Source: Thioploca sp. (lineage in GTDB: Bacteria; Pseudomonadota; Gammaproteobacteria; Beggiatoales; Beggiatoaceae). From it: DNA of 48,466 nucleotides. The notes under the pieces were generated by a model. The model did no database searches. It was not told the DNA's origin and was given only the letters and a program-made list of their open reading frames with translations. Shown here one piece after another: positions 1 through 48,466 of the stretch. The DNA lies in assembly GCA_030627125.1 (NCBI GenBank), contig DAOUSR010000005.1:1-48466 (forward strand), in the 5' to 3' direction. Each line of letters starts with the position of its first letter. Position 1 is the stretch's first letter. A program made the translations under genes and the position numbers.

Positions 1-3000
1 AGTACCACAGTTGATACCATAATCCGCAAAAATAGTTCCATTACCAACTTTTTTTACTATGAGTTTATGATACACAGTAGGCTGATCTGAAAGACAGGCT
101 AAAGTAGTTGCAGTTGCTGTAATAGTTGCTGAATCAATAGAACCATTGGTTGCTGCTATAGAGTAAGTATAAGTTGTTCCACAAGTCAAACTAGTATTAC
201 TATAACTAGTTACATTGGCAGCTGTGGTATTGATTAAGCTATTATTTTTGGTTATTTTAAAACCAGTTTCGTTAGTGCTGCTATCTGTCCAACTCAGGTT
301 TATTTGAGTTTCTGAAATTACGGTTGTAATTAAATTAGAAGGAGGAAAAATATTAGTTGCACAATCTGCATAAATATTTACTTCAGCATCCCAAGGGGTA
401 TAGTTAATACTAGGAGATTTACACAGTAAATTTGTGGATAAATTAAGCGTTGTTAAAGCAACTAAAGGAGATAAATCTGGAATATCACCGGTTAATTGGT
501 TATTGTTAATCTTAAATGTTTGTAGATTAATTAAAGCACTTATATCAGGAATACCGCCAGTTAATTGATTATCATATAAATGAAGAAATTGCAAATTTGT
601 CAATGCACTAAGTTCAGGGAACGTTCCTGTTAAGCTGTTATCACTAAAGTAGAGAGACATTAATTGGGTTAATGCACTTAAATCAGGTAGTGTACCTACT
701 AAATTTTTTGTAGTCCGATCAATGCGAATAACCTGTCCTGTGCTGCACGAAACTCCCGTCCAAGTAGTACAAGGCGTGTTGGTTACTGTCCAATTATTAG
801 GTTTAGGTAGTGTAGTTAGTGGAGTATCAGTCCAATTTGCTCCATCAGTACTGATATAAAGGTCAACTAAAGTATCGCATTCGGCCACAGGAATTTGGCT
901 TTGAGTTGTACAAACTGATGCATCTGTGGTTGTGGCAAAAACTTCAGTACTAGGAAGACTTCTTACATCACTTTGATTATTTGCATGTGCAGAGGTAATA
1001 TCCTCTACAACAAAATAATAGGTTGTACCTGCTAACAATCCTGTAACAGTATGATTGATTGTAGTTTTATCTGTGGTAGTTCCACCTGATGTACTATAAG
1101 GACCGCCTGACGTTGTACTGTATTTAACTTCATAATAACCAACATCATCTGTGTAAATAATCGGTGTCCAATCTATTTGAACACTGGTATCAGATATAAC
1201 TGTTGTGCTTAAACCAGTTGGAGGAATAGTTTGGGTATTTGCCCAGTCCGGGTCTTTAGCTGTTGCAGAATCATTAGTTTCTCCATTAAATGCGTTGTAA
1301 CTTAAATCTGTTACAGTTAAACTTGCTGGTAAATCGGGAATACTGCCAGTTAATTGGTTATCTTGTAATGTAAGTTCTTTCAAACTGGTTAAATTACTTA
1401 AATCGGGAATACTACCGGTTAATTGGTTATTTCTTAAACCAAGTATTTCTAAAACAGTTAAAGCACTTAAATCAGGAATACTGCCAGTTAATTGATTGCC
1501 CCACAATCTAAGCACTTGTAAATTGGTTAAAGTATTTAAGCTAGGAATACTGCCTGTTAATTGGTTATCTTTTAAACTAAGTGTTTTTAAACTAGTCAAA
1601 GCACTTAAATCAGGAATGCTGCCTGTTAATTGGTTAATACCTAGACGAATGATTGTTAAACCGGTTAAAGCACTTAAATCGGATATTGTGCCGATTAGGT
1701 TCTGAGTTCCTCGATTAATTACAGTTACATTACCGGGAACAGTATCACACGTAACTCCCGTCCAGCTACAAGGCGTATTAGTAACTGTCCAATTATTGGT
1801 TGCATTATCAGTCCAGCTTGCACCATTGGTACTGGTATAAAGGTCAACTAAAGCATCACATTCAGTTTGGGGAATATCCGTTTGCACTGTACAGTCTGTC
1901 GGTGTCATGCAATTCCCATCAGTAATTGTCCAAATGTCTGTACTTATCAAATTTGTACGGGCAGTTTCTGCTGCAGAACCACAGGTATATTGACTATTAC
2001 CGCCATTAAAAGTAACACCTGATTGAAGTGCTAAACTGTTCCATCCAACAAGTAGTGCATTATAGTTTGCAGTTGAAAGAGTTATACTCAGAAACATATT
2101 GCTCATGTCAGTAACATTACTAACAACCCAACTACTTAAGTCTTGGTTAAAAGCAGAAGCATTCCAAAACATACTATTCATATCTGTAACCTTACTAACA
2201 ACCCAATTACTTATGTCTTGGTTAAAAGAAGATGCACCAATAAACATATAATTCATATCTGTAACTTCGCTAACATCCCAACTACTTATATCTTGATTAA
2301 AGGCAGAAGCAGTATCAAACATACCATTCATATTTGTAACCTTACTAACAACCCAATTACTTATGTCTTGGTTAAAAGAAGATGCACTACTAAACATATA
2401 AGTCATATCTGTAACTTTGCTAACATCCCAACTACTTAAGTCTTGGTTAAAAGCAGAAGCATTCCAAAACATACTAGTCATATCTATAACCTTACTAACA
2501 TCCCAACTATTTATATCTTGGTTAAAAGCAGAAGCATCTCTAAACATTTGTTCCATATTTATAACTTCAGTAACAGTCCAACTATTTAAAGGCTGATTAA
2601 AAGATGTTGCTTTGTAAAACATGGTAAACGTGTTTGTAACATTGCTAACATCCCAACTATTTAAGGGTTGGTTAAAAACACTAGTATTATAAAACATAGA
2701 AGACATATCTTTAACACTGCTAACAATCCAGCTATTTAATGGTTGGTTAAAAGAAGTTGCTCCACCAAACATAGAAGACATATTTATAACATTATCAACA
2801 CTCCAACTATTTAATGGTTGGTTAAAAGAAGTTGTATTCCAAAACATATAGTCCATTTTTGTAACGTTGCTAACATTCCAACTATTTATATCTGAATTAA
2901 GAGTAGTTGCATCTCTAAACATCGAAGACATATCTGTAACACTACCAAGGTCTGGTGAATCCGTAGCACTAACTTGTAAATTACTTGCCCCATAGAAAGC

Positions 3001-4440
3001 ATTCTTCATACTTTCCCAAGCAATGTTTCCCCACTGCACAACATCTAAAATTTTATCCTTTACTGCTACATTATTAGCAATATAAATAGCCGGAAAAGTA
3101 CCACGAATATTAATAATATATTGGCCAACAGTAGCATAAGTACAACTTCCATCACCTATAATATTAGTCTGTTCAAAAGTGCCGTCATTATCACAGTCTA
3201 TATCATAGGTGTATGTGTAAAAAGAATTTGTTGGAATAGTAATAGTTTCATTTGCCGTAGTTGTTTCCCACTTAGTGATAAAACTAGTGGTATCTGCTCC
3301 AGTGGTCGCCACAGACACTTCAGCACTAGGAAGACTAGTTACATTATTTTGGTTATTGACATTAGCCGGAGTATAGGTTTCTATAATAAAATAATATTGT
3401 GTGCCTGCTAATAAACCAGTAACAGTATGAGTTATTGCTGTTTTATCTGTGGTTATACCACCTGATGTGCTATAAGGACCACCAGAAGTTGTACTGTATT
3501 TAATTTCATAATAACCACCATAAGCTTGATAAGTAATTGGTGTCCAATCTACTTGAACACTAGTATCGGATAGAACCGTTGGGCTTAAACCAGTTGGAGG
3601 AATATTCTGTGTAGTTGCCCAATTAGGGTCTTCAATATTTGCCGTACCATCTATTGCTCCAGTGAAGAGGTTATAACTTAAATCTGTACTTATAAGGCTG
3701 GCTGGCAAGGAAGGAATAATTCCTGTCAATTGGTTTGATTCTACATTAAAAAATACTAAACTATTATTTAATGGGCTAAAATTAGGGATACTGCCATCTA
3801 ATTGATTATTTGCCAAATTAACAGCCAATAAATTTGAATGATTACTTAAATCAGGTAATACCCCTGTTAATTGGTTATCACTAATATAAAACCATAATAA
3901 GTTAGTCAATAAACTGATATTTGGAATATTCCCAGTTAATTGATTATTGTTTAAATTAATATCGTATAAATTAGTAAGAATATTTAAATCAGGAATAGAA
4001 CCAGTCAATTTGTTATCGGCTAATTCAATATTAGTTAATTCGGTTAATGCACTTAAATCAGGGAGTGTACCAACTAAATTTCGTATATTTCTATCGATTC
4101 CAATAACATTATTGGGAACAATATCACAAGTAACTCCCGTCCAACTACTGCAAGGCGTATTAGTTACATTCCAATTATTGCCAGGACTGTCTGACCAAGC
4201 TGCTCCATTAGTACTGGTATAAAGTGCAACTAAAGCCTCGCACTCTACCTGTGGAATCTCCGTAACTGATGCACAATCTGTAGCTGCAAAAACCATCGTA
4301 TTCCCAACAAAAATAACTAAAAATATTAAATACTTAAAATATTTAGCTGTATTATAATTTGGTAATGTCAATTCCGTTAGATGTGGAGTAGTGCTAACCG
4401 TAGGTTTTTTAAACCCAAGCCAGTTGATAAAGTTATACAT
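1..4440 (-). CDS. Giant secreted LRR / FN3 / DUF285 repeat surface protein (partial, 3' end outside window)
   Basis: Open for 1480 codons from ATG at 4440 to the left edge with no stop. A long basic N-terminus leads to a hydrophobic stretch (about residues 34-52) ending VFA-A, which looks like a signal peptide with an extended n-region. Then come three modules. Each begins with a Cys-rich cap (TDC...IPQ.EC.ALV.LYTSTNGA.W, then W(T)GVTCD) like plant-type LRR N-terminal caps. Leucine-rich repeats (NQLTGSIPDLSALT type) follow, then a fibronectin III domain (DTSVQ.DWTPI...YYE.KYSTTSGGPYSTSGG). Between modules 1 and 2 lies a PKD-like lead-in (YDIDCDNDGTFE) and a BspA-like DUF285 array at 2041-2940. 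The last visible residues (KLIVKKVGNGTIFADYGINCGT) resemble the start of a divergent InlB B-repeat. Such proteins are usually adhesins or cell-surface proteins; the ligand is unknown. Module order is seen directly; the surface role is inferred. Confidence 0.85.
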   Translation of the reverse strand, partial: MYNFINWLGFKKPTVSTTPHLTELTLPNYNTAKYFKYLIFLVIFVGNTMVFAATDCASVTEIPQVECEALVALYTSTNGAAWSDSPGNNWNVTNTPCSSWTGVTCDIVPNNVIGIDRNIRNLVGTLPDLSALTELTNIELADNKLTGSIPDLNILTNLYDINLNNNQLTGNIPNISLLTNLLWFYISDNQLTGVLPDLSNHSNLLAVNLANNQLDGSIPNFSPLNNSLVFFNVESNQLTGIIPSLPASLISTDLSYNLFTGAIDGTANIEDPNWATTQNIPPTGLSPTVLSDTSVQVDWTPITYQAYGGYYEIKYSTTSGGPYSTSGGITTDKTAITHTVTGLLAGTQYYFIIETYTPANVNNQNNVTSLPSAEVSVATTGADTTSFITKWETTTANETITIPTNSFYTYTYDIDCDNDGTFEQTNIIGDGSCTYATVGQYIINIRGTFPAIYIANNVAVKDKILDVVQWGNIAWESMKNAFYGASNLQVSATDSPDLGSVTDMSSMFRDATTLNSDINSWNVSNVTKMDYMFWNTTSFNQPLNSWSVDNVINMSSMFGGATSFNQPLNSWIVSSVKDMSSMFYNTSVFNQPLNSWDVSNVTNTFTMFYKATSFNQPLNSWTVTEVINMEQMFRDASAFNQDINSWDVSKVIDMTSMFWNASAFNQDLSSWDVSKVTDMTYMFSSASSFNQDISNWVVSKVTNMNGMFDTASAFNQDISSWDVSEVTDMNYMFIGASSFNQDISNWVVSKVTDMNSMFWNASAFNQDLSSWVVSNVTDMSNMFLSITLSTANYNALLVGWNSLALQSGVTFNGGNSQYTCGSAAETARTNLISTDIWTITDGNCMTPTDCTVQTDIPQTECDALVDLYTSTNGASWTDNATNNWTVTNTPCSWTGVTCDTVPGNVTVINRGTQNLIGTISDLSALTGLTIIRLGINQLTGSIPDLSALTSLKTLSLKDNQLTGSIPSLNTLTNLQVLRLWGNQLTGSIPDLSALTVLEILGLRNNQLTGSIPDLSNLTSLKELTLQDNQLTGSIPDLPASLTVTDLSYNAFNGETNDSATAKDPDWANTQTIPPTGLSTTVISDTSVQIDWTPIIYTDDVGYYEVKYSTTSGGPYSTSGGTTTDKTTINHTVTGLLAGTTYYFVVEDITSAHANNQSDVRSLPSTEVFATTTDASVCTTQSQIPVAECDTLVDLYISTDGANWTDTPLTTLPKPNNWTVTNTPCTTWTGVSCSTGQVIRIDRTTKNLVGTLPDLSALTQLMSLYFSDNSLTGTFPELSALTNLQFLHLYDNQLTGGIPDISALINLQTFKINNNQLTGDIPDLSPLVALTTLNLSTNLLCKSPSINYTPWDAEVNIYADCATNIFPPSNLITTVISETQINLSWTDSSTNETGFKITKNNSLINTTAANVTSYSNTSLTCGTTYTYSIAATNGSIDSATITATATTLACLSDQPTVYHKLIVKKVGNGTIFADYGINCGT
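2041..2940 (-). repeat. Twelve tandem 75-bp units coding for BspA-like DUF285 repeats
   Basis: Eleven full units and one diverged terminal unit, exactly 75 bp (25 residues) each, in frame inside the large surface protein. The unit reads V-T-D-M-x2-MF-x2-ASxFNQ(D/P)(L/I)xSW-x-VS-(N/K). The units near 2116-2565 are closest to each other at DNA level and alternate (FNQDIS.WVVSK versus FNQDLSSWDVSK), which suggests recent duplication of two-unit blocks. The C-terminal cap (YNALLVGWNSL...) follows at about 2010-2060. Confidence 0.9.
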
Positions 4441-4577
4441 AATTATTATCTCGATTATTGATATTTTGTATTTAAGTATAATACAATTTTTAAAAAAATG
4501 AATGAGTCAATAGTTTGAACTGTTTTTAAAAAATAGACTAAAGTGGAAAATTAAGTATTTTATTGTTTTATAATACA

Positions 4578-4700
4578 TTAATTTATCTTTCTGCGGTTTC
4601 TACCATCCAATTTTGTTTTACGAGTTATATTTATTCTCTTTAGAGTTCTATCAATCGTTGAACGGCTTACTACTTGCTCAAAATGTTTATTTAATATCAT
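4578..4700 (-). pseudogene. Probable IS630-family transposase remnant
   Basis: A 40-codon fragment starting MILNKHFEQVVSRSTIDRTLKR and going on to INITRKTKLDGRNRRK. The SRSTI-x-R-x-LKR-x-N-(I/L)-TRK pattern matches the second helix-turn-helix of IS630-type transposases. It is stopped on both sides: TAA at 4578-4580 and a TAA two codons before the ATG. The DNA upstream in another frame (INPSRATALNLPKKT) may be a frameshifted continuation. No inverted repeats were identified around it. The rest of the 4441-4849 gap has no recognisable gene. The fragment is short, so the assignment is tentative. Confidence 0.4.
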
Positions 4701-4849
4701 GTTTTCTTAGGCAAATTTAACGCGGTTGCTCTGCTTGGATTAATTATTACTTGAAAATAAAGCCAAGTTATATTACACTACCCTAAAGTTTTGCTAACAA
4801 GATTCAATCATTTGAAATAAATGACTGATGTTTAATTAGGAATAAGCTT

Positions 4850-5416
4850 ATGTCATTTTTAAATAAAATATTTTTTTTGGGGATAATAGTAGTTATAACT
4901 AGTTGCCAAATTTTGCCACCTCATAAAAATTGCTATGTGGCAGATTCTAGTCTACGTGGTTATTACAGTGGCGATTGCCAAAATAATAAAGCCTATGGTA
5001 AAGGTATAGCAATTGGTAAAGATAAATATGAAGGTGAATTTGTTGATGGACATACTCATGGACAAGGGATTTATGTCTGGGGTGATGAAGCTAGTTTTAA
5101 AGGCCAATTCATTTATGATGTACCACAAGTGCCTCACATAGGCTGTTATATTGCTGAACCTCGTTTGCGTGGCAAATATAGCGGAGAATGTAAAGGTGGT
5201 AAAGCTTACGGTCACGGTAAATCTATTGGTATAGATGTTTATGAAGGTGGATTCATCAATGGAGTTCTTGATGGCAATGGAACTTATGTTTGGTATAACA
5301 AAGATCGTTATATCGGTCAATTTAAAAATGGTAAAGCCCATGGGCGTGGTGTCATGAAATTTATAGATGGCACAGAAATAGCCGGTAAATGGATTAACAA
5401 TCAACCAGCAAATTGA
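4850..5416 (+). CDS. MORN-repeat lipoprotein with duplicated module
   Basis: 188 residues. A short hydrophobic N-terminus ends in a lipobox (VITSC, Cys19), so the mature protein is probably anchored in a membrane as a lipoprotein. The rest is two tandem copies of one module: CY.A...LRG.YSG.C..GKAYG.G..IG.D.YEG.F..G...G.G.YVW (about residues 28-85 and 99-155), ending in another MORN-like Y-x-GQFKNGKAHGRG segment. MORN motifs are beta-hairpin repeats often linked to membranes or to binding of partner proteins; no enzymatic residues are visible. The stop lies 18 bp before the lysozyme-like gene, so the two are probably co-transcribed and may act together at the envelope. The family is recognised; the specific role is not. 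Confidence 0.8.
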   Translation: MSFLNKIFFLGIIVVITSCQILPPHKNCYVADSSLRGYYSGDCQNNKAYGKGIAIGKDKYEGEFVDGHTHGQGIYVWGDEASFKGQFIYDVPQVPHIGCYIAEPRLRGKYSGECKGGKAYGHGKSIGIDVYEGGFINGVLDGNGTYVWYNKDRYIGQFKNGKAHGRGVMKFIDGTEIAGKWINNQPAN

Positions 5417-5434
5417 TAATTAGAGGCTTGAATT

Positions 5435-6154
5435 ATGGATAGACCGGGTCAAGATAGTTCTCGTTATTCTTGGTTTTTTAAAATATTTGGTAAACCTAAG
5501 CCAGCACCTGTTCCTGCTACTTTAGTACCAACTAAACCAACTAAACCAAAGAAAATAATAGTAGAAACACCTTCTATTGAAAGTTTTAGGACAACGTTTA
5601 GCAGAAATAATTCAACTATGTTGGCACAGCTTAATGAAGCTCGTAAATATCAAGACATAATTAAAGATACTGCTCGACGTTATAATATTAAACCAGCAAT
5701 AATTTGTGGGATGGGTTCTCGTGAATCACATTGGGGTATGGCTCTTAAACCAAAAGGTCCTAGTGGTAGAGGAGATTTTGCACGTCGTCGCCCTAGAGGT
5801 GAGCGTCGGGGTGCGGAACCACCAGATGGAGGTGGTTATGGGCGTGGTCTGATGCAAATAGATTATGATTGGCATGAATTTGCTCGGATTGGTAATTGGC
5901 AAGAGCCTAGAGAAAATATTACCTATGCTTGTACATTATTAGCTAGATTTAAAAAATATTTTGATAAAAAAGCTCAAGGTTTAAATGAAGAAGAAATATT
6001 ACGAGCTACGATTGCCGCTTATAATGGTGGCCCAACAGCTACCATGACTTCAATTAAAAAAGGAGATGATATTGATGCCAGAACTACTGGCCATGATTAT
6101 TCTAAAGATGTTCTTAATCGTACTGGTTGGTTTCAATTACATGGTTGGGAATAG
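5435..6154 (+). CDS. Goose-type (GH23) lysozyme-like / transglycosylase protein without signal peptide
   Basis: 239 residues; the start is supported by GAGG about 10 bp upstream. Residues 1-60 form a Pro/Lys-rich tail (KPKPAPVPATLVPTKPTKPKK) with no cleavable signal or membrane helix. From about residue 70 it follows the g-type lysozyme / SLT fold: YNIKPAIICGMGSRESHWG with the likely catalytic Glu97, then GLMQID (138-143), W-x-EPRENI and ATIAAYNGG. These motifs belong to peptidoglycan lytic enzymes. An Arg/Gly-rich insert (about 105-134) lies between the catalytic Glu and GLMQ. With no export signal it must act after lysis, be exported by a Sec-independent route, or belong to a toxin or secretion module. 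Its partner appears to be the MORN lipoprotein just upstream. Confidence 0.8.
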   Translation: MDRPGQDSSRYSWFFKIFGKPKPAPVPATLVPTKPTKPKKIIVETPSIESFRTTFSRNNSTMLAQLNEARKYQDIIKDTARRYNIKPAIICGMGSRESHWGMALKPKGPSGRGDFARRRPRGERRGAEPPDGGGYGRGLMQIDYDWHEFARIGNWQEPRENITYACTLLARFKKYFDKKAQGLNEEEILRATIAAYNGGPTATMTSIKKGDDIDARTTGHDYSKDVLNRTGWFQLHGWE

Positions 6155-6272
6155 TTACAAATAGTGTAGAATATAAATCAATGTCAATATTCTATAGAAT
6201 ACAAATACTGGATTAAATAATGATATTTTTATCATACGTGGAAGTTACTAATGCAATTATGGAGAATACCCT

Positions 6273-6521
6273 ATGAGTAGTAAAGGGCAGTCTATACAAG
6301 ACCCTTTTTTAAATATTTTACGCAAGGAACATATTGCCGTGTCAATTTATTTGGTCAATGGTATTAAGTTACAAGGATATGTTGAGTCGTTTGATCAATT
6401 TGTATTGCTACTGAAGAACTCAGTAAATCAAATGGTATATAAACACGCTATATCCACCATTGTACCGGCACGTCAGGTAAGAGTTCCTTATGATGATGAT
6501 GATGAGAAAACTGATAATTAA
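6273..6521 (+). CDS. hfq: RNA chaperone Hfq
   Basis: 82 residues, typical for short Hfq. It shows the N-terminal [13 protein letters not shown] (Gln of the proximal RNA site), the Sm1 segment [27 protein letters not shown] and the Sm2 signature YKHAIST. An acidic tail (DDDDEKTDN) closes it. The protein forms a hexamer that pairs small RNAs with mRNAs. GGAGAA precedes the ATG by about 8 bp. It begins the hfq-hflX-hflK-hflC-DUF2065 run. The usual upstream miaA is absent: a lysozyme-like gene lies there instead. Confidence 0.97.
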
Positions 6522-6523
6522 AT

Positions 6524-7795
6524 ATGTTCGAAAGACCACATGGTGGTGAACGTGCTATTTTAGTGTTTGTAAATCTAGCCCATTCAGTTGATAATTCGTC
6601 AGAAGAATTTGCTGAATTGGCTCGTTCTGCCGGGGTTACTATAATATATGAATTAACAACAAATCGTGATAAACCAGACCCTCGTTCCTTTATAGGTAGT
6701 GGTAAATTGCAAGAACTTAGTGAATTAGTATTAGCACATGAAGCTGATGTAGTGTTGTTTAATCATATATTAAGCCCCGGTCAAGAACGTAATTTAGAAC
6801 GTGTTTTAAAATGTCAAGTGCTAGATCGTACTGGAGTAATTTTAGATATTTTTGCTCAAAGAGCATCTTCTTTTGAAGGAAAATTACAAGTTGAATTAGC
6901 TCAACTCAAACATCTAAGCACTCGTTTGATTCGTGGTTGGACCCACTTAGAACGACAAAAAGGTGGAATTGGTTTACGAGGTCCAGGTGAGACTCAATTA
7001 GAAACTGATCGGCGTTTAATTGGAGAACGAATTAAGTCTATTAATAAAAAATTAGACAAAGTTAGCCAACAACGTGAATTAGGTAGAAAAGCTCGTCAAC
7101 AAGCTCAACTACCAATTGTGTCATTAGTTGGTTATACTAATGCTGGTAAATCAACTCTATTTAATCGTCTTACTAAAGCGGATGTTTTTGTTGCAGACCA
7201 ATTATTTGCTACCCTAGATGCTACTTTACGACGTTTAACCTTACCCAACAAAATGCGACTGGTTTTAGCAGACACAGTTGGTTTTGTACAACAGTTACCA
7301 CACGATCTGATTGCTGCATTTAGAGCAACTTTAGAAGAAACTCGACAAGCAAATTTATTGTTACATGTGGTTGATGCTAACGATCCAGAACGGCAGTTAA
7401 GAATTGAACAAGTTAATCAAGTATTAGCTGATATTGGTGCGGCCGATATACCTCAAATCTTGGTTTATAATAAAATTGATCGTTTACCTGACTGTCAAAG
7501 TCATAGTGATCAAGTTGGAAATATGACTAAAGTTTGGTTATCGGCACTAAATGATATAGGAATTGATATTTTGTATGAAGTTTTGGCAGAACAACTAAGC
7601 TCAGGTACAACTTATTGTAAAGTACTCATACCAGTCGATGCTGGTGATTTACGAGCGGCTTTGTTTAATAATGCGGTTGTATTGCAAGAACAACATACAG
7701 ATAATGGTGATAGCCTATTGGAAATTCAGATAACAACCCAATATTTTAATCATTTAACTAAAACAGATTCTCGGTTACAATTAGTTAAAACATAA
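6524..7795 (+). CDS. hflX: Ribosome-associated GTPase HflX
   Basis: 423 residues, the usual length. The N-terminal HflX domain includes GSGKLQEL (about 58-65) and the glycine-rich segment GGIGLRGPGETQLETDRR (about 147-164). The GTPase domain has G1 GYTNAGKST (203-211), G3 DTVG (250-253) and G4 NKID (316-319). HflX binds ribosomes and splits stalled 70S particles in stress. It starts 2 bp after the hfq stop, with no clear Shine-Dalgarno of its own, so translation may be coupled to hfq. Confidence 0.96.
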   Translation: MFERPHGGERAILVFVNLAHSVDNSSEEFAELARSAGVTIIYELTTNRDKPDPRSFIGSGKLQELSELVLAHEADVVLFNHILSPGQERNLERVLKCQVLDRTGVILDIFAQRASSFEGKLQVELAQLKHLSTRLIRGWTHLERQKGGIGLRGPGETQLETDRRLIGERIKSINKKLDKVSQQRELGRKARQQAQLPIVSLVGYTNAGKSTLFNRLTKADVFVADQLFATLDATLRRLTLPNKMRLVLADTVGFVQQLPHDLIAAFRATLEETRQANLLLHVVDANDPERQLRIEQVNQVLADIGAADIPQILVYNKIDRLPDCQSHSDQVGNMTKVWLSALNDIGIDILYEVLAEQLSSGTTYCKVLIPVDAGDLRAALFNNAVVLQEQHTDNGDSLLEIQITTQYFNHLTKTDSRLQLVKT

Positions 7796-7843
7796 TTCAA
7801 CAATTTCTCGTTGGAAAATTATTTATATTAATAAGGAGCAAAT

Positions 7844-8959
7844 ATGGCTTGGAATGAACCAGGTGATAATAACAAAGACCCTTGGAATAAGCAGGGGCCA
7901 CCAGATTTGGATGAAATTGTTAAAAAAATCCAAGATAAATTAAGCAGTATTTTTGGTGGTGGTAATGGTGGAAATAATGGTGAAAGTAGTTATGGTGGCC
8001 CATCTGTAGGATTAATTTTATTATTTATAATCTTAGGTTGGGGACTCTTTGGTATTTATACGGTACGGCCAGCTGAAGTTGGGGTGGTAACTAGATTTGG
8101 TAAGTACTTTGAAACTACTCAACAAGGTTTAAATTGGCATATTCCTTATCCGATTGAACAAGTTCGAAAAGTTAATGTTCAAGAAGTTCGACCAGTTACC
8201 CATAAAGCTTTGATGTTGACAAAAGACGAAAATATCGTTGAAATTGAAGTAATTGTTCAATATAGAGTTGTCGAAGCGAAAGATTATTTATTTAATGTAA
8301 CTGATCCAGATGATACCTTACGCCAAGCTACAGAAAGTGCTTTACGTGAAGTAGTTGGTACTAGCAAAATGGATGGAGTTTTAACCAGTGAACGTACTAG
8401 AGTTTCTGCTGATACTAAGAAATTAATTCAAGAAATTGTTGACCGTTATGAAACTGGTTTAACCGTGATTAATGTAAATATGCAAAATGCTCAACCACCA
8501 GCTGAAGTCCAAAATGCTTTTGAAGATGTAATTAAGGCTCGTGAAGATCAAGAACGGAGTAAAAATAAAGCCCAAGCTTATGCAAATGAAGTTATCGAAA
8601 AGGTTAAAGGTGCGGCCGATAAATTACGCCAAGAAGCCCAAGCTTATAAAGCTCAAGTTATAGCTCGTTCTGAAGGTGAAACTAAACGGTTTTTAAGTGT
8701 TTTATTTGAATATGAAAAAGCTCCAAAAATTACTCGGCAACGGCTCTATTTGGAAACGATGGAATCTGTATTAGCTAATACTAGTAAAATTATGTTAGAT
8801 GTTAATGGTAGTAATAACTTGATGGTTTTACCTTTAGATAAATTTATAGGTAATCGAGTTAATTCAGCGGCAACTCCATTGCTTCCTAATTCGCCACAAT
8901 CAGTTAGGAATCAACCAAATAATGTTCGTAATGATGCACGCAATAGAGGAGAACGCTAA
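7844..8959 (+). CDS. hflK: FtsH protease modulator HflK
   Basis: 371 residues with a strong AAGGAG before the ATG. A Gly/Asn-rich cytoplasmic tail (FGGGNGGNNGESSYGG) leads to one membrane helix (about 54-74), then the SPFH/band-7 domain (VRPAEVGVVTRFGKYFETTQQGLNW) and a long coiled coil (about 220-285). HflK and HflC form a periplasmic cage around FtsH and modulate membrane-protein degradation. The stop overlaps the hflC start (TAATG), which couples translation of the two. Confidence 0.96.
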   Translation: MAWNEPGDNNKDPWNKQGPPDLDEIVKKIQDKLSSIFGGGNGGNNGESSYGGPSVGLILLFIILGWGLFGIYTVRPAEVGVVTRFGKYFETTQQGLNWHIPYPIEQVRKVNVQEVRPVTHKALMLTKDENIVEIEVIVQYRVVEAKDYLFNVTDPDDTLRQATESALREVVGTSKMDGVLTSERTRVSADTKKLIQEIVDRYETGLTVINVNMQNAQPPAEVQNAFEDVIKAREDQERSKNKAQAYANEVIEKVKGAADKLRQEAQAYKAQVIARSEGETKRFLSVLFEYEKAPKITRQRLYLETMESVLANTSKIMLDVNGSNNLMVLPLDKFIGNRVNSAATPLLPNSPQSVRNQPNNVRNDARNRGER

Positions 8960-10119
8960 TGTATAAAGCAATTACTTTTGTTCTATTGCCTATTATAGTA
9001 ATGGTCGCTTCGTTATCCATATTTACCGTTCAGGAAACTGAAGTTGCTTTGATGCTACGATTTAAGAAGATCGTTGGGGATGATTTTCCACCTGGTTTAC
9101 ATTTTAAGAGTCCAATCCATAATGTCCTAACTTTCGATAAACGGATTCAAACTCTTGATGCTCCGCCTGAACAATTTTTAACTGTGGAAAAGAAAAACTT
9201 AATTGTGGACTCTTTTATAAAATGGCGTATCGTTGATATTGTTACTTATTATAAAGCAGTTAGCGGGAACCAACAACGAGCTAGAGATCGGTTAGGTGAA
9301 ATTATTGCCGATGGATTACGCAGTGAGTTTGGTAAACGCACAATTAAGGAAGTAGTGTCTGGTGATAGAATTGAAATTATGGGCATTATTACTGCAGGAG
9401 CTAATTTGACTGTTCCAAAATTATTGGGCATTGAAATTGTTGATGTACGGATTAAACGGATAGATCTACCTTCAGAAGTTAGTAATTCTGTATATCGACG
9501 TATGGAAGCGGAACGAGAACGAGTGGCAAAGAAATGGCGTTCTCAAGGTGAAGCGGATGCAGTACGAATTCGAGCCAATGCGGATAGGATACGAATCGAA
9601 GTTTTTTCTAAAGCAGAACGAGATTCGGAACAAATTCGAGGTGAAGGTGAAGCTTTTTCGGCTGATACTTATGCTAAAGCATATAATCAGAATCAGGAAT
9701 TTTATACTTTATATCGTAGCTTGAATGCTTATAAAACAGCTTTTAGTAGTCGTAATGATATGTTAATAATTACTCCTGACTCTGATTTCTTTAATTATTT
9801 TAAAGATTTGAATGGTAAAAAATCGTTTTATCCTATCTCAATAACTGATAAAAAACCAGCTGTAGTACCAGTTGTAACACCAGTGCCAGTTGTGGCACCA
9901 GTACCAGTTGTGGCACCAGTGCCAGTTGTGGCACCAGTGCCAGTTGTGGCACCAGTACCAGTTGTAGCACCAGTGCCAGTTGTAGCACCAGTGCCAGTTG
10001 TGACACCAGTGCCAGTTGTAACACCAGTGCCAGTTGTAGCACCAGTGCCAGTTGTGGCACCAGTGCCAGAAATACCAGTTGAAATGATAAATAACGAAAA
10101 TAATTCTGCTTTAGAATAA
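8959..10119 (+). CDS. hflC: FtsH protease modulator HflC with Pro-Val repeat tail
   Basis: 386 residues. The N-terminal membrane helix (about 6-23) is followed by a band-7 domain (VQETEVALMLRFKKIVGDDFPPGLH), the ER-rich segment YRRMEAERERVAKKWRSQGEA and the usual C-terminal core (YRSLNAYKTAFSSRNDMLIITPDSDFFNYFKD). Ordinary HflC ends near there at roughly 290-330 residues. Here a tail of about 80 residues follows, mostly eleven PVV(A/T)PV hexapeptides (9868-10065), then an acidic end. The tail should form a rigid polyproline-like arm on the periplasmic side. Its role is unknown; it may be lineage-specific. Confidence 0.95.
   Translation: MYKAITFVLLPIIVMVASLSIFTVQETEVALMLRFKKIVGDDFPPGLHFKSPIHNVLTFDKRIQTLDAPPEQFLTVEKKNLIVDSFIKWRIVDIVTYYKAVSGNQQRARDRLGEIIADGLRSEFGKRTIKEVVSGDRIEIMGIITAGANLTVPKLLGIEIVDVRIKRIDLPSEVSNSVYRRMEAERERVAKKWRSQGEADAVRIRANADRIRIEVFSKAERDSEQIRGEGEAFSADTYAKAYNQNQEFYTLYRSLNAYKTAFSSRNDMLIITPDSDFFNYFKDLNGKKSFYPISITDKKPAVVPVVTPVPVVAPVPVVAPVPVVAPVPVVAPVPVVAPVPVVAPVPVVTPVPVVTPVPVVAPVPVVAPVPEIPVEMINNENNSALE
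9868..10065 (+). repeat. Eleven in-frame 18-bp repeats in hflC (PVVAPV)
   Basis: Eleven uninterrupted units of CCAGTTGTGGCACCAGTG or single-base variants encode PVVAPV (eight) or PVVTPV (three). Units are near identical at DNA level, so the copy number probably varies by slippage in 6-residue steps that keep the frame. The apparent opposite-strand ORF here is only a shadow of the repeat. Confidence 0.95.
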
Positions 10120-10123
10120 TATT

Positions 10124-10309
10124 ATGTGGGAAGAACTCGGGATTGCTATTTCTCTGATTTTTATCATTGAAGGTATATTACCTTTCTTGAACCCGGCCGG
10201 ATGGCGTAAAACTTTGCGAAACATCAGTGAGATGCAAGACAAGACTTTACGCACAACCGGTTTATTGAGCATGATATTTGGTTTGGTATTATTGTATTTG
10301 GTGCATTAA
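10124..10309 (+). CDS. DUF2065 family small membrane protein (YjeT-like)
   Basis: 61 residues with two hydrophobic helices (about 4-22 and 42-60) around a polar loop. The pattern EGILPFLNPAGWRKTLR...LRTTGLLSMIFGLVLLYLVH matches DUF2065/YjeT. It starts 4 bp after hflC, its normal place next to hflKC. Function is unknown; it is presumed to work with the HflKC-FtsH assembly because of conserved linkage. The purA gene that usually follows is missing. Confidence 0.9.
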   Translation: MWEELGIAISLIFIIEGILPFLNPAGWRKTLRNISEMQDKTLRTTGLLSMIFGLVLLYLVH

Positions 10310-10337
10310 TAGCTATACTGTTTATTAAGTTAATGTT

Positions 10338-10393
10338 AAAGGATTGCCCCTACATATTTATTTGTGGGGTAATCTGTGGTTCCCCTAATCCCC
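10338..10393. repeat. Family B palindromic repeat (CAACCAC...GTAGGGG type), overlapping a gene end
   Basis: On the minus strand this reads GGGGATTAGGGGAACCACAG ... ATGTAGGGGCAATCCTTT and matches the element at 48362-48425 over most of its length. It supplies the last 15 codons and the stop of the minus-strand gene ending at 10350. Confidence 0.75.
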
Positions 10394-10982
10394 GATTTTT
10401 ACCATTAATTTGTTGCTGCATAATTTCCCATGCAAATAAAAACAAGCATATATCGGCCCATAATTTAGTAAGGTCTTCCAATGACAAACGCATCACCATA
10501 TCTTTCGGAAACTTAGCATCAATTACCACCATTACCGCAAATAAAACCGCAGCAGTATATAAAAATTGCCGAGCCAATTGAGTTTTCTGTTGCAAATTAC
10601 CTAACCAAGCTAATAATCCTACCTCTATTACACCTAAACCCAATAACAAATAGGCATCATTGCGGCCTAAGAATCTTCCTACGCTCTCATGGATTAAGAA
10701 TCGTTCATCGCAGCCTAAATAGATAAACATGATGATTTGAGAGATAAAAAACCAGTATTCTGGACTTTTCTTATCAACGCAAGATAAACTTATCATAAAT
10801 AACAATGCAGTAGCCCACAATAAAAATACACTCAGTGTAGTATTGATAGCATAACCAGCAATTTCATGTTGGCCTATATCGGTTAAAAATTGCCGGATAA
10901 AAAGTTGGGAAGTTTGCCACTCAGTTACCAATAAAATAATGCTATATACTGCTATTAATAGAAAAATTCGATAATATTTCAT
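10350..10982 (-). CDS. Polytopic membrane protein with D-E-x3-IHE-x2-G motif (family member 1)
   Basis: 210 residues with about five to six hydrophobic helices. I do not recognise a named family. It shares landmarks with the genes at 10979-11692 and 42801-43595: a CDERFLIHESVGRFLG segment in or near a membrane helix, and a late LEDLTKLWADICLFLFAWEIM helix matching the EE.FEILG helix of the others. It is the shortest of the three. Its ATG overlaps the upstream gene's stop (ATGA), so the two are translationally coupled and may form a hetero-oligomer. The last 15 residues (NRGLGEPQITPQINM) come from a palindromic repeat and are probably not ancestral. Conserved Asp, Glu and His near membranes could be catalytic or metal-binding, but this is speculative. 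Confidence 0.7.
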   Translation of the reverse strand: MKYYRIFLLIAVYSIILLVTEWQTSQLFIRQFLTDIGQHEIAGYAINTTLSVFLLWATALLFMISLSCVDKKSPEYWFFISQIIMFIYLGCDERFLIHESVGRFLGRNDAYLLLGLGVIEVGLLAWLGNLQQKTQLARQFLYTAAVLFAVMVVIDAKFPKDMVMRLSLEDLTKLWADICLFLFAWEIMQQQINGKNRGLGEPQITPQINM

Positions 10983-11692
10983 AATTTATATTGCCTAGCT
11001 ATCAATACTGCACATGTAAATAAGCTATACATACCTAAAATTTCAAACGTTTCTTCCCAACAATTTAATGTTCCAACACTTTGCTGAATAGAATATAGTA
11101 GCCATTCCACTATTTCAAACAAAAATACTCCTGGTAAACAGAATACAGCTAACCATAAAGCCCAAGTTATAATGTGTCTTTGCTTAGAAATTGGTATATT
11201 TGCAATTACTTTACGTAAGGCAATAACTGTAGCGACTAAACCAGCTAATGCTAATGGTGCAAACAACAAAACCCAAATAAAACCTTTGTTATCTATCGGT
11301 AAGAAAGTCAGTAAATTTTCTACTATCCCTCTCAACCATTTACCAACGGTCTCGTGAATACTTGCTGTTTCATCAGCGGATAATAACACAGCTCCTATTG
11401 CGGTTAGTTTAAATATAAAACGTTGCCAATTAGCAATTTTAAAATTTGAACTCCAACCTAACAAAACAAAAGCTAGTCCAGTCATTAAATATAATACGCT
11501 GGAAAACCAAGTGGCTAAGGTATTTTCTTTGCGTAAATCTAATAGTACTAATACTCTGTGAATATTAATGTCGAATATTTTTTGAAATTCATAGGCGTAA
11601 GTAAGATAAGATAGAAAAGTAGTTATTATAAAAAATAAACCTATCCAAAATATTGGAATTACTAGTTTTTCTAAAAGATAATGAATTTTAAT
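10979..11692 (-). CDS. Polytopic membrane protein with D-E-x3-IHE-x2-G motif (family member 2), non-ATG start
   Basis: About 237 residues and six predicted helices. The frame is open upstream of the first ATG (11485) back to a TAA at 11705-11707. That extra part (KIHYLLEKLVIPIFWIGLFF ... IFDINIHRVL...ENTLATWFSSVLYL) aligns with the N-terminus of the gene at 42801 (INIRRIWNI...ENSIPTWFSS), so it is real coding sequence. No ATG, GTG or TTG exists in it. AAAGGA at 11701-11706 points to the ATT at 11690-11692 as the start, with the ATT at 11684-11686 as an alternative. Other shared motifs are DETASIHETVGKWL and WEETFEILGMYSL. Function unknown; it is coupled to the downstream homologue through ATGA. 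Confidence 0.65.
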   Translation of the reverse strand: MKIHYLLEKLVIPIFWIGLFFIITTFLSYLTYAYEFQKIFDINIHRVLVLLDLRKENTLATWFSSVLYLMTGLAFVLLGWSSNFKIANWQRFIFKLTAIGAVLLSADETASIHETVGKWLRGIVENLLTFLPIDNKGFIWVLLFAPLALAGLVATVIALRKVIANIPISKQRHIITWALWLAVFCLPGVFLFEIVEWLLYSIQQSVGTLNCWEETFEILGMYSLFTCAVLIARQYKL

Positions 11693-11840
11693 AGTTGTTT
11701 TCCTTTAGTTACAATAGTTTTTTATCAGTAATTGTTAAAATTTAAATTTAGTCTACATAAAAAGTCTATTTAATTTATATATTTTGCTATTATAAAGTTA
11801 ATAGAACTTACGCATTAACAATAATTTTGACTTTGTAGAA

Positions 11841-11867
11841 TTTACACATTGACAGAAGTATTATAAT
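11841..11867 (+). promoter_or_regulatory. Candidate promoter for the restriction-methylation gene
   Basis: TTTACA (11841-11846), a 15-bp spacer and a perfect TATAAT (11862-11867), 110 bp before the gene. The spacer is short. A 33-codon ORF (11868-11969) starts right after the -10 box and is probably not a gene. Confidence 0.35.
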
Positions 11868-11977
11868 ATGAATCAATCAAAAAAACCACAAAATCCAATA
11901 AGAGAAATAAGTCGTCCATTAAACCTATATTCTCAACTTCCCACAAATAATTATTTGCAATCCTTTTAAGTCCACTT

Positions 11978-14900
11978 ATGAGCAACCCAATTACCCAATA
12001 TCTTACCCAAATTCAAATCAATCTGCAAACTGGCGTAGCTAAAGAACATACGCATCGTGCTGCATTGGAGAATTTGTTAGAAACTCTCCATCCTGCTATT
12101 GATGCCGTTAATGAGCCAAAACGGATTGACTGTGGTTCACCCGACCTAGTGATTCTTGATTCCGAAGCGGTACCGTTGGGCTATATCGAAGCTAAGGATA
12201 TTGGCGTGTCGCTAGATAATGCTTTAAAAACTGAGCAGTTAAAACGGTATTTGGAATCTTTGCATAATCTTATTTTAACTGATTATTTGGAGTTTCGTTG
12301 GTTTGTGGAGGGTGAATATAAACCGGAAATGACAGTATGTTTGGCTAAAGTGGATAAAAGGGTAGTAAAACCATTACCGGAAAAATTTGTCAATTTTGAA
12401 CGGTTATTTGGTACTTTTGTTGAAACGCAGGTCATTACGTTACGCAGTCCAGAGGATTTAGCGGCAAGAATGGCTAAAATTGCTGATTTGATTCGTAATT
12501 TGATTTCTGAAGCTTATAAGCAGGAAAAAACGGGAATTTTGCATAATCAGTTGGATAGCTTTCGGAAAGTTTTGCTGGATAGTTTGACGGTTGAGCAGTT
12601 TGCCGATATGTATGCTCAAACAGCATGTTATGGTTTATTTGCAGCGAAATGTAATGCCTCATTGACGGAGAAATTTTCTCGAATTAATGCGAGTCATTAT
12701 GTGCCGAAGACAAATCCGTTTTTACGCAAGTTGTTTAATCAAATCGTTGGTATAGATATAGATGAGCGGTTGGTGTGGGCGGTTGAGCATTTGGTGACAG
12801 TGTTGAATCATACTGATATTGGGGCAATTTTGGCAGATTTTGGTAAACGAACTCGGCAGGAAGACCCGGTGGTGCATTTTTATGAGACGTTTTTGAAGCA
12901 TTATGATCCGAATATGCGGGAGATGCGAGGGGTTTATTATACACCGGAACCGGTGGTTTCTTATATTGTGCGGTCGGTGGATTTGTTGTTAAAACAGCAG
13001 TTTAAATTAAAGGATGGGTTGGCGGATAGTAGTAAGTTGGAGTCGGGTTTGCATAGGGTGCAGATTTTGGATCCGGCGGTGGGGACTGGGACATTTTTGT
13101 ATGCGGTGTTTAAGCAGATTTTTGCTAAGTTTCGGAAGAATAAGGGGATGTGGTCAAGTTATGTGACGGAGCATTTGTTGCCAAGGGTACATGGGTTTGA
13201 GTTGTTGATGGCTCCTTATACGGTGGCTCATATGAAGTTGGGTTTGCAGTTGCAGGAGATGGGTTATGAGTTTGATTCGGATGAAAGATTGCGGATTTTT
13301 TTGACGAATAGTTTGGAGGATAGTTTTGAGAGGGGTGGTTCGCCGGATTTGCCATTTGCAGAGTGGTTGGTGAATGAGGGGAAAGCAGCTAGTGAAGTTA
13401 AACAGGATTCGCCGGTGATGGTGATTGTGGGGAATCCGCCTTATTCTGGGCATTCTGCTAATGTTGGGGAATGGATTGTTGGTTTGTTGAAAGGAGTTGA
13501 TGAGCGTAATAATGAAGCTAAAACAGCTAGTTATTTTCAAATTGATGGAAAGCCGTTGAAAGAAAGAAACTCTAAATGGTTAAATGATGATTATGTTAAG
13601 TTTATTCGGTTTGCTCAGTGGCGAATTGAACAAACTGGTTATGGAGTTTTGGCTTTTGTAACTAATCATGGTTATTTGAATAATCCGACTTTTCGTGGAA
13701 TGCGGCAAGCGTTAATGCAGGATTTTGATGAGATTTATTTACTTGATTTGCATGGTAATTCTAAGAAAAAAGAAAGATGTCCAGATGGTGATGTTGATAA
13801 AAATGTGTTTGATATTCAACAGGGTGTAGCTATTGGTATTTTCGTAAAACATAAGTCTAAACAGTCAGTTAAAGTATTTCATGCTGATTTATGGGGCAAA
13901 CGTGATGGTAAATATGCTTGGTTAGAAGAAAAAGATATTAAATCAACTGATTGGCAAGAAATAAAACCACGATCACCATTTTATTTGTTTATTCCACAAG
14001 ATATTACCCTGTTAAGTGAATATGAACAATATTGGAAAATTAATGATGTGATGATAGTTAATTCCGTAGGTATCGTTACTGCTAGAGATAATTTAACAAT
14101 CCATGAATCGCCACAAGCTGTTATGGAGACGGTTCAAGATTTTGTTAATTTAGAAATTGAAGAAGCAAGAGAAAAGTATCAATTGGGTAAAGATACGAGA
14201 GATTGGAAAGTGTATTTAGCCCAAGAAGATATTAGAAATAATAAAACTGATGATTCTCATATTACTCCTATTTTATATCGACCTTTTGATAAAAGATATA
14301 CTTATTACACTGGAAAAACGAAGGGATTTATTTGTATGCCAAGGCGTGATGTGATGCAACACATGTTGGCTGGAGAAAACTTGGGATTAATTGTTGGTCG
14401 TTCAGGACAAGTTGTTGGTTCTGACGAATGGGATATTTTATTTTGTTTAAACGTAATTTCAGAATTTAATCTTTATCGTCGTGGCGGAAATAATTTATTC
14501 CCTCTATATCTCTATCCAACCGAAAAAGATGAATTTTTAAATGGAAACGGCAATGCTAAACCAAAGAGAAAACCCAACTTTGCCCCAAATTTCATCAAAG
14601 ACTTAGAAACTCGCCTAAAACTAAAATTCATAGACGACGGCATAGGCAACTTAACAACCACCATCGGCCCCGAAGACATCTTCCACTACATCTACGCCAT
14701 ATTCCACAGCCCAACTTACCGTCAACGCTATGCCGAATTTCTAAAAATAGACTTCCCCCGCTTACCCTTAACCAGCGACAAAAAACTATTCAGAAAACTC
14801 GCCAAACTAGGCCAACAACTAATCAAAATCCACCTAATGGAAGCCGATATAGAAACCGAAAGCAGCTATCCCATCGAAGGCGATAATTTAGTTGAAAAAA

Positions 14901-15145
14901 TCACCTACCAAGATGAAAAAGTTTACATCAACAAAACCCAATACTTTGATAACATAACTGGAACTGTTTGGAATTTCCACATCGGCGGCTACCAAGTTTG
15001 CCAAAAATGGCTCAAAGACCGCAAAGGCCGAGAACTAAATTACGACGACTGCAATCACTATCTTTATATTCTCGCTGCTTTAGAACAAACTATTGCATTA
15101 ATGGAGAAAATTGATGAAACTATCCCAAAATTTCCCTTGTCATGA
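11978..15145 (+). CDS. Eco57I-like (type IIG/ISP-like) restriction-modification protein
   Basis: 1055 residues. The N-terminal PD-(D/E)XK-like nuclease has SPDLVIL (Asp56) and YIEAKD (Glu71, Lys73). A helical linker contains MREMRGVYYTPEPVVSYIV. The N6-adenine methylase core has motif I ILDPAVGTGTF (about 363-373) and motif IV VGNPPYSG (about 484-491). The rest should hold the target recognition region. No DEAD-box helicase segment is present, so it is closer to single-chain type IIG than to 1500-residue type ISP enzymes. It should methylate adenine and cut DNA from the same polypeptide. No helicase, specificity or other defence gene is adjacent. Wobble bases change sharply along the gene: G/T-rich at about 12700-13450, A/T-rich in the middle, C/A-rich at about 14520-15060, which suggests a mosaic or imported gene. 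Confidence 0.88.
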   Translation: MSNPITQYLTQIQINLQTGVAKEHTHRAALENLLETLHPAIDAVNEPKRIDCGSPDLVILDSEAVPLGYIEAKDIGVSLDNALKTEQLKRYLESLHNLILTDYLEFRWFVEGEYKPEMTVCLAKVDKRVVKPLPEKFVNFERLFGTFVETQVITLRSPEDLAARMAKIADLIRNLISEAYKQEKTGILHNQLDSFRKVLLDSLTVEQFADMYAQTACYGLFAAKCNASLTEKFSRINASHYVPKTNPFLRKLFNQIVGIDIDERLVWAVEHLVTVLNHTDIGAILADFGKRTRQEDPVVHFYETFLKHYDPNMREMRGVYYTPEPVVSYIVRSVDLLLKQQFKLKDGLADSSKLESGLHRVQILDPAVGTGTFLYAVFKQIFAKFRKNKGMWSSYVTEHLLPRVHGFELLMAPYTVAHMKLGLQLQEMGYEFDSDERLRIFLTNSLEDSFERGGSPDLPFAEWLVNEGKAASEVKQDSPVMVIVGNPPYSGHSANVGEWIVGLLKGVDERNNEAKTASYFQIDGKPLKERNSKWLNDDYVKFIRFAQWRIEQTGYGVLAFVTNHGYLNNPTFRGMRQALMQDFDEIYLLDLHGNSKKKERCPDGDVDKNVFDIQQGVAIGIFVKHKSKQSVKVFHADLWGKRDGKYAWLEEKDIKSTDWQEIKPRSPFYLFIPQDITLLSEYEQYWKINDVMIVNSVGIVTARDNLTIHESPQAVMETVQDFVNLEIEEAREKYQLGKDTRDWKVYLAQEDIRNNKTDDSHITPILYRPFDKRYTYYTGKTKGFICMPRRDVMQHMLAGENLGLIVGRSGQVVGSDEWDILFCLNVISEFNLYRRGGNNLFPLYLYPTEKDEFLNGNGNAKPKRKPNFAPNFIKDLETRLKLKFIDDGIGNLTTTIGPEDIFHYIYAIFHSPTYRQRYAEFLKIDFPRLPLTSDKKLFRKLAKLGQQLIKIHLMEADIETESSYPIEGDNLVEKITYQDEKVYINKTQYFDNITGTVWNFHIGGYQVCQKWLKDRKGRELNYDDCNHYLYILAALEQTIALMEKIDETIPKFPLS

Positions 15146-15204
15146 ACAATGTAGAGTGTACAACGGTCAGCGATTCCCGCTGAATTTTAGGCACTGTTCG
15201 AATC

Positions 15205-15226
15205 ATTCATAATTAAGAATTGCTAT
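15205..15226. repeat. Family A palindromic repeat (AATTGCTATA type)
   Basis: ATTCATAATTAAGAATTGCTAT in the recA upstream gap; the core TTCATAATTAAGAA is nearly self-complementary. The same element recurs at seven or more other gaps in this window. Confidence 0.7.
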
Positions 15227-15314
15227 AGCTCAATCTATCTTTTAATATTATTTTGTAGGAATATGCTGTAATTAATATTTACTCCAAAACATGGCAATTG
15301 ATGCTATTTTATGC

Positions 15315-15320
15315 GATAAT
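15315..15320 (+). promoter_or_regulatory. Possible -10 box of recA
   Basis: GATAAT lies 36 bp before the recA ATG. No good -35 hexamer sits 16-18 bp upstream, and no convincing LexA operator (CTG-N10-CAG) is seen, although CTGTAATTAATATTTAC at 15254-15270 has a left half. SOS control therefore cannot be argued from the sequence. Confidence 0.25.
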
Positions 15321-15355
15321 ATTAGAATCAATACATTCACAAAAGAGTTAATGCA

Positions 15356-16399
15356 ATGGATGAGAACAAAACACAAGCTTTAGCAACTACCTTAAAACAA
15401 ATCGAAAAACAGTTTGGTAAAGGTGCAGTTATACGATTAGGAGATGTTGAAGTAGCTGATGTTGAAACTGTATCAACTGGTTCTCTAGCCTTAGATATAG
15501 GTCTTGGTGTTGGTGGCTTACCTAGAGGAAGAGTTGTTGAAATATATGGTCCTGAATCTTCTGGTAAAACTACCTTAACTTTACAAATTGCTGCTGAAAT
15601 TCAAAAAGCGGGTGGTTTAGTTGCTTTTATAGATGCAGAACACGCTTTAGATAGCAATTATGCTAATAATATTGGGGTAAATATTAGTGAATTGTATATA
15701 TCTCAACCTAATAATGGTGAAGAAGCTTTAGAAATTACCGATACTCTGGTGCGTTCTGGAACTTTTGATTTAGTAATAATTGATTCCGTTGCGGCATTAA
15801 CTCCAAAAGCAGAAATTGAAGGCGATATGGGTGATTCGCACATGGGTTTGCAAGCTCGCTTAATGTCACAAGCTTTGCGTAAATTAACTGCTAATATCAA
15901 ACGAACTAACACCTTAGTAATCTTTATTAATCAAATTCGTATGAAAATTGGGATTATGTTTGGCAATCCAGAAACTACTACAGGTGGAAATGCTCTTAAA
16001 TTTTATGCTAGTGTTCGTTTGGATATACGTCGTATTGGTGCGGTTAAACGTGGTGATGAAATTATTGGCAATGAAACTCGAGTTAAGATCGTTAAAAATA
16101 AAGTAGCTCCTCCATTTAGAGAAGTTATATTTGACATAATTTATGGAGAAGGAATTTCGCGTGCCAGTGAATTAATTGATTTAGGAGTTAAACACGAGAT
16201 TATCGATAAAGCTGGTGCTTGGTATAGCTATGCTGGTAATAAAATTGGTCAAGGCAAAGATAATGTGCGTACCTATTTGAAAGAAAATCCAGAAATTTCT
16301 AATACTATCGAACAACAAATTCGGGAAAAATTATTGCCGAAAAAGGTGATTGAATCAGAAGCTCAATCTAAAAAAAATAGTAAGAAAGCGTCTCCTTAG
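15356..16399 (+). CDS. recA: Recombinase RecA
   Basis: 347 residues, normal length. Walker A GPESSGKT (65-72), the [12 protein letters not shown] Walker B segment, the loop-2 region ([19 protein letters not shown]) and a short basic C-terminal tail are all present. RecA forms nucleoprotein filaments for strand exchange and activates LexA cleavage. The gene stands alone: recX does not follow, and a gap of about 400 bp with repeats lies downstream. Confidence 0.98.
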
Positions 16400-16626
16400 T
16401 CAAAAATAACAGGTCACTGCCATAAAATAATTATTTTGGTATTGGTAAACTGCTCACTATTTAATTGTCAGCATTAGAATTTTCAAGATAAAATCAATAA
16501 TTAGGTAAATTCTAGTTCTGATAATTAAAACCAATTATATCATTTCAGCAAATTTCCATATAATTCTTGTATTGCTATTTATAATATTTTTTAATTAAAT
16601 TAGTTATATAAATTAAAACTTGATTA

Positions 16627-16723
16627 CTAGTGCCGAGGTTCAACTTCAGCATTCATCCCAAATGATTCTGCCATTTAATTATGAAAAGCAGACGAAAATA
16701 AATATCAAGGCAGATGGCACTAG
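16627..16723. repeat. Short inverted-repeat element bounded by CTAGTGCC
   Basis: CTAGTGCC (16627-16634) and GGCACTAG (16716-16723) bound a 97-bp segment with an inner TCTGC/GCAGA stem. It could be a miniature transposon with TA at its ends. Only one copy was noticed, so its mobility is unproven. The rest of the 16400-16805 gap shows no gene. Confidence 0.35.
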
Positions 16724-16730
16724 ATATATC

Positions 16731-16767
16731 GAATTTCATTAAGCATTTACAATTAAAAATTGCTATA
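16731..16767. repeat. Family A palindromic repeat, long form
   Basis: GAATTTCATTAAGC and AATTAAAAATTGCTATA form a degraded version of the element at 25930-25964. Confidence 0.6.
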
Positions 16768-16805
16768 ACATCACACATTCTAACCAACAATTTAATATAA
16801 TTAAT

Positions 16806-17549
16806 ATGACTGAATTAGCAATTATTGGTGGCAGTGGTTTAACCGAACTTGAAGGTTTAAAAATTACTAATCGGCAAGTATTAAAAACTCCGTATGGTGA
16901 AACATCTAGCCCTATCATTCATGGTGTTTATGGCGATAAATCAATCGTATTTTTAGCCCGCCATGGAATTCGGCATACTATTCCACCACATAAGATTAAT
17001 TATCAAGCTAATATATGGGCTCTTAAGCATATAGGAGTAAAGGCAGTATTATCTATTGCGGCGGTTGGCAGTATTCATCCTGATATGCAACCCGGTGATT
17101 TGGTGATTCCTCATCAACTTATTGATTATACATGGGGACGAGAACATACTTTTTTTGCCGAAGATTTGGGCCATGTCACTCATATTGATTTTACCAAACC
17201 CTATTGTGAAGAATTAAGAAATATATTAATCTCAGCAGCTAAACAAGTTGATTTTGAAGTATTTTCTCATAGCGTGTATGGAGTAACTCAAGGCCCTCGT
17301 TTAGAAACATCTGCTGAAATTGACCGTATGGAACAAGATGGTTGTGATATTGTTGGTATGACTGGAATGCCAGAGGCTGCGTTAGCCAAAGAAGTAGATT
17401 TATGTTATGCGGCTTGTGCAGTAGTTGCTAATGAAGCAGCAGGGCGTGGCAATGAGCAAATATCTATGGCAGAAATTGAAGAAAATTTGACCGATGGAAT
17501 TAATTATGTACGTCAGTTATTAGTAAAAATTATCCAAGAGTTAGATTAA
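16806..17549 (+). CDS. S-methyl-5'-thioinosine phosphorylase (MTIP/MTAP family)
   Basis: 247 residues. It has the purine nucleoside phosphorylase family 2 pattern: AIIGGSGLTELEG near the N-terminus (phosphate loop), FLARHGIRHTIPPHKINYQANIWAL, VLSIAAVGSIHPDMQPGDLVIP and the substrate segment QGPRLETSAEI...DIVGMTGMPEAALAKE. In gammaproteobacteria of this length the enzyme usually cleaves methylthioinosine in polyamine/methionine salvage rather than methylthioadenosine. The exact substrate cannot be settled by eye. No clear ribosome site is visible and it is not in an operon. Confidence 0.88.
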   Translation: MTELAIIGGSGLTELEGLKITNRQVLKTPYGETSSPIIHGVYGDKSIVFLARHGIRHTIPPHKINYQANIWALKHIGVKAVLSIAAVGSIHPDMQPGDLVIPHQLIDYTWGREHTFFAEDLGHVTHIDFTKPYCEELRNILISAAKQVDFEVFSHSVYGVTQGPRLETSAEIDRMEQDGCDIVGMTGMPEAALAKEVDLCYAACAVVANEAAGRGNEQISMAEIEENLTDGINYVRQLLVKIIQELD

Positions 17550-17680
17550 TGTATGTTCCAACTATCAATTTTATCTGCCTAAACATCAGCTAGATTGTTA
17601 ATTTTTCTTGACTCGTTAAAATGAGAAATGTTATTATTCTAGGTGATTTTTCTTTGTACAGGACATTGTGATGTAATTTA

Positions 17681-17709
17681 TTGATTAGTTTAATATAAAA
17701 CAATATATT
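17681..17709 (+). promoter_or_regulatory. Sigma-70 type promoter of malQ
   Basis: TTGATT (17681-17686), a 17-bp spacer and TATATT (17704-17709), 58 bp before the ATG at 17767. Confidence 0.5.
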
Positions 17710-17766
17710 AAAAAATTTGGATTCCATCCATTGCAGTACTATCCGACAATATTGATTCAGAATAAC

Positions 17767-19467
17767 ATGAGTTCTAATACCGATTTTTTTAACCAACGTC
17801 GTGGAGGTATTTTATTACATCCAACTTCGTTACCAGGTAGTCCCGGCAATGGTGATTTAGGGGAACACGCTTATCGTTTTATAGATTTTCTTGCTGATTG
17901 CAATATCTCTATTTGGCAAATGTTACCTTTAGGACCGCCACATGAAGATTTATCTCCTTATCAGTGTCAATCAGTCCATGCTGCTAATCCTTTACTAATT
18001 AATTTAGAGTTTCTAGTTGAAAAAGCTTGGTTAAGTAAGGATTCTTCTCCTATCTCTGACCATGAATTACAAGCGGAATTAATCTGTCTTATTAAGGCGG
18101 GATGGATAACAGAAGATGCTGTAGAAATTGAATTAAAGCAACGATGCACGCATACCCAGTTTCAGGAATTATGTATATTGGGAGAGCAAGAACCAGCTAT
18201 TCGTTATCGCCATGCTCGTTTACAAGAAGCTAAAGCTGGCTTTGAGAAAAATGCTAATGCCGATGATCGAACAGCTTTTGCAGAATTCATTGAAACTCAT
18301 GCAAATTGGTTAGAAGATTATGCTTTGTTCAGAGCTTTACAAACCGAACATTTTAAGACTTTACAGGCCGAATGTTTGACAGCTTTAACCAGAATTAACC
18401 AACCTGAAGCATTACAAGCTCGTCTCAAAGAAATCAAGCAAGCAAATGGTTGGTGGGGTTGGCAAGCAGAATTACGAGATCGCAATCCACAAGCTTTAGA
18501 AGCAGCTAGAAAACGCTTAGTTGATGAAATTGAACAGCATAAATTTGAACAGTTTGTATTTTTTAGCCAATGGTCTATTTTAAAAGAATATGCTCACAGT
18601 AAAAAAGTATATTTATTTGGCGACGTGCCTATTTTTGTAGCTGATGACAGTGTTGATGTGTGGGCTGAACGGAAAAATTTCTTATTAGATGCTAATGGTC
18701 GTCCTACTGTGGTCACTGGTGTTCCACCTGATTATTTTTCAGAAACTGGCCAACGTTGGGGTAATCCGCATTATAATTGGGAATACATGCAAAATAATGG
18801 TTTTATTTGGTGGATAGAACGATTACGTAGTGCAAAATTATTGTTTGATATAGTGCGGATTGACCATTTTCGTGGTTTTGAAGCCTGTTGGACTATACCA
18901 TCTCATTGTGATACTGCGATTGAAGGTGAATGGGTTAAAGCTCCAGGTCATGCTTTATTTGAAGCTTTGCAGCAAAGTGATCTAAACTTACCATTAGTAG
19001 CAGAAGATTTAGGCATAATCACTCATGAAGTGAATGAATTACGTGATAGATTTGGTTTGCCCGGTATGAAAATTCTACAGTTTGCATTTGATAGTGGTTC
19101 TGACAATCCATATTTACCGCATAACCATGTAGAAAACTGTGTGGTTTACACTGGAACTCATGATAATAATACTACTTTGGGCTGGTTTCATGAAGTACCA
19201 GAACATGTAAGACATGCAATGTGCGAATATTTACATGCTCCACCGCATGAAATGCCTTGGCCTCTAATAGAATCTGCATTTGCCTCAGTAGCTCAACTAG
19301 CTATTGTACCTATGCAAGATGTGTTAATGTTAGATGGTAATCATCGTATGAATGTGCCGGGAGTTGAAAAAGGTCATTGGCGTTGGCGTTTTGATTGGTC
19401 GCAATTACCATATTGGGTAAATGATAAGTTACGCCATTTAGCTAATTTCTATGGTAGGACTTCTTGA
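17767..19467 (+). CDS. malQ: 4-alpha-glucanotransferase (amylomaltase)
   Basis: 567 residues from the ATG at 17767; a TTG 12 codons upstream is in frame but less likely because it lies close to the promoter. This is a GH77 enzyme that transfers glucan chains in maltodextrin and glycogen metabolism. The N-terminal RRGGILLHPTSLPG...GDLG, the nucleophile in VRIDHFRGFEACW (about Asp366), the acid/base in VAEDLG (about Glu413) and the YTGTHDNNTTLGW Asp (about 466) are all present. It is about 60 residues longer than common bacterial MalQ, with extra helical sequence (TLQAECLTALTRINQPEALQARLKEI) in the middle. No glycogen genes are adjacent. Confidence 0.95.
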   Translation: MSSNTDFFNQRRGGILLHPTSLPGSPGNGDLGEHAYRFIDFLADCNISIWQMLPLGPPHEDLSPYQCQSVHAANPLLINLEFLVEKAWLSKDSSPISDHELQAELICLIKAGWITEDAVEIELKQRCTHTQFQELCILGEQEPAIRYRHARLQEAKAGFEKNANADDRTAFAEFIETHANWLEDYALFRALQTEHFKTLQAECLTALTRINQPEALQARLKEIKQANGWWGWQAELRDRNPQALEAARKRLVDEIEQHKFEQFVFFSQWSILKEYAHSKKVYLFGDVPIFVADDSVDVWAERKNFLLDANGRPTVVTGVPPDYFSETGQRWGNPHYNWEYMQNNGFIWWIERLRSAKLLFDIVRIDHFRGFEACWTIPSHCDTAIEGEWVKAPGHALFEALQQSDLNLPLVAEDLGIITHEVNELRDRFGLPGMKILQFAFDSGSDNPYLPHNHVENCVVYTGTHDNNTTLGWFHEVPEHVRHAMCEYLHAPPHEMPWPLIESAFASVAQLAIVPMQDVLMLDGNHRMNVPGVEKGHWRWRFDWSQLPYWVNDKLRHLANFYGRTS

Positions 19468-19505
19468 TAAAAATAATACTAATTAAATTATACATAGGAA
19501 CCAAA

Positions 19506-20258
19506 ATGTTATATAAGAAAATTGCAACAATAGTTTTAGCAATCACAGCTTTACAAGTATCTGCTGGTGATTTTGGGCATGATGTTCACTGGAGTTATTC
19601 CGGAGATACTGGTCCAGAACATTGGAGTCATTTGTCAGAAAAATATGCTACCTGTGATTCCGGTAAACAACAGTCCCCAATTAATATTACTAACAGCAAT
19701 AAAGCGGATTTACCTCCATTACAGTTCAATTATAATTCATTTCCATTAGCAATCATAAACAATGGCCATACTATTGATATACTGACTGATGCTGCTGCTG
19801 GCTCACTTGTAATTGGAACTGATAGTTACAAAATTTTAGATTTTCATAGTCATTCACCAAGTGAAGGAGCTATCGATGGTAAACATGCTGATATGGTCAT
19901 GCACTTAGTACATAGCTTATCTAATAAGATAGCTGTGGTAGCCGTTTATTTTAATAAAGGTGAAGCTAATCCATTACTTGCTACTCTATGGAGTGTAATG
20001 CCGAAAGAAGTTGGCGATGTTCAACACCATAAGGATATTCAGATAGATATTAAACAGTTGTTACCTGAAGATTCTAATTACTATACTTATGATGGTTCTT
20101 TCACTACTCCACCATGCACTGAAGACGTAAAATGGGTTGTATTAAAACAGCATATGACAATTTCTACTGAACAGTTGGAACAGTATAATACTTTGTATTC
20201 TAATAATTTTAGACCTTTACAACCATTAAATGGACGTAAAGTATTTTCTTCTAATTAG
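19506..20258 (+). CDS. Alpha-class carbonic anhydrase, exported
   Basis: 250 residues; the start at 19506 has AGGAA about 9 bp upstream and gives a clean signal peptide (MLYKKIATIVLAITALQVSA-GDF). Family motifs are WSYSGDTGPEHW, QQSPINI, the zinc ligands in LDFHSHSPSEG (two His) and VMHLVH (third His), and TYDGSFTTPPCTEDVKWVV with the active-site Thr. The residue after the gate-keeping Glu is Gly where His is common (SEG rather than SEH). It should hydrate CO2 in the periplasm, which suits an organism that fixes carbon or handles bicarbonate. It begins 38 bp after malQ and may share its transcript. Confidence 0.93.
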   Translation: MLYKKIATIVLAITALQVSAGDFGHDVHWSYSGDTGPEHWSHLSEKYATCDSGKQQSPINITNSNKADLPPLQFNYNSFPLAIINNGHTIDILTDAAAGSLVIGTDSYKILDFHSHSPSEGAIDGKHADMVMHLVHSLSNKIAVVAVYFNKGEANPLLATLWSVMPKEVGDVQHHKDIQIDIKQLLPEDSNYYTYDGSFTTPPCTEDVKWVVLKQHMTISTEQLEQYNTLYSNNFRPLQPLNGRKVFSSN

Positions 20259-20281
20259 CTAATTTTATGTGATTTTAAATT

Positions 20282-20342
20282 AGGGCAACCACAAATTGTC
20301 CCTATGTAATGAATTGTAGGGGCAATCCTTTATGGTTGCCCT
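20282..20342. repeat. Family B palindromic repeat
   Basis: AGGGCAACCA (20282-20291) and TGGTTGCCCT (20333-20342) are perfect 10-bp inverted ends of a 61-bp element, with an inner TAGGGGCAATCC segment shared with the other copies. Confidence 0.8.
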
Positions 20343-20371
20343 TAATCCCTGTTTATATAAGGAATAATAGA

Positions 20372-20836
20372 ATGAAATTTTTAAGTAGCTTAATATTTTT
20401 AGCATTTATGGCATTTATAGCATGGCCCTATGTACATATCTATCAAATCAGTTTGGCTGTAATGAATAATGATCAATCAGCACTGGAAAAATTAGTTGAT
20501 TTTGAATCTATTAATAAAATTCATAAACAAAATATCGAATGGAAAGTTAATAATACCGTTGATAAAAATGTATTGCCAGATGCAATACGTGGTGGGGCTG
20601 AAGCACTAGCTGGAGTTTTGGGAAGTTTGGCAGCAGAAACTATGACAATTGATGCAAAATGGATAATGAATAAATTACATACAATTAACGAGTCACCTTG
20701 GGAACAAATGACATTTGCTTTTTTTGAATCTCCAAATGGTTTTATAATTCGATTAGGCCAATTAGGTCGTAATCCGATTCATATTAGGATGACTATGCAA
20801 GATTGGTATTGGCGGGTTACAGCAATTTATGCTTGA
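20372..20836 (+). CDS. DUF2939-like membrane-anchored protein
   Basis: 154 residues from the ATG at 20372, which has AAGGA upstream; a longer reading would start inside the repeat. One N-terminal hydrophobic helix (about 4-20) is followed by a soluble domain: Y-x-I-S-L-AVMNNDQSALEKLVDFESI then a late WYWRVTAIY motif. This is the layout of DUF2939 proteins, whose function is unknown. The stop overlaps the start of the MazG-like gene by 8 bp, so the pair is coupled. Confidence 0.7.
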   Translation: MKFLSSLIFLAFMAFIAWPYVHIYQISLAVMNNDQSALEKLVDFESINKIHKQNIEWKVNNTVDKNVLPDAIRGGAEALAGVLGSLAAETMTIDAKWIMNKLHTINESPWEQMTFAFFESPNGFIIRLGQLGRNPIHIRMTMQDWYWRVTAIYA

Positions 20837-21182
20837 AGATAGTCTTGAACAATTACGCCAAAATTTAGCTCAATTTGCTGCTGTACGTGACTGGGAACAA
20901 TTTCACTCTCCTAAGAATTTATCCATGGCTTTAATTGCTGAAACTGCTGAATTAGTCGAACATTTTCAATGGTTAAGCGAATCGCAAAGTGCTGAATTAT
21001 CTCTTGAAAGTAAACAAGCCGTCAGTTATGAGATGGCTGACATATTAATTTATCTAATTCGTATCGCTGACAAGCTTGATGTTGATTTAATTTCTGCAAC
21101 TAAATCCAAGATTTTGATTAATGAAATACGTTACCCTATTGATATAGTTAAAAGCGATGCACGGCGTGCTAGTGAATATTAA
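20829..21182 (+). CDS. MazG-like nucleotide pyrophosphohydrolase
   Basis: 117 residues, the size of single-domain all-alpha NTP pyrophosphohydrolases (RS21-C6/dCTPase-like). The metal-binding pattern is visible as IAETAELVEHFQW followed by SYEMADILIYLIRIAD, with WEQFHSPKNLSMAL before it. Such enzymes hydrolyse non-canonical or excess (deoxy)nucleoside triphosphates to monophosphates. It overlaps the DUF2939-like gene by 8 bp. Confidence 0.88.
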   Translation: MLEDSLEQLRQNLAQFAAVRDWEQFHSPKNLSMALIAETAELVEHFQWLSESQSAELSLESKQAVSYEMADILIYLIRIADKLDVDLISATKSKILINEIRYPIDIVKSDARRASEY

Positions 21183-21250
21183 ACATATACTATACTCAGC
21201 ACGTTCACAATCTTAACTTTCATATTCGGGATTAACAGTTGTTAACAGTT

Positions 21251-21281
21251 GTTTCGGGAAGCGAAGCGTATTTCCCGAAAC
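21251..21281. repeat. Perfect stem-loop with preceding tandem decamer
   Basis: GTTTCGGGAA (21251-21260) and TTCCCGAAAC (21272-21281) form a 10-bp stem with an 11-nt loop. It is preceded by TTAACAGTTG twice in tandem (21232-21251). No T-run follows on either strand, so it looks more like a REP-type element than a simple terminator. It lies in the 410-bp gap before rpoC. Confidence 0.7.
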
Positions 21282-21315
21282 CAATCTAACATTATGCCAG
21301 TGTGCAGTATAGCAT

Positions 21316-21404
21316 AAGTTTTATTTTAAAATTGTAGAGACAAGGCATGCCTCTACGTTATAATATCTGATTTCTTTATGTATGATGGGCATGGTAGGTA
21401 GTTA
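21316..21404 (+). mobile_element. Truncated copy of the ACTACCTACCATGCC miniature element
   Basis: AAGTTTTATTTTAAAATT-TAGAGACAAGG through ATAATATCTGAT and TGATGGGCATGGTAGGTAGTTA matches, in reverse orientation, the element at 37964-38135. The terminal repeat is present only at the right end (21388-21404); the left end and an inner segment of about 38 bp are missing. Confidence 0.7.
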
Positions 21405-21592
21405 CGATATTTTTATATTTTAATCTGTATATAAGCTTGCTACTCCAATAATTTTAAGCAATTTTTTATCATTATCAAAACTATCCAGAAGTATTAGCAA
21501 GATATTAAAAATATTTACCTCAGCAAACATTAAATATTGTTGAAATTAAAAGTAATTCACATTCACAATTAAATCCCCGATATACAACCTAC

Positions 21593-24500
21593 ATGAAAGA
21601 CTTACTAAATTTGTTGAATACCCAAGGCCAAATAGATGATTTTGATAAAATTTGCATTGGTCTTGCTTCGCCAGAAAAAATCCGTTCTTGGTCTTATGGA
21701 GAGGTAAAAAAACCAGAAACTATTAACTATCGTACTTTCCGGCCTGAACGTGATGGTTTATTCTGTGCCAAAATATTTGGTCCTACTAGAGATTATGAAT
21801 GCTTATGCGGTAAATATAAACGTCTAAAACACCGTGGGGTAGTGTGTGAAAAATGTGGAGTTGAAGTAACCCAAGCCAAAGTACGTAGAGAACGTATGGG
21901 ACATATTGACCTCGCTAGTCCGGTTGCTCATATTTGGTATCTAAAATCCTTGCCATCGCGCATGGGTTTAATGTTAGATATGACATTACGTGATATTGAA
22001 CGAATTTTGTATTTCGAAGCTTATGTGGTGATTGAAGGAGGTTTGACTCCGTTAACCAAAGGAGATTTATTAAGTGAAGAAGCTTATATAGAAACTTTGG
22101 AAGAACATGGCGATGATTTTGAAGTACAAATGGGTGCTGAAGCTATTCTCAAATTATTACAACAGATAAACTTGGCTGGTGAAGTTAATATTTTACGAGA
22201 AGAAATAGCCTCCACTACTTCAGATACTAAAATCAAAAAATTATCCAAACGCTTAAAATTGATAGAAGCATTCCTACATTCTGGCAATAAACCGGAATGG
22301 ATGATTTTAAAAATTTTACCAGTACTGCCACCAGAATTACGTCCTTTAGTGCCGCTTGATGGTGGACGTTTTGCTACTTCTGACTTGAACGACTTATATC
22401 GCCGAGTGATTAATCGTAATAATCGGTTAAAACGGTTGTTGGAATTAAATGCTCCAGAAATTATTGTACGTAACGAAAAAAGAATGTTGCAAGAATCAGT
22501 AGATGCGTTGTTAGATAATGGACGACGTGGACGGGCAATTACTGGTTCTAATAAACTACCTTTAAAATCTTTGGCGGATATGATTAAAGGTAAGCAGGGA
22601 CGGTTTCGGCAAAATTTGTTGGGTAAACGGGTCGATTACTCAGGCCGTTCGGTTATCGTAGTGGGGCCAACTTTACGTCTGCATCAATGTGGTTTGCCGA
22701 AAAAGATGGCGTTGGAACTGTTTAAACCATTTGTGTTTGGGAAATTAGAACTCAAAGGTTGGGTAACTACCATCAAAGCCGCTAAAAAGATGGTTGAACG
22801 AGAAGATACGTTAATTTGGGATATGCTGGAAGAAGTTATTCGTGAGCATCCAGTATTACTGAATCGGGCTCCTACTTTACATCGTTTAGGCATTCAAGCA
22901 TTTGAGCCAACTTTGATTGAAGGAAAAGCGATTCAATTGCATCCTCTGGTATGTACAGCTTTTAATGCTGACTTTGATGGCGATCAAATGGCTGTGCATG
23001 TACCGTTAGCTATTGAAGCTCAATTGGAAGCTCGTACCTTGATGATGGCTTCCACTAATGTGCTATCACCAGCTAATGGTGAACCAATTATTGTACCTTC
23101 TCAAGATGTGGTTTTAGGTTTGTATTCCATGACTCGGGAACGAATTGGAGCTCGTGGTGAAGGTATGGTTTTTGCTGATTTGAACGAGTTGAATCGAGCT
23201 TATCAAAATCGAGTAGTAGATTTAAATGCTAAAATTACGGTGCGGTTGAAAGAAACTATTATAGAAAAACCAGCTTCAACGCTAAAAAATCTTGTTAGTA
23301 CAGCCACTACTACTGAAACTACTACTCTTAGAGTAAATACTACTGTTGGTAGAGCTTTAGTTTATGAAATTGTACCTCAAGGTTTACCATTTGATTTAGT
23401 CAATCGGAATTTAACCAAAAAAGCGATTTCCAAATTAATTAACGTTTGTTATCGACGGCTGGATCTGAAAAAGACTGTAATTTTTGCCGATATGCTGATG
23501 AAGATGGGTTTTTCTTATGCTACGAAAGCCGGAATTTCCATCGGGATCGAAGATATGGTAGTTCCTGATAATAAACCTGAAATTATTGCAGCTGCTAAAA
23601 ATGAAGTTAAAGAAATAGAAGAGCAATATTCATCAGGTCTTATTACCCACGGGGAACGTTATAATAAAGTTATTGACATCTGGTCGCATACCAATGACAA
23701 ATTAACTAGTGCGATGATGAAACAGTTAGGGCATGATACGGTATTAAATGCTGACAATGAGGAAGTTTCGCAAGAATCTTTCAACTCAATTTACATGATG
23801 GCCGATTCTGGAGCTCGTGGCTCGCAAGCCCAAATTCGACAATTATCAGCCATGCGTGGTTTAATGGCAAAACCAGATGGTTCAATTATTGAAACTCCGA
23901 TTACCGCTAATTTTCGGGAAGGTTTAGACGTATTACAATATTTTATTTCTACTCATGGAGCTCGGAAAGGACTTGCTGATACAGCTTTGAAAACTGCTAA
24001 CTCTGGTTATTTAACTAGGCGTTTAGTTGATGTCGCCCAAGACATGGTAATTTTAGAAAATGATTGCCAGACTCATCGTGGTTTAGAAATGACTCCTCTG
24101 ATTGAAGGTGGAGATGTGGTAGAACCTTTATGTGATAGAGTTTTAGGTCGGGTAGTAGCTGAAAATGTATTCAAGCGTGGAATAGCAGCCCCAATAGTAA
24201 AAGCAGGAATTTTATTAGATGAAGAATGGGTAGAACTGTTAGAGAAAGAAGGGGTAGACCGAATTATAGTTCGTTCTGCGATAACTTGTGAATCTCGCTA
24301 TGGAATCTGTGCTACATGTTATGGACGTGATTTAGGACGTGGCCAATTAGTAAATATTGGTGAAGCCGTTGGGGTAGTTGCGGCTCAATCAATTGGTGAA
24401 CCTGGTACTCAGTTAACCATGCGGACTTTCCATATTGGTGGTGCTGCTTCTCGGGCGGCTGCGGTCAGTCAAATTGAAGTTAAGTCGAAAGGAACTACTA

Positions 24501-25831
24501 AATTTGATAATCTTAAATTGCTGCCTCAGCAGGCTGATGATGGAACTATTCGTTATATTGCGGTATCTCGTTCGGGTGAAGTTAGTATTTTGGATGAATT
24601 TGGTTTGGAAAGAGAGCGTTACAAAGTTCCTTATGGAGCGGTATTAAACGTTCAAGAAGGGGAAAAGATTGGAGTTGGGCAGATGGTAGCTAGTTGGGAT
24701 CCGCATACCTTCCCGATCATTACGGAAGTAGCTGGTCAAACTCAATTTGTGGATGTAATTGAGGGGATTACTGTCAGCCGTGAAGTGGATGAAATGACAG
24801 GTTTAAGTAGTATTGTAGTCATGGATCCCAAATTGCGACCTTCTCACGCCAAAGATATGCGACCAACGGTTAAATTAGTTGATGAGCAAGGTGAGACAGT
24901 AAATATTGTAGGTACCGATATGCCTGCAACTTATACACTTCCACCTCGAGCGGTGATTAATGTCGAAGATGGTGCTTGGGTCAAGGTAGGGGATATTATT
25001 GCTCGTTTACAACAAGAATCTACTAAAACTAGGGATATTACTGGTGGTTTACCACGAGTTGCAGATTTGTTTGAAGCTCGGATTCCTAAAGAGCCATCTA
25101 TATTAGCCGAGCAGACTGGAATTATAACCTATGGTAAAGATACTAGAACTAAACAGAAAATATTAATTACTTCTCAAGAAGGTAACGTTATAGAGATACC
25201 AATTTCTAAATGGCGACATATTAACGTATATGAGGGGCAACATGTTGAAAAAGGCGAAGAAATTGTTGATGGGCCGCCTAATCCACATGATATATTGCGT
25301 TTGTTAGGAGTCAGTACTTTAGCGGATTATATTGTCAATGAAGTACAAGAAGTTTACCGTTTGCAAGGTGTTAAGATAAATGACAAACATATCGAAGTGA
25401 TTGTGCGACAAATGTTACGAAAAGTTGTGATATTGGATCATGGTGAAACCCGTTTATTACCCGGTGAATTGGTGGAACGAGCTAAATTGATAGAAGAAAA
25501 TGAAGAAGCTAATAGTTCTAATTTGCGGCCAGCAACTTGGGAACCGCAATTATTAGGTATTACTAAAGCATCGCTTGCCACTGAATCATTTATCTCAGCA
25601 GCTTCTTTCCAAGAAACAACTCGGGTATTAACTGATGCTTCGGTAAATGGTCGTTGTGATGAATTACGTGGCCTGAAAGAAAATGTGATCGTTGGGCGTT
25701 TGATTCCAGCTGGTACCGGTTTAATTCATCATACTGAACGTCGTCGTTTTCGGTATCCAAACCTGCACCCAAAAGAAATGAAACCAGTGAGTGATTCTAG
25801 TCTAGGAAATAATGGGATGAATAACTTTTAA
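21593..25831 (+). CDS. rpoC: RNA polymerase beta' subunit
   Basis: 1412 residues, close to the gammaproteobacterial norm. The N-terminal zinc ribbon ([20 protein letters not shown]), the catalytic NADFDGDQM loop (about residue 457), the second zinc site ([11 protein letters not shown]...) and the trigger-loop region ([28 protein letters not shown]) are all intact. Together with RpoB it forms the active site of RNA polymerase. Normally it directly follows rpoB and precedes rpsL. Here neither is present: a MazG-like gene and repeats lie upstream, and argE on the other strand lies downstream. The gene must have its own promoter within 21183-21592, but I could not assign one with confidence. No clear Shine-Dalgarno precedes the ATG. 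Confidence 0.99.
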
Positions 25832-25840
25832 TTATAGTAT

Positions 25841-25886
25841 AATCTCCCCCAGCCCTTCCTTATTTAAGAATAGGTTAGGGGGAATT
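25841..25886 (+). terminator. Imperfect hairpin after rpoC
   Basis: AATCTCCCCC (25841-25850) pairs with GGGGGAATT (25878-25886) around a mismatched inner stem. It lies 10 bp after the rpoC stop, between convergent genes. Its layout resembles the hairpin at 45459-45505, so it may also be a dispersed repeat. Confidence 0.5.
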
Positions 25887-25929
25887 ATAGCATTTCCCAA
25901 TTGAATATATTGATACGAATTAAATGATT

Positions 25930-25964
25930 TATATTGAAGTTCATTAAGCATTAAGAATTGCTAT
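25930..25964. repeat. Family A palindromic repeat, full form
   Basis: TATATTGAAGTTCATTAAGC then ATTAAGAATTGCTATA. This is the most complete copy and is useful as the family reference. Confidence 0.7.
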
Positions 25965-25970
25965 ACATTA

Positions 25971-27110
25971 TCATTGAGTGTAATGGATAATTAATTGTTT
26001 CAAAATATCGATCATTGGTTGTAATCTATCAATAGCAATAAATTCATCTGGTTGATGGGCTTGTTCAATATCGCCAGGGCCAAGTATAATGGTTTGCATA
26101 CCTAATGCTTGTAAATAAGGAGCTTCAGTCCCATATGCAACTGATTCTGCTGGATGTTTAGTTAAGCGTTCTGCGACTTTAACAATATCTGCATCGGCTG
26201 GAGTTTCCATTGCTGGAATGCCACTAAATAACTGATTAAATTCTATACTCAAATTGCTATTATGTAAAATTTTTCGGACATGGTTCCGGAGTGTGGAACG
26301 TAATTCTGTTAACTCCATACCCGGTAATGGACGTAAGTCTATATGCAATTCACAATCTGCACAGATGCGATTAGGACTATCTCCACCGTGAATATGGCCT
26401 AAATTCATAGTTGGCACTGGGATTTGAAATGCCGAGTTATTATATTCGTTTTGCAACTGATTTCGCCATCGTAATAATTCTCCAATTACTTGATACATAC
26501 CTTCCAACGCATTATTTCCCAAATTCGGATTGCTAGAATGACCAGACTTTCCATGTAATTTGATAGCCTCCATCATAATACCTTTGTGCATTCTAATTGG
26601 TTTTAATCCAGTAGGTTCCCCTATCAAAGCATAGCTGGCTTTTGGTTTGTTAGTCAGTGCTTTAGCCCCAGCCATATTAGTTTCTTCATTGGCAGTAGCA
26701 AGTATGGTAATAGGATGTTTTAGGCTAGAATTATTAGTTAATGATTGTTCAATAGCAGTTAATGCCAAAGCAAAAAATGCTTTCATGTCACTGGTTCCTA
26801 ATCCGTATAAACGATTATCTCGTTCGGTAAGTTTAAACGGATCAAATTGCCAGCTATCATAAGGCACAGTATCAGTGTGGCCAGCCAGAACTAAACCATT
26901 ATTTCCTTCCCCCAAAGTTGCAAATAAATTAAATTTGCCAGGATAGTTAAGAATTGGTACAATTTCGCAGTTAAAACCTAAGTCGTTACACCAAGTTGCT
27001 AGCAGTTCAATTATAGCTTGATTGCTTTGATCTTGTTGTGGGTTATTGCAACTGATAGAAGGGATTGCTATCAGCTCTCTAATCATGGTTAAAGTTGATG
27101 GTAGTTTCAT
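25971..27110 (-). CDS. argE: Acetylornithine deacetylase (ArgE, M20 peptidase family)
   Basis: 379 residues from the ATG at 27110. A longer reading from 27155 is open but would begin upstream of the predicted transcription start. M20 metal-site motifs are LAGHTDTVP (His, Asp), the LGTSDMKAFFAL Asp, ATANEETNMAGA (Glu-Glu) and the late LGPGDIEQAHQPDEF His. The GDIEQAHQPDE and SVAYGTEAPYLQ segments favour ArgE, which removes acetate from N-acetylornithine in arginine synthesis, over DapE. It is a stand-alone gene, convergent with rpoC and divergent from sdhB. Confidence 0.92.
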   Translation of the reverse strand: MKLPSTLTMIRELIAIPSISCNNPQQDQSNQAIIELLATWCNDLGFNCEIVPILNYPGKFNLFATLGEGNNGLVLAGHTDTVPYDSWQFDPFKLTERDNRLYGLGTSDMKAFFALALTAIEQSLTNNSSLKHPITILATANEETNMAGAKALTNKPKASYALIGEPTGLKPIRMHKGIMMEAIKLHGKSGHSSNPNLGNNALEGMYQVIGELLRWRNQLQNEYNNSAFQIPVPTMNLGHIHGGDSPNRICADCELHIDLRPLPGMELTELRSTLRNHVRKILHNSNLSIEFNQLFSGIPAMETPADADIVKVAERLTKHPAESVAYGTEAPYLQALGMQTIILGPGDIEQAHQPDEFIAIDRLQPMIDILKQLIIHYTQ

Positions 27111-27137
27111 ATAGATTATTCTTGTAAATTTATTGAT

Positions 27138-27165
27138 ATATAATGTAGAAAACAATATAAATCAA
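27138..27165 (-). promoter_or_regulatory. Promoter of argE
   Basis: On the minus strand TTGATT (27160-27165), a 16-bp spacer and TTATAT (27138-27143). Transcription would start near 27130, about 20 nt before the chosen ATG. Confidence 0.5.
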
Positions 27166-27257
27166 CACCCATCCGAACTTTGTTATATTTTTTCGTTTAA
27201 ATCTAAAATATATGACCGATTTAGAGTACTTTATAAACTAAAATATTTATGTGGTTT

Positions 27258-27285
27258 TTGTCTAATATGTCAACTGTGATAAAAT
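27258..27285 (+). promoter_or_regulatory. Candidate promoter of sdhB
   Basis: TTGTCT (27258-27263), a 16-bp spacer and TAAAAT (27280-27285), 91 bp before the sdhB start. It supports sdhB as the first gene of its own transcript. Confidence 0.45.
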
Positions 27286-27375
27286 ATTAAAAAATTGGTG
27301 CTAAACTTTATCAAGGACAGGTAACTAATTTTCCAAATTCATAGTTCGGAACTAACCTCAATAGGGTGGCAATGA

Positions 27376-28152
27376 ATGAAAATTATTGGACTAAAAATAA
27401 TGCAAATAAAATTACAAGTTTGGCGACAAAAAAATAGTGATGCTGATGGAAAAATAGTAGAGTATACTGTTGATGGAATTATTCCTGAAATGTCTTTTTT
27501 AGAAATGTTAGATATCTTGAATGAAAATTTGTTGAAACAAGATGAAGAACCAATTGCTTTTGATCACGATTGTCGAGAAGGAATTTGTGGTTCTTGTGGC
27601 CTTTATATCAACGGTAGACCACAGGGGCCAGAGCAAGGAATTACCGCTTGTCAATTACATATGCGTTCTTTCCAAGATAATGATACTATTTATATAGAAC
27701 CTTGGCGAGCAAAATCATTTCCAGTTATTAGAGATTTAGTAGTTGACAGATCGGCTTTTGACCGAATTATCCAATCTGGAGGTTATATATCAGTTGACAC
27801 CGGTTCTGCCCCTGATGCTAATACTATTCCAATCCATGATGGTAAAGTGAGAGAAGCTTTTGAAGCAGCTGATTGTATTGGTTGTGGAGCTTGTGTAGCA
27901 GCCTGCAAGAATGCTTCAGCTATGTTATTTGTGGCTGCCAAAGTATCGCATTTAATTTTATTACCACAAGGTCAATTAGAAAGAAAAAGCAGAGTGGAAA
28001 AGATGGTCGCTCAAATGGATGTTGAAAAATTTGGAGCTTGTTCTAATACAGGAGCCTGTGCTTTTGAATGTCCAAAGAGTATCCCAATAAGTCATATTGC
28101 TCGCCTTAATCGAGAATTTTTGTTCGCTAAATTAACTTCAAACTTGACCTAA
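27376..28152 (+). CDS. sdhB: Succinate dehydrogenase / fumarate reductase iron-sulfur subunit
   Basis: 258 residues; GGGTGG lies 5 bp before the ATG at 27376, and a second in-frame ATG at 27400 is possible. The 2Fe-2S motif is [18 protein letters not shown] with a later TACQLH. Two C-terminal cluster motifs follow: [11 protein letters not shown] and [17 protein letters not shown]. The wording matches the B-type enzymes of Bacteroidetes and many anaerobes rather than the classical proteobacterial SdhB (CTFVGYC/CP style). The subunit carries electrons between the flavoprotein and the membrane quinone site. No sdhA or sdhC lies in the window; upstream is a divergent argE. Confidence 0.93.
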
Positions 28153-28237
28153 AGATTTTGGAATAAATTATTCTAACCCTTATTTACTTAATATTACGCA
28201 AAAATTATTTAGTTTTAAAACTTTAGAGGAAAATAAA

Positions 28238-28945
28238 ATGATAGAATTTACAATTCGATATTTATTCGTATTTTTGGTAGGATTTGGATTGATGTATGGA
28301 ACAGCTAATGCTGATAGTATGGATGAACTTTTTGTTGCAGAAGCTCCAACGATTGATGAAGTCAATAGCAATATAGCTAATTATAAGCAAATATTAGATG
28401 ACATCATTAGCAAAAAAATCCCTAAAGATTTGTTAAGATATGCCGAAGCTATCGTAGTAGCTAAAGTAAAAAAAGGTGGATTTGTAGTCGCCATTCAAGC
28501 TGGAAAAGGATTAATGATTTTACGGAAAGGTTATGATTGGGGCAATCCATCTTTAATCACCGTTTCTGGTGCTAGTTTAGGTTTTCAGGCCGGATTAGAA
28601 TCTAAAAATATAGTCTTAGTATTTACTCGTAATAAATTAGCTGAAGACCTTTTGAATGCTAGTTTAAAATTAGGAGCTGGATTAGATTTAGCAGTGGGGC
28701 CTCTTTCCACAGATGTTGGTACTAAACAAATATTTGATAAGGAAATTTATTCTTATTCAGATGGGATTGGCCTATTTGCTGGCATATCTTTAAAAGGTTC
28801 CTCAATGGCAGCCGATGCTTTTGCTAATGAAGGCTTATATGGCAAAAAAGTTACTATAGACGATATTTTTAGTGGTAGAACTAATACTACTGCCAATGCC
28901 GTTATTAAATTAAAAGATATGTTGCAGGAAAAAGCTCAAAAATGA
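28238..28945 (+). CDS. Exported SYLF (Ysc84/DUF500) domain protein
   Basis: 235 residues with GAGGAAA before the ATG. The N-terminal signal-like helix ([21 protein letters not shown]) is followed by a SYLF domain: [46 protein letters not shown] and [14 protein letters not shown]...[25 protein letters not shown] domains bind membrane phosphoinositides in eukaryotes; bacterial roles are unclear. Its stop overlaps the hisE start (ATGA), although the two have no obvious functional link. Confidence 0.88.
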
Positions 28946-29262
28946 ATGATGTATTACAACAGTTAGCCCAAATATTAGAGCAACGTAAGACTGCTGATCC
29001 GAGTAAATCTTATGTTGCCAGTTTGTATTCTAGTGGCCTTGACAAAATTCTGAAAAAAGTTGGTGAAGAAGCTACCGAAACAATTATTGCTGCTAAAAAT
29101 GGTAATAATGAGGAACTTACGTATGAAATGGCGGATTTATGGTTTCATTGTTTAGTATTGTTAAGCCATCAAAATATCGAACCTAAAGAAGTTTTGCAGG
29201 AATTAGAACGTCGATTTGGTTTATCCGGATTGGAAGAAAAAGCCCAGAGGAAAAAGAAATGA
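28942..29262 (+). CDS. hisE: Phosphoribosyl-ATP diphosphatase
   Basis: 106 residues, an all-alpha MazG-fold enzyme of histidine synthesis (step 2). Diagnostic segments are [30 protein letters not shown] and [17 protein letters not shown] with the metal-binding acidic residues. It is free-standing, not fused to hisI, and hisI is not adjacent. It overlaps both neighbours by ATGA (SYLF upstream, hinT downstream), so the three are translationally coupled. Confidence 0.95.
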
Positions 29263-29603
29263 GTACTGATTGTTTATTTTGTAAAATTATTGCTGGAGAA
29301 TTACCTTCTGAACAAGTTTATAGTGATGAAAAAGTAATAGTGTTTAAGGATATTAATCCTAAAGCACCTATACATTTGCTAATCGTACCTCGTGACCATA
29401 TTATCAGTCTTAACGAGCTTGATAATGATGATTTGACGGTGCATATGATGCGATTATTGCCTAAATTAGCTAAAGGCCAAGGTTTAAATAATGGATTTCG
29501 GACTGTGATTAATACCGGACCAGCAGGCGGACAAATAGTCTTTCATATCCATTTGCATTTGTTGGGTGGTGGTAGTTTGGATGGAGCTGGGTTTTCTATG
29601 TAA
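29259..29603 (+). CDS. hinT: HIT-family nucleotide hydrolase HinT
   Basis: 114 residues with GAGGAAA upstream. [16 protein letters not shown] at the N-terminus and the histidine triad HIHLHLLGG near the C-terminus identify a purine nucleoside phosphoramidase. The hisE-hinT order is common in proteobacteria, where tat genes usually follow. Here the operon ends and a convergent signalling gene begins about 200 bp away. Confidence 0.96.
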
Positions 29604-29808
29604 AGTGTTACATACTTTGCTTACAGAACTATTTTGCAAGCATTAAATTCAGCATAGCAATATTGTTGAGGATGGTACTATTCCTGATAGAAATTTTTCC
29701 TAGATTTTGATTTATATATTTATCAACCTTTGCGTAACTTCAGATAGTAGGTATAAGCGAGGCCTATTGTTGTTGAAAGTGTTATGGTGGTAAATTTTTA
29801 TGCTTTTC

Positions 29809-31479
29809 TTAGGAATTGCTGGGTAAAGAGAGTATAAAAGTACTACCGTGTCCCAATTCACTTTCAATCCGAAGTGTACCTCCAAGTATTTTGGCAAATT
29901 TTTGCGTAATCGCTAGACCTAAACCAGTGCCACCGTAACGGCGAGTCATTGAAGAATCTCCTTGTGCAAAATATTCAAACAATTTTTTTTGTTGCTCAAT
30001 TGTCATGCCAATACCATTGTCAATGATGCTAAAAATTACCCATTCGTCTTTATATTTTACTTCCAAATGAATATGACCATTAGTAGTAAATTTAACGGCA
30101 TTGCTCATTAAATTTAACAGCATTTGGCGTAATTTGGTAATATCAGTATGCATACTACCCAACTGGTCATAAAATACAACAGTTAAAGTATTAGAATTTT
30201 TTTTAGCTAACGGTTTAATGGTCGTAACTATTTCATTTAGAAAAGTATTCAATTCAAAGGTTTCTAAAAATAAGTCCATTTTACCAGATTCAATTTTAGA
30301 CAAATCAAGCACATCGTTAATGAGTCCCAATAAATGTTTACCAGAACTCAGAATTTTTTCTAAATCATCAATAAAATCATCTTGCTCTAAGTCTTCGGCT
30401 GTTTCCTGTAACATTTCACTATAACCAATTATAGCATTTAACGGGGTACGTAATTCATGGCTCATATTTGCTAAAAATTGGCTTTTCGCTCGGTTAGCCA
30501 CTTCAGCTTCTTGCCGTGCTTGTTTAGCGATATCTAGTGTTTGTAAGGTTTCTAACGCACTAGCACATTGATGGGTCATAATTTTAATGAGGTCTAAATC
30601 GTCCTGACTCAAGTGTTGAGCATTTTCCAAATAAACAAAACCGACTGGCTTTTGATTGATTTCAAGTGGAAGCAAAAGGGCATATTCTGGCAATGTCTGT
30701 TCATCTATTTTACCTTCTATCTTGTTTAAACAAATTTGTCGAATTTTTTCAATTTCCTTTGACTCTGTTGCAAGACGACCAATTCCTGATTGAACCGTGA
30801 TTTGTTGCTGGTTATCAGCTGTGATGACGAGACCGCTATTAACAGTAGATATTAGACTATTTTTCCCTAAATTACATAAACCAATAAGTTGGCTTAACAC
30901 ACCGTTGAAGAATTGATGCAAAGATTGAGCGTGATTAAATTCTGGCACGGCTTCTAAAATTATTTTTAATGCCTTACGATTAGAATCAAGTATAATGAGA
31001 TCTCGGTAGGATTTTAGAGACATACGCATAGTGGTGTAGAGTTTATCATCCCGCAACTCAGTTTTGCTTTTGTAGTCATCAATATCATAACGTTCAATCA
31101 CTTCCCTTTCTGGAGCCATACCGGGTTGACCTGTACGGATAATAAGTCGAATCAGGGAATACTTTAGTTCGTTACGAATGTAATTGACTAATTTTAAGCC
31201 AGCATCATCAGTTTCCATGACGACATCAATTAAAGCTACTGTAATATCAGGTTCGGCTCGTAAAATTTCTCGTGCTTCAGTCCCAGACATAGCCTGAAAA
31301 ATTTGTAAGGTTCGGTTTGCAAATTGAAAGTCTTCCAAGCCTAACAGAGTCATTTTATGAACATCTATTTCATCATCAACAATTAATATTTTCCAAGGTG
31401 GCAGTTTGATTTGAGATTTTTTCTCCGCTGTTTTTATTTCAGTAGCACTGCCATCTTTTTTCTTTCTAACTAATTTCAT
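29809..31479 (-). CDS. Receiver-DUF3369-histidine kinase hybrid
   Basis: 556 residues. The N-terminal receiver (about 30-160) has ILIVDDE and the likely phospho-acceptor in [14 protein letters not shown]. The following [31 protein letters not shown] and a GAF-like region (about 150-320) are characteristic of DUF3369. Then come HisKA with [14 protein letters not shown] (His at about 341) and a HATPase domain ([25 protein letters not shown]). It has no membrane helix, so it is cytoplasmic and likely takes phosphate through the receiver to control its own kinase. It begins 68 bp after the stop of the 1733-residue kinase and is probably co-transcribed with it. No DNA-binding partner is nearby. 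Confidence 0.9.
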
Positions 31480-31510
31480 TGGTTATTTATTCCTTCATAA
31501 TTTTAGACAT

Positions 31511-31539
31511 ACTTGACAAGTTTTGAAAACCTGTCAGGT
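31511..31539. repeat. CCTGTCAGGT palindrome between two signalling genes
   Basis: ACTTGACAAGTTTT (31511-31524), one centre base, AAAACCTGTCAGGT (31526-31539): 14-bp arms with two mismatches. It belongs to the same family as the coding-region palindrome at 35904-35936. It fills most of the 67-bp gap and could act as an attenuating hairpin in the operon. Confidence 0.75.
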
Positions 31540-31546
31540 ATAAGAC

Positions 31547-34500
31547 TTATTGGACTTCTACCGGATAATAAATCTTGAACATAACCCCTTCACCAACTAT
31601 ACTTTCGCAAGTAAGTGTACCATGCAATTGGGTGGTAACAATATTATAGCAGATATACATTCCCAAACCACTACCACCATGATTGCGATAAGTGGTAAAA
31701 AATGGCTCAAATATCTTTGCCAAATTTTCAAATGCAATACCTTTGCCGTTATCGGAATATTCTAAATGTAACTGCTGTTCATTAAGTTGCACATTGAGTT
31801 GGATAATACCAGTATCTTTACCTTCATTAAAACCATGTGTGTAGCTATTCATCAGTAAGTTAGTCAAAAGCTGTTCCAAAGCACCGGGTAAACTTTTGAT
31901 CCTAATATTATCTGGACAATTAACTTGAATAGCAATCTCAGTCTTTTTGAACTTACTATTAAGAGTAGTAATAATATCATTCACCACCCGATGAACATGG
32001 AATGATTGTAGTTCGTCAGAGGTTTGATCAACAGCCGTACGTTTGAAACTGGTTACTAGATTAGCTGCCCGTTCTAAATTGGATAGGGTTAAATCTGAAC
32101 CTTTATCAATACTTTCTAATGCAGCTAATAATTCATCTACATCCACTTCTTCTTGTTCTATTAACTTATTAACTTGTTTAGCTTTTCGCTGTAACATAGA
32201 AGCACTTCCAATAGCCACACCTAACGGAGTATTAAGTTCATGGGCAAAACCAGCTACTAAACGTCCCAATGATGCCATCTTTTCACTTTGGATTAATTCA
32301 TGGCGAGTTTGGGTCAACTCTTCTACTTTGGTATTTAATTGGACAGTTCTTTCTTTAACTTTGCCGTCTAAATTAGCCATAACTTGAGAATTTTCCAATG
32401 AAATAGCTATTTGGCTGGAGAGCATGGTTAATACTTTTAGACGTTGAGGAGTAAATGCTCCGGTTATCAAGTTATTTTCAAAATATAAAATAGCTCGTAA
32501 TTGTTGTTGATAGACGATTGGAAAACATAATACTGATTGAGTTTGATGATTTTGAATATAGGAATTTTCTGTATAAATCCCTTCTTGACTGGCATTATCT
32601 AATCGAACATTTTCTTTAGTGCGACTAACATAGCTAATAATTGCTGCGGGTAAATATTTATCAATTGGCATAGAACATAATACAGTTACTTCTTGCTTAT
32701 CTACTGCACCTTCAGCTTCAATGAACCATTGCTCACCTTTTGGCAACAGTAAAAAACCTCGTTCTGCTCCAGCATTTTCAATTACAATAGCCATCATTTT
32801 TTCTAACAATTTACTTAGAACAATTTCTCCAGTTAAAATTTGGGCAGCTTTAGCTATATTGTCTAAATCTAATACTGTTGAGGTTTGTAGCCGAGTTGCA
32901 TTTGAACTTACTACTGTACTATTTGTATTAATATTTGGGCTTAAAGTTGTAGTTAATAATTGTGGATATTTTGCTTCTAATTGCTGAACTTTGGCGGTTG
33001 CTCCCCATTGTTGATAGAGATAATGGGCCTGTGATATGTAGATTTTAGCACTGGTTTCGATATTTTGGGCTAAGTAAAATTTAGCTGCCAGTTCATTACA
33101 CAAAGCTTCATTTTGAATAAAGCCGCTATTTCTAGCTGATAACCTAGCTTGTTCATATAGCTGCATTATTTCTAAATCATTACCACCATTAATACGAAGA
33201 GTTTCTGCTTTAATTAGTAGATATTTATGTTCAAAATTATCTGGACAACAATTTTCAGTCCAAGTAGTAAATTTTTCTAAACTTTCATCCAGTTGTTCTT
33301 TAGTACTGTTATGTGAAGCAATTAATGCTTGGTGGAAAAAGAATTCTGGATAAGCTGTTGATCCAAAAACCCCATTTAAATATTTTTTGGCATTTTCCAA
33401 TTGTAAAGTTGCTTCTTTATAGTTACCTAATAAATAATATGCAAAGCTCATATTGGAATGATAAGGACACAATAAGGTATTCATATTGTTTGCTAGAGTC
33501 AATAATTGTTGGACAGATATTCGTTGACCAAAAACTTCTAAAATAATATTTTCACCTTGAAGATAATTAATAATATAATTAATGCCTGAAGCAAAATAGG
33601 TAGCGAATTGATGATTTATTTTTTCCAACAAAGGTAGATATCTTCGAATTTCATTTTTGATTTCAGCCAGATTTTGCCCTTGAGAAAACAAGTTCACAAA
33701 ATAGCCATATAAATTATATCCAGCAAATTCATATTCTCCAGCCTCTATACCAGTTTGATAACCCCTTATATGGATAGATGCCGCTTGATTAAGTGGACGA
33801 CTCCATGGATTTATAAAATTACCAAACAATATGGATGTTTTGCAAATATAAGCCCCAGAATTATAGCATTCGGCCATTTTTAGAGCCATTATTCCAAATT
33901 TATAACCAGATACATAGTCTCCATAAATATCACCGATAAGAAGACCATAATTTGCATACATTTTTGAAATTTCTGCTACTAAACCTCGTTGTTGAACTGA
34001 AATATTAACTGCTCTAGCAACTAAGTATACATAAGTAGACAAATCACCAATAATATAAACTGGTGTTTCTAATACCACAAGCAGTTTGACAATCATAATA
34101 GAATCAGTATCGCTTAAATCAGACCATGAAAGAATAGAATCTGGTTGTATTCCTTGCAAATTTTTACGAGCTTGTTCCATTGCTTGTGTAGAAGCTTGTT
34201 CTTTTTCATCCTCATTAGGTAAAATTATTCCAAATAAAGCTAATGCCTTTCTTCCAGTAGTGACAGCTTTATTAAGTTCACCTTTTACGCAATACATAGT
34301 TATTAAAAGATAATACATATCAACTTTATCAACCATATTTGTGCTATGTACAATAACTTCATTAATAAACTGCTCTGCCATGTCGTAATTAGAATTAACA
34401 AATTCTACTTCAGCACGTTCTTTATAGATTTGAAAAGTTAATTGATTTTGCCAAAAATTTTCTGGTAATAAGGCCATTGCCTTTTGTATATATTCTAATG

Positions 34501-36748
34501 CTGGTTGAGAAGCCATTGATTTTCTAGCTTTTTGGCATGCTATTAAATTCAATTTAGCAATATCAAGTAGTTTTGCTTGCTCATTGAGTAATTCAATACT
34601 GTGATTAAAATGTCCCACAATATTAAATACTTTGTCTTCCAAAATATTAGCCGGGGTATTTTTTAACAGTAAATTCCCTATTTGCAAATGAATAGCCTGT
34701 TTTTGTTTATCAGCAATCAGGGTATAGGTAGCTTGTTGTACCCGATCATGTAGAAACTTAAATTGGGATTTTTCATCTAAAGGTTGAATTAACCCCTCAA
34801 TAATAGCTGGTTGCAATCTTTCTAAAGTTTCATCTTGTTTCAATTCAGAAATAACAGCCAACATGGATAGTTCAAACTGATTACCAATACAAGCTGCCAG
34901 TTGTAATATAGCAACAGTTTTTTCTGGTAACTTATTAATTTTATTAGCCATTAATTCAACTACATTAGCAGTTATATTTTTATTTGCTATCTGTTGAACA
35001 TTCCATTGCCATTGCTGTTGGTTAAAATTTAATAATTCTTCTTCATACAAGGTATGTAAAAACTGATGAGTAAAAAAAGCATTACCTTGGGTTTTCTGAT
35101 AGACTAAATTAGCCAAGTTTTGAATCGTTTCACATTGTAAAGTATCTTGTAATAAATTATTAACATCAAGTAATTGTAAATTAGTTAATGTAATGGTATT
35201 AATAACTACATTATTTTTTTGTAGTTCATCCATTGCCATAACAAAAGGGTGACTACTATTTACTTCATTATCCCGATATGCTCCAATAATCAATAAATGT
35301 TGAATTTCACCATCCAACATAATGGCTTTTAATAATGTTAACGAAGCAGAATCAATCCATTGTAAATCATCAATAAATAATATAAATGGGTGTTCTTTAC
35401 TACATAATACTTTAATAAAATTCAAGTAAAATAATTGGAAACGATTTATGGCTTCAGTAGAACCAACTTCTGCAACTGGCGGTTGTTTACCAATAACTAA
35501 TTCTAAATCTGGAATCACATCAATAATAATTTGGCCGTTATTCCCTACAGCAGTTAAAATTTTAGTTTTCCAATTGGCTAAAGTTTCCGTATTTTCTAAT
35601 AATAAATAGCGACAAAATTTATTGAATGCTTGGGTAATAGCAGAATAAGGGATATTTTTTTGAAATTGGTCAAATTTTCCACCAGCAAAATAGCCTCTTT
35701 TTTCAGTCATTGGTTTATGTACTTCATGCACTAAAGCAGTTTTACCAACTCCAGAATAACCAGCAACTAACATCATTTCAGTAGTACCTTGGTTGACACG
35801 TTCAAAGGCTTGCAGTAGAGTATTGACTTCATTTTTGCGGCAATAAAGCTTTTGTGGGATTTGAAAACGCCCAGAAAAATCGTTTTTAGCTAATTTAAAC
35901 TGCAAACCTGACAGGTCTTGAAGACCTGTCAGGTTTTCTTGGCATCTCTCCAAATCAGATTTCAAACCAAAAGCAGATTGATATCTATTTTCGACATTTT
36001 TAGCCAACAATTTCATCACGATATTAGAAATAATTTGCGGAATTTCAGGATTTATTTCATTTATTGGGACTGGGATTTTAGCAATATGACAATGCACCAA
36101 TTCCATTGCATCTGTACTATCGAAAGGTAGCTGTCCAGTCAACATTTCATAAAACATAACTCCCAATGAATATAAATCAGTCCGATAATCCATACTACGA
36201 TTGATACGGCCAGTTTGTTCTGGAGAAAGGTAGGCTAAAGTTCCTTCTAATTGCTCTGGATTTTTTAAAATAGGATTTTCTCGTGGTAAACGACTGGCGA
36301 TTCCAAAGTCAATAATTTTCAGTTGTTTAGTCTCAACATTCACAACAATATTACTTGGATTAATATCTTTGTGAATAATATTTGCTGCATGAATATTAGC
36401 TAAGTTATCAGCTATTTGTATAGCAATAGGTAGAAACTCTTGGATTGTCAATGGACGATCTACTATTAACTGTTTTAAAGATGCACCATCAAAATCCTCT
36501 AAAATAATAACTAAAGTATTTTGATATTTTTCAATATTATAAACCTTAATTACCCCAGATAAATCTAAACTATTGATAATATCATATTCTTGTTGATATC
36601 TAGTTAATTCGGCAGGAGTAGGGTAATCTTGTTTGAGCATTTTCAAGATAACCGGTTGATTATCCGATTTGCGTTGCCCACGATAAACAAGTGAATTGGC
36701 ACTTTCGTAGATTTGTTCGATGATTTGGTAATTTGGTAGGGTTAGCAT
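31547..36748 (-). CDS. Trifunctional Ser/Thr kinase - AAA/TPR - GAF - histidine kinase
   Basis: 1733 residues; GGAAA precedes the ATG. Residues 7-265 are a eukaryote-like protein kinase with Lys36 (VILKM), HKDINPSN (126-133), DFG (147-149) and the activation segment GTLAYLSPEQTGR. Residues about 300-600 are an AAA/STAND-type ATPase with GYSGVGKT (330-337) and Walker B FILFIDDLQW. A long helical, TPR-like stretch (about 690-1260) follows, then GAF (about 1285-1455), HisKA with FAHELNTPLG (His near 1503) and HATPase (YSDNGKGIAF, GGSGLGMYIC). This architecture is common in cyanobacteria, Beggiatoa-like bacteria and Myxococcales. It should integrate signals into phosphotransfer, probably to the downstream receiver-containing protein. 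A perfect 33-bp palindrome is embedded in the kinase-ATPase linker. Confidence 0.93.
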   Translation of the reverse strand: MLTLPNYQIIEQIYESANSLVYRGQRKSDNQPVILKMLKQDYPTPAELTRYQQEYDIINSLDLSGVIKVYNIEKYQNTLVIILEDFDGASLKQLIVDRPLTIQEFLPIAIQIADNLANIHAANIIHKDINPSNIVVNVETKQLKIIDFGIASRLPRENPILKNPEQLEGTLAYLSPEQTGRINRSMDYRTDLYSLGVMFYEMLTGQLPFDSTDAMELVHCHIAKIPVPINEINPEIPQIISNIVMKLLAKNVENRYQSAFGLKSDLERCQENLTGLQDLSGLQFKLAKNDFSGRFQIPQKLYCRKNEVNTLLQAFERVNQGTTEMMLVAGYSGVGKTALVHEVHKPMTEKRGYFAGGKFDQFQKNIPYSAITQAFNKFCRYLLLENTETLANWKTKILTAVGNNGQIIIDVIPDLELVIGKQPPVAEVGSTEAINRFQLFYLNFIKVLCSKEHPFILFIDDLQWIDSASLTLLKAIMLDGEIQHLLIIGAYRDNEVNSSHPFVMAMDELQKNNVVINTITLTNLQLLDVNNLLQDTLQCETIQNLANLVYQKTQGNAFFTHQFLHTLYEEELLNFNQQQWQWNVQQIANKNITANVVELMANKINKLPEKTVAILQLAACIGNQFELSMLAVISELKQDETLERLQPAIIEGLIQPLDEKSQFKFLHDRVQQATYTLIADKQKQAIHLQIGNLLLKNTPANILEDKVFNIVGHFNHSIELLNEQAKLLDIAKLNLIACQKARKSMASQPALEYIQKAMALLPENFWQNQLTFQIYKERAEVEFVNSNYDMAEQFINEVIVHSTNMVDKVDMYYLLITMYCVKGELNKAVTTGRKALALFGIILPNEDEKEQASTQAMEQARKNLQGIQPDSILSWSDLSDTDSIMIVKLLVVLETPVYIIGDLSTYVYLVARAVNISVQQRGLVAEISKMYANYGLLIGDIYGDYVSGYKFGIMALKMAECYNSGAYICKTSILFGNFINPWSRPLNQAASIHIRGYQTGIEAGEYEFAGYNLYGYFVNLFSQGQNLAEIKNEIRRYLPLLEKINHQFATYFASGINYIINYLQGENIILEVFGQRISVQQLLTLANNMNTLLCPYHSNMSFAYYLLGNYKEATLQLENAKKYLNGVFGSTAYPEFFFHQALIASHNSTKEQLDESLEKFTTWTENCCPDNFEHKYLLIKAETLRINGGNDLEIMQLYEQARLSARNSGFIQNEALCNELAAKFYLAQNIETSAKIYISQAHYLYQQWGATAKVQQLEAKYPQLLTTTLSPNINTNSTVVSSNATRLQTSTVLDLDNIAKAAQILTGEIVLSKLLEKMMAIVIENAGAERGFLLLPKGEQWFIEAEGAVDKQEVTVLCSMPIDKYLPAAIISYVSRTKENVRLDNASQEGIYTENSYIQNHQTQSVLCFPIVYQQQLRAILYFENNLITGAFTPQRLKVLTMLSSQIAISLENSQVMANLDGKVKERTVQLNTKVEELTQTRHELIQSEKMASLGRLVAGFAHELNTPLGVAIGSASMLQRKAKQVNKLIEQEEVDVDELLAALESIDKGSDLTLSNLERAANLVTSFKRTAVDQTSDELQSFHVHRVVNDIITTLNSKFKKTEIAIQVNCPDNIRIKSLPGALEQLLTNLLMNSYTHGFNEGKDTGIIQLNVQLNEQQLHLEYSDNGKGIAFENLAKIFEPFFTTYRNHGGSGLGMYICYNIVTTQLHGTLTCESIVGEGVMFKIYYPVEVQ
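35904..35936. repeat. Perfect 33-bp palindrome inside the large kinase gene
   Basis: AAACCTGACAGGTCTT (35904-35919), a G, then its exact reverse complement (35921-35936). It codes for residues 271-282 (ENLTGLQDLSGL) in the linker between the protein kinase and the ATPase domains without breaking the frame. Confidence 0.9.
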
Positions 36749-36824
36749 CGCTTAATTTCCTTTATGGATATGTTTCAATAATTAGATGTGATATGTCAAT
36801 GCCATTAAATTAAGAGCATTGGTT

Positions 36825-36886
36825 AGGATAACCACAAGGTATTACCCCTACGAATTAATGTTTTATGTAGGGATAATAACTTGATG
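36825..36886. repeat. Family B palindromic repeat, degraded
   Basis: AGGATAACCACAAGGTATTA, then CCCCTACGAATTA and TGTAGGGATAAT align with the 48362 copy; the right terminal arm is lost. It lies between moxR and the large kinase. Confidence 0.6.
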
Positions 36887-36897
36887 TTTATATCTAT

Positions 36898-36915
36898 TTC
36901 ATTAAAAATTGCTAT
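36898..36915. repeat. Family A palindromic repeat, partial
   Basis: TTCATTAAAAATTGCTAT just after the moxR stop. Confidence 0.5.
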
Positions 36916-36945
36916 ATAATACTTTTGCCAATGGGTAAGTCCTAG

Positions 36946-37869
36946 TTAAACTGGAACTTCTACTTGTCGTAAAATATCTTGTACTATTTTTTCTCCACTA
37001 GAACCACTAAAACGTGTTTGTGAATCTATTTTTAAGCGATGAGCAATTACTGGAATTGCTATTTCCTGAATATGTTCTGGGGTAACAAATTCCATTCCAT
37101 CAAATAAAGCTAAAGCTTGAGATGCTTTCATTAAAGTTAATGCTGCACGTAAACTAGCACCCAATTGTACTCCTTCCATATTTCGGGTAGCTCTCACCAA
37201 ATTAACAATGTAATATTTTAATTCTTCACTGATACGGATTGCTTTAGCAGCTTGTTTTAATGTATGGATATCAGTCTGATTAGCACAAGACTCGATAGTT
37301 TTAGTTGTCTGATTGTTCAAAATTGCTACTTCTTCTGCTGCACTAACATAACCCAAGCTAAATCGCATCGCAAACCTATCCATTTGTGCTTCTGGTAATG
37401 GGTAAGTTCCATGAAATTCTATAGGATTTTGGGTAGCAATTACAAAAAAAGTTTCGCTTAATTGATGACTAGTTCCATCTATGCTGATTTGCTGTTCTTC
37501 CATTGCTTCTAATAATGCCGATTGGGTACGAGGTGAAGCACGGTTAATTTCATCAGCTAATAAAATTTCAGTAAAGATCGGGCCTTTATGTAAAGTAAAT
37601 TGATGAGTTTGTTGATTAAAAATTGATACTCCTAAAATATCTGAAGGTAATAAATCTGGAGTAAATTGAATTCGTTGAAATGTAATTTGCAGAGATTGAG
37701 CTAATGCTTTGGCTAAAGTGGTTTTGCCAGTTCCGGGCAAATCTTCTAGTAACACATGCCCCCCACTAATAAAAGCTGCTAATAATTTCCGAATAGAATT
37801 AGTTTGACCAGTTATTATTTTTTCAAGATTAGCAACAATATTTTGATAGATTGGCGGTGTATTTTGCAT
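36946..37869 (-). CDS. MoxR-family AAA+ ATPase
   Basis: 307 residues. Walker A LPGTGKTTLAK, Walker B ILLADEINRASPRTQSALLEAMEE, sensor 1 FFVIATQNPIEFHGTYPLPEAQMDRF and the C-terminal lid domain (LGASLRAALTLMKASQALALF) define the MoxR group. These act as chaperones that insert metals or activate partner complexes, usually encoded next to DUF58 and VWA-domain proteins. No such partner is present: signalling kinases flank it on the same strand. It may serve them, or its partners lie elsewhere. Confidence 0.93.
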   Translation of the reverse strand: MQNTPPIYQNIVANLEKIITGQTNSIRKLLAAFISGGHVLLEDLPGTGKTTLAKALAQSLQITFQRIQFTPDLLPSDILGVSIFNQQTHQFTLHKGPIFTEILLADEINRASPRTQSALLEAMEEQQISIDGTSHQLSETFFVIATQNPIEFHGTYPLPEAQMDRFAMRFSLGYVSAAEEVAILNNQTTKTIESCANQTDIHTLKQAAKAIRISEELKYYIVNLVRATRNMEGVQLGASLRAALTLMKASQALALFDGMEFVTPEHIQEIAIPVIAHRLKIDSQTRFSGSSGEKIVQDILRQVEVPV

Positions 37870-37934
37870 AATTATGTATATTATGATAATTTTGTTAGAT
37901 TATTTGCTAAATGGTAGTTTTTTGTAAAACTTAC

Positions 37935-37961
37935 TATAGCAATTATGAATTCTTAATTTTT
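37935..37961. repeat. Family A palindromic repeat
   Basis: TATAGCAATTATGAATTCTT followed by AATTTTT, directly abutting the miniature element at 37964. Confidence 0.6.
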
Positions 37962-37963
37962 AG

Positions 37964-38135
37964 TAACTACCTACCATGCCCATCATTATACATGTAAGTT
38001 AAATATTTGGAGTTCAAAGCGAATGCCATATCAGATATTATGACGTAGAGACAATTCCTTGTCTCTATAATTTTAAAATAAAACTTTGCTTTGAACTTCA
38101 ACATATATTAATTTAAATGGCATGGTAGGTAGTTA
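37964..38135. mobile_element. Non-coding miniature element with nested inverted repeats (MITE-like)
   Basis: Perfect 17-bp ends: TAACTACCTACCATGCC (37964-37980) and its reverse complement (38119-38135), beginning and ending with TA. Inside, AGTTCAAAGC (38011-38020) pairs with GCTTTGAACT (38089-38098), and within that TAGAGACAATTCCTTGTCTCTA (38046-38067) is an imperfect hairpin. At 172 bp it has no ORF. TA at the ends fits the IS630/Tc1-mariner target duplication. A partial second copy is at 21316-21404. Confidence 0.75.
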
Positions 38136-38216
38136 TCTATTATGTTTATAACCACATTACCCCAAAAACTTGTCAAGCAATCAAAAAATAACTTATAACG
38201 TATAATATGATTATAA

Positions 38217-41200
38217 TCAACGATATAACCAAACTCTCAACAAAGAAATCAACTTATCATTATCAACCGGTTTAGACAAATAATCATTCGCTCCCGCCTC
38301 AATACACTTAGCCCGATCATCCTTCATTGCCTTCGCCGTCAAAGCAATAATCGGCAACTTACGATGGATAGGCTTCTTTCTAATCTGCCGCATAGCCTCA
38401 TAACCATCCATACCCGGCATCATCACATCCATAATCACAACCGCAATCTCCGGATATTTCTCCACCGCATCAAGAGCCTCCTGCCCATTCTTCGCAATAA
38501 TAACCTCCATATCTTTATCCTCCAACATCGCAACTAAAGAAAATACATTACGCATATCATCATCCGCTATCAACACCGTTTTATACTTTAAAATAGCCTC
38601 ATCATCATGTATTGACTTCAATAATTGCTGTTTTTCCTGCGACAAATTAGCTTCCAATTGATGCAAAAACAAAGTAGTTTCATCCAACAACCTAGCTGGA
38701 GAACTAGCTGATTTAACAGTAATATTATTAGAACAACGTTGCAATATCTCTTCCTCTGCCTCATCCAAATCTCGATTAGCGTACACAATAACCGGAACCT
38801 GAGACAACTCCTCCTCATGAGATAGCTGCTTAATTAATTCAATGCCAGACTCCTGTTCCACATCTACATCAATCACCACGCAATCAAACGACTCATTATG
38901 CAACTGCTGAATTGTCTCAGTTTTTGTGGTTGCCAATGTAGTTTGCACATTTTCATCTCCCACCAACTCAATTATCTGTTGTACCTCACCATCAGCTACT
39001 AACAATAATTTTTTTAAATTCGTAGTTACAAACTGTTCGATCTTTTTGAAAGCTTTCCCTAACTGTTCGATATTAATCGGCTTCAACAAATAACCAATCG
39101 CCCCCATCTGTTTCGCATCTCGTTCCTGTTCGGCAGCCGACATAAAATGCACCGGAATATGCCTAGTAGCAGAATTCTCCTTCAACTTTTCCATAACCGA
39201 CCAGCCATCCATTTGCGGCAAACCAACATCCAAAATAATTGCACTGGGCAAATATTTATTCGCTAAATCTAAACCAGTCTTACCATCTGTAGCACGAATA
39301 CATTTAAAACCCTTTTCTTGAGCAAGTTCCATCAAAATATCAGAAAAATTATAATCATCATCAATAATTAAAATAACTTTATCCGTATCTAGCAAATTGT
39401 CCCGATCATCAACAATATCTTCAATCATATTGGTATACTGTTCTTCAGGCTGAATTTGAGATTGAATGACGACCTGTTTTGGTATAGAGCTTACTACAAA
39501 ATTATCTGCTATAGTATCGCTTGGAATTGCTTGAATTTCATTTAAATATAAAGTAAAAGTACTGCCATGTTGTTCTTTGCTGGTTAGCTGTAATTCTCCA
39601 CCCAATAATTTAGCCAATTGCCTAGAGATAGATAAACCTAAACCAGTCCCTCCATAACGGCGGCTAGTTGTACCATCTACCTGTTTAAATGCTTCAAAAA
39701 TATCTTGGAGTTTCTGTTCAGGAATCCCGATCCCAGTGTCTATAACACTAATTGCGATAGATGTATCTGGTTCATAAGTATCATTTAAAGTTATTGTTGC
39801 CGGCCTATGGATAGTTATTTTTACTCCACCTTGTCTGGTAAATTTGAAGGCATTGGAGAGTAAATTAGTGATAATTTGATTTAACCTTTGGATATCGGTA
39901 TACCATAATTTTGGTACATTTTCGGTAATATTTATTTCCAAACCCAAACCTTTATCTTCAGCAACATGGCGGAATCTATGTTCAATACCTTCTAAAAAGT
40001 CAACTAGAGACGTAGCTTCTAAATTAATATCCATTTTGCCAGCTTCTACCTTAGACAAATCTAATATATCATTGATAAGCAACAGCAATTCCGAACCAGC
40101 ATTGTGGATAGTATTAGCATATTCAACTTGTTTTTCAGTTAAATTGCCATTCTTATTATCGTATAATAATTGAGCAAGAATTAACATACTATTCAATGGA
40201 GTACGTAATTCATGTGACATATTAGCCAAAAATTCGGATTTATATTTAGTGCTGAGTTCTAATGCCTTCGCTTTGTCTTCTAACTCTCGTTTGCTTTTTT
40301 CTAAATCGTCAGTTTTATCTTCCAATACATTGTTAGATATGCGTAATTCTTCTTGTTGAGCTTGCAACTCTTCGTTGGCTGCTTGCAGTTCTTCTTGCTG
40401 AGTTTGCAATTCTTCATTATTAGCTTGTAGCTGTTCCTGCTGGGCTTGCAATTCTTCATTACTAGCTTGCAATTCTTCTTGTTGTTCTTGTAAAGCAGCT
40501 TGAGCTTGTTTCTGTTCACTAATATCCCGGATAATACCAATGAACATGCGGTTTTCGTCCAGTGGCATTTCTTCTACTGCAATATCTATCGGAAATACAC
40601 TGCCATCCTTACGTTTGGCTTTAAGCTCACGGCGTTTGCCAACTAACTTAGCAACTTCAGTATTGAAATAATTAGTCAAATATTGATCATGTTCGCTATG
40701 ATAAGGTTCTGGCATTAAAATATTAACGTTTTGTCCAACTATTTCTGACCATGAGTAACCAAAAATTTGTTCGGCGGCTGGATTAAAAGTATCAATAATA
40801 CCCTGTTCATCAATAGTAATAATCGCATCAACAACGGTATCAACAACAGCTCGAATCCGTTCTTCGCTCTGGATCATTTCATTTTGCTGATCTTGTAAAT
40901 TTTGCGTAAGTTGCTGTGATTCATTTAGTAAAACTTGCATTTGCAGCCGAGCTTGAGATGAGTGAATACTAATTGCAATATTATCAGCAACTTGTTCAAG
41001 AAATTCTATTTCTGTTGTAGTAAAACTATGCGAATTAGCTAGTTCCAAAACTCCTAATATTTGTTCTTCATAAATTAGTGGAATAACAAAAATATCAATC
41101 GGTTGGGATTCTCCTAATCCAGAATTGATCGAGATATTGACATGTTCTGCTGCTACTTGATTAAACAAGATACTCTTCTTTTCAAACACCGCCTGACCTA

Positions 41201-42434
41201 CTAAACCCTCTCCTATTTTAAATTCATTATCATTATGTTTCCGTTGTTTGTAAGCATAGCTACTGTTTAACTTAAACTTATCTCCTTCTGCTAAGAAAAA
41301 TATACCAGCTTGAGCATTTACATAGGCTGCCAAATAATTAATCATATTTTGAGTCAAAACAGTTAAATCCTGTTCCCCTCGCATGATTTCATTTAGTTCG
41401 GTTTGGCCAGTTTTTAACCAGTCGGATTTTTGACTAGCAGCAGTAATTTGTTGTAATTTTTTAATTATTTTACCTATAGCTTCCCCAAATAAATCTTCTT
41501 TAGTTTGACTAGTAATTTTTCGACTATAATCACTATTAATTGCAGCTTTAACTCCAGTAGCAATTTCCCCTAACCGTTTGTTCACAGCAATAAGAGAATT
41601 GCCCAACACGTCTTGCTCAGAACGAGGAATAATTTGCAGTGAGTAATCGCCTTTAGCCAGTTTGTCAGATTGTTTGCTGATTTTCTTTACCGATTCAATT
41701 AAATTACATAAGGCTTTATAAACACCAGTGGTAGCTTTAGTGTTATCAAAATGAAAGTTAATATTTCCAATTGCTATCTGTTGAGCCATTTCCACTAGTA
41801 CATCAGGTTCTGCTCCAATTTGGGTTAGGATTTGTCGACTTAAAATAAACGCAATGATAATTCCAAGCGTCCCAACCAAAACCATTAACAACCATAGAGA
41901 TATTGATTGTATATTAGTAGCTGATAATCCTATGATTTCTTTTACTTTTAGAGATAATTTGGCGAACTCTTGGGTTAGCTTCTGTTCTTGATATTCTAGT
42001 TGTTGTTTAAACTTGGTAATATTTCTATTATCTTCCAGTAATTGCAAACTATTAATCGCTAAATTTTCATATTCAATATATTGTTGATTAACTGCTATGA
42101 GTTGCTGGTTGATTATTTGGTATAAATCGCTGGAATAAGTTTTATTTATAATAAATTTCAAGTCATTTAACTTGCTATTAACTAATGCAGTTCGGTTATG
42201 AAAATTATTTTTAGCAATAATAAACCTTTCCGTTTGGTAAGATTGCCAACTGCGTTCCAGCCATAAACTTTGCTCTACTTGAATTTTTGCTATTGCACTG
42301 GTTAATTCTAGTAGAGGTAAGTTTGCCTCAGTATTATTTGATTGCATTTCATTGGTAACAGTAGCGATAGCTAGTAGCATAACTAACAGTAAAGTACCGA
42401 TTAAAGCAAATATTTTAAATTTAAAATTTAGCAT
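38217..42434 (-). CDS. Large hybrid sensor histidine kinase with three receiver domains
   Basis: 1405 residues. TM1 is at about 8-28 and TM2 at about 176-198, enclosing a helical sensor (4HB-like). Two HAMP-like segments (about 200-330), GAF (about 341-491) and PAS (about 523-641, IRAVVDTVVDAIITIDEQG) follow. A coiled coil of NEELQAQQEELQ-type repeats (about 641-715) leads to HisKA with [14 protein letters not shown] (His near 740) and HATPase (VIDTGIGIPE, GGTGLGLSISRQL). Three receivers follow. The first (VILIIDDD, ILDVGLPQMDGW) and third (VLIADDD, VIMDVMMPGMDGYE, YLSKPV) are canonical. The second (LLLVADGE, VVIDVDVEQESG) lacks the usual acidic pair, so it may be degenerate. No HPt domain or DNA-binding regulator is adjacent. 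Wobble positions are richer in G towards the 3' end. Confidence 0.93.
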   Translation of the reverse strand: MLNFKFKIFALIGTLLLVMLLAIATVTNEMQSNNTEANLPLLELTSAIAKIQVEQSLWLERSWQSYQTERFIIAKNNFHNRTALVNSKLNDLKFIINKTYSSDLYQIINQQLIAVNQQYIEYENLAINSLQLLEDNRNITKFKQQLEYQEQKLTQEFAKLSLKVKEIIGLSATNIQSISLWLLMVLVGTLGIIIAFILSRQILTQIGAEPDVLVEMAQQIAIGNINFHFDNTKATTGVYKALCNLIESVKKISKQSDKLAKGDYSLQIIPRSEQDVLGNSLIAVNKRLGEIATGVKAAINSDYSRKITSQTKEDLFGEAIGKIIKKLQQITAASQKSDWLKTGQTELNEIMRGEQDLTVLTQNMINYLAAYVNAQAGIFFLAEGDKFKLNSSYAYKQRKHNDNEFKIGEGLVGQAVFEKKSILFNQVAAEHVNISINSGLGESQPIDIFVIPLIYEEQILGVLELANSHSFTTTEIEFLEQVADNIAISIHSSQARLQMQVLLNESQQLTQNLQDQQNEMIQSEERIRAVVDTVVDAIITIDEQGIIDTFNPAAEQIFGYSWSEIVGQNVNILMPEPYHSEHDQYLTNYFNTEVAKLVGKRRELKAKRKDGSVFPIDIAVEEMPLDENRMFIGIIRDISEQKQAQAALQEQQEELQASNEELQAQQEQLQANNEELQTQQEELQAANEELQAQQEELRISNNVLEDKTDDLEKSKRELEDKAKALELSTKYKSEFLANMSHELRTPLNSMLILAQLLYDNKNGNLTEKQVEYANTIHNAGSELLLLINDILDLSKVEAGKMDINLEATSLVDFLEGIEHRFRHVAEDKGLGLEINITENVPKLWYTDIQRLNQIITNLLSNAFKFTRQGGVKITIHRPATITLNDTYEPDTSIAISVIDTGIGIPEQKLQDIFEAFKQVDGTTSRRYGGTGLGLSISRQLAKLLGGELQLTSKEQHGSTFTLYLNEIQAIPSDTIADNFVVSSIPKQVVIQSQIQPEEQYTNMIEDIVDDRDNLLDTDKVILIIDDDYNFSDILMELAQEKGFKCIRATDGKTGLDLANKYLPSAIILDVGLPQMDGWSVMEKLKENSATRHIPVHFMSAAEQERDAKQMGAIGYLLKPINIEQLGKAFKKIEQFVTTNLKKLLLVADGEVQQIIELVGDENVQTTLATTKTETIQQLHNESFDCVVIDVDVEQESGIELIKQLSHEEELSQVPVIVYANRDLDEAEEEILQRCSNNITVKSASSPARLLDETTLFLHQLEANLSQEKQQLLKSIHDDEAILKYKTVLIADDDMRNVFSLVAMLEDKDMEVIIAKNGQEALDAVEKYPEIAVVIMDVMMPGMDGYEAMRQIRKKPIHRKLPIIALTAKAMKDDRAKCIEAGANDYLSKPVDNDKLISLLRVWLYR

Positions 42435-42600
42435 TTTGCTAAGAAATTCTTGCCTAATATTTGTGAGTTGGAAGGAAATATATTAATCTATAAAGTATAA
42501 TATATTAAACATATTAGTTTATAAAGTAAATATATTCAATAAATTTATGTGAGTTTAACGATAGGTTGATATTTGGTGATTGATTTTTGAGTGGTTTTAT

Positions 42601-42760
42601 CGCAATTCTTAATTATGAATGAACTTCAATATAAACATCAAATTCTTAATTTGTATAAATATATTATATTCAATTGGAAAATGCTATAAACTAGTTTTCT
42701 TGAATAATGTTTCTATTTCTAGTATGATTTTATAGCAATTCATAATTAAGAATTTCTATA
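42601..42760. repeat. Pair of inverted family A repeats in a 366-bp gap
   Basis: GCAATTCTTAATTATGAATG then AACTTCAATATA (42603-42634), and in the opposite orientation TATAGCAATTCATAATTAAG then AATTTCTATA (42731-42760). Nothing else was recognised between 42435 and 42800. Confidence 0.65.
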
Positions 42761-42800
42761 CACCGGATTGGATAATTTGCTCAAATCAAATGGCACTTTT

Positions 42801-43595
42801 ATGGAAGAAAAAAACATTAAAACAATAAATATGCAGCAGTGGATAAAGTTTATCTTTATTTCGTGCATATTAGCTCAAATTTTTCTCATAGTTTGTGATT
42901 ATATATTTAACTATGAGGATATTTTTGACGAAATAAATATTCGTAGAATCTGGAATATAGCTCGTGAAAATTCAATACCTACTTGGTTTTCTTCTATTCA
43001 AGCTCAACTTTTAGGAGTAACTGTTTTTCTAATCGCAATTGTGCAAAGTAATAGTATATCAAGATTAAAATTTTGGGGCTGGATTTTAGTTGGAATGTTT
43101 TTCCTGTGGATTGGAATTGATGACTTTGCTGAAATCCATGAAAAACTTGGAGATGCATTTGAAAATATGATCACTGAAAGCGATGAAGAATGGAGTGGAG
43201 TTATTGGATTCCTATTAAAAAATCCTTCTTATGCTTGGCATACCTTTATTGCTCCAATATTTGCTCTATGTGGATTGATAATATTGCTATTTTTATGGAC
43301 AGCTTTTTGGCAATTAAATCTAACTCGGTATCTAATTTTAGGTTTTGGATGTTGGGTAATAGCACAAGGAATTGATTTTACTGAAGGATTAGATGGAATT
43401 GATGATTTTTATATATTAATTCAGAAATGGTTTGATATTGAACGTAAATATGGGGTTTCGCATACTTTTAAAGTAGTCGAAGAAGAATTAGAAATGCTTG
43501 GAACTACATTACTATGGGTTGGATTCTTGCATTATTTTGCGATTATTGCGGATGGAACACAGATTCAATTATTACGCAATACTAAATCAAATTAA
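42801..43595 (+). CDS. Polytopic membrane protein with D-D-x3-IHE-x2-G motif (family member 3)
   Basis: 264 residues from the ATG at 42801; an in-frame TTG at 42768 and an ATG at 42831 are alternatives, and no strong ribosome site picks one. About six helices are predicted. Shared landmarks with the pair at 10350-11692 are INIRRIWNIARENSIPTWFSS near the first helix, GIDDFAEIHEKLGDAFENM, and a final VVEEELEMLGTTLLWVGFLHYF helix. A C-terminal Glu/Asp-rich loop (IAQGIDFTEGLDGIDDF) is extra. I do not recognise a named family. The conserved Asp, Ile-His-Glu and Glu-Glu positions near membranes suggest a shared ion- or metal-linked function, which is inference only. Confidence 0.65.
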   Translation: MEEKNIKTINMQQWIKFIFISCILAQIFLIVCDYIFNYEDIFDEINIRRIWNIARENSIPTWFSSIQAQLLGVTVFLIAIVQSNSISRLKFWGWILVGMFFLWIGIDDFAEIHEKLGDAFENMITESDEEWSGVIGFLLKNPSYAWHTFIAPIFALCGLIILLFLWTAFWQLNLTRYLILGFGCWVIAQGIDFTEGLDGIDDFYILIQKWFDIERKYGVSHTFKVVEEELEMLGTTLLWVGFLHYFAIIADGTQIQLLRNTKSN

Positions 43596-43600
43596 AGGCG

Positions 43601-43626
43601 GTGTGGGTGATGTATAATACCCACAC
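43601..43626. terminator. Hairpin between convergent genes
   Basis: GTGTGGGT (43601-43608), a 10-nt loop, ACCCACAC (43619-43626). It starts 6 bp after the membrane-protein stop. There is no strong T-run, so it may be a weak bidirectional terminator. Confidence 0.55.
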
Positions 43627-43668
43627 TTAATAATTCCTTTTGAAGATTTTTGTATGTAATAGGAAATT

Positions 43669-44118
43669 CTAGCTTAGACGTTGTTTAATATTAGCAGTAA
43701 AAGCTTTCATATCCACACGACCTTGTACTTTAGGTTTAAGGTAGCCGATCACTTTACCAAGCTCTTTAATAGAAGTTGCTCCAGTTGCATTAATAGCAGT
43801 TTCAATTAAAGAATTAATCTCGGTTTCACTCAACGGCTGAGGCATATAAGTTTTAATAATTTTAATTTCAAATGCTTCTTGTTCAGCTAAATCCTGTCGA
43901 TTGGCTTTTTCATATTGCTCTATAGAATCTCGCCTTTGCTTAAGCATTTTATCTAATATTACTATTACCTGCGTATCATCCAAACTAATACGCTCATCAA
44001 TTTCCCGTTGTTTAATTGCGGCCTGCATTAAGCGTATCGTACCTAAGCGTTGTTTTTCTTTAGCACGCATGGCCACTTTCATATCTTCTTGAATTTTTTG
44101 TTTTATCGAGTCAGACAT
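43669..44118 (-). CDS. GatB/YqeY domain protein
   Basis: 149 residues. Typical segments are IQEDMKVAMRAKEKQRLGTIRLMQAAIKQREID, the acidic DEML-like VILDKMLKQRRDSIEQYEKANRQDLAEQE, and IKELGKVIGYLKPKVQGRVDM. The domain resembles the tRNA-binding tail of GatB; its role as a separate protein is not settled. It follows rpsU by 30 bp, as in many proteobacteria, but dnaG and rpoD, which normally come next, are absent. Confidence 0.93.
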   Translation of the reverse strand: MSDSIKQKIQEDMKVAMRAKEKQRLGTIRLMQAAIKQREIDERISLDDTQVIVILDKMLKQRRDSIEQYEKANRQDLAEQEAFEIKIIKTYMPQPLSETEINSLIETAINATGATSIKELGKVIGYLKPKVQGRVDMKAFTANIKQRLS

Positions 44119-44148
44119 AATATTACCAACTAAGTAGATTTGTATCTC

Positions 44149-44364
44149 TTAATAGTCACGACGTGGACGTAATTTGGTACGATGGACTCTTTTTAGGTGT
44201 CTTTTAACAGCAGCAGCAGCTTTACGTTTACGAACAGCGGTAGGTTTTTCGTAATATTCACGACGGTGTACTTCAGCTAAAATTCCAGCCTTTTCACAGG
44301 AACGCTTGAAACGACGAATAGCAACTTCAAAAGGTTCATTCTCTCTTACACGAACTTGAGGCAT
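44149..44364 (-). CDS. rpsU: 30S ribosomal protein S21
   Basis: 71 residues, exactly the proteobacterial size: [27 protein letters not shown], then a very basic C-terminal half ([17 protein letters not shown] and LRPRRDY). It is needed for translation initiation on structured leaders. GGAGAG sits about 9 bp upstream. It heads an rpsU-yqeY transcript. Confidence 0.97.
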
Positions 44365-44528
44365 TGAAAGCGTACTCTCCTTTACATAAATTTAAGGTTA
44401 TTAAAAAATATAGCATTATAATATTTATTTAACTATTTAGCAACTTTTAAATCTAAAAAACCTACTTGAGATAAATTTCTAGGCTAAAATAACTATAAAC
44501 TTTAAGCTTCTTGGCTAACCATATTTAA

Positions 44529-45446
44529 ATGTATAATTTTTACCAAACAATTAAACATGTTATAAAAAAAATAATCGCAATTTTTATGTTAGTTATAACG
44601 ATAATTTTTTTATTTGTATTAGCAATCTTAATTCAATACCTACAAACAGCTCATGGTTTTGAAAGTTTATATTATGGTCAATCAATGATTTATACACTGT
44701 ATATGTTATGGCCAGTATTTATTATTGAAAGAACATTGCATTTATTATTTTGTTGTGAAAAAACTGGTAAAAATATACTTATTACTTTTATAATGATGCT
44801 TATACCGCCCTTGCGTTTAGCATCTAAGCGTTGTCATGATAAAGAATATATATTTTGGGATTTAAATTGGCAACTAATTGACCAAACATTATATGAGCAT
44901 ATTGAAAAAAGATTTTTATATCCAATCTTAATTGTGTCTTGTTTGATGATACCATTTTGGATTACCGAAATTATCTTTTCTAAGATATCTCATTTATGGT
45001 TGACTCATTTACTGAATCTTGGTAATGCAGTAATATGGAGTTTATTTGTCATTGAATTTATTATCTTATGTTCTATTAGCAAAAAACCGCTAAAATATGT
45101 AACATCTCATTGGTTAGAGCTTTCTATCATTATTCTTCCAATGCTAGTTTTAGCCAGATTTATTTTAATATTTAAATATTTGCAGTTTTCAAAAACTGCT
45201 TATTTATTGGTTAAAATACAAAATATACTAAATATTTATCGTGCTAGATCAGTTATTAATAGAATTATTAGAATATTAATTATTATCGATATTGTTAGAC
45301 GGGTTTATCAACACCGAAATCCACAGAAATATTTGCAGATGCTACAAGATAAATTGGATGACAAGGAACAAGAAATAACGGAAATAAAACAAAAAATTAT
45401 AGAAACAAAAACTTTAATTAAAAATGACGAGATGAATACCATATGA
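44529..45446 (+). CDS. Multi-helix membrane protein with voltage-sensor-like segment and C-terminal coiled coil
   Basis: 305 residues. A long hydrophobic helix (about 15-37), a second (about 50-68), then helices near 130-148, 162-182 and 195-213. The stretch VIEFIILCSISKKPLKYVTSHWLELSIIILPMLVLARFILIF resembles the S2-S3-S4 part of voltage-gated channel domains, where a W-x-(D/E) residue follows a basic loop. However, the helix after it has few regularly spaced Arg, and no pore signature (TVGYG) is present. The C-terminal 60 residues form a coiled coil (LQDKLDDKEQEITEIKQKIIETKTLI). A channel-like sensor without a pore is one idea; it could equally be an unrelated membrane protein. No family was recognised with certainty. 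Confidence 0.5.
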   Translation: MYNFYQTIKHVIKKIIAIFMLVITIIFLFVLAILIQYLQTAHGFESLYYGQSMIYTLYMLWPVFIIERTLHLLFCCEKTGKNILITFIMMLIPPLRLASKRCHDKEYIFWDLNWQLIDQTLYEHIEKRFLYPILIVSCLMIPFWITEIIFSKISHLWLTHLLNLGNAVIWSLFVIEFIILCSISKKPLKYVTSHWLELSIIILPMLVLARFILIFKYLQFSKTAYLLVKIQNILNIYRARSVINRIIRILIIIDIVRRVYQHRNPQKYLQMLQDKLDDKEQEITEIKQKIIETKTLIKNDEMNTI

Positions 45447-45458
45447 TTCTAACTAAAA

Positions 45459-45505
45459 TTAACTTCCCTTAGCCACTCCTTACTTAAGGAGCTAGGGGAA
45501 GTTAA
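45459..45505. terminator. Strong two-part hairpin between convergent genes
   Basis: TTAACTTCCC (45459-45468) pairs with GGGAAGTTAA (45496-45505). An inner stem CTCCTTA (45476-45482) pairs with TAAGGAG (45485-45491). It sits 12 bp after the membrane-protein stop and 55 bp from the icd stop. It may serve both directions, and its layout recalls the hairpin after rpoC. Confidence 0.65.
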
Positions 45506-45560
45506 TAATCAATGTGCGAAATATCAGTTAATTTAATGCTAGGAAAAGATTAATTCTAAA

Positions 45561-46796
45561 TTAAAGCTCACCAATCAAAGCATCTGCAAATTTACTAGTA
45601 GACACCTCAGTAGCACCTTCCATCTGGCGGGCAAAATCATAAGTAACAATTTTCTTCTTAATTACTTTAGGATAGGCATTGCTAATTAAATCAGCAGCTT
45701 CTTGCCAACCAATATATTCCAACATATTAACTCCACTAAACAACAGAGAGCCAGGATTAACCTTATCTAAATTAGCGTATTTAGGGGCAGTACCATGCGT
45801 AGCTTCAAATACCGCCACATGATCACTTATGTTTGCTCCAGGGGCAATTCCCATGCCTCCAACCTGAGCTGCAATCGCATCCGACAGATAATCACCATTC
45901 AAATTCATAGTGGCAATAACATCAAATTCGGTGGGACGCAATAACATCAATTGAAACATAATATCAGCGATGCGGTCTTTAATTACAATTTTATCTTCCG
46001 GTTGCTTGCCATTGTATTTACTATATAATTCTTCTTCAGTAATCGTTTCAGCAGCAAACTCTGCCTTTGCTAGTTCATAACCCCAATTACGAAAGGCACC
46101 TTCAGTAAATTTCATGATGTTACCTTTATGCACTAAAGTAACATTTCTCTTGTTATTATCAATAGCATATCTAATTGCTTTGCGTACCAAACGCTTAGTA
46201 GCAAATGGACTTATCGGTTTAATTCCAATTCCACTATCAGCAAAAAATTTAGCTCCCATTTCTTGTTTTAGAAATTTTTCCATCTTTCGCATTTCTGGTG
46301 AACCAGATTCATACTCAATACCAGCATAAACGTCTTCAGTATTTTCCCGAAAAATAGTTACATCAATAAGTTCTGGGTGTAATAAAGGTGAAGGAACTCC
46401 ATGGTAATAACGCAGTGGCCGCACACAGGCATATAAATCTAAAGTTTGTCGCAACGAAACGTTCAGAGAACGAAATCCGCCACCAACCGGAGTAGTCAAT
46501 GGCCCTTTGATAGATACAACTAAATCCTGTAAAGCTTGAATGGTTTCTTTTGGGAAATAATCTCCAGCATATTTTTTGCTGGCTTTCTCCCCCATAAATA
46601 GTTCTGCCCAATGAATTTTACGTTTACCAGCATAAGCTTGCAGAACTGCAGCATCCCAAATTCGTAAACAAGCATTGGTGATATCTGGTCCAATACCATC
46701 TCCTTCAATATAACCCAAAATTGGATTATCTGGGACATTTAACCGATTATTTTGTATAGAAATTTTAGTACCATTATCTGGTAATTTTATAGGCAT
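45561..46796 (-). CDS. icd: NADP-dependent isocitrate dehydrogenase
   Basis: 411 residues, homologous along its length to E. coli Icd (416). [15 protein letters not shown] opens the fold. [13 protein letters not shown] carries the substrate Ser and Arg residues (the Ser is the one phosphorylated by AceK where that kinase exists). [13 protein letters not shown] and [20 protein letters not shown] are standard, and [17 protein letters not shown] has the Lys-Tyr pair typical of NADP preference. It oxidises isocitrate to 2-oxoglutarate in the TCA cycle. It is a single gene, with no glyoxylate-bypass gene nearby. Confidence 0.96.
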
Positions 46797-46836
46797 AATT
46801 TTATATTAATTGTAAGAAATTATTAGGTAGTATTAT

Positions 46837-46862
46837 AACAATTCTTAATTAAGAATTGCTAT
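46837..46862. repeat. Family A palindromic repeat
   Basis: AACAATTCTTAATTAAGAAT then TGCTAT; the core AATTCTTAATTAAGAATT is a perfect 18-bp palindrome. It lies between the gspJ stop and the icd start. Confidence 0.75.
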
Positions 46863-46866
46863 ATCA

Positions 46867-47514
46867 TTACGGTTTAACTGGTCGAATTACTTGATGTTTA
46901 TTAGCTTGAATTGTGGCAATAACTTCTAAAGATTCTTCTTCAGTATCACCATCAGCTTCTAGCTTTATTCGCACAGCACTGGGTAAAGACTGTAATTTTC
47001 TCGCTGACCACTTGTCCATCCACTCAGTTTCATCATCCAATTTTTTATCTATATATAAATATTCAAAAGTTGCCTTATAACCTTCTAATATCGTTACTGA
47101 TTCAGCTTCTGCTTCTAAACGTTCAGTTGGATTACCTGCAAATGCTGGAATTACTTTAATTTGTACCCAATCATTTTTATCGCTAGGCGATAATTGCCAA
47201 ATTTGCAGACCTGGATGACGACCTGGAGATACTGTTGATACCCAAGTTATTTTTTCTTCTTCACCCTCAAAAAAGATATACCTCTTATTATCGTCTTTAT
47301 CAAAATAAGTATGTGGATATGCTCCTTCCAATGCACGTTCAATATTTAACAAAATCAAAACTTTATCTAAACTATTTTCCAATCTACCACCAGAACGTCC
47401 CCATTCGTTGAGAACAATGTTCATACCCATCGCCAACAGTAATATAACCATAGTTGATAAGGTTAAGGCTATCAATAATTCTAACAGGGTAAAACCAGTA
47501 TTTTTAACTTGCAT
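46867..47514 (-). CDS. gspJ: Type II secretion minor pseudopilin GspJ-like
   Basis: 215 residues. A short prepilin leader (MQVKNTG) precedes FTLLELLIALTLSTMVILLLAMGM, with Gly(-1)/Phe(+1) and Glu(+5) needed for PilD cleavage and assembly. The length and position after gspI fit GspJ, which caps the pseudopilus with GspI and GspK. Its ATG overlaps the gspI stop (TAATG). The next gene in its direction is icd, so gspK is not where it is expected. Confidence 0.82.
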   Translation of the reverse strand: MQVKNTGFTLLELLIALTLSTMVILLLAMGMNIVLNEWGRSGGRLENSLDKVLILLNIERALEGAYPHTYFDKDDNKRYIFFEGEEEKITWVSTVSPGRHPGLQIWQLSPSDKNDWVQIKVIPAFAGNPTERLEAEAESVTILEGYKATFEYLYIDKKLDDETEWMDKWSARKLQSLPSAVRIKLEADGDTEEESLEVIATIQANKHQVIRPVKP

Positions 47515-47888
47515 TATTTTGCTGTATCCATTAAAACTAAACGTACCGTAACTAATTCTATATCTTTTTCATCATCATGTAAAACGTATGATTCTAAAGC
47601 TAATTTCATAGGGCGAGTTTGTTTTTCTGGTTTTTCCAAAAAGTCACCACTATCTATTTCCAGAGATTTTTTATAGCGATTTGGCAATTCTGGATATTCT
47701 GGTTCTTCGAGAATTTGGGCAGCATTAAGAGCTGAACGCAAAAAAATTGTCCGTTCTATATCGTCTGCTGCTTTAAATGCTAATCGTTTACTACCAGCTA
47801 ATAGACTAAATACGGTACCCAAAGCCATCGCAACTATTGTCATAGCTATTAAAACTTCTAATAAAGTAAAACCCTTATTTATCTTCAT
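47514..47888 (-). CDS. gspI: Type II secretion minor pseudopilin GspI-like
   Basis: 124 residues from the ATG at 47888; a TTG two codons upstream is also in frame. The prepilin leader MKINKG precedes FTLLEVLIAMTIVAMALGTVFSLL, a strong GspI signature. The C-terminal part (LVTVRLVLMDTAK) is a beta strand. It overlaps the end of gspH by 14 bp and gspJ by 1 bp, so the three are tightly coupled. Confidence 0.85.
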   Translation of the reverse strand: MKINKGFTLLEVLIAMTIVAMALGTVFSLLAGSKRLAFKAADDIERTIFLRSALNAAQILEEPEYPELPNRYKKSLEIDSGDFLEKPEKQTRPMKLALESYVLHDDEKDIELVTVRLVLMDTAK

Positions 47889-48342
47889 TTGCAAAAATAT
47901 CTGATTTAATTTTACCAGTTAAATGATTAATCTCAATTTTGGCGGTATATTCATGAAAAGTTAAAGTTATTTTGCCGCCACTGCTACCACCTTCTGGGTA
48001 AAAAGTAACTTCGGTGCTAACATTAGCCTTTGCAGATTTATCATCATCATCTGACTTATTCATCTGTAATTTTACCCCACGACTAGTCCAAATACCTAAA
48101 TCCACATTAGTTTTTGGGGCCGAATCTCCACCTTCTCTAAGGATCATAGTTTTTTGTTTACCTTCAATAGTAGCGGTTCTACGGGCATATCGCAGCACTG
48201 CCATTGCCTCTCGTGTTTGGGCTTTGAGAATAGCACTTTGATTAGTACCTATATTTGGAATAACTAACATCGCCATCATGCCAATAATAACCATAACGAT
48301 AATTAGTTCTAATAAGGTAAAGCCTTGGTTTAAGTTTAGCAT
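47875..48342 (-). CDS. gspH: Type II secretion minor pseudopilin GspH-like
   Basis: 155 residues from the ATG at 48342, chosen because GGAAG lies 6 bp upstream and it gives a short leader (MLNLNQG) before FTLLELIIVMVIIGMMAMLVIP. An in-frame start 10 codons earlier would give an over-long leader. The soluble domain contains REAMAVLRYARRTATIEGK, typical of GspH/FimT. No gspG lies immediately upstream: a palindromic repeat occupies that side up to the window edge. Confidence 0.82.
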   Translation of the reverse strand: MLNLNQGFTLLELIIVMVIIGMMAMLVIPNIGTNQSAILKAQTREAMAVLRYARRTATIEGKQKTMILREGGDSAPKTNVDLGIWTSRGVKLQMNKSDDDDKSAKANVSTEVTFYPEGGSSGGKITLTFHEYTAKIEINHLTGKIKSDIFANEDK

Positions 48343-48361
48343 GATCGCTTCCATTAAATTA

Positions 48362-48425
48362 AGGGTAACCACAAGGGATTACCCCTACGAATTATTACGT
48401 AGGGGTAATCCTTTATGGTTGCCCT
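48362..48425. repeat. Family B palindromic repeat, full copy
   Basis: AGGGTAACCACAAGGGATTA, CCCCTACGAATTATTACGTA and GGGGTAATCC, ending TGGTTGCCCT (48416-48425). The ends are inverted with one mismatch, and an inner stem TACCCCTACG/CGTAGGGGTA is evident. Confidence 0.85.
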
Positions 48426-48436
48426 TTTTTAAAATT

Positions 48437-48466
48437 GGGGTAACCACAAATTATTACGTAGGGACA
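48437..48466. repeat. Second family B copy, cut by the window edge
   Basis: GGGGTAACCACAAATTATTA then CGTAGGGACA, in the same orientation as the previous copy 12 bp before it. Confidence 0.75.

Follow-up and report, generated by a model that had tools for sequence, protein, structure and literature searches.

A paralogous pair of predicted six-helix membrane proteins in Beggiatoaceae, one apparently translated from a conserved AUU codon

Two adjacent genes on the reverse strand of the window (the whole 48,466-nucleotide stretch of Thioploca sp. DNA analyzed here) encode diverged, related membrane proteins, A and B, which constitute a real and conserved feature that is absent from every library searched (Pfam, NCBIfam, PADLOC, and the PDB). 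The fuller proposal, that A and B are the two subunits of an inner-membrane complex in which a periplasmic site of carboxylates and His probably binds metal, with the dosage of the complex set by an AUU start codon and A translationally coupled to B, has in our estimate somewhat less than an even chance of being correct as a whole. The most concrete new point of the analysis is the start codon itself: translation of B appears, from its leader and those of its orthologues, to begin at a rare AUU behind a Shine-Dalgarno sequence.

Organization of the Gene Pair and Apparent Start Codon of B

The features of the pair, together with those of a relative of B encoded farther along the window (C), are collected in Table 1. 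The initial annotation had placed the pair at 10350-11692; these coordinates are correct, and their upper end is an ATT codon for which the orthologues give support as the true start of B, in a reading frame that is open from 11704 to 10979 on the reverse strand. The ATGA overlap by which it had joined the two adjacent genes is also borne out, and in the other linked orthologues the A/B junction is ATGA or GTGA.

Table 1. Coordinates of genes and sequence features of the A/B pair and of gene C in the window
Feature	Coordinates	Strand	Description
Gene B	10979-11692	-	237 aa, six TM; W-S-S / D-E-x3-IHE / EExxE family; ATT start
ATT start codon of B	11690-11692	-	ATT in 15 of 22 orthologues; ATG in 4; ATC, GTG, and TTG in 1 each
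Shine-Dalgarno AAGGA	11701-11705	-	8 nt before ATT of B
B motif	11342-11374	-	D107-E-T-A-S-I-H113-E114-T-V-G117; predicted periplasmic end of TM3
B late acidic helix	11033-11056	-	E213-E214-x2-E217-x2-G220; start of TM6
Gene A	10350-10982	-	210 aa; diverged B paralogue; D-E-x3-IHE and E-(E/D)-x2-K
ATGA overlap	10979-10982	-	TGA of B (10981-10979) and ATG of A (10982-10980)
A motif	10677-10709	-	D92-E-R-F-L-I-H98-E99-S-V-G102
A late helix	10458-10478	-	E169-(E/D)-x2-K173-x-W175; invariant Lys at the place of B E217
Gene C	42801-43595	+	264 aa; stand-alone B relative; DDFAEIHEKLG, EExxE

There is no in-frame ATG, GTG, or TTG codon in B before residue 70, and an ordinary ORF finder that accepts these three codons shortens the gene to 11485-10979, with loss of the first 69 residues. 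The region lost encodes TM1 and the conserved residues E56, W62, S64, and S65, and it aligns in all orthologues. In the aligned leaders (n = 22), the ATG of the four B orthologues that have one stands at the same position as the ATT of the others. A Shine-Dalgarno sequence of 4-6 nt is found in 18 of 18 leaders whose start is not ATG and in none of the four ATG leaders; the exact probability of this split, computed by hand, is 1 in 7315 if the rows are assumed to be independent, which they are not.

Several further features of this part of the window were recorded. The stop codon of A lies in an inverted repeat (10340-10380) between A and a convergent DUF2065 gene, possibly a two-way terminator, the fold of which is not clearly better than those of shuffled sequences (z -1.3). 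The divergent neighbor of B (11978-15145, forward strand) encodes a type IIG restriction-methylation enzyme (PADLOC 1035 bits). No TAACTGA repeat, a kind known from Beggiatoaceae, lies 80 nt or less from the B start, and the window holds only slightly more of them than chance would give. The end of hflC (9864-10069, forward strand) contains an 18-bp tandem repeat in 11.4 copies that encodes a (V/A)PVPVV repeat tail. Farther along the window, rpoC (21593-25831, forward strand; 1412 aa) has no rpoB upstream of it, the preceding genes being a 117-aa MazG-like ORF and a 175-aa ORF without an assigned name; in Maribeggiatoa BOGUAY the beta and beta-prime genes are reported to lie apart (PMC4679880).

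Relationship of A, B, and C

The shared motif that had been claimed for the pair occurs in C as well. It reads DERFLIHESVG in A, DETASIHETVG in B, and DDFAEIHEKLG in C, with Glu or Asp at the second position; its final Gly is not invariant across the family. Of the late Glu-rich helix that the pair was also said to share, B and C have the form EExxE, whereas A has E(E/D)xxK, with an invariant Lys against the invariant Glu of B. The register that sets K173 of A at the place of E217 of B was aligned by eye from the equivalent helices, hhalign having aligned TM2-TM3 only.

Profile comparison shows the homology of B and C (hhalign probability 97%, E 3e-10). The match between A and B is 57% (E 1e-4) when the profiles hold Beggiatoaceae sequences alone, and that of the A profile with the B/C profile rises to 89.5% (E 2e-6) with wider alignments; an HMM built from B/C proteins also matches several A proteins at E 1e-4 to 2e-6. 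On the strength of these profile and HMM matches, A is a diverged paralogue of B/C, better placed in a sister family than as a plain member.

Across the B/C family alignment E56, H113, E114, W140, E193, E213, E214, E217, and G220 are invariant, and W62, S64, S65, and D107 are nearly so. In alignments with relatives from other families, B and C show the features of the type: E56, a (T/S)WFSS-like start of TM2, (D/E)E-x3-x-HE, W140, E193, and EExxE-x2-G. In 25 A proteins from six phyla, R30, D35, D92, H98, E99, E120, D155, E169, K173, and W175 are invariant. A keeps the Asp, the Glu or Asp, the His, and the Glu of the motif together with the acidic pair, is without WFSS, and has Lys for the last Glu. 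The close orthologues of A end without the last ∼13 residues of the window's A, which form a C-terminal extension.

Predicted Structure and Topology

AlphaFold models of both B (pLDDT 86.6, pTM 0.86) and A (pLDDT 84.3, pTM 0.82) contain six TM helices, and the order TM1, short helix, TM2, TM3, post-motif helix, TM4, TM5, TM6 is common to the two. In the B model, the 12 polar residues most strongly conserved in the family are without exception on one side, in loops or at the ends of helices; they fall at the start of TM2, the end of TM3, the start of TM4, the end of TM5, the start of TM6, or in the loops between them. Loops on the opposite side carry more Lys and Arg than Asp and Glu, whereas on the conserved side Asp and Glu are at least as many as Lys and Arg; by the positive-inside rule, the Lys/Arg-rich opposite side predicts that the conserved side is periplasmic. 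Mid-membrane exceptions occur in A (E120 and S81/Q82). The clustering was read from the helix ends of the models, not from side-chain distances. The proposal that conserved Asp, Glu, and His stand next to membrane helices thus agrees with the models and the loop charges, which would set these residues on one face of the membrane.

Family and Fold Searches

Profile searches of Pfam, NCBIfam, and PADLOC with A, B, and C gave nothing above the curated cut-offs, a Pfam search with short B-type relatives from other phyla likewise gave nothing above cut-off, and a sequence search of the PDB gave no match. The initial annotation could tie these membrane proteins to no named family, and with these libraries we reach the same result, their membrane nature included. 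Neither a plasmid search with A, C, and two relatives nor a search of viral contigs gave a match. One 609-aa relative (L046:613-2439, reverse strand) combines an N-terminal Ig-like glucan-related domain (PF23166, E 1e-6) with a B-type membrane domain and further TM helices.

Foldseek returned no match for the A and B models at E ≤ 0.001, and a missing match does not prove a new fold. The best whole-length fold matches of both models are microbial rhodopsins and GPCR-like seven-helix bundles, and they are weak (Foldseek E 0.16 or worse); for the rhodopsins the VIA Z is 8 to 9.4 at an rmsd of ∼5, within the range for common helical arrangements. VIA Z values up to 11.3 were obtained only for vinculin-like bundles, within the range of the tool for helical bundles. 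A microbial rhodopsin is disfavored, since the models of A and B have six helices against seven and the proteins show no sequence match, and so is a retinal-binding Lys, since TM6 of B has no invariant Lys and the Lys of A is near the predicted periplasmic end of its helix. The sole Pfam match of A is to cytochrome b561 (PF01292), at 11.7 bits against a cut-off of 30.1 (E 0.22). Cytochrome b561 needs two pairs of heme-ligating His; A and B each have one invariant His, so the paired axial ligands of a b-type heme protein are missing, and this candidate was rejected.

Distribution and Co-inheritance

The sampled family has 25 genera, among them Halobeggiatoa, Thioploca, Parabeggiatoa, Thiomargarita, and Albibeggiatoa; a 2024 paper gives Beggiatoaceae 25 genera in GTDB (PMC11172852), and on this ground we take the family to be Beggiatoaceae. 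Of its 43 genomes, 22 carry A; these 22 and no others carry B, and a C-type gene alone occurs in one more. In five genomes (G006, G019, G023, G025, and G030) the two genes are unlinked, yet both are present. Mapping the A/B label onto a RecA tree of 30 genomes takes six changes (bootstrap 5-7), two of them made unavoidable by strong branch support, and the grouping of all A/B-positive genomes in one clade is rejected (p-AU 3e-6), which indicates that A and B come and go together more than once. Since the patterns of A and B are identical, each change would be a joint gain or loss, with two such events on strong branches, and because there are only two a sign test cannot reach significance. The pairwise distances of A and B correlate after removal of the RecA distance (partial r 0.70, Mantel p 2e-4, 15 genomes). 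As a separate observation, recA of G006, G030, G015, G011, and G032 (L179-L183) has a long in-frame insertion near residue 203, giving an open frame of 536-697 aa such as an intein would produce, and the window's recA is without it.

By HMM, B/C-type relatives were detected in other phyla as well as in 33 of the 398 Pseudomonadota sampled. A is less common, being found in Beggiatoaceae and in single genomes of five other phyla: Waterburya (a cyanobacterium), Calditrichaeota, Verrucomicrobia, Planctomycetota, and Flavobacteriaceae. The Calditrichaeota genome has a B-X-A operon with overlapping frames, in Planctomycetota A and a B-type gene are divergent neighbors, and in Waterburya the B-type gene is elsewhere in the genome, away from A. 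The Flavobacteriaceae and Verrucomicrobia genomes, which are MAGs and may be incomplete, have A without detectable B, and most organisms with B-type proteins have no A. The earlier view that the diverged paralogues are kept as a pair is upheld by the shared 22 of 43 genomes, by the retention of both genes where they are unlinked, and by their adjacency in Calditrichaeota and Planctomycetota; the two MAGs count against it. X (L113:7255-7977) is a polytopic, carboxylate-rich membrane protein of EEIAWGQ...HN type, for which Pfam gave no name above cut-off; as an obligate third partner in Beggiatoaceae it was rejected, since it was not found in the A/B-positive genomes searched.

Gene Neighborhoods

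A is followed directly, in six Beggiatoaceae loci, by a gene for an NTP_transferase and Bac_transf fusion, and a hexapeptide transferase gene is near three loci. The fusion gene occurs in 11 of 22 A/B-positive genomes against 7 of 21 A/B-negative ones and was rejected as an obligate partner; none was found in the window's own genome, which is incomplete. Plasmids of Deinococcus taeanensis, D. ficus, and Paracoccus marcusii carry relatives whose surroundings include rfb genes, glycosyltransferase genes, and one for a pyruvyl transferase, and a Rhodobacter relative adjoins heavy-metal and magnesium P-type ATPases. Many members of one Pseudomonadota family with genomes of 1.3-3.1 Mb (f207; L117-L141) have a B/C-type gene, often beside genes that we named pilM or minor-pilin-like by reading their sequences and beside genes for Ser/Asp/Lys-rich secreted proteins.

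Discussion

The interpretation in the initial annotation, which suggested a two-subunit complex and a possible metal or proton site, is supported in part. We propose that A and B are diverged paralogous subunits of one inner-membrane complex, each with six TM helices and cytoplasmic N and C termini. Residues E56, W62, S64, S65, D107, E108, H113, E114, W140, E193, E213, E214, and E217 of B and residues R30, D35, D92, H98, E99, D155, E169, K173, and others of A would come together where the helical bundle opens to the periplasm. The likeliest arrangement there is a divalent-metal site made up of carboxylates and a single His, for which B would provide the main site and A, with its Glu-to-Lys change, would act as the modified partner. 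The amount made would be set by the weak AUU start of B, backed by the Shine-Dalgarno sequence, and A would follow B by translational coupling through ATGA or GTGA. Our first, if weak, guess for the substrate is a step in the handling of a glycan of the periplasmic leaflet or of the surface; a surface-glycan role is suggested by some of the gene neighborhoods and in our judgment quite unlikely. A more far-reaching reading, which we regard as doubtful, is that a widespread six-helix family with a periplasmic metal site gave rise by duplication, among the giant sulfur bacteria and in a few further phyla, to an enzyme or transporter for which both subunits are required, with dosage in Beggiatoaceae governed by a conserved, IF3-responsive AUU.

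The pairing, the paralogy, the invariant residues, and the AUU at the aligned start are read from the sequences, and the fold, the topology, and the placement of residues on one face are predictions; from these we infer that A and B probably form a physical complex. They could also be co-inherited and co-translated and still be separate, perhaps homomeric, proteins of one pathway, a possibility to which we give the lesser weight. The unlinked genes of five Beggiatoaceae genomes and of Waterburya would suit separate proteins, as would the two MAGs with A without B, and the B-type proteins that stand alone in most genomes do not need A; however, the shared ancestry, the same predicted fold, the strict co-occurrence, and the correlated distances are better accommodated by one complex.

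That a metal occupies the periplasmic carboxylate/His site has, we believe, very nearly an even chance. A His next to a Glu, together with an EExxE helix, is the kind of chemistry common in metal sites, which would argue against reading the same residues as a proton or cation path or as a pocket that binds charged head groups of lipids or sugars; the present observations fit either chemistry. Such a non-metal site is nonetheless a possibility of some substance, if not the one we would choose: six to eight carboxylates with a single His make an unusual set of metal ligands, the bundle is compact and has these residues at its helix ends, and A has Lys replacing one Glu. It is unlikely, in our view, that these proteins assist, as accessory membrane factors, in assembling surface polysaccharide or a sheath, with A/B as the Beggiatoaceae version of the family. 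The sugar-transferase fusion and hexapeptide transferase genes near A and the polysaccharide clusters around the Deinococcus and Paracoccus plasmid relatives point that way, but the fusion gene is found in A/B-negative genomes as well and not in the window's incomplete genome, the Rhodobacter relative neighbors metal-transport ATPases, and many relatives are near pilM or minor-pilin-like genes.

A family that spans several phyla, has eight acidic or His residues that are invariant or nearly so, and is without a library entry is a clear annotation gap, and the preferred reading of A and B as one complex makes the pair a defined candidate heteromer for testing. The AUU start of B bears on the gap itself, in that a gene caller restricted to ATG, GTG, and TTG loses TM1 and with it E56, W62, S64, and S65, and the family may have escaped notice partly in this way. 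In E. coli, AUU is the rare start codon of infC and pcnB (PMC4245954). The feature common to these genes and B is the AUU start, which in B stands at the aligned start position behind a Shine-Dalgarno sequence, and IF3 may act on it. B differs in being a membrane protein unrelated to infC or pcnB and in that several of its orthologues use ATG without a Shine-Dalgarno sequence. A conserved AUU start outside infC and pcnB, with the Shine-Dalgarno sequence present exactly where the start is not ATG, therefore offers a natural test of how weak starts persist.
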